This document shows positions 1-64,000 of a stretch of 64,000 nucleotides of DNA, in pieces. Every line of letters begins with the position of its first letter. Position 1 is the first letter of the stretch. Both the position numbers and the translations under genes were made by a program. The DNA is from Rhodamnia argentea (taxonomy: Eukaryota > Streptophyta > Magnoliopsida > Myrtales > Myrtaceae): contig NC_063156.1 of NCBI RefSeq assembly GCF_020921035.1, positions 12,474,501-12,538,500 of the forward strand, read 5' to 3'. Below the pieces are notes generated by a model. That model was not told the origin of the DNA and did no database searches. It saw only the letters and a list, made by a program, of their open reading frames with translations.

Positions 1-1965
1 ATAATGTAAAATGTCAATGTAATGGCAAATTTGGTTTGGCTTTCCATCTAGAAGCACGACAAGATCCGCACCAAAAGTACAGCTACGACAGTCGCCTACC
101 TGCTATAAAATCATGGGATAATTCCTTTTTTGTCCTGTACATTTGACATTGTGCAATCAAGGCCTGTCATTCTCGTTCGTTGTTTAATGTAGTCGTCCGG
201 CCGACCGGAGATCAGAAAGCCCTATCAAATTGATAATATGGACTACACTAAACATTAGATTAAAATTATGGGGCTTGATTGTACAAATTAAGAGTTAAGG
301 GAATTGATTATGCAATTCACATAAATTATTGAAACAATATGAGATTATCCCTCGAAACAACTGAGAAAAAAATGTAGCTAATTTCCAAGAACATCCAGCA
401 ACTCACCTTTAAGGGCGTGTATGAAACAAAAGACGAGACGCGCAGCGGAAAAATAAAGTAGTTACAAATTTGAGTCAATTTGGAAAGATTAAATGCAAGT
501 TTAAATTCAATTTTTTTTTTAATCTCAAATGATCGTAATTTTTTGTTGCTAGTTTGGTGTATTTACTTTTATTTCTTTCTGTCGGCGTACATTTATGAGA
601 TTAGTTTAATATTACCTTGATTTTTTAAGTTATGATTGATAAGAATAAATCAGAAAATAAAGTCATGGAATTTCCGTGCATTCCGACTATCATTATGAGC
701 TTCTTTATAAGCTTTTTGATATGGTTATTTAAACAAACATGCATAAATCAAAAGGAAGATATGCGTGCAATTTTGACAGACACCGAAAACCAACATACAT
801 ATTCTAATTATCTCTAACATAGGAAAGTATGTCTATCTGGTTCTCGCGTAAATATCCGGTCATTTACCATGTATAATTTCCAATACTTAAAACAAATCAA
901 AGAGACAATAACCAAGTCAACGATCTACATCGTGGGCAACGAACCACATTTTTTTTTTTTGGTCTATTCTATCTCAACTCTCTTCTCTCTAATTTTTGCC
1001 TTGCCTCTTTGCGGGGCTCGGGGAGTTGAACTCCGCACATGTGGTACTAGCATCCCCACCCCCAATTCATTTACCAACAAAGCCACATGCCTATTGGTGG
1101 CAACAAATCACTTTGCGTAGCGGATTTTTATCCATTACATAACTCGCTGATTGAAAGCATTCATAATGCCGTGGAACAATCATTTTCCAATTTAACGCAC
1201 GTGCCAAATTAGGGCAAAGACCATGTGAATCAAATCCCAACACATAGCCACGTTCAATTCATCATGCCAATGTACAAAGGAAAACGGTTCTTCCTCTTGA
1301 GTGCAAATGTAATAAAATTTATTAAATGCTAAGCCGTATTAGCTCACACAAAATGTCGGACCAATCCCAAAAGGTTTAGATGGAGAATAATCACGTATCA
1401 ATTCCGTAACACTTGTCGGGTCAAATCTGATTGCAAATTTTTTTTTTTTTTTGTTGTTGTTGGAGAAAATCATGGAAGAGAATCTATTAATATCCGAATC
1501 TCGTCGTAAATGCCCCGAACCCAGGATCCAAAATTCGGATCCTTTTGCTTTTCCGGGTCAAATTCTTACCGCCCCGCCCAAAAAAAATAAAATAAAAACA
1601 ATCATTAAAGCATTTTCTATAGTTTCGTCGCCGCGAAACAAAATAACAGGTCAGAGTCAGCCGGCGCCCGTTGACGTACGGTTCCGTTACGGAAATGCAC
1701 GGGAGTCCATAGTCAACGGCCTCGCTGCTACGCCGTTACTTCCGACTCCTTTGGCTGAATAAATACGGGACCCCCGTTCCGTTCCGCGGAATCGGGCCGT
1801 AACTGACCGGGGTTTAAAACTGGGGTTAACTAACCACGCCCTCCTGGTTAAACCACCACCTTCACTCTCTCTCCCTCTCGCGCACAGTGGAGCGGTCACA
1901 GCTAGTCCCGGCCCATCTATTCTATTCAACTCTCTCTTTCTCTCTCTACAAAAACCAACGGCATG
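1..1965. other. AT-rich spacer upstream of the NT-C2 gene
   Basis: No gene recognised. The stretch has homopolymer T and A runs and short unsupported reading frames only. The last few hundred bases become GC-richer and pyrimidine-rich, as expected for the promoter and 5' leader of the gene that starts at 2206. Confidence 0.5.
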
Positions 1966-1995
1966 TTCTCTCTCTTTCTCTCTCTCTCTCTCTCT
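1966..1995 (+). repeat. (CT)n pyrimidine tract in probable 5' leader
   Basis: Nearly pure CT repeat about 210 bases before the predicted start codon. Such tracts are common in plant core promoters and 5' leaders. A role here is inference. Confidence 0.7.
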
Positions 1996-2205
1996 AGACG
2001 ACATTTTTACCTCGGGCGACAATAATTCCTCGTAATCCACTGCGATTCCGGCGGAGATCATCTTGGAGATCGCAACCAACGCACGCTCGGTCCTGCTCCG
2101 GTCCGAGGTTGTCGTCGTCGTCGTCTTTCGGATCAAGCGCCTCGAGCCTTGGGAGGACACCTCGTGATTTTTGTTTTTTTTTTTTTTGTCCTGTTCGGTG
2201 GGCCA

Positions 2206-5200
2206 ATGGGGGTGAAGATGATGAGGTGGCGGCCGTGGCCGCCGCCCCCGGCGACGAGGAAGTACGAGGTGAGGCTGGCGGTGAGGAGGCTGGAGGGGTG
2301 CGATCCGGCGCCGGCGGGGGAGGGGGCGAGGCTGGCGGTGGAGATCCGGTGGAAGGGGCCGAGGGCGGCGGCGTTGATGAGGCGGGTGGCCGTGAGGAGG
2401 AACTTCACGAGGGAGGAGCGCGTGGGGGAGGGCGGCGTCGTCGAGTGGGGTGAGGAGGAGGAGTTCGCGACGGTGTGCAGCCTCTCGGCGCACAAGGACA
2501 ACGCGTTCCATCCCTGGGAAGTCGGTTTCACCGTCTTCAATGTGAGTCGCGTTCTTGCTTCGAATTGAGTTTTTCTGGGGGAGTTATTTTAGCAAATGCT
2601 GGTGTTTTTCTTGATCGAGTCTTTGATGCTCTCGGAGATGCATGTCCTTGCAACTCTTGATGGGATTCAGAGTCGATTGTCCGACGATTCTGGTGATCAA
2701 GTGAATCGATTTCGTAGTTCCTAAGGCTGCCGGAAAGTCAAAAAGTTCCGCTCTTTTTTTTTTTTTTTTTCCGTGGAAAGTCAAAGATGTTCTGACAGCC
2801 GGAAAGGCGAGAGTGGTCGCTATTAAGAGGAGGAGGGGGCAGAAATTGCAATCAAATTGATTTTGTCTGATGATCATTCTTGCTTGAGATTAGAAAGTGA
2901 AGGTCATCAAGATGACGGATCATAAAATTGGCGAATCTTTTTACCGTGTAAAACAAATAAATTACAGCTTAAATTGCACTTGAGAAGCGACTTTATTAGC
3001 TGATATGGTCATTTTCCCTGGAAACGGCAGTTTTCCATTCGTGTGTTTTATTATTGTAGTGGCGTTATTCTGTATGTTTCTCTCTCTTTGTTTGTTTAAT
3101 TAACATTTCATAAATCAGGTTGACCGGGGAAAGCTTAACGTGGGGGAAGCTTTTGAATCTGTCTATTTTGTCTAATTTGAATAGTGGTGATTGTGAGGAA
3201 CCGAGCTACCCTGTGGGGTTCAAGTTGGACAATTTTTTATTGTGGCTCTTTTATGACTTCTGAATTGGCTCGTGGCAATGTCAATTTTCCTTTGTTCTGA
3301 ATTCTGTCGAATCTTAGTTGTGTTTCTTTTCCCTTGGGTATTGCTTACGCTATGTGCCATGGCAATTCCTTACATGTGGCGTGCCGATTTATAGTAAATT
3401 TGAGAAATTCAGTTGTGCCAGGACTTAACTGTTGCACAGGCAATTGATCAGCCCACGAAGAACAAAGTTCCGGTTGTTGGAGCAGCATCATTGAACCTCG
3501 CCGAATTTGCTTGTGCGACTGAGCATGAAGAATTCGAGCTAAGTGTCCCTCTGGTTACTCCTGGTGGCACTGCAAATTCATCTTTATTGCTCTGTGTGAG
3601 TGCTGCCGCATAATTCTCGCCCGACCTCCAGTTATATGCTATTGATAGGCTTCTTCTTTCTGTAGAATTATGGGTCCTTCTTGTTCTGCGTTTAACGTCT
3701 AGAGCTTATGCGTGCAGATTGTTCTCAGCTTAGTAGAACTGCGCACTACCCAGGAAACAACAATCGACATGGTGCAGACGCGAATTACACCTGTGGCATC
3801 TCCACCACCACAGTCGGCTGAAGCTGTTTCAGCGGGAAAAGATGAGCTTTCTGCTCTTAAAGCTGGTTTGAAAAAAGTAAAGATTTTCACCGAGTATGTT
3901 TCCACCAGAAGAACAAAGAAGGCTTGTCATAGGGATGAGGGCAGTGATGGAAGATATTCTGGCCAGAGCGAGGATTGCGACAATAACTATACAGGTGACT
4001 CTGATTCCTTTGATGATACAAAGGAAGGAGAGTTGGATGAAAGTAAGGGAGAATCCGGTTTTAGAAATTCATTCAGCTATGGGACACTGGCATATGCAAA
4101 CTGTGCTGGAGGCTCATTTTACTCTAGCATGAGGATAAATGCTGACGCTGAGGATTGGGTATACTATAGCAACCACAAATCGGATTTTGGTTCCTCGCTT
4201 TCAGAGGATTTGGCTGCATCGACTTTTGAGCAATCACAGTCACATACTTCAAGGCGTGGCCTTCTGTCTTGGAGGAAAAGGAAACTGAGTTTCAGGTCTC
4301 CTAAAGCAAAGGGCGAACCATTGCTAAAGAAGGCCTACGCTGAAGAAGGTGGAGATGACATTGATTTTGCCCGTCGTCAGCTTAGCTCAGATGAATCACT
4401 CTCCTTTGGGGTATGAACTTGCTTCCTATTTTCTTTTCTTTGCTTGTGGATCGCATTCCTTTTTCACATTAAGATCATACGAAGGAATGAATTGCAAATT
4501 ATGATACAGTACTCCTTGTCTGTTCAGTGAGTTTCCTTGCTACAAATCTATTCACTGATGTAGTGTATGATGAACTAACTCTTAACTCTTTTCTCAGTGG
4601 AGTAAGACAGACGAAGATTCATCTGGACATCGTTCTTCAGTCTCTGAATTTGGAGATGACAAATTTGCTGTTGGCGCTTGGGAGCAAAAAGAAATTATAA
4701 GCCGTGATGAACATATGAAGCTCAAGACTCAGGTTTTCTTTGCTTCTATCGACCAGCGAAGTGAGCTTGCAGCAGGGGAAAGTGCATGTACTGCTCTTGT
4801 TGCTGTGATAGCTGATTGGTTTCAAAACAATCGTGATTTGTTGCCCATCAAGTCCCAGCTTGACAGCCTGATCAGAGATGGATCACTAGAATGGAGAAAC
4901 TTATGCGAGAATGAAATGTATCAGGAACGATTTCCGGACAAGCACTTTGATCTCGAAACTGTTCTTCAAGCCAAGATTCGCCCCCTTTCTGTGGATGCTG
5001 GGAAGTCATTCATTGGGTTCTTCCGTCCAGAATGTATGAAAGAGGGAAAGTTCGATGTTTTTGATGATGCAATGTCCTTTGACGATATCTGGGAAGAGAT
5101 AAGCAAAACGGCGTCGCAAACATGCGAGGATGAAACTCAGGTGTACATTGTCAGTTGGAATGACCATTTTTTTGTCCTTAAGGTTGAGCCAGAAGCCTAC

Positions 5201-5719
5201 TACATAATTGATACACTGGGAGAGAGACTCTACGAGGGTTGCACTCAGGCCTTCATCTTAAAATTCGACCACAGTGCTTCAATTCTCAAATTGCCGCCAC
5301 CTGTCCAAACATCTGGCAATAACACGGCTGCTCAGCAAAACTCGGTTCCTGTGGAACAAAAAACCCCTGTGCCTGAACAAATCAAGCCCCAGCAGAATTT
5401 GGAAGTGACGGAAGAAGTAAAACTCGATCCTGGAGAGCCAACTGAAAGTCATGAGAAGGAAGAGGTCCTATGCCAGGGGAAGGAGTCGTGTAAAGAGTAT
5501 ATTAAGAACTTCTTGGCTGCAATTCCTATAAGAGAACTGCAGGACGATTTAAGGAAAGGTCTGATTGCATCAACACCTCTTCATCACCGGCTACAGATTG
5601 AATTGCACTACACGAAGCTCTTACAGTCGCTGACCATAACTCCAGCAGAACAAATGGTCGAAACAGCACAAACTCTTGCCAGCAGCAGCAGCAGCACAGA
5701 TAGCCTCATGGAGACATGA
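2206..5719 (+). CDS. NT-type C2 domain protein (EEIG1/EHBP1 N-terminal domain family)
   Basis: Four exons: 2206-2541, 3440-3595, 3718-4410 and 4598-5719, giving 768 residues. All junctions are GT-AG and phase 0. Residues 1 to about 165 form an NT-C2 (EEIG1/EHBP1-type) domain, with a basic/tryptophan start (RWRPWPPPP), the VRRLEG strand, and KNKVPVVGAASLNLAEFA in exon 2. This domain is thought to bind membranes or act as an adaptor. Exon 3 (165-395) is acidic and serine-rich, then basic (SWRKRKLSFRSPK). Exon 4 (396-768) carries a conserved plant-specific region with WFQNNRDLLPIKSQLDSLI and VSWNDHFFVLKVEPEAYYI, then a Pro/Glu/Gln linker and the helix SCKEYIKNFLAAIPIRELQDD. It resembles the Arabidopsis At2g25460/At5g04860 group, whose function I do not know. 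A longer in-frame start at 2149 would add a hydrophobic poly-Phe stretch. I preferred 2206 because MGVKMMRWRPWPP fits the family. Confidence 0.88.
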
Positions 5720-6234
5720 CTCTGTAGTGTGGTAACCGTATTCTTAGCTACTACTAACTTGATTTTGTCAATATGCGTCGTGTCATAATGTGAAGCGGGT
5801 TGAAAGTGCGAAATTTTTGGTTTTGGGAGCAAAGAGAGCTTGCTCATGTTTTGGGACTTGTACAGAGAGATCCTTTGATCTGTGTGTCTGTGTTGGACAC
5901 TAATTTTAGCTTGGCTGAAAAGAGGTCTCACGTGAGGATCCGTACTTCTACGTAATTCTGACTCGGTTCTATTCCCTGGCAACTACGAAATTTTGTGTGA
6001 TTGTTTTGTCCCTTTTTCTTTCCCTGGCTTGCAGAGAAATTCCATTTTCATGAACTTCTAAGAGTATTTTTTTTTTTTTTTATGTGAGTCTGAACTTTAT
6101 CTTGTATTTCTCTTGCCAACCGCAGTGTTGAGGTTACGTAAGGAGAACTTCGACCTTAGATACCCGCTCAATCGAAAAACGATCAGAGGGTTTCCAGGGG
6201 GGTGTTCTAGCAGATTTGTTAAGCAATCCAAGGC
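5720..6234. other. 3' UTR and spacer
   Basis: T-rich sequence typical of a plant 3' UTR and terminator follows the stop codon. No further gene is visible. Confidence 0.5.
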
Positions 6235-6290
6235 ACTGATTACATATGGTTAGAAAAGTTATTTCCCTGGAAATCAGTAAAGTTCCTTTA

Positions 6291-6824
6291 GGCTGCGTTT
6301 GGTCATCGGGATTTCGGGTCGGGATAAGATTAGATAGGGTAAGATAAGAAATTTAGGGATTTGACCATATCCTATCCATCATTTGGTGAACTACGGATTT
6401 AAAGTCGGATATTCTCATATCCTATCATATCCCGCATTTGGTAGAAATTGTATATCAATATAAAGGACATATATGCCCTACGTGATGCTCATGAAATATT
6501 CCGATCTTATTACTATAAAAATAATGTTCTCATACAAAAAAAAAAAAAAACTTGAAAATATACACATTTTATTAGATTTTCAAACCTTTTTACAAAAAAA
6601 ATAAATAAAATGAAAATAGAAACAAATGAGACAAGAAAGCTAGCTTTTATATGACGGATAAGAGAAATCCTATCCGACCTTATCCTACCCCCTCCCCTAG
6701 GATTTTTTTATCCGGGTTATATCCCCCCTATATTCGACATTATATTATCCGGAACACCTACCAAACACGGGATAAGATAAAATATATCATATCCCGAGTT
6801 TTATACGGACGACTAAACGCAGCC
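6291..6824. mobile_element. Tourist-like MITE (PIF/Harbinger type)
   Basis: A 534-bp element with terminal inverted repeats GGCTGCGTTTGGTC (left) and GGCTGCGTTTAGTC (right, reverse complement), followed on both sides by GGGAT-containing subterminal sequence. It is flanked by TTA at 6288-6290 and 6825-6827, the 3-bp duplication typical of PIF/Harbinger insertions. There is no transposase, and the interior is AT-rich with repeated TATCC/GGATA motifs. A 24-bp sequence (ACTGATTACAYATGGTTAGA plus AAAG) is present at 6235-6258 and again at 6840-6863, so the site had a local direct repeat or gained one. Confidence 0.8.
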
Positions 6825-6918
6825 TTACTGATTTCCTTTACTGATTACACATGGTTAGAAAAGGGCCTGGAAGCATTTGATTACATTGAAAGAAAGAAAT
6901 CTCCCTTAAATCTTTCAT

Positions 6919-7188
6919 TTGAATGATATATATTCAGCGGGTTTGAAAGGAGCGACCGACTTCAGAGGGATGATGACCCCAGGCTACCCTACCCTATTAG
7001 ATGGTCCCCAGGAGCTCAAAGTCATAAGGTGGTTGCCATGGTTTCACATAGCTGTAATGAATGACCGGCGAGTGTCAATCTATGTGGAGTATGGACCCAA
7101 ACTTAAAAAGCTTTGGAGCATAATGAAAGAGAATGATAGGCATGAGGGATGGTCATTGCTGGATCCTGAGTTCGAATTTCTTAGCTAG
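6919..7188 (+). other. Coding-like fragment, unrecognised
   Basis: An 89-codon open frame with amino-acid composition unlike random AT-rich sequence (for example GPQELKVIRWLPWFHIAVM, then EGWSLLDPEFEFLS before the stop). I do not recognise the family, and I see no extension upstream because the MITE lies there. It may be the last exon of a decayed gene or a transposon-derived piece. Confidence 0.3.
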
Positions 7189-8604
7189 AAGTCCTTGACC
7201 CGATTTCCCGCGGTTAACTCGGGCCTTTTTCTGACTCTTGAAAGCTTCGGTGCAACCCAGTTTCACTGTTAGATCCTTCACAGAAATTCATCTCTCCAAT
7301 TTAGCAGGAACTTTTCGAGTGTTCCAAGAACACTTTTGAGAAACAGAAACACTTTTGGAGCACAAATAAAAAAATAAAAAAAGAACTTACTTACGTGTTC
7401 CCGAAACACTTTTTGGAAACATATTTAGAACATTTTTTAGAAATAATTAGGAATAATTTTGTTTTTGAACACATTGCTCTCTTCTCTTTTGTTGCACGAT
7501 ATTGACATTTGGTTTTTTATTATTTTATTTTAAAAAATTAATTCAAAATACCAAAACAATTCATAAAATTACAAAATCAACCTTGGAAGCTTTGACCTAG
7601 CCTTAGGAACCAATTTTGAACAAAAAATATTTTTTGTAGTTTTTTACATTTTTCGGATTTATTTTAATTATAAAAATAGCCGAAAATCAGGAAAAATAGT
7701 ATTCGTGGTCAGAAAAATGCGCAAAAATAGTCCATATTTTTATTTTAATTCCCTTTTCATTTTTACCTCTTAAATTTTTAAAAATTCAGTTTGGGAGCAC
7801 ATGCCTCTTCATTGAGCATAATCCTAAATTGACTAAAAAGTTTCATTTTAAATCATTTTGGCCAAAATTTTTTTACTTTTAGAGTCATGACATGAGACTT
7901 TGATACCTTGCATCTCATTGCAGTCCTTATGTTTGGAAAAATTGCATAATTGGACTAAAATGACCTCAATGCATAAATATTTTTCATTTTAGTCATAGTT
8001 CTCGGTTTCACTCAAAGTGCAATTAATGTTTTTCTAGGGGTCCCTGTTTAAAGTTAATCATATTTTTAACTACTTGGGAACATTTACACGTGACTCATAA
8101 TTGTAATTTTTCCTATCTATAGAAAATATATTTGATGTTCTCGTTGTCCAATTCCAATTCGTCTTCTCTTTCATTTTTTTTTTATAGTTAATCTCGTCCA
8201 TATTGTAATTTGATAAATCGTGCATAAATTACTTATACATATATTGGTCTAATTTGATTTAGTAAATTGAACAAATGAGATTTAATTTGGTTTAGTAAGT
8301 TAAAAAGATAAAGACATCTTAATTTTAATATATATAGTCCCCTTAATTAAATGAAAAAATTAGGAATAATTTTTTTGCAATTACTGAACGCGTTTTTTTT
8401 TTTTTTTTGGTTCCGGGAACGGAAACTTTATGCGGTTACCAAACGCGTTTCTGTTCTTTTTTTGTTTCGAGGAAGAGAATTTTTTTTGCAGTTACCAAAC
8501 GCATTTCTGTTTCCAAAAATTGTTGCCAGGAACAAAAACAGAAAAAAAGTGTTTTTATTTCAAAAGTTGTTCCGGGAACGGAAACGTTACCATACGCAGC
8601 CTAA
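7189..8604. repeat. AT-rich repeat region ending in a MITE-like end
   Basis: No gene. From about 7310 the motifs GTTCC, GAACACTTTT and GGAAAC recur. At 8380-8604 there are three imperfect repeats of a unit containing GTTACCAAACGCGTTTCTGT, with homopolymer T runs between them. The right end reads ACGCAGCC, the same terminal motif as the MITE at 6291-6824. This suggests a truncated Harbinger-type element, but I could not find a matching left end. Confidence 0.4.
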
Positions 8605-9569
8605 GCTATTGAGGATCTGATCAATGGCCAGAAACAGTGACCCAGGGATTGGTCTCTAGCGTAAATTACAGTAAGCAACAAGTCCGCAGCTCTAGTTCAC
8701 GATAAAGGGGGTGGCTCCTCAATGGCTGACCTCTTCAGGGGGACTCGAGCCGTCATTTGGGCTACGGGAACGATTTCGCGTAACGACATTGAGTTCCGGA
8801 GGCCGTGTGTCCCGATCTAGAAAATGTTAAAGACCTGAGTGTGGATGAACAGCGGGAGAGCGCGGAACCATCAACAGTTCCACGTCCTCTCTCCGGCGAT
8901 AGCGATGATTATCGAGCAAGGCCACCGACGAGGTTGGTGGTGTCGGGATTGGAGGTGGCAACGCAGATGTGATGGAGCCCCGAGGCGGATGCCATATGGA
9001 ATTAGGTTTTGCGCTTGTTGAACAAGAATGATCTTTGGAATTTTGAGCATCCCAGGACATATTTTTGCTTTGTTTGTGATAATTTATGGTCAGTTGACAT
9101 GCTCGATTTCGATCTTCGGACTCAGGACGTTGCACATAAATTCAATTTTTAAACATCCGGCATATGCTATACCTTGATTATGACAAACGGAGAAATCGTA
9201 AAGAGGGGCCAAAAAAAAAAAAAAGCCACAAGCAAACATTGCAAATCAATTTGACATTGGAAGTGGTCATCGCAAGTTCTGCGCATGATTGAAACTACAA
9301 CTAGAACATTGATTACCTGTGTTTCATTTTTAATCAAACTATGAAGTCCTCTTGAACTTGAAATATTTGTTGTATTGGGTAGTTAGAGCATACAGCACTG
9401 TACTTCCACTTGACACTTATCGTAATGATAAACAGTTTGTCTCGCCGTGACCTTCTCTTGAATTCTCAAAACTTCTGTCGCTCCATCCCCGTAAGGGTGG
9501 AGAACCCATCGCTGTTTCGGCCGTGCTACCGGAGGTTCCGGGGAAGTCAAATTAGGAGAGCACTCATCT
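8605..9569. other. Spacer, no gene recognised
   Basis: Moderately GC-rich stretch at 8700-9020, then AT-rich. Open frames on either strand look random. Confidence 0.4.
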
Positions 9570-10270
9570 TAGGGTGGGCTTACTAGTTAGATGTTTTTAA
9601 TCAAATATGGGTTGAAGATCCATATTTGACCCATTTTATTGAAAATGATATGTGGGTTGTAAATGTGGGGATAAGAATTTTAGGCCTAATAATATGTGGG
9701 TTATAAATGAGTTTGTCTTTGAATCCATTTACAACCATTTAGTTAGACAAACCCAACTCATTTACAGTTCACTTGGCTTGTAAAATTTATGAGTTTATAA
9801 TTTTTTTTGTTTATTATTATTATTTTTTATAAGTAAAAGAAAAAAAGAAAAATTAAAAATAAATTTAGAAAGTATAAAAACTGCTCGAAGAAAGACCACG
9901 ACCATCCCCCATCGACCACCGTTGCTGCCAACCGTCGCCGCCAGAGAAAAAGGAAAAGAAAGAGGAAAATAAAAATATACTTTTTAAAATAAAAAATATA
10001 ATTTTTTTAAAAGAAATAAAAAAAATCAATAGATTTGTATTGCATGAAAGTGTTTTAGAAATATCATTTTTTTAAATAAATTATAATCAACAAATATTCT
10101 ATGATTTGGTTAAATATAGAAATATTTAAGTAATACTTGTCGGGACGGATATGGGTTCAATATGAGTTTGATTGGGTATTTGTCGTTAGATTTGTACTGC
10201 ATAAAAATAGATTAAAAGGTTTAAATAGGTCGGATCATATTCAATCTGACCCAAACCCGACCTAACCCTA
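9570..10270. mobile_element. Possible hAT-like non-autonomous element
   Basis: Left end TAGGGTGGGC and right end, as reverse complement, TAGGGTTAGGTCGGG. Subterminal ATATGGGTT and ACCCATTTT motifs form internal palindromes. The flanks CTCATCT and CCCATCC match at 5 of 7 positions with transitions only. There is no coding capacity. The ends are weak and this call is tentative. Confidence 0.3.
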
Positions 10271-10888
10271 CCCATCCGTTGAAATTGAATATCCACTTTG
10301 AGATTTGGATTTTGTCAACAAGTGTCCGCTCGATACTAAGGAAAGTTCGACATCCAATGCCTTTCTCGTATTTAGTGTAATGAATGCATTGAAAAAGGAA
10401 AATATTTCCTTATAGAGCATGGTTAACAAGCAATTAGGTAGGTACGTACGAATTGCTTGCAAAATGATTGTTTCTTCACTTTGGGAAATTATTTAATTCA
10501 AAAGACCATATTTAATGCGCTTGATTTTAATATCAAATTATTTTCTTTTCTGTTTTCTAACTTCTACAGTCATTTGACCCAATTGTAAAACAATGACAAT
10601 AGAAGAACATTAAGATCGACTTCGAAATGTCAATTAAAAGTAAAGTTGATAGAAGAGGCATGTTACAGAGCACTAGTTATCAGAATCAACCACTGAGTCT
10701 TAAAGCATAAACAAGATTAATTATTGTCAATCTCGAACGGCTTGGGTTGCAATCACCCCTGACTCTGGGCACTAGTAACTGATCAATGGATAAGCCCAGT
10801 TAGGAATTGGGCCTACAAGAACTAGCCCAGGTCTGACTATGATTAAAAGGTTGCAATTTTCCTTTGTAAAAATAATCGGGCAAGCATA

Positions 10889-10942
10889 CATGGTCGACGT
10901 CGACCCCAAAAAAAAAAAAAAAAAAAAAAACATGGTCGACGT
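10889..10942. repeat. Poly-A insertion flanked by a 12-bp duplication
   Basis: CATGGTCGACGT occurs at 10889-10900 and 10931-10942. Between the copies lie CGACCCC and a run of about 23 A. A target-site duplication around an A-tail is what LINE or SINE retroposition leaves, so this may be an extremely 5'-truncated insertion. Slippage or a synthetic artefact is possible. Confidence 0.5.
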
Positions 10943-11499
10943 TCTTATGATCAGAACCATTGACAAAATTGCGAAGCTGTCTCATGTGTTAATTGAGCAA
11001 CATAGACCGAATTTATGTCCATAAGAATTCCTACCTGTAAGGCTGAACCTCTCTGCCTCGAAGCACCGGCCAGTGCCTGTATAGTCCCTTGTACTCAGCT
11101 TGTAAACGCTACTGGTGGAATGCGGCCATCTTACTCTCGAAGCCGGCATGATATGAGCTCTTGAATCAAGCGGCCTTGTGGGTTAAAGTATCGAACACTC
11201 GAGAAGCTTGATCAAGCTTGGGTTTCAGCTCGATAATCTAGAACGAAAAGCCCTCCTAGATTCATCCCCTATAGGCTAGAACAATCTTTATGTTTATTAC
11301 ACATTCTGTGGAAGCAGTCAGGAAAGTCCTCGTTCCAAAGTAGCCAAAGAGAGATGAACTCAGATGGTTAGGGCAGAGGAGCTGCAAATTCTATGTTAAA
11401 ACAGCTCATAGACTTGCACATCAGTATTTTCCAACCCTAGAGATCCAACTTTGAAGCACCCCTAATCACCTTTCCGGAGTCGGACATCAGTGCTTTGAG

Positions 11500-12762
11500 A
11501 GAAAAAAAATGCAAGAAGTTCAATAAGGAATTTCAAATACCTATGCTTGTGTTATAGTACTTATGTTTTTTTTCAATCAAAATTGAATACAATTTTGGTC
11601 ACACAAGTATCTTACTTTCAAAACCTTTTCAAAGTTAGGTAATGCTTGAAAGGTTTTGTCTCAATCAAAATAAGAGAAGATTGTTGAGAAATTACTTTAG
11701 ACTTTGGAGGAAACAAAACTATCATACATTGTTGAACAGACTTTAATATATAGTTTAAGGATGTTTTATAAATGTATCACTATGCCTTTTGTACTTAATA
11801 TGCTTAACGCTTTTATTCTAATAGAAACAGAATTCGTGGACAAAAGTAGACTTATACAAGATTCTTATGGCGAGATATATTTCAATTATCATGCAATCCT
11901 CATTATTTATACAATCTTCTTCTTAATTGATTATCAAATTAAATTTTTCTCACTAATGGTCAATTATCTTATTACGATTTCGTCTCTAAGTTATATTTGA
12001 TTGTCTAACAATCACGAAGATACTCTCATAACTTTCAATATGAGGACTCTTGATTGATTGACAATCACCCTATAGATAATTTAATTTATTATAAGCTTGA
12101 TTTAAGGATTCTAGGATTTGATTGTACGGGTGAACAAATCCTTCTAAATCTCTGATTCTTTGTATCTCAACAGCTACATGATTCTTATCATTTAATCTAC
12201 TAATGGCTAGTTTTGGAGATTAATCCTTAGAGTTGTTATATCCAGCGAGAAGCTTGGAGATGAGGGTTCCAAAAGGAGCACAAGGTTCTAAAAGAAGATA
12301 GAAAGATCAAGAGATCAATATCCATATTTCAAGGGAGCTTCATTTGTTTCAAATTGTCTACTCGAGCTTAAGTGAGATTTTGTGAGAGGTGTAATATGTA
12401 GTTTGAGTGTGTAGAGTGAGATAGCCTTGATAAAGGCAACACTCGCATTTGTTAAAGTGCTTGTAATCAAGTCATCACATATTTCTGTAATCTTTCATTT
12501 GATTATTTAGTGGAATCCAACTAGTAGGCTATTAGTGTGAGAGAGCGAAAGTAGGTTTTACCAAAAGTCGAACCATTCTAAGCTGTTGTGTATTGTCTTT
12601 TATTCTCTACTTGCCTCTACAATACTGTGTGACAAAAGCACCACACGGTTCTGTTTCAATATATCTACCCCTTTCAAACTTGAAGTTTCTTTATTTCCGC
12701 ATTTTTTTTTATCAAGTTGATTATAATCACCTATTCACCTCCTCTAGGTGATATTGTTAGCA
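11500..12762 (+). mobile_element. 3' part of a Ty1-copia element (SIRE-like): 3' internal end plus LTR
   Basis: A purine stretch ends at 11681 and is followed by TGTTGAGAAA, the usual polypurine tract/LTR start context. The putative LTR (11682-12762, about 1.1 kb) has late-LTR signatures: TAGTGGAATCC..., a GAACCATT-type motif near 12570, and CTATTCACCTCCTCTAGGTG close to the end. No protein domains survive. The length fits the Sire/Maximus lineage, but this was recognised from remembered patterns. Confidence 0.4.
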
Positions 12763-13036
12763 AACAACAAAAAACACCAATGACGGGAATAATACTCTAG
12801 AAAGAGAGACAGTCAATAAAGCCGGATTGCAATCTAGACAGGGTTTCAAACCCTCTACAATCATGTTACCAACACTCTATACCCGTAAAACGAGGGTATT
12901 GTATTACCACAGACAAAGTAAATGCTTACACAATATCATCACTAGAAGATAGAATTATCCACTCACACAATACAAAGGACTCATCTTTGACCGACTAGCC
13001 CAGATGAGATGCACACTTCATAGTCCACAATGATCC
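12763..13036. other. Spacer and probable 3' UTR of the ML gene (- strand)
   Basis: Lies immediately downstream of the ML gene stop on the minus strand. No other feature seen. Confidence 0.4.
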
Positions 13037-15229
13037 TTAACTCTCTGCTACAGATGAGGCAAATCCAATGTCGAAATTAAAGCCAATGCATGTGAGCTCC
13101 CGCTTATCTCCATCATACATCTTCATCTTCAGGGAATACGAACCCTACATGCCGAACATGATTATCACATTAGGCGAAATCCATGACACAATATTCCAGG
13201 AATATCCAGAACCAGAAGGAAGTAATGCTAGAAGGGAATACTAAAAAGAATTTGCACAAACAGATCACACCCCCAGGACAAAGCCAGAAAGGACAAAAAG
13301 CAAGAAACAAGGTTGGAAAAAAGAAACAAAGAGGGGAGAAGAGACCCTTAAATAAAGGAATAGTACACTATGAACTTAGCAGTCATATGATGTTCAAGTC
13401 ATTTCATCGTTTGGAGCAGTGGCACTCTACTCGATTGCAGAGAAAAACCCAACATCGGAGCACCAAAACTGCAATGATCTATGCATTTATTAGGTTTTGC
13501 CCTATTTTTTAGATCATTGAGTTGTGAGTCAGGGGCATAGAATAAGTTACACCAGCTATATTGACACTTAGGACAACATCACCATACTACGAGAAGTAAA
13601 TTACAAGAAAAACCATCCAACAGTTTCAGTAAATATTTTTTTGCCAAAGTTCACTTGCATGAGGACCCAGAAGTATTATCAAACTGACCAAACAAAAGTT
13701 CAAGAATATACTATCCAGATATGGGAAGAACGGAAAATATCAATGCATTCAATGACACTGTCTGATCAAATGGCTCTACTGCACTGGATATCTAAGTCCG
13801 ACATTGACTAAGGTGCTTTAAACAGAAGAAAGCCACTTTAAAAATCTTGGCATGAACATAACCACCACAGGCTGCAGATTAGAAAGTTCTGGAGATGAGC
13901 AGCTGGAGTAGCTACATGATTTTGTTTCCTTACCACAGAATTCTTGACATCAAAGATTTCTACAAGAATATTCTAAACATGGAGCGCCACTCGTAAGTAG
14001 TGGGATTAAAAAAAACTTTAAAAACAGAGTTTCATTGAACGAAAATAAGGTGCCTTAAGAGAACAGTATAAAACTACACAAGGAGAACTTGTAAATGGTG
14101 GTAGCAATAGGAATGTCGCACAACTGAGAAGTTCCTAGTCTCATTTCCACCTCTTTATGTCAGATCACTGAGCAACACTTTAGCAAATACGAGATCATGT
14201 AATATTAAAAAAAAAAAAAAAGATATCAAGGAAGCTGGATTGAGACAATTAGATATTGCACATCAGAGCATCATTTGCAATCACGCCCTTCTTCTCCCTA
14301 ATATTGCAAAACAGTAGTAAAGCGTGCAAAACAAGTTTCTGGGATTTAAATCTTGTAAAAACGAACCATCAAAGTATAAACTTACTGGTGGAGTGTATCC
14401 TGGCAGGACCTGAGAATGAGCAACCACAAAATCCCCTGTCGATACGGGGCAAGATGTCTCAGAGCAAAGGTCATGGGTCTCGCTGTGAATGTGCCACCCA
14501 AAGTATGAAACATCAATAACCAGTTTCCCTCCAGAGATTGCTAAACCTGCAAAGACAACCCCAAAGCAATGGTAACGCAGAGCACACATGCATGTTGCCC
14601 AACATATAAGTTGACAAAGTATCAAATTTCCTAACTTCTTGTGTTTTTTTTGGTCAGAATCAAATCTCCTAATTTGACTGTGCCTTACTTCGCTTGAAAC
14701 AAGAGGTATTGACACCATAGACAAAAGAAAGTGAAAAGGAAACGAGAAACCACCCGTTGATGCAGAGATGCTGAAAGTAGCTGTCCTGCCTCTCGCCACC
14801 GGATTAGGCGAAATCTCAACCCCTTGCACCTTCACATCATATTCAGTCTTCTTATCTGGATTACACTCAACAAACCCATAAACAAAACCGGGGAAAAAGG
14901 GGTAAAAATAATAAAAATCATCCCGATTGAGCAAATATGGATACTACATCACTTGTTACACCAACATCAAAGTCAACCACAAAATATCATCTCTCTTATA
15001 CTAATTCACGCAACAAATTAAGCACCAAAATTCCAAATCCCTCGTTCACATCCGATGAAACTACAACCAAGTCCTCATCTCGGAACATCGTCAAATTCCC
15101 ATTCGAAAGCTACGGCGACAAGAGAAACTGACCGCAGTAGGTGACTTCGGTGGTTGTGGCGGCGGCGGCGGCCTGAGCCAGAGACGCAATCGCGCAAAGC
15201 GCCAACACGATCAGCTTCGACTTCATCAT
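13037..15229 (-). CDS. ML (MD-2-related lipid-recognition) domain secreted protein
   Basis: Four exons on the minus strand: 15229-15133, 14855-14754, 14546-14386 and 13144-13037, giving 155 residues, with GT-AG introns and consistent phases. Residues 1-24 form a signal peptide (KLIVLALCAIASLA). The mature part has the plant ML-domain landmarks: VTYCDKKTEYDVKVQGVEIS, the STG..ISGGKLVIDVSYFG strands, CSETSCPVSTGDF, LPGYTPPGSYSLKMKM and the final ELTCIGFNFDIGF. Paired cysteines fit the disulphide-stabilised beta-sandwich that binds sterols or phospholipids. The closest relatives I recall are Arabidopsis At3g11780 and At3g44100, often annotated as phosphatidylglycerol/phosphatidylinositol transfer-like proteins. 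The last intron (14385-13145, about 1.2 kb) is much longer than the others. ATG at 15226-15224 is an equally plausible start, one codon later. Confidence 0.9.
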
Positions 15230-15724
15230 CTTCACGCACGCACTTCGCTTCTCCAGTCTGCCAAGCAAGTACAAAACCATAAATAAAAAAAAAAATCGCA
15301 TAAATTGCAGCTATTACAGAGATTTTCACACGCAATCCAAACGAAAACACGGATAATCGGATCGCGAGAGATTCTTTCTCCAACCTACGATTGGAATTAG
15401 GTTTGAGCAAATGCCGCCGGAGAATCGAAGGAGACTCTTGCTTTTTATCGAGGAACAGGATCGGACGTTGTCGTTTCGTGTTCGTTTCGGGTTTTATTCT
15501 CCTTGCAGCATTATCTGACTTCACGTATTTTTTTCTTTTTGTTTTTGGCTTGACTCGACTCTTTTTTTTCCCTCTAGAAGGCCCATCACCTCGCAAAGTT
15601 TTATTGCAAATGACTCCTCCGGTTCCCCTGTATTTGCATTTTAGTCCCCGCACTTTTCACGTTTCTTGCCATGGAATTTTATGACCCACGTATTCAATGA
15701 CTATTAATGAGATAAGTGAGTTGG
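15230..15724. other. Promoter side of the ML gene
   Basis: Upstream of the minus-strand ML start. The first 400 bases are GC-richer and probably hold the 5' leader. No other gene seen. Confidence 0.4.
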
Positions 15725-16055
15725 AAGCTTTAAAACTTGTCACGAAAGTGCAATTGAGTTCTAAAATTTTCAAAAAGTGCAACTGAGTTCTAAAACTTTC
15801 AAAAAGTGTAATCAAATCTTAAAATTTATCAAATTAGTAAAATCAAGTCTTTCGATTGATTGCAGGTTTTGAAAGTTTTAAAACTTGTCAAATTGGTAAA
15901 ATCTTCGATAAAAAGAAATGGTAAAATCAAGTACTTCTATTGATTGCACTTTTTAATAGTTTTATGATTCGATTGCACTTTCGTGACAAGTTATAAGACT
16001 TGATTGTACTTTTTGAAAGTTTTAGGATTCAATTGCACATTTTTTTAAGACTTCT
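15725..16055. repeat. Foldback (inverted-repeat) element
   Basis: The left arm contains AACTTGTCACGAAAGTGCAA (from about 15735). The right arm contains its imperfect reverse complement, TTGCACTTTCGTGACAAGTT (about 15973-15993). Further inverted matches around CAATTGAGTTCTAAAA and TTAGGATTCAATTG mean most of the 330 bp can fold into one long imperfect hairpin. No coding capacity. It could be a small-RNA source or a MITE whose ends I did not delimit. Confidence 0.6.
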
Positions 16056-16317
16056 AATGTACTTACCCCACCATTAATTTCACCCAATGAAGAATAATTT
16101 CGCGAGATTATTGTGTGCGGAGATTTTTTAAATTTTTCCCGGCAACAATTATGTTAGGCCCTCCAAATGTGGCAGAGACCTTTGTCAGGCTGGAAGTCGC
16201 CAAACGTCTCACGGTTGCGAACATTGTGAAGTAGAAGCTAATCGTGTTTTAAAAGTTTAAACTACTCTAACAAAGCCTTAAGAAAGAAGCCCGAGACATA
16301 TTGAATAGGTTGGGAAT

Positions 16318-16565
16318 ATTATCGAAAAAGTTCTAAATCTATTACAATTGTGTCAATTCAATCTTTTTTTTTTTTTTACAAATTGAGTAATAAATCTTTT
16401 GCATTTGTACTAATTCAGTTTATTTGGCCGTCCGACGTTATCGTGGATTATTTCTAATAATATTTTAAATTTTTTGCAAATTTTTTTCTTTTTCTTCTTT
16501 TTATTTTTTTCTTCCATTGGCCGGCGAGGGTCTCCGGAGCTCACCGGCCACTGGGCAAGGCCATC
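16318..16565. repeat. Dispersed repeat family copy (partial)
   Basis: Begins TTCTAAATCTATTACAATTG, followed by TCAATTCAATC and, after a poly-T, TAATTCAGTTTATTTGGCCG, then a short GC-rich block (GGCCGGCGAGGGTC). A similar series starts at about 30125, and its reverse complement ends near 54780. This looks like a dispersed non-coding repeat present as fragments. Confidence 0.4.
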
Positions 16566-16959
16566 GTAGCTTTGAATACAAGGATAAAGTAAAGTGTATC
16601 ATTTTTTACTGTAAAATTTTAATTTGTAAAAGATAATGCAGATTATATTTCATATATTAACACTAAAAAGGCATCATGAGGACATTTGACACGAAAAAAA
16701 AAATGAATTACTAGGATTAATTAGGTGTTCAATAATGTTTTAATTTAGTATTTGCTTGAACTGAAATGCTTAAGACTTGATAAACATTTTTAGGAAGATT
16801 CATTGACAGTTGAGCTACCTCCATGGATACATAATTGGGGTTGACCAACATAAAAAATAAAAATGAAAAAGATACTAAGCAACAAGTCATTGACCTATCC
16901 TCTAGTACCCGGTAGATGGTTAGGAGTAGCTTACGTCAAAGAAAGTCGGTTTGTTTGTT

Positions 16960-17180
16960 TTACGAAAAATGAGTGATTTGAAAAAAAAATTCCATAAATT
17001 GACCGTTCACATCACTTGAAATAATTAGGTAATGGAAGATATTTTCATTATTTACAATAATTTATATCTAAATATTTTCATAGGCGATGAAAATATTTTT
17101 CTTTAGTTCATTTTTGTGAGCGATGCAAGCGACTATTTTGAAAAATATCTTTTAAAATTATTCATTATTCGCAAAATAAA
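16960..17180. repeat. Dispersed AT-rich repeat copy
   Basis: Carries the series TTTTACGAAAAATGAGTGATTTG, AATATTTTC and GAAAAATATCTTTTAAAATTATTCATTATTCGC. A related series is at 33003-33243, where it has recognisable ends. No gene content. Confidence 0.4.
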
Positions 17181-17189
17181 GGCACGCTT

Positions 17190-17600
17190 AAATTTTTTTT
17201 TTTTGGGTCGGTACACCCTTAATTTACTTTTACCGTTTATTTCTTGACAGATGTATGATAGGAGAAGTTCTATCATCAGCCTTTTCTCACATGGGTTACA
17301 GATGTTCACCTCAGCAGACAACCCCCGAACAAGAAAATGGTTAGCGGAAGGTTTTCTTTCGGTCCAGAACTGCACAAGTTGTTCTAGGTACAGATTTACT
17401 GGGTGACTTTGTTTAGGGTCCATATGACAGTCACAAGAGCTTCATCCCAGTTATGGTCAGGTAGATTACACCTAGTCGTCGTGCTCCACACAAGATCGAT
17501 AAGAGCGCGATCCCGCCTTTGAACCGCGCCATTTTGTTGATGAACTATATCTATATGGCATGGTCGGCTTGATTTGCTGCCCAGCTTCGTCGAGCTTGCC
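17190..17600 (-). pseudogene. Ty1-copia integrase fragment
   Basis: Minus-strand translation contains VHQQNGAVQRRDRALIDLV and CNLPDHNWDEALVTVIWTLNK. After a frameshift near 17405 come FWTERKPSANHFLVRGLSAEV and ICNPCEKR. These match the end of the copia integrase core (HQNGVVERKNR... FWAEA... LINR) and the following LWTGRKPSL.HLRVWGC.A.V segment. The fragment has no LTRs nearby and is clearly dead. Confidence 0.65.
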
Positions 17601-17639
17601 ACTGCACTCCCCACCATGACCAGACCTTGCGAACTTGAT

Positions 17640-17840
17640 GACTTAAACAGGCGTGGTGATGATCACAATAGTGGTATGGAAGGTCCCAAAGCTGCCATTA
17701 AAGAAAGTTTGTCAAGTGTTTCTTCTGCAACAAGAAAGGGCACTGAAGAAAGACTGCTTTAAATCATATAAGTCTTGGTTAGATAAACAGGTGATTCGAA
17801 AGGAAATAGGTCAGCACAAGGCAACCAAATCAGTCTGACC
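17640..17840 (+). pseudogene. Ty1-copia gag zinc-knuckle fragment
   Basis: Plus-strand translation gives VKCFFCNKKGH and, after a one-base frameshift near 17743, LKKDCFK, then YKSWLDKQ. Joined across the frameshift, this is the C-x2-C-x4-H-x4-C zinc knuckle of copia Gag (17717-17757), with the usual downstream K.W..K tail. It points away from the integrase fragment at 17190-17600, so the two belong to different insertions or to an inverted element. Confidence 0.65.
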
Positions 17841-18548
17841 AAGCTGAAAGTCGTGAATAAACTGAGAAGCTGCCGACGAGTCAATGGGTGTTTTTAGGTT
17901 GACTTAAAGAGTCTGTTTCTGAACTTTGTCTTAGAAAATACCATTTATGTTCCTTCTCTCGCAACAAATTTTGCTTTCTCTTCCAGTGTTTGGACAAAAC
18001 TGGTTTTTTTTTCATTTGCTTTTGGTGAGAGTAGAGTTCAGTTATCTTTGGGTTGACACAGTTGTTGGGATCTGGTGCTTTACGGAGTGGTTTATATCGG
18101 CTGTGTTCGGCTTCGGATCATGTTCAAGAATCTTTCCCAGTTGAATCTTCTGCCAAAGAAAAGATTTTCGTCAAACGAGAAGTCTTCTTCGAATAATCCG
18201 TGAGAGAGTTTCTGAACAAATTACTCTTTAGGCTACGGGAGATTGGTGATGCAGCTCCATCAATATACTCCAAGGAATTTTGAATCTGATACAAGGAGAT
18301 GTGTGCAATATGAGCTGGAAAAAAGAGAGTAAAACATGAAGAGAACATTGAAGAAGTTCTGGAGATCCAAAAAGAATATGAGGCTAATCGCACAAGGAAA
18401 ACTGCAGTATAAGCTGGGAAAAGAAGAAGAAGAAGAATGAATATCCCTACAGAGAAGAAGGTGAGTTCATTTACAGGGGAACCAATTCGTCCATAAACAT
18501 GTTTAATTCAGAATCCTACACCCTTCTTCATGAGGATCTATATATGGT
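17841..18548. other. Spacer, no gene recognised
   Basis: Lies downstream of the minus-strand ATL gene and includes its probable 3' UTR near 18450-18548. The GAAGAAGAAGAAGAA tract at about 18422 is a short microsatellite. Confidence 0.4.
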
Positions 18549-19112
18549 TCAATCTCTCCTACTTGCGAGCGGAACCACCTCCGCGAGCGGCGTCGAGAGC
18601 GGGGTCGGCAGAGGCGACATCCTGCACACCGGGCACGTAGGGTGCAGCTGCAGCCACGGGTCAATGCACTTCTGGTGAAACAAGTGGCCGCAGTCGGGCA
18701 ACACCCGGAGCATGTCGGCGCCCTTGTAATCCGCCAAGCAGACCGTGCAGCAGCTCGCAGTTGAGCCCTTCTTCTCGAGCTTCGCCTCCGAGTAGAGCAG
18801 CTTCGGGTAGCCCGCGATGGTGGCCTCGTTGAGGCCCACCTCCATGATGACGGCTTGCTCCGGATCGGGCGGGGGCGTCCAGCGGTGGAGGTGCCGCACC
18901 CTCTGGTTGGCGGCGAAGGGTAAGGAGGAGGCCGTCATCGTCTGGAGGTTCCGGGTGCAGAAGTAAGAGGCTAGGGTTATGGTGGTGATGAGGAGGAGGA
19001 TCCCGACGGAGACCCCAATGCCGTAGCCAAGGCCCCCGATGTTGTTGCCGCTGAGGAACCCGCCTGAGCCGGTGGTGGTTGCGTTCATCTCCCCAAGCGG
19101 CCCGCGATTCAA
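18549..19112 (-). CDS. ATL-type RING-H2 E3 ubiquitin ligase
   Basis: Intronless, 187 residues, as usual for the ATL family. One transmembrane segment lies at about residues 30-50 (YGIGVSVGILLLITTITLAS). A GLD-like motif follows (GLNEATIAGYPKLLYSEAK, 93-111), with N in place of D. The RING-H2 finger spans residues 122-163: C122, C125, C141, H143, H146, C149, C160 and C163, with the canonical C-x2-C-x15-C-x-H-x2-H-x2-C-x10-C-x2-C spacing and the ATL-typical DPW before the last pair (DPWLQLHPTCPVC). It would sit in a membrane and recruit an E2 enzyme to ubiquitinate unknown targets. It resembles the short ATL66/ATL67 type. A second Met at residue 9 (coordinate 19088) is an alternative start. It is GC-rich compared with its surroundings, as intronless ATL genes often are. 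Confidence 0.9.
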   Translation of the reverse strand: MNRGPLGEMNATTTGSGGFLSGNNIGGLGYGIGVSVGILLLITTITLASYFCTRNLQTMTASSLPFAANQRVRHLHRWTPPPDPEQAVIMEVGLNEATIAGYPKLLYSEAKLEKKGSTASCCTVCLADYKGADMLRVLPDCGHLFHQKCIDPWLQLHPTCPVCRMSPLPTPLSTPLAEVVPLASRRD

Positions 19113-20435
19113 CGGTCAATATGGTGGTGAGATCGGCTTGAAGGGGGGTGTATGTCAGCCATGGCCACGGCACAAAGCAAGGGGCCTTTGCTTGGGAGAT
19201 TAAGAATTCGAAAGTCAATGGTATGAACACGTAATGATGGAGATTGGATTGGGGCAAATGCGTATGAATTCAAAAATGTCAAAAGTCTAGTTGCTTCGAA
19301 AGAAGTACTTTGTGAATAGAAAACGAAGATCAGTTAGGTTTTTCTCCTTTGGTACGTCAACGCTTTTTGGCCTCCATGTGGGGTTGCGCCTGCAAAGCCT
19401 TTTCTTTATTGCACGAACTTGGGATATACATACAGAAAAATTAGAGTGATTATCATTAGATATGTCAATTTGAAGTTTCAGAATCTCTCAGCAGCTTTTC
19501 CTCCCAGTACATGGCCGGGATCGACCAAGGGTTGAGCTGGACACCGCCGCCGATGGAGGAGCTCGACCGGATCTTGATCAAGGTCGACCGGAGTTAGGTC
19601 GAGCTCAATGTCCGCCGCTAGAGCTCGATCAAATCTACGTCTAACCACAGATTGTCATGGACGGTACAATCCCAATCGTACATCTACGTATTATCAGCGC
19701 GTGTTTTGTTTAAAACGCTAATTGATTGAGAAATCGTGTAAGCGAAATAATTCACAATACTTGTCAGACTAGCTACTTTCTTCTCGAAAAATTAAAGATG
19801 CTATAATAATCCAAGAAAGAAAGTGAGAAAGGCAAAACATCAGACGACGATGAAAGGGTACCTACTACTTTGATCAACTCATTACTTGCAAGTGTTGTTT
19901 TTGTTATTAAAAGGTTACGTGCACGTTATTACAGCTCGTGCATGGCCGCTTCTAGCAAACGGCGACACGAATATGCCCCGTCGTGATGTGGTTTGGCGTC
20001 GAGTTTGGAGCCACTTGGTGCTGCACCTTCTTGCTTCTTCTTGCTTTTCCTGGGGCTTGTTAGGTTTCTTTATCATAGAATTTAACGACTGCGTCAAGGC
20101 TGCAAAATCACGTGATTCAAGAAGATTTATTATGCTCCGAAGATGTTAGTAGAATCGAGAAACTATTGACTGTGTTGCAACATGGCGAGGCTCTTTTTTT
20201 AATAGTGTAATTAATGCATCACGTGCATTCATCTAACAATTTAAGCTTTTAGCAAGGATCTCACATTTTTAATTTGCTTGTGCAGAGCCGACATAGTATA
20301 TCGAAAGCTGTTTCATCAATTATCCTTCTATACATCTTGTTTTTCTTTTCGGAGTTGCTTGGCATTGATGACGCAAAGGTCGGCAGGGGATAAAAGTGCT
20401 AAGAAAGTCAGTGGAGACATGGCTTTATCTAGTGG
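19113..20435. other. Spacer, includes promoter side of the ATL gene
   Basis: No gene recognised. A short GC-rich patch at 19500-19620 (GATCGACC, GAGCTCGACCGG motifs) resembles transposon filler seen elsewhere in the window. Confidence 0.4.
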
Positions 20436-20440
20436 AAGAT

Positions 20441-20804
20441 TGTTGGGTTCCATAAAGGGTTACGGTGGTCCGTCCATGTAGACTACGACAATCCCCCACT
20501 CACTATAGATAACTGTAGAGGCAGTTAGTTTTGAAACATGGGTTATCACTCTTGAAACAACGTAAATCCTCCCCTATTCATTCTGTACTGGCAGAAAATA
20601 GAGAAAAACGAATGACGCTCTCATCTCTATCATCAAACCACAATCGAAGCAAGAGAATTCTCGAGACGGCATAGGCAACATCTAATCTATGGACAATACG
20701 GTACGTTCCTCGCGTCATGTATTGTCCGATCAGCGATAGAAATTAGGTTTAGGCGTATTCTTCCGCACGTTTATTGCTTATAATCAAGGATTAAGTATCA
20801 TTCA
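20441..20804 (+). repeat. LTR 1 of the tandem TRIM-like element
   Basis: First LTR copy, TG...CA ends, preceded directly by AAGAT. The signature GTAGACTAC near the start recurs in all three copies. Confidence 0.75.
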
Positions 20805-20915
20805 ATGGTATCGGAACCAATAATTTGTTTTCCCGATCATACGTACACTAATTGAATCATTTTCACCATGTTCGACATTGTTGTTAGAAGTGTTCTTCGT
20901 TTTTTGGTATGAACA

Positions 20916-21309
20916 TGTTGGGCTCCATGGGGGGTTACAGTCGTCCACCCATGTAGACTACCGCATCCCCCTCACTCATTTTTTATAAGTACATAGGTAG
21001 TTATCACTTGAATTAGTTTTGAAACGTGGGTTATCACCCTTGAAATAACCTAACTATTCCCCTATTCATTCTGCCCGTAAGAAATTAACAGAAAGTAGAG
21101 AAAAACGAAAAACGAACGACGCTCTCCCATTCTACTGTTGAACCGCAATCAAAGCAAGGGAACTCTCGAGATTGCATAGGTGATATCTAATATGTAGGCA
21201 ATACGGTACGTCCCTCGTGTGATGTATCATCCGATCGTTGATAGAAATTAGGTTTAGGCATGTTTTTTTGCACATTTATTGTTTAGAATTAAGGATTAAG
21301 TATCCTTCA
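20916..21309 (+). repeat. LTR 2 of the tandem TRIM-like element
   Basis: Middle LTR copy, shared by both units of the tandem. It is about 25-30 bp longer than the other two, from indels in the middle third. Confidence 0.75.
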
Positions 21310-21420
21310 ATGGTATCGTAGCTAATAATTTGTTTTCTTGATCATACATACACTAATTGAATCGTTTTTGCCATGTTCGACATTGTTGTTAGAAGTGTTC
21401 TTCGTTTTTCGATACGGACA

Positions 21421-21789
21421 TGTTGGGTTCCATGGGGGGTTACGGTGGCCTGCCCATATAGACTACCGCATCCCCCCATTCATTGTTGATAAGTGCAAAG
21501 GGAGTTATTACTTGAATTACTTTTGAAATGTGAGTTATCACCCTTGAAACAATGTAACTTCTCCCCTATTCATTCTACCAGTAAGAAACTAACAGAAAAG
21601 AGAGAAAAACGAACCGTGCTCTCATTGGAATAGAAGCAAGGGAACTCTCGAAATGCAAAGTTGACATCTAATCAGTGGACAATATAGTATGTCCCTTGTA
21701 TGATGCATCATCCGATCGGTGATACAAGTTAGGTTTGGGCATGTTTTTTTGCACGTTTATTGTTTAGAATCAAGGATTTAGCATCTTCA
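21421..21789 (+). repeat. LTR 3 of the tandem TRIM-like element
   Basis: Last LTR copy, followed directly by AAGAT rather than by a primer-binding site, so it is the terminal LTR. Confidence 0.75.
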
Positions 21790-21794
21790 AAGAT

Positions 21795-22707
21795 AAAGGG
21801 GAAAGATGAAACAACGGAAAGAAAATCAATCCCAATCATTAAAGATCATAATTGTAAATACGTCAAAATCTCACATAGATGAGATTTTTTTTTGATCGAA
21901 TCACATAGATGAGTTGAGCAAGTCAAATTTCCTCTTCACTTTGAAACTTTATATATTCAATACGAAATGTACCACCCTCAATTTAACTTTCAATATTTCG
22001 TTTGTTTCACTGAAAATATTTTCCGCGATAACATTTTTCTCATTTTGTTTGGATCACTTAGGAAAATGGATCAATTGAAATCCTATTCCTACATTTAGGA
22101 AAATGATTTCCTCTTTAAAAAATTGAAAATCATTTTTCAAAATATGACTCAATAACAATGTTGGATCGGAAACTCTACACTTGGGCATAGACGCTCATTT
22201 CTAGGTCCTTGGCACCGAGGTCCATGGAGGCCGGGCACGGTATCACGTGCCGATGCTCGAGTCTACAGATTTCAGCCAAATATTGAAAATATTACCATTT
22301 TCCTTTCCAAGCGATGAAAAATTCCTGTTATTTTTTTAGTCAAATATCGAAGAATGTTACTATTTTTTATGCATTTTCACATGTAATATTTTTCAGAATT
22401 GTAACATTATGGGAAACAAACGGATGTAATTCTTCATGGTCTTCGAAGAGAATGATGTATTGTTGTCTAGGAGTCCTCAATCCTCGTACCGGGCCAGAGT
22501 CAGTGAAATATGGGCCTGTACGGCCCAAATGCAGGCCCACCTTGGTTCGACCGCCGTCGTCTTCTCCATCGTAGGTTTTCACTTCCTGACAAGACCAGAC
22601 CAGACCAAAGTAGGACAACAAAGACATAGAAACTCGCAGGATTATCGTTGACTTCGGCCGAAAGCGAAGTGAAACCCAGCCGTCGTCCCGCCAAGCTCCG
22701 ACCGACC
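21795..22707. other. Spacer and promoter of the Expp1-like gene
   Basis: AT-rich, with fragments of the dispersed GAAAATATTTTCC-type repeat at 22005-22140. The last 200 bases are GC-richer and probably contain the promoter and leader of the gene at 22708. Confidence 0.4.
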
Positions 22708-25009
22708 ATGGGGTCGCCCTCCAATCTCCTGGTGAACGCCGTGCTAGTCCTCGCGGCCTCGTCGTGGCTGGCGGCTGTTCAATCGGGCGACACGAACGGC
22801 GTGTACTCGCCGTGCTCCGACACCACCGTACAGAGATCGGACGGGTTCAGCTTCGCTATAGCGTTCGCTCCGAGGACCTCCTTCTTCTACAACAGCACCC
22901 ACCAGCTCTCGCCCTGTGACAACAGGCTCTCTCTCTCCTCCTCGAGTTCTCCGATCGCCGTTTTCCGGCCCAAGGTCGACGAGATCTCCCTCCTCACCAT
23001 CAACACCTCCTCCTTCTCTCCGGTCAGTTGCATCCTCCTCTACGGTCACTATCGATTTAGCCCGGAAGCTGCTTCGTTGGGGTTTGCCTTTTTCTTTAGT
23101 TAGCTCATATGATTGGTTAATTGGATGTGATTTCTGAATGAGCTGTGGAATTTGCTAAAATTTTTGTGCTTGCTTCTGCATATGCTTCTCTCTAATTGTG
23201 CCTTTGTAGTTCTTTGATGATTTTAGGAAGTTGGCGAGTTCGTTTTAGCTGGACTTTGCTTTAAAGAGCTGTTAATTGGGAATTTACCCAAATCATTTAA
23301 AATACACGCACTCGCCCGTGCATACAGACGCATATATGCACACACAGAGGACAGAGTATGGAATGATTTCACCACAACTTGGTGGTTTTCATGGTTTGTT
23401 GTCTAATGGAATGATTTCACCACAACTTGGTGGTTTTCATGGTTTGTTGTCTAAATTTGTTTGGTTAGAGTTTGTTTAACTGTTTTGTTTTCGAACTTCG
23501 TGTTGATAACCATATGCCACTCTTGGTGTCTACACAATCGAAAATATTATCTTAATTAGGCTTCTCTGCTGATTATGCATCTTGAGTCTTGATTCAATTT
23601 AGAAAGATTGGACGGCATGGCTGTGGATTTTGTGGCCTATGTCTTGTTTCTCTGTTAGGTCTGGCATCTTCGCAAGGTGATAGCATTTCTTGTAAGTTAG
23701 GAACCCGCAGGGCATATGAGTTCGTATGAAGCTTCTCCTCTAATTTTTTGGGTATATTATGTCCTTGGATGCTTCGTGATCCTTCAGAATCTTTCTTGGT
23801 CTTTTGTTTCAGATCAGGATAACAAGCCCTTTCTAGGTTAGGACTGTAAGTTCATCCTTTTGTCATTCCTTGTTTTTGACTCAATTTGTGGTGTTCTCTT
23901 GCTGCTAACTTGGGAAAAAAATCTGGTTCAAGATGAATGACTAACTCATTAGATTTGAACTTAAGAATCCTTTTAACTGTGTGGATAGGTAGTTTGCTTG
24001 GCTTTTGTATCCTGAAGTTTTCATTCATTGATAAACCACTATAAAGGAAAAAACTGGAGACTCTGTTGTTCTGGATATGTGATGTTCTTTCAAACCCTGT
24101 CAAAGATGCAGAGTGGAACTAATGTCTTTCAGAATGTTTTGACAGGAGGTTACAAGTACTCTGAAACTGTACAAAACTACTAGACTGCATAAAGCATATT
24201 TTTGTGCACATCACCACTAGCTCCAAGTGCCATAGTGGAGCGATTGATTGGCTATCTCGTTACAGTTTTCTCCTAGCGAACAATTTGCTACCGTTTCTTC
24301 ATTCTCCATTGATTTTTCATATTATAAGTTTGGTCAATGAGTTTGTCCATTTCAGACACAGTCACCGGTAGCGCCAGAATTTGAACTTCTCTTTCGCTAT
24401 CCTGTGTTATCATCAACCTTTTGCATGTCTTAAGGCAAAATCTAAAAGTGCGCATACTTTATGATACATACAGTTTCAGATGCATCGTTTTCTTCTCAGG
24501 ACAATAGTGGTGGATACATGGTTGCATTTGCTGGTCGAAAATATGCTGCAAGGTCTCTCCCTGCTTTTGTTGCCAACAGCACGTACACCGTAACCAGCTT
24601 TACTCTTGTAAGCAAAAGATTCTGATCCTTTTTTGGCGTCTGTCATAATCACTCTACTTAAACATCCAGTAAAGCGGCCGATCTGTGGTTGATGCAGGTG
24701 CTTGAGTTTAAGAAGGGAAGGCTGCAAAACCTGTACTGGAAAAGAGATGGGTGTTCTTCATGTTCAGGGAACTCAAACTTTGTCTGCCTTAATAATCAAG
24801 ACTGTGCACTCAAAACATCAGACTGTAAAAGCCATGGAGGCTCTGTAGATTGCAGCCTTGGTATTCAACTGGCATTTTCAGGGACAGATAAGCACTTCTC
24901 AGTACTCAATTCTTGGTATGAAGTTGAAAAACTTCGTCAATACTCTCTCTATGGACTTTATTCAAATCTAAAAGATTCTCTAACTAGTCAGTATAACAAA
25001 ATATTCTAA
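22708..25009 (+). CDS. Expp1-like secreted protein
   Basis: Three exons: 22708-23022, 24500-24607 and 24698-25009, giving 244 residues, with GT-AG introns all in phase 0. Residues 1-26 form a signal peptide (LLVNAVLVLAASSWLAAVQS). The mature protein has DTNGVYSPCSDTTVQRSDGF, DNSGGYMVAFAGRKYAARS in exon 2, and a cysteine-rich segment in exon 3 (CSSCSGNSNFVCLNNQDC, then DCKSHGGSVDCSLGIQLAFSGTD). It ends in SWYEVEKLRQYSLYGLYSNL. This is the plant family annotated as Expp1 (Arabidopsis At3g11800/At3g44150 as I recall), with no established biochemical activity. Signal peptide and cysteines indicate a secreted or endomembrane protein. Intron 1 is long (1.5 kb) and carries a 48-bp tandem duplication. 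Confidence 0.85.
23359..23454. repeat. Perfect 48-bp tandem duplication in intron 1 of the Expp1-like gene
   Basis: Two identical head-to-tail copies (23359-23406 and 23407-23454) beginning TGGAATGATTTCACC. Perfect identity implies a recent duplication. Probably neutral. Confidence 0.9.
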
Positions 25010-27823
25010 ATGTGCTCAACTTTCTTTTGATCCTCTCGTGCTTGACGCGATCTTGTTGTACATTTATGTTCATAACTAGCTCCCTATTTCTGTTGGAATT
25101 CTTGCACTGAAGTATGATGTTGTAGTTCTTTGTCGCCACTTATTTTTTTTGTCCTCCTGCTACTGTGAGGACTTGTTGACAACTTATGTATGCTGCTTAA
25201 TGAGTTGAAGTTGTTTGGACCATGTTCATAATGGTATTGGCTATTTTTGGGACATCTTGCTCGTCAACCCTGTGAAATACCCACATAATGGAAATGCATG
25301 GAATACTGACCTTGTGATAAACATAGAGAAGTATGTTAGGAAGTCCAGTTGAAGTCTTAATTTCAAGACACTAGGGACATCTATGTTCAACACACTGAAC
25401 AGCCAAATTTTCATGTTTGGAACCTGTTCTCTGATCATTGCTTGGATCATTTGCAGTCTGGCAACCTGCTGAAAATTATGACTACGAGTAAGCTTCTATG
25501 TTTAGTCAAGAGAAAGGTTAAGACTCTCATGGTTTGTTTTCAGGTCTTTATAAAGGAGTTAGGTGACTGTCAAGATTTTCAGTAACTATGAACGGCCAAA
25601 AGAAAAAAAAAAAGGAAAGAAGAAAAATATCTGAACTATGGTAAGGGAGAAGGAGAAAGCTACTTGATTAGAGTTGCTTTTCTTTTTTTAATGTTATGCT
25701 CTATTTCTCAATTTGATAAATGGATCATCTGATATTTGATTAACACGATCTTGTTAACTACTGCTTTAAGAAACTTTTTAGTCACTTTGATTTTGACTAT
25801 ATTGATGGCAAGTTCTTTAATTTCACAAGTGGCAAGAACCAAGCTCGAAGCATGCCTTGAGGGATCCCTTGACATCTTAATGTTTTCTTGAAGCTAATGT
25901 CATCAGAACTAATGTATATCCAATTTTTTGTTGCCAGATTGTTAGTAGAAACTTCCTTGGGTTTAGATATCCAAGCAACGAAGTGATGAAGGTAATAATA
26001 GTACTTACTATAATGAATGTGTCTGTCTAATTGATTTAATGACTTCACTAAAACAGGTACGGTTTTTAATTCAACTTGATCCTTCTCATCATGAATCACT
26101 TTAATTGAAATTATTTGATGACCATCACAGCAATAACAAGAGCAACCCTTTATTTATATTGTCAAGATCCATATACTTGAGATCTTTTCTAGTCTCTTTC
26201 CAAATCTTTTATGTTTCCCCTCTCCCCTTTTAACTTGCATCCACGTTATAAGTTTGCACATCCCAGCATATGAAGGTTTAACTTTGCATGTCTAAACCAT
26301 CTCATGGAGCTTTTTCTCATCTATGAAAAAAAATCACATACTCAGTCCAGGGACAAAAATGCCTCACTTTCGAATGTCCCAAAAAAAAAAAATAATAATA
26401 ACGTGCTTACCCAAGGGGCAAATTGTTATCAACCAAAAAAAAGGGGCAAATTGTCGCCATTATCTTTTCCGTCTAAACTATCTTATGTGGTGGATAAGTG
26501 GGTAAGGGTGCTTAAGTAGCGTGCTGTCATGGCACTTTTATTATTAAAATTTAAAATTAAGTCAACAAGTTAAAAACTAAATGATGTAAGAAGTAGACCT
26601 AAGTTTTAAGAAATAATAGATGAGAATAAGAAAAGGAATCGTCTTCCTGATATGATCACGCATCCTTTGAAGAGTCGTCTGTGTGCACCATGGTCATTGA
26701 AGATCGTCGCTTGAAGAGTTGTTTTTGTGCGCAACATCATTGTGACTGTTGCTGACCTCAGATGTTAGGCCAGCGGTTGTCACTGCCTCTAGATCAAGGT
26801 TGGGTGACGTCAGTTTTCGATTAGATCGGCCATGGGACCCCATGAAATTTCTGTGCAGAAATTGCGTGGATGCAAGCTCAAGGTCGAGCTCACATGGCCG
26901 ACCACGTGGTCAAGCTCGTGGCTCGTGCCATGGGATCTCCTATGGCTGACAGTGGCATCAACCAATGTTGCCAGCCACACCCCCTTCCCTTTCTCCCCTT
27001 CAATCTGTGTCCTCATCTTTCCATTTACTTTGTTTTGATTAGAATGGTTAACTTTGTCTTTCCTATCCACGTGGAAAAGGCTGCTTGCCACATCATTCTC
27101 CAGATCAGCTCTTAAATGTGTCATGTATGCATCATTGGCCACGTCATCTGCCACATAGGATAGTTTGGATGGAAATGATAACGGTGGTTTTTCCTCGATT
27201 AAGATTACTTATTCTTTGTTTTTGGATATGTGAAAAGTAAGGCCATTTTTGTCCCTGGATATAAGCAAATGATTTTTTGTTCCTGGATTTGGCAATTCTG
27301 AGTAGCACATGTGCACCAAATTCTCATTGAATATACTTAGTTATAACTCCTTTTCATGGCTTGTAGTAAATCCAGCCAATCAACTATTCATTTTTGTTTA
27401 ACTTTTGTTGGTTGACCGCATTGTTCGGTGCCATAGTTCATTGACGTCTTTCTGTGGTGGTGTTATCGTTTGAGAATTTAGAAGTGGGAAAGGAAAATGG
27501 CTTGGTGATTCGTTATTCTCTCTTTTGACTTGGTAAGTCGCACATCTAAGATAGCTATTGGTGATATATCAGTTAACACCTTGGATGCACAGTATAGATT
27601 TTGCTATTGCAGTTTTGTGCGTTTAGGCAATTTCTTGAAGAACTTTTTTCTAATCCATTCGATCCTTATAGTGACACTCATGCTTGTGGAAACTAACTTT
27701 ATTAGAGGTAAATGTGATTCCCTTGTTGAAGCCCCTTTCAAATAGGGTTGCGAAACAAAGCCCTTCTTTGGTCATTTCTAAGGAAAATTAGCTGAGCGCT
27801 TCATTATCCTGATTGTGCTTTCA
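25010..27823. other. Spacer, no gene recognised
   Basis: The 3' UTR of the Expp1-like gene is followed by AT-rich sequence. The motif GGGGCAAATTGT is repeated at 26417 and 26442. A GC-rich patch at 26660-27130 looks like repeat filler. No open frame resembles a known protein. Confidence 0.4.
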
Positions 27824-27967
27824 GAAGTGGTATTTGATATTGAGGATGGTGACGATATTGATCGTGACCTTGATACGGAGCTGGAGCTTCTAACTAGGAT
27901 GAATGCGCTAACTATGGATATGATGTCGGAAATAGACCGATTTTATATTACCCTGCCATCTTTTTAG
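27824..27967 (+). other. Short coding-like fragment, unrecognised
   Basis: An open stretch reading [20 protein letters not shown], then [19 protein letters not shown], then a stop. The acidic, low-bias composition looks like an exon remnant. It starts just after a possible acceptor (TTTCAG). Family unknown. Confidence 0.2.
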
Positions 27968-28495
27968 GAACATTAAAGCATATTTGTTATACATACTTTG
28001 CATTAGAATGGGTCAGATTGACCTCCATGACAAGATCACATCATGGATATTTTTTGGCTAAGTAATTGGAATATTAAGAAAAAAAAAATAGCTGGGAAGT
28101 GAGTGGAGTTATATATGATGGAAGGATTATTTAGTGCTGTGAGTATAATTATGTACACTTGCGGCACAAATCATGACTAGAGGAAGAGTCCTTAGCCATG
28201 TTATAATTTCTGTCCTTTTCAGTGTAGATGGGAAATATTCCTTCGATAGATATGTTTGCTGGTCCAACGTTTTGCGGGTCACTTGTAAGGAGAACGCAAA
28301 CTCTGTTTAAGATCGTCTACTGTCAGTCTCAAGTCATCATAAAAGGAAATTTATTTGATTAAGGACATTGCGTTGTCAACACCAAGCATGACAATAACCG
28401 TTACAAACCTAACCATGCAAGAGAGTATCTAGGTCATTGCAATTCCGACTCCCAAAGTTATTGGGAGTCGACATTGTACGGCGAGGATACGTCAT

Positions 28496-28820
28496 TTAGT
28501 TCTTGGTGCTGCTGTGGCCTGCAATGAGCCCTTGGCGCATGGCTCTTTGCTCGCGGACGTAAGACTCGGGTCGTCATTAATTCGTACCTTTCCGCCTCTG
28601 GGAAGCTTTGGAACCACTTCAGCGACTTTTCAATCTTCGGGCGAGATGGCCATATCACCGGTTCGCTCTCACCCCTACCATAGATGATAACGAATGCTCT
28701 CACACCGCACTCTTTGTTAAGCTCGCTCACTTCCTTAGCCAATTCCAACTGCTTTTTTCTGATATAGGCCCTCCTAGCGTTCTTTTTCACAGTCCACATG
28801 AGCTTAACCTTCTTCCTCAT
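28496..28820 (-). pseudogene. Type I (M-gamma) MADS-box gene, frameshifted
   Basis: The minus-strand frame opens with MRKKVKLMWTVKKNARRA and continues RKKQLELAKEVSELNKECGV, then VIIYG and EPVIWPS. This is an AGL80/PHERES-type MADS domain (residues 1 to about 60), followed by the M-gamma FQS.PE.ER motif. After about residue 84 (near 28568) the frame drifts into a proline/arginine run ending at 28458. In the neighbouring frame the expected ESYVREQRAMRQ continues and stops at 28496. A one-base frameshift therefore breaks the gene, and even the restored frame ends far short of the usual 200 or more residues. Relatives act in the central cell and endosperm. This copy is probably dead unless the frameshift is a sequencing error. 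Confidence 0.75.
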
Positions 28821-30106
28821 CTTGGCTGATTCTCAATGTGGACTCTCTTGCCCCCCAGACATGTAAACGGCGGCGTATTTATCGGGTACTCGAGGAGGGT
28901 GATTCGATATCCTGGCATTGTTGAATTGAGGCAAGTGAGAATCGAATTGGCAAGTTCGGCGCCCGTAAATGGCGAAAATTCTGGATTAGGGAAGATAGAT
29001 TTGCGATTCAGGATGCCTAGGTCATATTAGTTATTGAGCAGATTCTTTTTTCTCTTTTGGGTTTCTCTTATTCAGCATAGAAAAATCAGGGTAGGTCAAT
29101 GAAAGGCTCTTTGGATACACCTTGGCCTTGCGCGGATTGCAGATTTCGTTTTTGAAATCATGCCAGACATGCATCATTTTGACCGAGTTTGGCAATCTTT
29201 AAAAGGGGAAGGGAACATGGATAGGACCAAATTAATAGCTCATGATCAGATTGAAATCCAAGAACTTTCTATGTATGCATAGCGAACAAGAACAACTAAG
29301 CATATCGATCCACCGACCTATGCGCGCAGCAATAGAGCCTTCGAATATCACACCGTCGGTTCGGCAAAATGAAGAGAAAAACAGAAAAAGGAAAGAACTG
29401 CACGAGGCCGGTATTGTCGTTACGGTTCCGGTATGAACCCGTTATCGTCTTGTTATTTCACTTGACTATTGTGCTGAGAAACTTGTTTTTTGGTATGCTA
29501 CATCATGAAGAAATCGAATGAAATAAACTTGACTAGATTGATTTTTTTGACGCGGGATCGGAGTATCATCCCAATTTCCTATTTGTAGGCTTTTACATTT
29601 ATTTAAATGCTTTAGATGATGCCATTTCCTTTTAAATAATTGAGTGATTAGATTGTAGGTATTAAATTTTATTAATTAGTGGATGTTATTTATTTTTTAG
29701 GAGTTATGATTGGGATTCTTTTTAGCAAAAATACGATTTTTTTTTATAGAATTTATCAGAACATTTTGTCCTTTTGAATTAATATCGAGAGTTTATTATG
29801 TGTTTGCCCTCACGACATGGGTGTTTGCGAGTGGCGACTCGTGTGTTTCTTGTTTCCGCCGTGTCAATGCTAGTTCTGTAGAGGGGACATGTCCTTCGGA
29901 TAGTGTGCGTATCATCCTTTCTCGTTTGGTCGGAATGATCGTTAGAAATCAAGTATTTAAAGAGAGAACTAATAGGATATTTAAACATTAATCTCCAAAT
30001 CAAGAAAGTTAAATGCGTGTAACTTAAATTGTTTTTGAAATGATCACACAAATTCAAGTTAGTAAAGCCCCACGGGAGCATTTGCCGGGGGGAAAGTATC
30101 AAAAGA
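28821..30106. other. Spacer, no gene recognised
   Basis: Upstream of the MADS-box relic, AT-rich. Nothing supported. Confidence 0.4.
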
Positions 30107-30330
30107 TTTTTGTTTTTTTTGGTTAAAAAAAGTCCTAAACCTATTGTGCTTTTGCCAATTTAATTCTAAATATTTTGCATTTGCAAATTTAGTCCCAAAT
30201 ATTTTTTTTTGTGCAAATTCAGTCCCAAACTTTTTGGATTTGTGTTAATTCAGTCCATCGGGTCAACTTTGATCAGTCGGTGCTAACGTGGCCCATTTTT
30301 AATAATATCTTAATTTTTTTTTCGAATTAT
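30107..30330. repeat. Dispersed repeat family copy (partial)
   Basis: Contains AGTCCTAAACCTATTGTGCT, CAATTTAATTC, AATTTAGTCCC, AATTCAGTCCATCGGGTCAA and GTGCTAACGTGGCCC. It is the same series as at 16318 and, inverted, at about 54650-54800. Confidence 0.4.
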
Positions 30331-31008
30331 TTTTTGCCTTGTTGTTTTTATTTCTATTTTCTCTTTTTTTTTTGCTATAAATTCAGATTTATATTGCTAT
30401 TTGATAAAATAATTGCTTATAGAAAGGAAAGAAAAGACAATCAACATTGTCATAACTTTCGTTTGGCACTCGTTTTGATGCTTTAACTTTTCAAGCGGTC
30501 GTTTAAGTGGTGCAACTTATATTAAAAAAAAAGGTGTGCTTAAGTTAGAAAATGAGAAAATTTAATTATATCTCAATATATTAGATGAATATTTGAGTTA
30601 TAAAAATATGTTATCATAATGTGACAATCGACAAGAAATAGCACAATGGTGGACATGGTGGTCGAAGTCGAAGTACGCACTGTGGGACAAACAGAAGCTT
30701 GGGCATTAAATCACGATCAAGCGTGAAGTCCATATCCCAAATTTTTAATTCATGCCAACCACTTTCAAGAAGCAAAGAATCGAGAAGTCAATTTGTCTTT
30801 CATCCCAAGTTCGCTGGTTTCCAGCTGGTTGGGGAACTCATTTTTGTCTCATCCTTCAAATTTGGGGGTTTAATCCAAGAGATTACTAACCAAATCGGGT
30901 AAAGTTAAAGAGCAAAACAAATTATAATTGAACTTAAATGATGTGGTCTTAATAAGGAGGATTTGCCTGGAACATGGTAATGTGGACCCTCTTCTTAATC
31001 CTTTTAAT

Positions 31009-32148
31009 AAGGTGAAGTACAATACAAGTGCCATAAGTTGTGTATGATACTTACATTAGTGTCGAAATTTTCAACACGATTACTTAACTGCAATTTTTTT
31101 TTTAAAACGATTAGTTAAGTGTCAATTCCGATTTGCTTGCCGGAAATCCTATATTGCTTTTTTCTTTTACATTAATATCTGAGCTGACGTGGCTCGCTTG
31201 AAATACACATCGACTTCCACGCGGATTTAAACTAAAAAATTAAAAAAAAAATCAAATAGAAAAAAATAAGTTAAAAATAAGAAAAGGGGAGGGCTTTCCT
31301 TCAGGCAACGATGGCTGTGCAGCCCTCGCCGATCTGGCCAAGGTCATATAAGAGCGTACTGCAAGCGAGAATGAGGAAGCTAGTTTGTGTAATTGTGGGC
31401 CTGTAATTGCTAGTGTTAGCGGGAAGCAGGGAGTTGATTGGAGATGATGAGACTGCTAATTTCTTCGCAAGCAGACCGTTGACACTTGGCACTCAGAACT
31501 GCGTCGACCATTGAATCTGAAAATTGATATTTTTCGAGATGATGAGTCTGTGAGTGCCTCGACTCGACTTGACGAGCAACTGCTCGTCCCAAACTCGGCT
31601 AGATCGGCGAGGGCGAGGGCGAGGCTCGACCTTTTCCAGATCTGCGAGGTTCAGCCTCATCGAAGGTTGGGCGAGGTTTCGCCTGCTGTCAACAATGGTT
31701 GCCGGCAATTGGCCGGGGCTCGGCGACCCCCGCTGGCCAAAACCTCACTCTCGTCGGCCTTTGCCGGTGAAGGTAGGGGAGGCGGCAGCAGCAGCGAGAG
31801 TTGTGCCTAAATGGAAACCTCCCCCACCCCCCCTCCTTCCCCAACCCCTTTTTTTCTATTTTATTTTAAGATTTTATCTTATTTTTTATTTAATTTCTTA
31901 CTTCTATTACTTTTTTATTTTTAGAGTCAACGTGAAAGTCCACATGGCAAGAATTGTATAAAAAATATCTACATCAAATAATAAATTTAAATATAAAAGT
32001 AACGTATATCATTTAGCTAGAATTTTTTCGATTTGCCACTTGGGTGATTATTTTTCTCCGATATTAGCATTTAAGTAATCGTTTTAAAAGTTTTGGCACT
32101 AAAGTGTGTGTCAGACGCAACTTATGTCACTTATAATATACTTCTCCC
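31009..32148. mobile_element. Mutator-like non-autonomous element with long TIRs
   Basis: A 1140-bp element. The left end GGTGAAGTACAATACAAGTG continues for over 70 bp and matches the reverse complement of the right end (GGAGAAGTATATTATAAGTG) at most positions, both including ACGATTACTTAA. A 9-bp duplication CCTTTTAAT flanks it (31000-31008 and 32149-32157), the size made by Mutator-like transposases. There is no transposase frame. The interior holds a distinctly GC-rich block (31300-31830) that could be captured host DNA. Confidence 0.75.
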
Positions 32149-33002
32149 CCTTTTAATCTCTCTCTCCAGAAGTGAATATTGATTATAAGCATATTCTCTG
32201 CATGATATGATGCATGTAAATCTGCATAGGGGACCAGGTCCTTTCTGTCACATAATGGTTTCCAAGTACAATCATTTACTTCTTTCAATCTGTGTACTTT
32301 GTTTTGGCCAGCTCTGTACTTAAATATTTTTAATCTTTTGATATCTTTGGTGCAAGGTCGGCCACATGATTTGATCTATCATTCTCTTCTAGGGCGCTTT
32401 TGTCTGGGAGTAAGTGTTTTCCGGGAATTGATTGTCAAAAATAACTTAATCAATGTAAAACATTTTCCGATAAATGAAAAATTCATGCATAAAATTAGAA
32501 AAATGAATTTCTAAATCTAAAGAGGTGAAAACACTTTTCGGAATTATTCATCTAGAATTTTTTAATACATTATTATTTATTATTATTATTATTTTTTTTG
32601 CTTCTTTCTCTGCAGGCGATCGGCACATGTGAGGATGAGCACGCGCAATGACGGCAAGGTTCAGCCTCGCCAAAAGTCGGTGACTCTACGGTGCGCCCAG
32701 CCTTGGGCGAGCTTGTCTTCACCTGTGCCTGGTCACCGATTGTCACCATAGCCTGCCACCGGCCGAGAAAGAAAATAAAAAAAGAAAAAAAATTAGAAAT
32801 TAAAAGTTAAAGATTATTTAAAAATTTAAAAAAATTTCCTCGGATAGAGAGAAGAGATTAATTTTTTTTTTTAATGACATCCAAATGCCGAAAAATATTT
32901 TCAGTCACATATTACTATACATAGGAAAACTAACTATTTTTTTGAAAAATGATTTCCATATTTTCCTTTATCATAGAGTTTTCCGTCAATCAAACGCATA
33001 CT
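32149..33002. other. Spacer, no gene recognised
   Basis: AT-rich with a GC-rich patch at 32615-32765 (transposon-like filler) and a (TTA)n run near 32573. Confidence 0.4.
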
Positions 33003-33243
33003 TAGGCTTTCTTTGTTTGGCGGAAGATTAATGATTTGAGAAATATTTTCACAAAAATAATTGTTTGTATCTATTAAAAAAAATGAATGAAGGAAAAATA
33101 TTTTTATTATCGAAAATAATTTATGTGTAAACATTTTCGTAAATGTTGAGAATATTTTTCCTTTATTTGTTTCAAATGATATAAGCGATCATTTTTAAAA
33201 ATATATATTTTAAATTATTTATATTTCGCGGAACAAACGCGCC
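33003..33243. mobile_element. Small MITE-like repeat
   Basis: The left end AGGCTTTCTTTGTTTGGCGG resembles the reverse complement of the right end (GGGCGCGTTTGTTCCGCGAA). The interior is AT-rich with AATATTTTC motifs shared with 16960-17180. Duplications at the insertion site are not clear. Confidence 0.4.
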
Positions 33244-33252
33244 CTCGGATGA

Positions 33253-33978
33253 TAGGGGCGAGCATGGTCCGATTCCTTCAATAATCGGGGACTGGATTAC
33301 CAATCCGATCTGATTCTCGGGTGGTCCGTATTGGAATAAATAAATATGTATTAAACCATGCCTTCTTCTATCGCCTTAAGCTTTTAGAACAGTTGGCGGT
33401 GGTCTCATAAAATTTTTCAATTCAATGGAATCGATAAAATAAAAATAAAAAGTAAAATGAAAACAAAAATAAGAAATCCGAGTTTTTTTGTTTTTTGCTG
33501 ACCTTTCTTCGCGGGTTCGTGCATACATAGAGATCCTTGTGGAAGAAGGAAGAGGGAGAGGAAGAAGATGACTCCAGCGAATTTGACAGGGCAGTTCGGG
33601 GACGCCATGTACACGAAGGTGTTTGTGGGAGGGCTAGCTTGGGACACTCAGAAGGACAAAGCTGTAATTCTAGATAGCAATATACATCTATGCATACCAA
33701 TTGTCCTCATAAAATCACTAAAATTGGCTCCCACAAGCACCCCTACTGAAAAGTCATCATCTTCATCATATAAATTTTTTTATAAAAGTTTGTCTATATG
33801 GGTGGACAGTCCATCAATCCGGTTCCCCACTAGAAATTGAAATCGGACCGCCCAGGCAGCGGTTCTATCTTGAAGAACCTGGGACCGGACCGATGACTTT
33901 TAGAATCAAACCAAACCCCGTCGATCCGGTCCGGTCCTATTGGTTCCAGATCCGGTTGATCCATCTTGCTTACCCCTA
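33253..33978. mobile_element. hAT-like element carrying a host exon
   Basis: The left end TAGGGGCGAGCATGGTCCG and the right end, reverse-complemented, TAGGGGTAAGCAAGATGGAT share TAGGGG.RAGCA. Subterminal CCGGTCC and GGACCGG motifs abound. The flanks TCGGATGA (33245-33252) and TTAGATGG (33979-33986) match at 5 of 8 positions, all differences being transitions, as expected for an old methylated hAT duplication. The related element at 36066-36509 has the same ends. Unlike that copy, this one contains the first exon of an RNA-binding protein gene. Confidence 0.6.
33568..33660 (+). pseudogene. First-exon fragment of an RRM RNA-binding protein gene
   Basis: Starts MTPANLTGQFGDAMYTKVFV and GGLAWDTQKDK, the N-terminus and RNP2 motif (KVFVGGL) of a small single-RRM protein (RBM24/38-like in plant annotations). 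It is preceded by GAAGAGGGAGAGGAAGAAG, which resembles a native 5' leader. The similarity ends at about 33660, and the rest of the RRM, including RNP1, is absent. It lies wholly inside the hAT-like element 33253-33978, so it was probably captured. It cannot make an RNA-binding domain. Confidence 0.75.
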
Positions 33979-35460
33979 TTAGATGGGCTACAAAAAATTA
34001 GAAATAAAAAAAAAATTGTGTAATTAGGCTGGTCGGGGAATTCCATAAGTAATTTAGTTCATGTTTGGTTAAACTAAAAACAAATTCAATTTATATGATA
34101 AATTACATTACAATTACTCAAATTCAATTTTGACCGTGCTCCTATATAGTGAATAGTATTTTTCGTTATCTGCTTATCAATATGGCATTCAAAGTCTACG
34201 AAAAAAAAAAAAAAAGCAGCGAGACAAGATAACGAGCATGAGATATATCGGAAAAAAACAAGGCTGTCCTAGTATGGCCCTGGAGTGGAGACAATATCGA
34301 GTCTTTCGGAATAGAGAAATGATAAATTTATTAAGATAAAATTTATTACTCGTAACAAATTGTTATCGAGAATCAAACGTGGCCTATTTATTTAAATGTT
34401 CATGAACAATATGTCGCATCATTTAATAAATTATATGTTATTTTTAGTACTACCTATCATGGTTTTTCAGAAAATCTATAATTGGTGGTAAGTATGTCAA
34501 GCCAAAAAGGAAGGACTTGGCGAGTTAACAAGCCTTGGATCTTAGCAAAGTTGTTGATAGGTGACATCGAGGTCGAGATCGAGATCGAGGTTGAGAGAGA
34601 GGGAGGCGTTGGGATCTCATTAAGGGTTAGTGGTGGTGACCAGTTCGGATTGTGGCGATTAACGGGAGGTGGCACATGACGGCCGGTGGCGGCAATGGTT
34701 GCACGGTGGTATTCCTTGCCGTGGCCGGTGGAGGATGTGTGCCTAAGCTGTGAGATGAGCTAGTCTTGATATTGAAGAGGAAGAAGGAGGAGAGAATTTT
34801 TTTTTTTTTCCTTAGTTATCTTATCAATAGTTAATATTAGAAAGTGGCATCTTTTTTATCTTAGGACCTGTCTAAAGTTTACTAATTGAGCATTCAATCG
34901 AATAGTTTAGTTTATGTGTTTAATTGGGAAAATACGGCATAACACTCTAATGTAATCGGTATTTCTCGAAGTAGGATTTAGAGGAAATATATACGATTTT
35001 ATCTCCATGCTAAATGAAGTAACTATCATGTCATGCCGTAATAACGAAAATAAATATATAAATGTTCTAACAGTTATTGCATAGAGAAGATCATTACTAC
35101 TATATAATGGTTACTGTAGCTTTTGTGGTAAGAGAGACTTCAGATTTAGTACCTAATAATCGGGACGATTAGTTTTTTTTTTTTCATATTTAAAATTCAT
35201 TTTATCCATCACAACGTAATTCTAAACTTTTTATTTAATTCAATTCAATGCTGAATATTTGCGTGCAATTCTAATTCTCCCATAAAATTAGTGACGTGGC
35301 AGTCCCGGTCAACGTCGGCTGTTCAAGCTGTCCTTTGCGCACGGTTGGCAATCTAATGTGGACAAAACGACTCCGTTCTGACTAATTTTTGCGAATTTTC
35401 GTTTCTTTTTTTTTTTTTCGTTCTTTCTGGTGACTGTTCATCTTCAACCTTTGTTTGACA
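33979..35460. other. Spacer, no gene recognised
   Basis: AT-rich. At 34560-34760 a GC-richer patch with GAGATCGAGATCGAG repeats. No supported gene. Confidence 0.4.
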
Positions 35461-35870
35461 TGTCGAGCTACGCCAAGCTCACCCACAAGCTCGGCAACCT
35501 CAAGGGCATCAACAATGCTCCCTAACTCTTTCTTTCAGTCTCAAAGCCCAACCTTTTCCGCTTCAACGTTGTCATCAGGGGCTATTCTAATAACAAATTC
35601 GCCTCGTTTGTCCTTCTCCTTGTTCCCCACTTCGAGGAAGAACACTGACTTGCGGCCCGACAACTTCACTTATTTCTTTGCTATTTCAGGTTTTCCCGAT
35701 CAAAAGTTGGACGCTTTGCTGCATTCGCAAGGTATTGTTGATGGGGTTAAGCTGGATTTGTTTATCAGGTCCGCTTTGGTTGATCTTTATTTGAAGTTCT
35801 CGAAAGCGGAGCACGCAAAGAAGCTGTTTGATGAAATGTCTGCTCAGCCACTCCTCCATGGCTCTCAAAC
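35461..35870 (+). pseudogene. DYW-type PPR protein fragment
   Basis: Across at least two frame changes the translation gives SYAKLTHKLGNLKGINNA, PNLFRFNVVIRGYSNNKFAS, TDLRPDNFTYFFAISGF and LDALLHSQGIVDGVKLDLFI, then SALVDLYLKFSKAEHAKKLF and DEMSAQ. These are consecutive PPR units in the style of the N-terminal third of Arabidopsis At4g30700 (DYW subgroup, organelle RNA editing). The start, an internal frame, and everything after the third or fourth repeat are missing. The similarity ends near 35860, just before repetitive sequence and the hAT-like element at 36066. Confidence 0.7.
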
Positions 35871-36065
35871 TTGGGGCCATCAAAATTGCACGAGTCAGCT
35901 CGCCTTTAGGCGTAGATCTGGATGGCTGGCATCATCACGCAGCTCGTGCAACCCCGATGAAGTTGTCGTGGTTGTCGGTGACCACAGAACAATGTTGAGC
36001 TTCCAAGTAAGGCGACCTCGATCCGAGGTCCTGGGGCTTATCGACCTTGAAAGAGTCACCGCAGC

Positions 36066-36509
36066 TAGGGGTGATGAGTTTTTGGTCTACTCCGGTCCCA
36101 CCCAAGAATCGGGAATCGGATCGGAAGGACCAATTTCTGGTTTCTAGGATTGGAAAGGTCTGGTTCATAGTTCCCGAGTGGGATTGGACAGGATGACTCG
36201 GGATCAGATTGAACCGAATCGACCAGTTTAGTTTGGTTCTCGAGCGATTCAATGGAATCGATGAATTATTAGTAGGGGTGTGAACTACGGATTTTAATTT
36301 TAATGTATTAATTAAAATTAATCTTACATTTTAGAAATAATAATAAAAATAAATGATGAATTATGAGATTTACATTTATGAAATAAATAAGTAAATAATA
36401 ATTGATCCGATTTGAGCAGTCCAGTTGAAATCGAACCGGTGAATTTTATGGAATCGGGAACGGACGGACCTAAACGGCCGATCCGATCGGTTCGTCTTAC
36501 TCACCCCTA
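36066..36509. mobile_element. hAT-like MITE
   Basis: Ends TAGGGGTGATGAGTTTTTGG and, reverse-complemented, TAGGGGTGAGTAAGACGAAC. The flanks ACCGCAGC (36058-36065) and ACCATAGC (36510-36517) match at 6 of 8 positions. The interior is rich in GGATCGG and CCGATTC-like motifs. Non-coding, 444 bp. Same family as 33253-33978. Confidence 0.65.
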
Positions 36510-36954
36510 ACCATAGCTGTTCTCAACTCTAGCAACCACCATGAATAATAAATAGAGAGAGATGGACGGTGATAAGACTCGAGATAACCAAAAAGAAAGA
36601 AAAGAAAAAAACAAATAACAAACTTAAGCAAAACACATAGTTTTGTCCCATCAAATTGCCGGTTGTGTCACAGTCCCAATATCATATTGTTCATTCGAAG
36701 ATAATGATTTAAAAGGAGAAAGGAAATTAAAGATGGATGATAACAGGGCAAGTATTTTGAACTTTTGCCTTTTTCACAATGAAATACCTAAACTTTTTAT
36801 TATTCCATTAAGTATCTCAACTTTTCAAATTTGGTTATAAAGGTTAAATAAATTGCCATGTCATGTGATTTTGCTAAAACGGCTCGCTTTTTCTGCAAAA
36901 GTTTAGTCGGTTGCTTAAAAAAGTTTGCGCTGATCCATTTTTATGTTGGGTGAT

Positions 36955-36979
36955 GAGAGAGAGAGAGAGAGAGAGAGAG
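36955..36979. repeat. (GA)n microsatellite
   Basis: About 12 GA units, pure. Confidence 0.9.
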
Positions 36980-38353
36980 GATTGTTATATTTACGTACAT
37001 GATGGGGTGTGCAATGAAACAATGCAATAGTGATCCACCGTTTGAGAAGCCCTACGAAGAGGTGCTTTCGAATGGCAGTCTTTTTATTTATAAGAGAAAG
37101 TTAGATAACTTCTAAGGGGCACGAGAAAACAAACTTTCGAAAGAAAGAATAACGTACAAAAGTCACATTCGTTTTCTCTTCTCTATCCCTCTCTCAAGAA
37201 CACACAAAACACAATCCATCGTTATTTTGAGAATGGATCGGCATTTACATTGTAGAACATGAATATCTTCCACAGTGATTATATCGGATCATCGCGGGTT
37301 GAAGATTCGATCGAGGACGCGTCGGTGATTCAATGAATTTCTTGGGCAATTTCACAATCGAATGTTGATAGAGGTTAGTAGAGTTTTTCGATGTTAAATT
37401 CCAACATGGATGATTTTTCAGCCATCTAGTATGTCTCCGCTGACGTGGCATCATCTCAAGTGGAAAGCCAATGGCTATTTAGCGTGCTCGATGTCCATAA
37501 CGACATTGTCCATCGGCGATCTTAAGCGAGGCCTCACATTGACATGTATATGAAAAGTTGACGTACTTGACTAAACAAGAAAAAAAAAAAAAGCCGGATT
37601 ACAAAACGAACCGAAGTTAGGTATATTATGATGTCGGTACCAACAAAATGAATGGAGGGTGGGGGTTTCCTAATGTTCGACAAACGGCAACAACTTTGAA
37701 TTGGACGGGGTAAACGGAGAGACGTTATGAAAGCTCTGTCGAGCCAATCCGCGACCTTTTCCCCGCAAACATATGCGCGAAAAGGACTTGGCAGTTCACT
37801 TAATGGCACCTGGTCACTGTCTCTCGTTTTCATCCATTTTCCTTCCTCCTCCTGCAGCAGCAGAAATTCCTGGAGCCCGAAAGAATCTACAGTGCCAATC
37901 AAACCACCTGGAATGGCCAACGAGTTGACCCGGTCCGGGGATGAATCGGTCAACAATCCATTCATCGCCATCCATTTCGTTCGTCGACCTGCAACGTTGC
38001 ATTCGGAAAAAGCTATTAGGGTTGCAAAATTCCCTAGAGTAGTCATCCTTTGTCGGGTTCTTCATCTCTTCTTCCCCTTGTACTGCTATTGGGCCCGCAT
38101 TCTAGAGGCGTATATTCTATAATCCCTGCATACGGCAACTCGAATATGTTCTTGATTTAATTTTGAGGAAGGAAGTTAATTTTAATGAAGTTCCGTCACC
38201 CCGTAAAACCATGGTATATATTTCGACTGAAAAGATGATCATGATATATGCTAGTTGACAAACGAATATGAATGACCAAGATGCATTTTGCGTACCAGTC
38301 ATATTTGCGAATGGAAAGAGATAGCAAGTTTTCACATTTTAATGAAAACCTTA

Positions 38354-38356
<3 letters not shown>

Positions 38357-38384
<28 letters not shown>
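38357..38384. repeat. (TATG)n microsatellite
   Basis: Seven perfect tetranucleotide units. Confidence 0.9.
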
Positions 38385-39808
38385 AATGAAATTACGATAT
38401 GATGGCCATAAAAAGTCTATAAAGTCCAGCAATCGAATATGATATGTCACGTAAAATTTGCATTTATTTTTTGGATCAATTCGTGAGGAAGTAATTCGTC
38501 CATGAATCCCATTCTAGTCATACAAAGCCTGCTTTTAGAATTTAGCAAAGCATTTTAAAATATTATCAGACCCCAAAAGAAAAAAAAATAGGGAAATTGT
38601 TTTATACCCAAAGCATTTGAACATATCATCGTACCTTGAAACATTCACAACATAAAATAAAGCAAAACTGGGGAGGAAAGATACTTCCGAGGCGGCCGAC
38701 GAGTGATGGTGGAAGGATAATCCGATGCTGTCCTCTCCCAGGGTGCAAGGGAATTTCTCCCTACATTGGTTGGCACGTAGCTGAGCCATTATTAATTTTA
38801 GTCCCATTATGTTTTTGTACGTTTGTTTGATATTTTATAAGAAGATATTAGCTAGGGTTTCGCTAATTATAGGTATTGTTGCTCCAGTTCTTTAGGGTTT
38901 CACCTTGTAGTAATTATTTCTCCCCCACAGATATTGGTGACAAAATAAACTTGAATATTAGGGAATGACACTAGGCGAGGTAAAATTCAGAGACCGGTAA
39001 AGTGATTAAGAGACGGAGATTTCAAGTAATTCTCGTTAAGCATGAGGCACCTCGGTTTCACTTTTTAGTGTAAACTTTTGATTTTGAGTTGTACATAAGA
39101 TGCGGATGAGTTGCATCTGATTAGATTGGGAAGACGGATTTAGGTTAAACCAAAAATCAATTCATAATGTCTACTATTTATACGATTCAACCTTTTATTT
39201 ACACAAAATTATCAACGAAAATTATAACTATCTCATAAATAAATGTACGCACATATAATCTATGTCGTGAATATCTAAGTGACGCATCATATGCGGGTCG
39301 AAACAATCACTTCACTTTTCACATTAAAAGCAACATGAATCCACTTTTGCTAGCTCTGCAATTTGACTGCATCTGCTGCCTCAGCAAAGCACCTCGAGTT
39401 GTCTTCCTCAAGTTTCTTACCAGAGCCAAAAATCACAACCCAACTTGCTCAGAACAAATGATTATTGCAAAATGATGCAAAAAGAGAATGCTTTTTGAAG
39501 AAGACCCATTAAACAAATCTGCCACCACCTCTCCACTGGATCAACTCCACACCCACATCCCTCCAACACCACCCATTTTTTTTTTGCAAGTATAGTAAGA
39601 AAGAAAGAAGGGAAAATGTCATTTCATTAAAGCAGTGACAGAGTATACTACTGGGTATAGTATTCATGAGCATTGATATATGCAAGTGCATGAAAGCTCA
39701 AGCTCATTGGCTGATGGTCGTCTGCTACTTCGCATCACACTCGCGACGCTTTTTGTCGGCCTCTCTCTCTTTCTCTCTCTATCTCTCTCTCTTCCTCCCT
39801 TCGAACCA

Positions 39809-39810
<2 letters not shown>

Positions 39811-39844
<34 letters not shown>
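39811..39844 (+). repeat. (CT)n tract in the probable NF-YA 5' leader
   Basis: A pure CT run within a longer pyrimidine-rich stretch (39760-39850), about 700 bases before the NF-YA start. It probably lies in a non-coding first exon. Confidence 0.75.
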
Positions 39845-39848
<4 letters not shown>

Positions 39849-40546
39849 TTGCTTCAAACGGTACGACATGGCTCCTAACGAATAGGTGTCTCCTTGCTTG
39901 GAGCTGTTCCTGCTTCCTTCCATTTATGCCTGAGTACGTCTGTTTTCGTCTCTAGTTTCATATCTTTTGACATCGTCCCGTAGGAACAGTTGATGGGGTC
40001 TTACTGTAATCTTCAATCTGTGTTCTCGAGCTTCTGTTTCCAGGATTCCATGCTGTGTGAGATTTCTGCCGTTTTTCTCACGCAGTTATCCAGAGACTAT
40101 GTTCTTTTTGACTCTTGTTCAAATTCCTTTCTGGGTTTTCTCTATTTCGTTTGATTTTTCTCAGTGATTTTGAGTTCTTCGGTAGAGAACAGCTTCGTTG
40201 GTGAACGGCCTTGCCGCTTACTTCCTCGTGATAGCTTGTTTATTTTCCTTAGTTCATGCTCAACTTTCTCATCAGGCCAATTCTTTTGGGTGCTTATTAC
40301 TTCAGGATTCGAGATAATTAGAAACCCATGTCGTAAATTTTAAAGCTCCTTCACTTTGTCAAGTATCCTAGTCTTTTTGTGTCTTTTTTGTTGCCTTTTC
40401 TCAACTCCATTTGTGAAGTAATCCGAAAAGTTGACTTTGTAACATTTGCAGGTCCTGATTTGCAGTAAAATCAAAATAAACCCTATTTGTAAACTAAACA
40501 GGATCATCCTTGCTATATTTGGGAAGATATATTGGCAATCCAAGCC

Positions 40547-43500
40547 ATGACTTTCAAAGAGCATGAAATGATTCGCAATAACTCAAATACACAGTGGCCG
40601 TCGCTAGCGTTTGCGCCTTGGTTGGTGCTCTATGGCTCACAAACTCCTCAGAGTGAATCCTTTGGTCGATTGAGTTCTTCATCAGTGGAACAACATGCTT
40701 CCGAAGAGTTCCTCCCTCCATTCAAAAAAGCGAGTCAAGCTGTCGAAGAAAGCACCGACAGGCCAGATACGGCTCAATTCGCCATCTTTACCGGTACCCC
40801 TTTCGGCTATCCTTGACCATAAAGTTTATGACAACTCATCTTGAATATATTTCAGTCTCTGAAATGTCGCTTGTCATATCTTAGTATGATTTCGCTTCTA
40901 TTTAGTGGAGCCGAAGCAACCGTTGACTGCATGTATATCAAATTAGAGATGTCTTGCTTGCCTATTGTTTTCTTGTCAAGCTTATCTTAGTGACTACTAA
41001 TTTCACAAGGTTGTTAACTCAGCCACAGAAATAGACTACATTGATGGATAGAAACAAGGATGCTAGGACATTACTTTAGTTAAAAGGTAAAAGAGATACC
41101 TTAGTGTAATGGATTGCTTCACTTGGATGTTTCATCAGGAAGAAGAAGAACGAAAGATGCTACTGAAATATAATTCTCTTGCTTCTTCACTACACAAATA
41201 TGAATTGATGCACTGCGCCTTAATTTCATCTCCCATAGTTTCAATAGTTCCTCACATACTGTATTAGTTAAGTTCTCCTACAGAAGAATAGCCATGTAAT
41301 AACCTTGCAATTAGCGTAATCTGATCGCACTTTTGGGGCCAGTCCTAATCTTGTCAGAGTTCTGCCGTTGATAGACATTACATACTAACTAGAGCATCAT
41401 AAGGTACCATTTTGGGAACACGAGGTATAATTCTTGTCATGCCTAACGATGCAAGTTATAATTCTGATCCTTCAATGGTTTAAGGATATACTTCACAGGA
41501 TATTGCTCAGAGATTTTTTGTTAGTTAGTGTGAACGTTCTTCTTGTTTGTGTCATGGATTCGTAGATGTACAGCTAAATGTATTGCGTCCATGTAATCCT
41601 AATCAGTGGAGCACTCATAAGTTGGAACGGTTTCGACAAAGCATATCAGTATGCAAGAAAGGAGAAAATAAAACTCCGCTTGCCGATCCACAGTAATTTA
41701 TTGACTCATTGGTCTGATTCTAAATCGATAATCAAGAAGTCGAGTAAAAGGGTACTAGTTGTCACAACAAAGAACTTAGGTCATGTTCCACGATCAGTAT
41801 GCTTTTCAGTGACATGCCCCTCATTGGCAGTGTATATGAATGGCTTTGTTCTGTAAAGGCCTAATCCAACTCCTAAAAATTGGGTAGAACTATACTTGCT
41901 AGATGGTCCATCACGTATCCGACTGGACAATGACTGTGCAGAACCAAACCTAGTCCTCTCAGAAATATTTCTAGGTAGAAGCAAGTATAGCAAAATCAGA
42001 GCAAACCTTAATGCTCTATGCACCTCTAGTTCTGCGTCATTCGTGCTTCAGGAGGTGAGCAGCCCATTTTCCGGTCATTTAGCAAACATCATATGCATGC
42101 AAATGCTGCTGTCTAGGGGAACCCTTTTACGCCAATAGCGAGCACATGCTTCAGGTGGCATGCTCATCGACGACGATGCCATCTGATGGCAATTTGTAAG
42201 TACAAAAATTATACTCGACCTACATTAGAGGTTTGTGTACGTTAAGTTATACGCTTTCGGATAGTATAGTAAGATTGTCGATTGAGCATCTCTTGAGATT
42301 CTGTTCATCCGCCTGACTTAGCAGTTCAGGATACTTTAGCTTTTTTCTCTCCCGGTGCCTTCTTTTACCCCTGATTTCACTTGTTTGTAGTTGTAATCAC
42401 TTGTGCCACTCCTATTAGACTGGGAAGATGGAATGACATCTTTAGAAGGTAAAGGTGATGCCATCCACTAGAAAAGAAATTTGAATATCATACATGTTTT
42501 TGTTGTAAAATTAGCAGACGCTAACGCATTCTACTATTTAAATCTAACACGAGATGAAGAAACGAGAATTGATAGAAAAATAATACCCGAGATTTATGTT
42601 GTTTGGTCCAAGTTTGGTACTTGCTTCATAGGGAGAGCCGGCCAAGAAATTCCCTATGAATCTGGAGAATATAAAAGTAATAATCGCTCAAGTATTTCTA
42701 AGGCCTAAACTACACCTAAAGCAACATCCATTAGTGTTATATCATAGGCCCACAAAAAAAAGAAAATTATTCAGGAAATTCACAGAGAAAAAACCCCACA
42801 TTTATTTGTTTGCTCTAGTGTTTAATAACCAAGTAGAATTTTGTTTTTGTATGTTGTTATGCAACTTGTGAATTAAATCAGAAAATCTCGAAGACATCCA
42901 AAATATTGACAAGACTTCTACCGAGTCAACTTTTGTTTACAAGCTCGAATTGGAGATATGGTTTAACAACTTACACTTTGGCTCGTCATCTATAGCCAAG
43001 TCATAGTGCTCATCAACAATGCTAGTTCTCCCAACGTCACGAGCACTCAACCATCTCAAACGTCTATTAAGCCAAGTACAACTCGGACTTGTCTAAAGGA
43101 ATGAACTCGGTCTACATGTCTACAAAATTCTTGGCTTTCTGACGCAAAATATCTGTCACCTAGGAACTCAATTATTTGTGAACAATAACTAGATTCCACC
43201 CAATACCGCATCAACTTAATGTCCAATGCTAAACATCACTAATCAAGTCATTACACTAATACCGCCTCTTCAACTCCTTTTGTTGTCACCTTGTTTCTCG
43301 CTTCAGTGGCCAATGAAACTATCATCTCTCAAAGACGCCTTCCAACTCACCGCACAACTCACAAAGTAAAGGCATAACTACTCAAAAATCAACCATCCTT
43401 CAAAGTAAAGGCACAAGTCACCACATTTGCAAACCTAGTTACTGCCTGAAGTGCATCATATGAAACATACCTCAATGTAAACCTAGATTAACCATTATGA

Positions 43501-46500
43501 AAGATCAAGCCTAGTATAATCCACATCATGATTCGGACAACCCATAGAACTATCATTTGAAGCATGGGACAAGTGCTCGACCCCCATCCCAATACACATA
43601 AATCAAGACAATTTACAATATGCAGCAAGTAGAGAACATTTGGAACTTCTCAACTCCATGTTGAAGTGTCTTGATGCTTTTCCGACGTAACACCTTTGAG
43701 TTACTTGCAATATTCCTTAGTTTTCACTCTCAAATCTCCAAACTTAGAAGCTGTCTTTGCTACAACCAACTTTTTTTTTATGGCAACATATGCATACAAT
43801 TGCCACTCTACTCAGTCACCTCTACCGATCACCTCGAAGTTTCATCAATTGTGACCATGAAACAACTATCGGCTCCTATGGAATTTAATGACTTTAAAGA
43901 TACTATTACATCTATTGCCCTCTGAGCATATCCGGACTCTCCCAAAGGCTCTACTTATATCTGAATATTACCTAGATTTTTCTTTGTAAGCAATCCATTA
44001 TATCCCTTTTGAAATAGAGCAAATTTCTCAAAGAAACATCTCTACGGAACATAAACTCAAGTGAATCTACCTTAGTGCACCATAGCCTGTGTCACTTCAT
44101 ATCATGTGCACAACCTAGAAATATGCAATTCTTTGCTCTTGGCTCCATCGCACAATTACTCACACGAGCTTATGCAAGGCAATTAAACAACCTCGATCGG
44201 GTATATTCACTACTTCGGCCTATATATCTTCGCTTAATCTAGCATTGGAGAGTAAAGAGCGAGCTCCCTCCAATATAATCTCCTTCATCAATTCTACACC
44301 TCCATTTAGCTACAAGGAGTGTTAGCAATAGTACAATGTTTCATTATGCCTTTCTCTATGCAAAATTAGCAAAGCTCATATGAACTTAACTCCAACCCTT
44401 TATCAATTCTTAAGTACATGATCTTCCTTCTTATCTCCCTTTTCATTTTCGCCTTCCTCACCTTGAACCCACCATGCACCTCATTCTTGTGATTTAGAAG
44501 ACAAATTCAAATGCTTCCCGAAGCATCATCAATAAAGGACAATATATTTGGCACCACCCTTTGACAGAACTTGAGGGTTCCCATAAGTTTGAGTGTACGC
44601 CATGTAATCTCTGAGTATCTATGAATTGATGTACTAAACTTCGCTATAGACTAACTACCAATATCGCAGTGTCCACCGAGGTGCGGTTTCTCGGTTCGGT
44701 GACCTTCGAATAGACCCTTTTGACTCAAAACCATCATTTGCCTATCACTTATGTGTTTGAGACTCATGTGCCACAAGTGCATCGTGTTTTGACCTGAAGC
44801 CTTAGAGAATCTAGCGGTTGAGTTAATCACTGGCGTTCCTTAGAGGAGATACAACCGACGATTTATGTTCTTTCACATCACAATAAGCACACCTTGAGAG
44901 TCAAGACCTTATTTTCAGAAAAGATTTGATATCCAAACCCATCAACGGAATAACGTGATAAGGTTCTTTCTCGGCTCCAATACATGCCTTACATCGGTTA
45001 ATGTTATCAACACTCCATAGTACACCTTAGTTTGAGCTATCCCAATCTCTAAACCCAAGCAGCACTATTTACTTAAACACTCTACTACCCTTATGCATTG
45101 ATAGATAGTAACCCTAGGTCTATGAAAAGTCATATGATAAGGACAACTAGAGTCAAACACCCAATCATCACCTAATGAACTCGTGAGATTGCTTACACAT
45201 AATCAACATACCTAAAACATTAAATAGTAGAAATGCAACCATTGCCTGCAGACTCCAACTTAGCTCATTCACCCTTGTACTTTGAACAATCTATTCATTA
45301 GTGTCCCATCAACAGTTCTGAATGTTGGACCTCGATTTAGAACGGCTTTTTTGTTCGCCACCGCAACCCTCTATGTTCATCTTTATCTCGAAACCTTAAC
45401 CTTAGCTCTGATCTTGTTGGAATATAATTTTGATTTTAAAGAATGTTTTTTTTCTCTATTATTATTCTTGAAATATTGCACAAAATCAAGCCAAGAATCA
45501 GCCCAAACGGGTTTCTTGTGGAGGTATCGAGACGGTGAATGCCGTCGGCACCTTGATCGCGATTAACACCCTCGTGCTGGTCATCTACATACCCTTCGTC
45601 GTAAATGCCATCCTTAACTCCACGAAGATCTTTGACCACCTAGACTAATGAAAAAGATTACTATGAGGGTAAAAAACAAGTCTTTGTTCTCTATCTAGTT
45701 CACCGAGGACTCAAGCTAGCCGATCTTGGCATTTTGTAGTTGAATTATGTTCTTCTATACTTTAAGAAGATTTGATGGGACCACAACCAATTACTCTAAA
45801 AACTTAAGCTTATAGAAGAAGGTGTGATTTAATATGTCTATATTCCAACACTCCCCCTTACGCTTAGTCCGGTCTTTTGCCTAGTACTAAGCGTGGATAT
45901 ATAAATTAGGGAGGCAAATAGGGCCTTGAAAAGTGTGAATTCGGGATCTTCTGCTATGATATAATGAAAGATTTGATGAGACCACAGCCAATTACTTTAA
46001 AAGCTTAAGCTTATAGAAGAAGCCGTGATTTAATATGTCTATATTCCAACGGATACCAACTGTTATGAAACAACGCGAAACTTATGGATGATATAATCGA
46101 AGTCTAACGCGAAAAGAGCAAATTACCAGAGAAACCAACAATGAATGATAAGAATACTAGAGATTTATGTGATTGTTTCGAAAGTTGGTACCTACACTCT
46201 GTGGAGAGCCAACCATCAAGAAATTCATTTCGAATTTGGAGAATACAGAGTTTACATTCGCTTAATCACTCAAGTGTTTTCGTAACCCTATTTACTCCCA
46301 AAGAAAGTGTTATTTCACAATATCTGGCAACGTACTCACTCTAAAAATTGATGAACACTAAACACTCTTGCTTTCTTGAGTGTGTAATAACCCAACAGAA
46401 ATATATTTTTCATATGTTCGTATGTGACTTTATATCTCAAATTGAAAAAAAAATACTCGATTTTCTTTCTTTTTATCTTCAATCCGAGATCGGACTCCAC

Positions 46501-48443
46501 AAAATTTTGGACTCCACTAAATTTGCTTGGAGATAAATTCCCAGTCAGAAGACATACAAAACACAAGCTAGACTTCTTCCAAGTCGTGTTTTTAAACAGG
46601 CTCAAACTCGAGATATAACTTAACAATACAAGGGAACCATACCGATGCAGTTCCTTTTACTGGCTGCATGTGGCGCTCATAACACAAGGCGGAGGAGTTT
46701 CCTAATGGCATATTGAGTTCCGGGCAAGCCTTTCTAAGCATAATCCAGTTCTCTCAAAACCAGCCAGTGTACGGAGTCTTGCAATTGCTGTCAAGTTATT
46801 CTTGTGTCGGGATGACAGCGACACTGCTGCATAGTTGAAACCCTTTGCGCAATGATCTTACGTTATCGTGTGTCTCGATCATGAAATATGACTGATGTTG
46901 CTTGTTAAATGCAGGAGAAAGCAAATGCTCCATCGACTGGCAGAAACCTCAGCTAACCATGTCAGCTCTACCGGAATATGGTTCTAATCTCCGTTGTGAA
47001 TTTGGCCAACCGATGGTATTACTGTGCTAGTAGCGTTGATATTATTCTTTATCTATAATTTCATATTGCCGATGCTAAATAAGCTACTTCTGTGCATGGA
47101 TTATCATTCCAGATGTCCTCGAAATATTCGAATGCAGATCAGAGTTTCGGACTATTCCCTCTTTATGGAGCTCAATGCCAGGTCCGTTCATGTTCAGTTT
47201 TCATCTATCAACTAGTTAGTAGGTTCAGTCTTCCACAACCCAATCTTTTGCTTCCTAGACAGTCAGTCCCAATCCTTTAGACGTATCATACTCAAATCGG
47301 ATTTCTTTACTCGCATCCTAATGGATGCGATATCAGTACAAAGTCATGTGCATTTTTCATGGATATGCAAGTTTGGTCTTTTTTCGGTTGCATTGAGGTT
47401 CTTTGAAGTCTTATAATGGCATGGTTTGCTCTTCAACCCATCTAGGGCCGCATCATGCTTCCACTGAATTTGACAGCAGAAGACGGACCGAGGTACGTGA
47501 ATGCCAAGCAGTATCAAAGGATCCTCACCCGTCTCAAGTGCCGCGCAAAGGAGAAATCAGAGAACTTTGGAAGAGCCCGCAAGGTACTACCTCCATATGG
47601 TATCTCCACTATGTTAGTAATAATACCGTCGTCACCATCTGCAATTGAGGATGAGAAATGGGAGGATTGAAACAGCAAGTCATAGCTGTAATAACTTTTC
47701 CTCTAACTCATGTCCTATGGACAACCTGCCAAATGTTATAACTGTTAGTTTTGAGTCAGGTTTATCCACAAGAACAAGATAATAGACTTGTCCCAAACAT
47801 TTTGCGAGTTCTTAAGCGTGGTGATTAATACTACGTTCTGCGTTAGAGGCTTTACTTTAATTGGATTTGGTAGAAGATTACACTATGCGATGATTTGTCA
47901 TTAGTCTGATATATCGTAGAATAATGACCATCTTTCTTTAACATTTCTGGATTGTGATGCGTTGTGATCAAGTATGTCGCTGCTTCTTAGGAAGATATTG
48001 TTGCACTTCAAATCATATTCACTTCTCTTTCTGTTTATTGACAGCCATACATGCACAAGTCGCGCCATCTTCATGCTATGCGCCGCCCCAGGGGATGCGG
48101 AGGTCGCTTCTTAAATACAAAAGCCCTGAAGAACGAAACAGCAGTAAGCATGAAGAAAACTGGCAGTGATGGAATATCGCCGTGCCCAAAAGGTCCTCAG
48201 AGCTCGGAAGTTCAGCAATCTGGGAGCAGAGATTCGAATGCAACGAAAGTGAGAAATACCAACAGGACCAACGTTACTGGTTTGGAGATGGCCAGCCTGT
48301 ATTCCCCGCATCGCTTGCTGACCAATCACGTCCGACCATGCGCTCACCCACATCTGCGTGTGGATAATGCAGGGCACGACATAGTTATGCCCGGAAACTG
48401 GGCGCCAGCAGCCGATAGCTGCTGCAACCTCAAAGTAGTTTGA
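40547..48443 (+). CDS. NF-YA (CCAAT-binding factor subunit A), NF-YA2/10-like
   Basis: Five coding exons: 40547-40793, 46915-47015, 47113-47181, 47446-47583 and 48045-48443, giving 317 residues. The core domain runs from YVNAKQYQRILTRLKCRAK (from 156, the A1 helix that contacts NF-YB/NF-YC) to YMHKSRHLHAMRRPRGCGGR plus FLNTK (187-212, the A2 DNA-binding part for CCAAT). A1 deviates from the usual RRRQ.RAK, having RLKCRAK. FEFGQPM-like and YGAQ/GRIMLPL motifs before the core and MPGNWAP...CC at the C-terminus match the NF-YA2/NF-YA10 clade. Intron 1 is about 6.1 kb, mostly transposon. A non-coding 5' exon (from about 39700) spliced to TTTGCAG at about 40450 is likely but inferred. A miR169-like site follows in the 3' UTR, so post-transcriptional repression is expected. 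Confidence 0.88.
42495..42968 (-). repeat. 3' LTR of the copia element in NF-YA intron 1
   Basis: 474 bp. Begins TGTTAAACCATATCTCC on the minus strand at 42968 and ends at 42495 next to ATACA. About 90 bp shorter than its partner. Confidence 0.75.
46061..46625 (-). repeat. 5' LTR of the copia element in NF-YA intron 1
   Basis: 565 bp, begins TGTTAAGTTATATCTCGAG on the minus strand at 46625. Clearly homologous to 42495-42968 but with many substitutions and indels, so the insertion is old. Confidence 0.75.
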
Positions 48444-48573
48444 GGGCAACGGAAGTGGTTCCGGGGCTAGTTGCAGTGCCATGGCCACGTCCTAGCAGCA
48501 ACCATAAGTCGAGGCTTAGTCGCAATTACTGTTTTTGCACTGAGTTTCTTGGTCTGGAACCATTTGGTTGTCT

Positions 48574-48594
48574 TAGGCAAATCATCCTTGGCTC
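48574..48594 (+). promoter_or_regulatory. Probable miR169 target site in the NF-YA 3' UTR
   Basis: Reads GGCAAATCATCCTTGGCT, about 130 bases after the stop codon. It differs from the perfect miR169 complement (core GGCAAGTCATCCTTGGCT) by one G-to-A change in the core. miR169 sites in 3' UTRs are a hallmark of plant NF-YA genes and mediate cleavage under nutrient and drought signals. Confidence 0.85.
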
Positions 48595-49704
48595 ATGTGC
48601 ATCGAGGTAGTCTTGACCATGCTATTTAGGATGGCTTGAGGCGTTTGAGACCTTGATGCCTAATAAAAGTACAATATCAAAAAGCGACAATTTTAGGTTT
48701 CCCTTGCTGGATGTTGATGTAATAAGAGCATGTCAAACGTGCGTTTCCTGTCAAAAAGACATCAATGCTCTGCACATGGTGTTCTGGTTTCTGGCTGATT
48801 TACTTTGATTATTTGCATTAGAGCCCGGCTTTCAGGCATATCCCTTCTCTACTGAGCACAAGTCAGTGATGCAATCTCGAAAATACGATGCATTTCATGC
48901 TCGTGCAGCTGCTTGATACACTGCAGGACAATTGGATTTCCAGATTTTATGACCCAAGGAACAGGACATACGAAATAGCAAAGATTAGGCAGAAGAATTC
49001 ATGTGTAAGCACCAGTTGCAACAACAGTCAGGTCTCAGCAGCCCCTGACGATGACCGTCGTTCATCGCTCAGTCAACGGCTATAGCTTCACAAGTCTACA
49101 TTCTGATGAGATGGGCACTAATATATTCTCTTGGTAGGTTCAGTTGCAACCATACCTATAATTGAGACTACGGGCGCATGACGGTCAAGAGGTGTGATCT
49201 TCTTCTGGCTGATGGAATAGGAGGGTAATCTAACATCGGCACTGTGGGCGAGACTACCGAATAAACCTAACGAAGATCGAGAATTATCTATCTACATCAC
49301 GTGCAAACCCAATGAAGAACAAACCTAATGGAAAGAGAAGTGAAAAATAGGTGGAGTTGGAAGGAAACATCCTTCAAAGAGCAGTAGAGCCGGTTGGCCT
49401 TTCGGATAATATCCATGAAACTACGAATCTCCTTACGCCTTCTGCAATTTCGAAAATGCAAAGGATGTAGCTCAAATAAAAATTGGCGTCAAGTTCCTCC
49501 CAAATCACTCAAACATTTGCCATTAACTGAATGAAAATCAGAGTGTAGTTCAACGAAAAGATGAGCTAACCCACATCCAATATCATACAACTGAAGGCGA
49601 AAAAAATAAAGCAATCAATTTAAACAGGGAAGCCTTGAGTGTCAAAAATACAATGCCGTAGAACAATATGTATATCACTAAATCAACCAAAAACCCAAGG
49701 AACC
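48595..49704. other. Spacer between NF-YA and the syntaxin gene
   Basis: Holds the two convergent 3' UTRs (NF-YA on plus, syntaxin on minus). No other gene recognised. Confidence 0.4.
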
Positions 49705-51205
49705 TCAAGCTGGAGGTGGAGGCGATAGCGCTGGTGCTGGTTGGCTGCTGCTGCCGCTGCTATTTTTTTGCCATGGCTTCACGGTAAACAGCACCACAAA
49801 CAAAACTATCACTAGCAAAATTATGATGGCATAACATGTCCATTTCCGCGTGTTCTTCTGATACTTCCTAGCGGTCTGCAAGCGCTCGGTCCCGCCTCGC
49901 ACGAATGAGTTGGCTCTCCCCACCTGGCTCTCGATGTCGTCCAGCTGCTCGCCCTGAGACTGCACCAGCACGGCCATGTCCAAGAACACCTGGTGCAGCT
50001 CCTTAAGATTCTTCTCCATGTCCTTGACGGCATCATGCCTCTCCTGGATTTCCTGTATCGTGTCCAAGACACTCCCTCTGCCCTGTTCCTGAATGGCCTT
50101 CTGCAAGAAGGTCTCGCTCTCGCCTGCGTAAGAATCAGAGATGCGTAAGAATTACAATGATGAAGCTCAAATACTGTCCTGCATTACAAAGGAAACGGAG
50201 ATAGTGAATAACAGAGTAGCTCCTCTGCCTTGATTTTCATGATTCTTCACTGCAGAAATTATTCTAAGTCCCTACATTGTGTGAGTTCTAAAGTGCACAA
50301 AGAGCCGTGGTTGATCCTCAAAACAGAACAGAATGACATTGTTCCACAAGCAACTTACAAACAGCAATCAAAATGCTAGATATACCCAATTCCAGTTCCC
50401 GATTCGACGGCTTCCAATTTAGCAACACCACCAATCTCATGCCAAAACTCAATTTCGGAAATGGTTAATTTGTCCCCAATTTCGTATACATTCTCAAATC
50501 TGCACTGCGTTTGGCTTTTCTTGAACAGCACGTGTATGCTCGAGGCAAGCTCAAACATGGAAGCGCGATCCTTTCGCGATATTGGCATACCTAGTGTCGT
50601 AGTATATTGTAAAATTTACCTGTTGAGATCAACAGATCGAGCGTCCTATCATCAGGGTTCTCGCCGGTGACGGTGAAGTACCTCCGCTGGACGGTCTCCC
50701 TGTACTCCGACGAGATCTGCTGCCTCAGGACGTTGAAGCTCTCCATCGAGTCCTGCAGCTTCTTCCTCAGCCCGTTGACCAGGGAGGTCCGGGTCCGGTC
50801 CGACGAGGATCCCGGCCCGCAGCCTGGGAGGCTCCGGTTGGCGGCGTTGGACCGGTCGAGGGCCTCGAGGCGGACCTTGACGACCTTGGCCTTCTTGAGG
50901 GCGGCCGTGACGTCGGCGTCCATGCGCGACCTGAGATCCTTCACGGCCCTCGCGTTGTGCAGCGTCTTGCTCTGCTCGTGCGACGACTGGAGCCTCTGGC
51001 GGAGCGACTCCAGCTCCTTCAGCTCCTCCTTGATGGACTCCACGTCCTCGAAGAACTTGTCCAGGTTGACCCCGCCGGAAGCCGCGGCCGCCGTCGTCGC
51101 CTCCGCAGCAGCCATCTCGACGTCGTAGCGGCGGTCGGAGGCGGCCCTGGGCGGCGACCGGTCGCCGCGGAAGCGGGAGAAGGAGCCGGAGAAGAGGTCG
51201 TTCAT
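49705..51205 (-). CDS. SYP121-like syntaxin (plasma-membrane Qa-SNARE)
   Basis: Two exons, 51205-50620 and 50123-49705, giving 334 residues with a phase-1 GT-AG intron. It starts [12 protein letters not shown]. The FxRF motif at residues 9-12 (FSRF) is the one by which SYP121 contacts K+ channel subunits. The Habc region follows ([40 protein letters not shown]), then [20 protein letters not shown] and [20 protein letters not shown]. The SNARE helix is about residues 224-283 with the ionic-layer Gln at about 252 (SQGEQL), then a C-terminal membrane anchor (about 292-310) and a short Ser/Pro tail. It drives secretory vesicle fusion at the plasma membrane and, in relatives, contributes to penetration resistance against fungi. 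The upstream in-frame Met (51292) is unlikely, because MNDLF is the family start. Confidence 0.93.
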
Positions 51206-53386
51206 GGCTGGCGGGTGGTGCGGCGTTCCGGGTCGCTCTCGACGGGCAACGAATTGGGATTTCGCGCGTTGATTGACGGAACGAATTGACAAGCGAAGGT
51301 TCGTCGTGTTCCTGTGAAAACTCTTGGATGTTATAAGCGTGGGTGTTGCAAGATCTCTCTCTCTCGAGAGAAGATATACGACGAGAAGTCAATGAGAAGT
51401 GGGGTGGGGACAGGTGGCGAGGAGCTTTCTTGGCGGAGTAAAATTTTTCCGGGGAAAAGGGAGAGGGGAAGGGAAGATTCCGGGAAAAGGCGAGGGCGGC
51501 GAGAATCCGAGTGGGAAAGCGCGTGGGGGCTGGGGGTGATGCGCGGGGGCCTTGTCAATGTCAACCGTTTAGTGAAGTGAAGACGACGAAGAAGAGACCT
51601 GGTCTGATCCGGGGTTTCGGACTTATCTCCGATACTTCTTCTGAATGTCCTTATGCACGTGCGAAGGCTCACGTGGAATGCCCTCGTCTCACTTTGGATG
51701 CTATTACACGAAAACACTTGCAAAATGGTATGGAAATAATCGAAATTCATATATATCCACACTTTGATATTAAAAAGAAGGTCGGGGTCGATCTCGAGAC
51801 GTGGCGGATCAAAATCTCGGAACACGACATTCAAATCACGACTCACGGTTAGATCTGATTACGAGGTGGAACGGAACCACTCGTGCCTCAAGGGCCGGAG
51901 ACTATTTTAGACGAGGCCCGAATAAGGGTCTCTAGTTACGAGGACTCACGTGAATGGGTTTGAGCCACGCCTAGCCCGCAAAACCCACCAGCTGTACAAA
52001 AATAACGAGTTAGACTCAAGTTAAGGGTCAATCCAAAATGACCTCCCGTAGATTATGAGTGAGCATGGTTTCAAAATAAAATTGAGAACCGGAGAACGGG
52101 ATCGGTGGGAACCTATCCGGTTCCAGGTTTTGAGGTATGTAGGGTAGGTTTCGGGTTTTAAATATTAGTGAATCAATTCCGACGGACGGGATCTAGATTC
52201 TTGGAACCCGTCTTTGTGTTTTTCTTATTTTATATTTTCATGCAAGCATACGGTATTCCATGGTATGATATTAAGTGCGTACTCTGGAATCATTAATATA
52301 AGTTTCCATTTTTGGTGACATTCATGATCGAGACTTTTATTTTGGCAATGTTTCATACTCTTCATATGACTAAATATCAATTGTGGTCGATAGATTATAA
52401 CAGCAAATTGTAATCATTACAAGTGATGATTCACCGCAATCGCTCAATTAAGAATACGGGTGGAACTTGAGTAGACCTTAGAACAGATATTGAAATCTAC
52501 GACAGTGTAGATTCTAAGTTCCGGGATATGCATAGTAAATTTCAGGTTTCAAAAATTGAAGAACCGATTCTAACGCAATAGCCTATCAAGAACAACAAAC
52601 ACTAAGAAATCAAGCAATTCGAGATCTTCGAACGACATTACGCACCTAATTGAGTCATGCTTCTTGATTCGCGGGGTTTGGTCCGAACGAAACCAGCAAA
52701 GCTGATACGAGACCCAATATGATTCACACATTGTCCTCTATAATGTTTGGTTTTTGGCAGGTACAAAACTATAAAAGCAATTGATGGTAGCCGACCAACT
52801 TTAGAACATTTCTAATTGCATGCACTCTTGTGGGACATTTGGCAAATAGTTTGTGACCGAATTGTGTCGCAATATTAACTTAATCTCCACTGTGCCATCT
52901 AACATTACATTTATGGTCAAGACTTTCAAATTTGTTGCCCACCCTTCAAATGACTAAAGTACCCTTATTTTTAATGCAGAAGACTTTAGAAACCAAATTA
53001 GACGTCAATATTTCTAAAAGGTTGGCTAACAATTCTGACTTTCATGTTGCGCACCACACCTCTCACTTTCGAAATTTATATTATGTCCCATTTTCTTACG
53101 GAAAACAAACTGTATCTATGCAGGAGCATATAGCATACGAAGGGTCCACTATAATGAAAATGAAATCACGGGCATCATAACTTTTGTACAGTGCTCGCTT
53201 TAATGCCAAAACGTGCAATAAATTCCGGTAAACCGTCCTGTGTAACCTTTCTAGTAAATTTTAGTTCATATATGGCTTTCTTTGGACTGATTTTTTTTTT
53301 TTATTAAAGTCAACGAAAGGTCGGGTTCTTATTCATCTTCGTCTTCGTCTTCTTTGCCAAAGACCAAGGAACAAGGAACGCAACAC

Positions 53387-53392
<6 letters not shown>
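51206..53392. other. Syntaxin promoter and repeat-rich spacer
   Basis: 51206-51600 is GC-richer and probably promoter and leader. At about 52050-52220 GAGTGAGCATGGTTTC, followed by ACCGGAGAACGGGATCGG, resembles one end of the hAT-like family at 33253 and 36066, truncated. The rest is AT-rich without a gene. Confidence 0.4.

Positions 53393-53433
<41 letters not shown>
53393..53433. repeat. (CT)n microsatellite
   Basis: About 20 pure CT units. Confidence 0.9.
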
Positions 53434-53437
<4 letters not shown>

Positions 53438-53774
53438 CACTTATGAATATGCTACTTTGCGCCGACGATTATCGCGGCGGGCGGAGCGACGACGTCGGAA
53501 ATGAGGTAGGAGAACTTGCCATCCTTTGTGTCCGGCTGAGAAGGATGGTTTTGAGTTGAGGCAGCCTTAAAGGGTTTTGTGAGGTCTGGGGATGGAGATA
53601 AAGTGGAGTTGAGTCGGTGGTGGTTGTGGTATATCGGAGGAGGTGACTCTTCGAAAGCGTTTGATGATATGGACAACGGCCATCTGCCGTGGCTGCCTTT
53701 CATGGCACTGTCGACTTTGACGTGGAATTTCCTTTCATTATTTTATTATGTATCAATTTTTTTTCTTTTTTGTC

Positions 53775-53813
<39 letters not shown>
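53775..53813. repeat. (TTA)n microsatellite
   Basis: Thirteen pure TTA units at the border of an otherwise GC-richer segment. Confidence 0.9.
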
Positions 53814-53814
<1 letters not shown>

Positions 53815-55715
53815 GGGTTGATAGGAGGCCGTCGACCGTCGGCCACTTCACGACGGCTTGCGAGCCCTCGCTGTCCCTTCTAGCAAGGGCCGACCACCGA
53901 GGGATTGCTTAGTTTTATGTATAAAATTATTTGTACCCTTTTTTAAAATTATTTTATACTTAGCAAAAGCGTGTCAATTCTTCGAAAATATTTTCCTTTT
54001 TTTTTTTTTTCTCTCTTGTATAATTTCCGATAAATTGAACTTACAAAAAAGGGATGGAGACACCGATTGTCGCATCAAAGCCAATAACCTACTTTTCATG
54101 GAAAAAACTCATCGTCGTCTTACTCGATAATTTTGATAACGTAAATAGATCGGTTTATATATTAACATTAGATCGAAGGGTATGATCTTGCCGAAGTCCG
54201 TTTAATATAGAATAAACTTCGTCAATTTTGCGTGAATTTAACTATATCACATTAAAAATTACGACACATGAAAAAGTTAAATAAAAAGCAAAAAGTACTT
54301 TTTACACAAAATTTTTGTATGCAATCCCTATCGTAGCGAGTACAAATATGTCGTTTTTCTATGTCAATTTTTCAGACAAGGATTGTTACTACCAGAAAAA
54401 TTAAATGACGACACAAAGACAAGGGAAAATAATTTCCAGAAAGAAAAAAAGAAGGTAGATGGTGGATTAGGGCTAGGGTTCGCGGGGCGTGACTGCTGGT
54501 GAGGCTGCTTTGCCCAAGCCGGGCATGGGCCGTGAAGCCCTCGCTGGCTGCAGTAGTAGTAGGCAGAAAAAAAATGAAAGACAAAAAATAAGAGAAATAA
54601 GTTAAAATAAAAATTACTAAAATATTATTAAAATTATTCATGTTAGCATGGACGATGCCACGTCAGTGCTGGCAAGCAAAGTGGACTGAATTGGCTTAAT
54701 TGTAAAAAATTTGGAATTCAAGCGGCCAAAAAGTAAAAAAGACTGAATTGACATAATTACAATAGATTTAGAACTTTTTTGGTAATTTTTTGTGCATCGG
54801 GAGAAGAATATGAATAGCTTTGAAAACCCACTCTCCCTCTCACTTAGGGTCGGCCAACCAACTTTCACGTCTTTAAATTTTTTTAATATTCACTTTATTA
54901 TAAAATTATAAAAATTATATCGATTATGTGAGTGATTTCTAGCTATATCCAATGATTGGTAAAATACGAACAAAAAGAAATTGATGGTAGCCAGCCAATT
55001 TTGTCATAAGTATACCAGTTTGTCGTGGTAAAAAAATTAACTTTAGGTAAATTTATCATATGTGTACTAATTTGAGGTTTTTCATAATAAGAAATCTGAA
55101 AAAAAAAAAATATTTGGACCATTTTTCTTTGCTTTGTTGACCTATAAGCAAAACTTCCCTTCCTGAATTACAAAGGTTTTACTCACTTTTCTTCTAAAGG
55201 GAAAAAGAAGGAATAGACCGAAATTCTAGATAAAACTAATGCGAAAATAAGAAATGTGAAGTTTTTGTATATTTCCAGATTGAACATTGAAGAGTACATG
55301 AGTCTCATAGCATTCAGTAGATAATTATCCAAGGTAACATATTAATTAAAAAAATATACAAAATTAAAGGTAAATATATGTATAATCTAGAGAGGTATGA
55401 ATAATAACGATAAAATTCTAATTATGTCGAGCAGAGTAAAACATCGTAGAGAAATATCTCTAGCATCTTCTCAAGCGAAGATGCATGCAAGCATATCAAT
55501 TTGAGTTTAGATAAGAAATCCGAAAAACTTGTGAGTGGATCACTGAAGCGGTTTGATTGTATTTTTCTTATTATATAAATTTGGCAATTTTAGGAATTTA
55601 TTTTACTATTTAAATTTTTTTACAATTCGATTATATTTTTACGATAAGTGTTATGGATTCTTTAATATTTCATCTTAAAAAGGGAAAATCTTATCAATTC
55701 CATTTCCAGGGAAAG
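53814..55715. other. AT-rich spacer upstream of the helicase gene
   Basis: Includes an inverted partial copy of the dispersed repeat (about 54640-54800, AATTGGCTTAATTGT, AATTGACATAATTACAATAG) and a GC-rich patch at 54460-54560. No gene recognised. Confidence 0.4.
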
Positions 55716-55723
55716 TATAAATA
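55716..55723 (+). promoter_or_regulatory. Probable TATA box of the helicase gene
   Basis: TATAAATA at the switch from AT-rich spacer to GC-rich leader. It would place the transcript start near 55745-55750, only about 10-15 bases before the first in-frame ATG (55760). Confidence 0.6.
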
Positions 55724-55759
55724 ACGCCGTCCCGGACTCTCCACCTCAGTGCGGTACGT

Positions 55760-58700
55760 ATGTTCGCTTTCCCTGCGATCCTCTTCACTCTCTTCTCCGT
55801 CCGTCCGCGCGCCTCGCTCTCCGCCGCTCCAGCCCTCCTCCTCCGCTCCGGAGCCTTCCCTCCTCGATTCGCCTTCTCCGCTTCAGCAATGTCTCACCGC
55901 CCCAACTACCAGGGCGGCCGCCGAGGAGGCGGCGCCGCCAGCGGCCGCGGCGGAGGCCGCCGGAGCGGTGGCGGAGGAGGCGGCAGAGGAGGCCGCGGCG
56001 GCCGCGGGGAGCAGCGGTGGTGGGACCCGGTGTGGCGCGCTGAGCGTCTTCGGCAACAGGCAGCTGAGGTAAACTTGCTGTTAAAACTCTTTCTCTCTCT
56101 CTCGATCTCTTGACCTTCGTGCTTTCTGTGCGCGGCTTGGTTGAATTTGGTTCATTTGTTAGTTAATCGATGGTTCTGCTAGACTTCCGCATACTTAGGA
56201 TGGATTATTACATCGTAGTAGTGGAGCGGCTGAGCTTGGAGAATGTCCTTTTGTTCATCTTAATTCGAAAAATGGTGCTCTGTCTGTCCAGATCCTCGAC
56301 TTTATGTTCGCTTAGGAATAATGGTACTAACTAACTAACTTATCAGTTGTTACTGATTGGCGATCATATTCGTGTAATCTTGGAATTTGGTGGAAAACAT
56401 TTACTTCATGAACGGGCATACACAGTTCCTTTACGAAGAAAAAAAAGAGTTGCAGAAGTTATCCAATTTAAAGAGTGCTGATAGTGATAGAAACATCATG
56501 AACCCATTCATGATTGCATTTACTTTACCAAAGCAATACAAGAAGCTTCCATTGTGAAAGAGAATTCGTGCTCTGTGGGTATCTTGCCACAGGTTCATTT
56601 CGCATAATCAGGGTACTGATGACATGGTAAAATTGTTAACAAATATTTATTGTGCTTGCCATTTCTGGGGATTCATCTACTGCTCTTGATAATTAGATGG
56701 AAGTTTTTGATGACAATGAGTGGTGGAGTAAGATGGAGCAATTCAAAAGTGGTGGAGAGCAGGAGATGATAATTAAGCGTAACTATAGCCGTGCAGATCA
56801 GGACATCCTTTTGGACATGGCTTACCAGCTGGGGCTGCACTTGTAAGTTTCAACTTTCTCATCTTATTGCTTTTATGCTGTGGAAAGCTAAAGAGAGTGA
56901 ATGCTATACATCATTGTTAAGTTTCGAACCACTGAATCCCTGAATTATCAACTACATGATGGCAGATGAATTTATAAAAAAGAAAATCAGGAGCTCAATT
57001 GAGCTCTTGTTTACTTATACAAAGAGCAAGGATGAACATAACTATAACAAAACTTTTTCCGTGGTTTATAGAATGACCAAAATGGTGATAGAAAGATACA
57101 TAAGGATGCTGTTGTGATTGTGACATAAATATATGGATTTATATAACTTGAAATGTTAGTTATTTGTTAATTTTCCACTGACTTTATGATATACTCTTAA
57201 GTTTGGTCTACTACTTATTTGTACTTTGCAACTTCCTGGTCTTGTGAAAGAAAGCCATGCATACAATAAAGGGAAGGTACTTGTTGTTAGCAAAGTTCCA
57301 CTGCCAGATTATCGGGCAGATCTTGATGAGCGCCATGGATCCACACAAAAGACGGTAACATTTGCGCAATCCTTTTGTGAATTTATGTTCGATCACTGAA
57401 TTTATGTTCGTTCACTTTGCAATGAAATAAGAATCTGTTTTTAAGATTGGGGCAAGGCAAACTTTTGACGTAGCTTTTATGTAGTGCAAAAGTCCAACTT
57501 TGGAATGTCAAAAGGATTTTTTTCTCTTCATTGTTTAGAGGAAGGTTTCAACTGTTGGGCTTTTATCTATATTTTTTGTGCTTTGTTCAGATTCAAATGT
57601 CTTCAGAAACCCAGAGACTTGTTGGAGAGCTTTTAGTTAGTTCCGCGGTATCTGTTGGCAGCTCCTCTTTCTCATCTAGTCAGGGAGATAAACAATTATT
57701 ACCAGCTGGAAATAAAGAGAAATCTGTCTCTGTTTTGGAGATCGATTCTGCTAAGGAGAGACTAAATGCTGAACTTAAGGCTAAGCAAGAAAAGATGAAG
57801 GTGGGTATTGTGATTGGAGTGGGAGGTTGTAAACTCCTTGCTATTTATTCATGAAATCGGATATTTTTCTAATTTATGAATCCTCTAAACTCATCAAGGC
57901 CCATTTTAAGTATTTGTTTCCCTGGCAGGATAGCGCCGATGTCAAGGCAATGTGGTCTTTCCGGGAAAAACTTCCTGCATTTAAAGTGAAAGCCGAGTTC
58001 CTAAAAGCTATGGCAAATAATCAGGTGTTGTGCCTTCTTTGAATTCTGTCAAGTATTGAACTGATCTTATCGGTGGAAAAGATTTATTAGACTGTTCTTG
58101 CTTGGATTGGCTTTTCAACACAATAAGTAAATCAGCAAGTTGTATGTTTGTCAACGAGTATCACAACTCTCTAAACTAAAGCACATTACCTGCTTTAGTA
58201 AGTTTATACTTCCTCTCTAGAGGACTTTCGAGGTTCTTATGAATTTTCACAATGCTACTACGTAGGTACTCTGATGGACCTATATGTGAGATATGTAGTG
58301 CAAGTGGTTTGTTGAGATGTTTGATGTCTACTGTCACATTGACTCACGTTAGACACCTTTGGTGATCTAGGTACTAGTAGTATCTGGAGAAACAGGTTGT
58401 GGTAAGACTACACAGCTTCCTCAATTCATTCTAGAAGAGGAGATATCTTCTCTTCGCGGAGCCGACTGCAGCATAATATGTACCCAACCACGTCGTATAT
58501 CTGCCATATCTGTTGCTGCTCGAATATCTTCTGAAAGGGGAGAGGCACTTGGTGAAACTGTTGGATATCAGATCCGTCTGGAAACTAAGTCTTCTGCAGA
58601 CACAAGGCTGCTATTTTGCACCACTGGAGTACTACTTAGGCGACTGGTAAGAAATTTTTGATGATTATTTCCCCAATCTTGAAGTTTTATTTGAGTATTG

Positions 58701-61700
58701 TACAGATAGCAGTAACTTCTTTAGCCTGTGCAAATGCATCTTTAATGGGAATTACAGACTGCCTTTCCCTGTGCATTTCAACACGAATTTGTAGTTTGGG
58801 TTGGAAGCTTGAAATTTCATATCATACCTTCTAAGGAAATTTCGTGATTGAACATATTGATAATGAACCGTATTGAAAATAAATTGTCTCTGGATGCTGT
58901 ATAAGTCCTCCATTCTCATTGGACATATATTTCTGCTGCATGTTCTGTTGTTGCACTTGGTGAAGCTCTTTTATTTATCAACTTATGGCTCATGCATTTT
59001 TGTTTATTCATTTGACCATCGTGATGTTTTTTCTTTTTGTTCTCTGACTGTGATGTGGAAGCTCAGGCTCAAGACCCGAAATTGACCGGTGTAAGCCACT
59101 TGCTTGTGGATGAAATACATGAAAGAGGCATTAACGAAGACTTCCTGTTGATAATTCTGCGTGATCTTATTCCAAATCGTCCAGATTTACGGATTATTCT
59201 GATGAGTGCAACCATTAATGCTGACTTGTTTTCCAAATATTTTGGAAATGCTCCCACTTTGCATATACCGGTAATGAATGTCATTTGACAGAAGAGTACT
59301 CAGTGCATTTTAGTCGGGGAAAGATATCTCAAAACTGTGCACTATTTGATGTGTGAATCTTGCAGGGCTTGACTTTCCCTGTGGCAGAGTTGTTCCTAGA
59401 AGATGTGTTGGAGAAAACTCATTACAATATAAAGTCAGAGTTTGATAACTTTCAGGGAAGTTCAAGAAGGAGGAGGAAGCAGCAAGATTCGAAGAAAGAT
59501 CCTGTGACTGAACTTTTTGAGGCATGCTTCTTTTCCCTATTTGTTTTGCTAATTATGTTAGACAGCATTGCTCATTTTCTTTCTCAGCATGTATTTTATA
59601 TCAGGCAAAAGAATTAGAGATGCATAACTTTCATCACTTTTGAAATGCATGTAACTGTTGATTTGTAATGGAGATTTATGCACGTAACTGTTGATTTGTA
59701 ATGGAGATTACTGGCAATTTGTTAGTCCTGAGAATGATGTGACGGGATTATATAGCATTATATTGTGTTGTTGACGTAATTCTTTAGCAGGGAATCATTG
59801 CGTTTAAGAAAAAAAGATCACTGATTTTGTATCCTGTCCAGTTTGGTTTTTCATTCTGAAACCATGGTCATGTTCGACTTGGGGTTATTCTTTACCGTTG
59901 GCACTGTAATTGGACCAAAGAACTTCATTTTGTGTCTGGAGCTGCAAATAATCTTGTGAGGAAGGCAGTATTTTCATACGGGACCTGAGGGAGAACTAGT
60001 CAACCAACTGTGTTTGCAGTTCAATAAGTTTGGGTGGTTAAACTGTTGGCTTATTGTTTAAGAAGAACATGGTACAGATCTAAACTCTCTGACCAGTGGA
60101 TTGTGGTCTCGAGTTTGATAATTACTTGATGTGTGAAGCATTTTATTGATACCAACACTTTACACCCTCCATGCAGCAGGCATCAATACAACTAGAATAG
60201 TGATACATTTGGTTGTGGAATAGAAGAGGCAATACGAGAATAATTATAGCTGCGGAATATAATAGAGCAGGAATAACAATAATGGAATTATGTAATGAAC
60301 TGTGCCACTCCAGGACTATAATTTTGTTTGAATTACCCAATGGGAATATTTCGGCAATAACTTCAGAATACCAAGGAATAATGTCTTATAGTATCATCAA
60401 ACAACTTATGGTGGAACTGATAGGTATTATACTCCATTGGCTCACCACCCTCTTTCCCCACCTTTAAAAAATATTGGCTTTCTTTCAAAAAAATAAAAAC
60501 TATTTTAGTGCAGTTTAAATAGTGGAAAAGTTCAGTTAAAAATGAAGTTCGTATTTTAGACACTGAAAGAGAAAGTAGGAAGTCGCAGCCACCCTAGAGA
60601 TACACAAATTCACTGGTCTTCCTGTCATTTTCTATCTCCACACAAGCTTTGCAATTTCTTTTCTCTTTCTCCAAACCGGTGTGTTTGCCCCTAAATAGCT
60701 GAGAGTTAATATTCTTTCTTTTGGGTTACGATTGAGCACAAATCGATAGTAAAAGTAGGACGTTATACAGTCAGTCTCTTTTTTCTTGTGGGTGGGGAGG
60801 GGGTGTGGGGGGAGATGTAGGAACAGTTTCACTTTTGTTGCATCACATACTTGTGCTCAATTCTATACCTGCAACATCAGTCCAAAACATTGTGTTTGCC
60901 CAGAACAGTTTCATGTTTGTGGCAGTGCTGAATTTTATTCCGGCTACATCAGTCTAAACCAGTGTGTTGGCCCAAAAATGGCTGGGAAGAGGATATGTTT
61001 TTTCTTTTAGGTTACTTTCGAGCACAGATCTATGGTAAAAAGTTGGATGTTTAACAGTCCGTTAGGATTCTCACATGATCTCTCAAGGAGAGGGGGGAAG
61101 AGAGAGAGAGTTGTAGGAACAGTTTCACATTTGTGGCACCACACTTGTGCTCAATTCTATACCTGCTACATCAGTCTGAGTCAGTGTGTTTGCCCTCAAA
61201 ATGGCTGGGGAGAGGAAATGTTCTTTCTTTTAGTGTACTCGTGAGCACAGATCAGGTTGGATGTTTTACAGACAGTCCATTGGTTTTCTCACATGATCTC
61301 TCGGCATCGTATGCCTGTAGATTGTATCTGTAATGAAGGAAGACATGTAATTCTACATTTTATCTCCTATTGATCCTGTTTTTCAAATCTTACCTTGATA
61401 ATGCATGTTTTGACTATACTGTTCTGATCCTCTTATTGTTTCAGGACTATTTAATTTAGAGCAAGAAATATTTGGAATGGATGAAAGATATTTTCCCTGT
61501 GGACCTATCTTTTGATGCACATTCTCCTGATTGCTATTCCAAAGTTTTCTTTTGTGAATTATATATTCTATTAATTTTGGTGCGACAAATTATCTGTATA
61601 GGATGTTGACATCGATTCTCATTATAGAAGCTACAGCAGATCAACAAGAGAGTCTCTTGAAGCTTGGTCAGGTTCACTGATTGATTTGGGTCTGGTACGT

Positions 61701-63118
61701 TTGTTTTTTTTCTCGACTGCTCTTATAGTTGTTATATTCTGAACAACCAGAGGCCATGCATCTGTCTAGAATAAGTGGCAGTTTTACTTATGGATGTTAG
61801 CTCAGGCATTTGTTTCTACATTGTTAATGGTGATTCTTTAAGAGTCCAATTACAGGTCTCAGTGGGAATTTCATTTTATTCGATATCAGTTAGAGGATAT
61901 TTTGAACGTAGTTGAGGTACTGTAAAACAAAATTTGACATTTAGATTGAGACGCATGCAAAATGAGCTCCATCTCCAAAGTTTTTCCTTTTTTATAAACC
62001 AAGAAGTGGGAAGACTAGCTGATGGAGCAAAATCCAAATAGAGTTCCCTTCTCTCTCTGTGTGTAGAGATAAGCTCATCCTCTTTTTGGGTTTAGCCAGT
62101 TTCGGCTCTTGTTCTGGCAAGATACTGCCCCATAATTATTGATAAATAGATAAAACAAACATACTGCTCCATAATAATAATAACGTTCTTTTGGTCCTAA
62201 CATTTGCTTTTGTAATTGGTTGTAACCAACCAATCGTCTGGCTTTTGTGATAGTTAGGTGGATATCGTTTCAGCACGTACTGGGGGATCTTTGCACTTTA
62301 ATTTTTGTAGCATTGAAAATTCTCAGGTGGAGTCAACTCTTGAATATATATGTCACCATGAAGGTGATGGAGCCATTCTTGTATTTCTCACTGGATGGGA
62401 TGACATTTCAAAGCTGCTTGACAAGGTTAAAGTTAACCATCTGCTTGGGGATCAGAGCAGGATTCTTGTTCTTCCGCTACATGGTTCCATGCCGACTGTC
62501 AATCAGCGGGAAATATTTGACCGTCCCCCACCAGGTAAGAGGTAAGCACCTCCATCTGATCTGATTCGGACTTCCTTTTTCCCTCGGAATTAAACTTCTC
62601 TTCCTCTGTCCTTGTCCTTCTTGCTTATTATGGAGATTCTCTCCTGGATTATTCAGGATAAATTATTATTCCTCCAAAGTTCATTAACGATTGTAGTACT
62701 AGTTGAACATGGATATATCGAGTCGGAATTTCATGTTTGTTATTTCAGAGTTTTCCCCTTTTGGTTTTTTGCTTGTTAGTTGGTGGGAGATCGAGATGTG
62801 GGCATTATTAGTGTCATTAAAGCTCTACTTCTACTTATCAATCATTGGCTATGAACTGCTGCATCATTTTGCAGGAAGATCGTGCTGGCAACAAATATTG
62901 CAGAGAGCAGTATTACGATAGATGATGTTGTTTATGTTGTTGATTGCGGAAAGGCAAAAGAAACTAGTTACGATGCTCTGAACAAGCTGGCTTGTCTTTT
63001 GCCATCCTGGATTTCAAAGGCCTCAGCACGTCAGGTATGCATCATGATGATTTAGCTCTTCTCAGTCATGAACACAACATGTGAGATTTCTATGAGCTTT
63101 ATCAATTTTGTTTCTGAG

Positions 63119-63164
<46 letters not shown>

Positions 63165-64000
63165 ACGGAAACACTTCAGAGGAGAGGACGTGCTGGACGT
63201 GTGCAACCAGGAGTTTGTTATAGGCTTTATCCAAGAATCGTTCATGATGCAATGCTCCAGTTTCAACTTCCGGAAATTCTCCGGACTCCTCTACAAGAAC
63301 TTTGCCTTCACATTAAGAGCTTGCAACTTGGTGCAATTGGATCATTTTTGTCCAAGGCACTTCAGCCACCTGACCATCTTGCTGTTCAAAATGCTATTGA
63401 ACTGCTAAAAACAATAGGGGCTCTCGATGATAAGGAGGATCTTACTCCACTTGGTGAGGGAAATAAAGTATTTCTCCTATGTAATACTGGCTTTCCATTG
63501 TAGTTGTGACCTATTCTTGTACCTTAACAGGCCGCCACCTATGTACTTTACATGTGGATCCAAATATCGGGAAGATGCTTTTGATGGGGTCCATATTTCA
63601 ATGTCTGACTCCTGCCCTAATCATCGCTGCTGCTCTTGCATACCGTGACCCATTTGTCCTTCCAATAAATAGAAAAGAGGAAGCTGATGAAGCAAAAAGA
63701 TCATTTGCCGGTGATTCTTGCAGGTTGAGTCAGTGGTTTAGGCCTTAGCTTTTGCTTACGTTGGAGCATTATGCTGCTGAAATCAAAACTCCGTTGTTTC
63801 CAATGTAAAATTTTTGCATGCGGTTTTGTACTGCAGTGACCACATAGCACTTCTGAAAGCTTTCGAAGGGTGGAAAGAGGCAAAACGAAGTGCGAAGGAA
63901 AGATCATTCTGCTGGGAAAACTACTTGTCCCCAGTGACCTTGCAGATGATGGATGACATGAGAATGCAGTTCCTAAATCTCCTTTCCGATATTGGCTTTG
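55760..64000 (+). CDS. DExH1-like DEAH-box RNA helicase, 3' end outside the window
   Basis: Fourteen exons visible: 55760-56068, 56697-56842, 57255-57354, 57591-57800, 57929-58024, 58371-58646, 59067-59270, 59366-59521, 61602-61694, 62327-62541, 62875-63034, 63180-63453, 63531-63723 and 63837-64000. About 865 residues from the first Met. An RG/G-rich N-terminus and [18 protein letters not shown] precede the helicase core: Walker A GETGCGKT (293-300), DEIH (394-397), SAT (426-428), and QRRGRAGR (655-662). The ratchet/HA2 region follows ([22 protein letters not shown]-like [21 protein letters not shown]). Order and sequence match Arabidopsis At2g35920 (DExH1), an ATP-dependent RNA helicase. The OB-fold end is cut off. 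A second in-frame Met at 55889 matches the usual family start. The first 43 residues would be an extra, transit-like extension. The donor after exon 8 is GC, not GT. Confidence 0.9.
60673..61315. repeat. Imperfect tandem repeat in helicase intron 8
   Basis: Units of about 225 bp share AGTGTGTT.GCCC, ATGGCTGGG.AGAGGA, TTCTTTCTTTTAG, GAGCACAGATC, TCACATGATCTCTC, GTAGGAACAGTTTCAC and TTGTGCTCAATTCTATACCTG. Two units and a partial third, plus an internal 70-bp partial copy, are visible. Non-coding. Confidence 0.7.
63121..63161 (+). repeat. (TC)n tract at the end of helicase intron 11
   Basis: A 41-bp pure TC run ending about 20 bases before the exon 12 acceptor, so it also acts as an extreme polypyrimidine tract. 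Its length probably varies between individuals. Confidence 0.9.

Follow-up and report, generated by a model that had tools for sequence, protein, structure and literature searches.

A three-LTR array that resembles a tandem miniature element seems to be derived, at this locus alone, from a long Ty1-copia element and not to represent a mobile miniature (TRIM) family. The array lies in C7:12474501-12538500, the stretch of 64,000 nucleotides that was analysed (the window), in an assembly of 346.66 Mb and 74 contigs. Our preferred reading, to which we give a probability of roughly 55%, is a long copia insertion that lost its interior via insertion of a sibling element and LTR recombination and later underwent an unequal crossover. 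Three-LTR tandems with intact outer duplications are already well documented in plants; what this locus adds is a three-LTR case whose core is a scrap of leader.

Results

Structure of the array

Three LTRs alternating with two 111-bp segments had been proposed in the preliminary description, and this layout was recovered base-exactly at 20436-21794 as AAGAT, LTR1, 111 bp, LTR2, 111 bp, LTR3, AAGAT. The features are as follows.

20436..20440, + strand: left target site duplication (TSD) AAGAT, by direct reading; the 205-bp left flank matches its own place in the genome only
20441..20804, + strand: LTR1, outer 5' LTR, 364 bp, TG...CA
20805..20818, + strand: primer binding site (PBS)-like site after LTR1, 11/14 against the family PBS
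20805..20915, + strand: internal piece 1, 111 bp, start of the copia family leader by alignment, without a polypurine tract (PPT)
20915..20916, + strand: joint 1, where leader position 111 directly abuts base 1 of LTR2
20916..21309, + strand: LTR2, middle LTR, 394 bp, with fewer private changes than LTR1 or LTR3
21310..21323, + strand: PBS-like site after LTR2, 10/14 against the family PBS
21310..21420, + strand: internal piece 2, 111 bp, by alignment a second copy of the leader stretch in internal piece 1
21420..21421, + strand: joint 2, identical to joint 1
21421..21789, + strand: LTR3, outer 3' LTR, 369 bp, without a PBS after it
21790..21794, + strand: right TSD AAGAT, by direct reading; the 201-bp right flank matches its own place in the genome only

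All three LTRs have the TGTTGGG start and the TTCA end that had been ascribed to them, and the two internal pieces align without gaps, 98 of 111 positions being identical. The PBS-like sequence ATGGTATC was scored against the family PBS TTGGTATCAGAGCC, a reading taken off the long copies. After LTR3 agreement drops to 5/14 and no PBS is present, in line with the earlier observation of a primer site after LTR1 and LTR2 only.

The perfect AAGAT flanks round the whole array were likewise confirmed. Given the base composition here, the chance of a 5/5 match at one fixed offset is about 0.0016. Further copies of AAGAT at 21803 and 21842, just beyond the right end in an AAGAT-rich flank, are a weak point of the TSD call. 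Nested insertions still intact as they landed were rejected on the single outer TSD and on the five bases on each side of LTR2, which form no repeat. No ORF of at least 120 aa overlaps the array, and Tandem Repeats Finder, with a longest period of 500, returned no row for it. Cassandra, which carries 5S rRNA-like sequence in its LTR, was dropped as a candidate, the window having no Rfam match at the gathering threshold.

The neighbours of the array are a RING-finger ORF at 18549-19115 (- strand) and an ORF from 22630 (+ strand) without a Pfam match. With each flank (about 200 bp) matching itself alone genome-wide, there was no sign of a paralogous empty site. No tRNA gene was reported by ARAGORN. 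Elsewhere the window contains an 83-bp direct repeat at 45767-45849 and 45968-46050 (93% identical, 201 bp apart), an inverted, diverged copy of it at 33339-33419, and, at 49705-51388 (- strand), two ORF pieces of a syntaxin-like gene with Syntaxin and SNARE domains.

The parent Ty1-copia family

Searches of the genome DNA returned at least 25 matches for LTR1-internal, at least 43 for LTR2-internal-LTR3 (40 of 67 candidates scored), at least 5 for the joint and at least 3 for the internal piece, self included. The closest relative among the matches listed is a degenerate copy of about 10.7 kb at C3:20152273-20162946. It has CCTTA at both flanks, its own two LTRs are about 84% alike, and the LTRs of the window show 76-81% identity to both of them. 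Another full-length copy lies at C9:312704-320335, between AAGTT repeats (by eye). Five of six open pieces of two long copies (L031, L034) match Ty1-copia families in Pfam, namely Retrotran_gag_2, Pol_BBD, gag_pre-integrs, SH3_retrovirus and RVT_2, which represent gag, protease-region, integrase-associated and RT domains; the sixth has no Pfam match. The C3 copy gives a weak Pol_BBD match (E 4.5e-5, under the curated cut-off), and a second piece of it has no Pfam match. Nine LTRs with both ends visible have neither a PPT before nor a PBS after them. Perfect 5-bp repeats were seen by eye around five of these (CTCAG, TTGTT, GTTGG, AATAG and CTTAC; TTGTT lies within a repetitive stretch) and are absent from the other four. 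The array LTRs thus belong to a long Ty1-copia family that is present both as full-length copies and as solo LTRs. Two-LTR and solo copies with different TSDs, which the preliminary description had named as the means to establish the family, do exist, but the family that they establish is the long copia one. Their flanks as read by eye (those of the two full-length copies and, TTGTT apart, of the stand-alone LTRs) also uphold AAGAT as a target duplication and not a part of the repeat.

Long copies carry TTGGTATCAGAGCC, or a sequence close to it, after the LTR, and the leader comes next; upstream of the family's 3' LTRs stands GGGCGAGTGGGAGA or a variant. The PPT pattern GTGGGAGA flags 11 of the 38 listed LTR left ends, one of the 38 being an artefact inside an LTR; one more variant (L034) was recognised by eye. 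LTR ends, LTR homology, PBS, leader start and 5-bp TSDs are common to the array and the long copies (C3:20152273-20162946, C9:312704-320335 and others). The long copies, however, hold coding remnants and a PPT before the 3' LTR, whereas the array is LTR and leader throughout. Its lack of gag-pol and PPT is as expected for a deletion derivative.

Two side observations concern the family at large. Upstream of the 3' LTR in L019, L024, L028, L042, L056 and L063 the PPT ends two or more similar units, such as GTGGGCAAGTGGGAGATGTTTGCCCTTCATGGGTGAGTGGGAGA in L019, and the PPT region looks like a short repeat array. At C2:12556-12559 kb (L031, L015), two tandem LTR-leader segments of the same copia family lie about 2.5 kb apart; beyond them come gag-pol pieces and an LTR with a PPT before it (L051). 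This double LTR was considered as a possible intermediate and set aside, since homology upstream of both LTRs marks a segmental duplication with no bearing on the array.

The internal segment and its joint

Positions 2-111 of the 111-bp piece align with the leaders of C8:8746 (76%) and C6:13386 (70%), both of which run on beyond the point where the window enters an LTR; other family copies match the piece in part or not at all. The bases before LTR2 and LTR3, GTATGAACA and GATACGGACA, are leader. Neither internal piece contains a PPT motif, the longest purine run being 5 bases, and at none of the 38 listed LTR left ends (by eye) does a leader end stand before an LTR elsewhere. Among the matches listed, the joint query matches end to end at the two joints of the array locus only. 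Its three non-self matches among those listed all begin or end at the joint or one base from it, and none crosses it. The LTR1-internal and LTR2-internal-LTR3 searches gave, among the matches listed, no non-self crossing of more than about 5 bases (by eye), and the same internal-LTR joint with other TSDs was not found outside the locus among those matches.

On these results we do not maintain the claim of a miniature LTR element that forms a separate family: the 111 bp are the start of a long Ty1-copia leader, without a PPT, and the joint was found here only among the matches listed. A true TRIM family whose remaining copies were lost or diverged too far for detection would fit a two-LTR unit of less than 1 kb with a PBS, no coding sequence and a 5-bp TSD, and tandem TRIMs are common according to excerpts of PMC4717578. 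However, a unit with PBS and leader and no PPT could hardly make normal plus-strand ends, so that movement as a miniature is unlikely. On the absent PPT, and with no sister copy found among the matches listed, a TRIM family was ruled out as a candidate, and we regard it as highly improbable. The array is a relic and probably has no function of its own, since it has no long ORF and no PPT and no other copy was found among the matches listed.

The joint is identical in both units and therefore predates the duplication. It falls on the exact first base of the LTR, which is what an integrated or a cDNA LTR end gives. We think that insertion of a sibling element is the commonest route to an LTR-end joint inside a leader; the exact joint is what speaks for this step, since no sibling remnant survives. 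A chance deletion that removed everything between leader position 111 and the LTR, with unequal crossing over afterwards, would leave an identical product but seems very unlikely to us. Deletions are common in old elements, and the two deletion ends have one base (A) in common (by eye), but the deletion would have to hit the LTR's very first base, or the base next to it, by chance within an element of about 7 kb.

An accident at the cDNA level may also be envisaged, in which an LTR end was joined into the leader of the same or a sister cDNA, by autointegration or an end-to-end template jump, and the resulting unit or circle integrated and rearranged. Ty1 autointegration exists. Such an accident would give the exact LTR terminus at the joint and the loss of the PPT, and one-LTR retrotransposon circles are reported in tomato (excerpt of PMC11044480). 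It is nevertheless inseparable from nested insertion with LTR recombination, which requires common genomic events only, and it still requires a route to proper outer ends; we consider it distinctly unlikely. That the joint is an autointegration fossil, a cDNA LTR end having attacked leader position 111 so that a PPT-less LTR-leader circle or chimera entered the chromosome and gave the tandem, is less probable still.

Divergence among LTRs and internal pieces

In pairwise alignments, p-distances are 0.188 for LTR1/LTR2, 0.210 for LTR1/LTR3, 0.144 for LTR2/LTR3 and 0.117 for the internal pieces. In the 348 columns filled in all three LTRs, the pairwise comparison that the preliminary description had called for finds the neighbours LTR2/LTR3 closest (57 differences), followed by LTR1/LTR2 (64), with LTR1/LTR3 most distant (78). 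Private changes in these columns number 40 in LTR1, 19 in LTR2 and 33 in LTR3 (equal-rates chi2 p 0.024; LTR1 against LTR2 p 0.0086; LTR3 against LTR2 p 0.07; all without correction for multiple testing). The larger indels between the LTRs were not counted as support, each being apparently private to one LTR in comparison with the C3 LTRs. The distances among LTR1, LTR2, LTR3 and the C3 LTRs are all nearly equal, and the data neither demonstrate nor reject LTR1-3 as a clade (AU p 0.246).

A multiple alignment was used for the internal pieces, and pairwise identities with free end gaps were discarded as distorted. The rate of LTR2 predicts an internal divergence of 0.109, and 0.117 is observed. 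The internal pieces are less different than LTR1/LTR3 (Fisher p 0.014, likewise uncorrected), and not significantly less different than LTR2/LTR3 (p 0.29) or LTR1/LTR2 (p 0.11). At substitution rates of 7e-9 to 1.3e-8 per site and year, K2P distances of 0.255 for LTR1/LTR3 and 0.132 for the internal pieces would correspond to roughly 10-18 and roughly 5-9 million years, both loose ages.

An unequal crossover between the LTRs of one insertion should leave the TSD intact, make the outer LTRs the pair that parted first, give the middle LTR the fewest private changes and date the internal pieces to the duplication itself. In the array it is the outer LTRs that have diverged furthest, and LTR2 has the fewest private changes; this favours, short of proof, unequal exchange in the inserted element over a tandem that already existed at integration. 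The preliminary description had left both routes standing; with LTR1/LTR3 most distant, unequal exchange is now likely and the pre-integration tandem disfavoured. A tandem that arose when reverse transcription switched templates or copied a tandem transcript, and that integrated as a single unit with one TSD, would agree with the single intact outer TSD and the identical joints, and three-LTR cases with a TSD are published (PMC1950507; PMC11899658, the latter in excerpt). That route, however, makes outer LTRs alike (PMC1950507), whereas here they differ most, and the unit lacks a PPT to prime plus-strand synthesis. We therefore hold this origin to be unlikely, although a mosaic LTR2, which would exclude it, is not significant, as set out below.

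The middle LTR

The sharpest prediction of the crossover is an LTR2 whose left part resembles LTR3 and whose right part resembles LTR1; the data give no more than a hint of it. Maximum-likelihood trees of ten LTRs group LTR2 with LTR3 in the left part (90/88), LTR1 with LTR2 in the right part (64/83) and LTR2 with LTR3 over the full length (80/89); the left and right groupings are in the direction that a crossover predicts. AU tests did not reject the alternatives (p 0.125 left, 0.317 right, 0.198 whole), and a permutation of polarised sites for a mosaic LTR2 was not significant under any of three outgroup rules (p 0.54, 0.38 and 0.16). There are conflicting sites at 350-354, and by raw distance the right part of LTR2 is nearer to LTR3 (25/157) than to LTR1 (30/159). 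In the count model, the gain in lnL over a star is 4.36 for the crossover, 2.73 for a reversed crossover and 5.01 for free rates per LTR without a mosaic, the last model having more parameters than the crossover model. The best crossover point, position 376, lies near the right end of LTR2 and differs from the split point of the trees. Unequal rates without a mosaic fit as well as a crossover.

Discussion

Proposed origin

A long Ty1-copia element inserted at this locus and duplicated AAGAT, as family, LTR ends and TSD show. As the anatomy shows, its interior was then lost, and what stayed between the LTRs was the PBS with 111 bp of leader start, fused to the exact first base of an LTR. The exact joint is most readily explained by a sibling element that landed in the leader near position 111; one of its LTRs would then have recombined with the 3' LTR of the host element, deleting all between them, the PPT included. 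Later, in a step that the divergence pattern favours, the two LTRs of sister or homologous copies would have crossed over unequally and so doubled one LTR-leader unit; the product would be three LTRs and two leader pieces with untouched flanks. The locus has been decaying ever since.

Comparison with known systems

Comparisons with PMC4717578, PMC4528315, PMC11899658 and PMC7215508 are made against excerpts of these papers. A TRIM-like tandem anatomy need not mean a TRIM, and PPT and copy number are worth checking before a family is named. The array shows the TRIM features listed in PMC4717578, that is, terminal direct repeats, a short internal piece, a 4-6 bp TSD and no coding sequence. Where both PBS and PPT are demanded, as for Wukong (PMC4528315), it offers the PBS only. 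No title on PPT-less TRIMs or on tests of a middle LTR was found in the literature, as judged by titles.

In the tandemly arrayed TRIMs of Gao et al. 2016 (PMC4717578), the L3I2 type, 63 of 93 arrays in maize, likewise has three LTRs and two internal pieces, all facing the same way, within an outer TSD. Those arrays are formed by TRIM subfamilies, whereas the internal piece of the present one is the leader of a long element, without a PPT, found at one locus. Three LTRs with two internal pieces are also described for Cassandra (PMC7215508). Some Wukong arrays in maize have three or more LTRs and 5-bp TSDs and are ascribed to recombination (PMC4528315); unlike our array, the Wukong element is 532 bp long, counts 215 members and has both PBS and PPT in its internal domain.

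Tandem LTR retrotransposons of rice and other plants (2025, PMC11899658) resemble the array in a shared middle LTR and a single TSD. They consist of LTR-retrotransposon copies, whereas the core here is a 111-bp leader piece. The authors leave open the choice between crossover and complex insertion, and with it the pre- or post-integration origin of three-LTR tandems. With the outer LTRs most diverged, LTR2 least changed and the TSD intact, the array is a small, non-decisive data point for the post-integration route. The template-switching complexes of Sabot and Schulman 2007 (PMC1950507) also combine three LTRs with an outer TSD. In that work outer LTRs made alike by reverse transcription, together with the TSD, serve as the criterion for pre-integration tandems; the complexes have highly similar outer LTRs and two complete cores, whereas the outer LTRs of our array are its most diverged pair.
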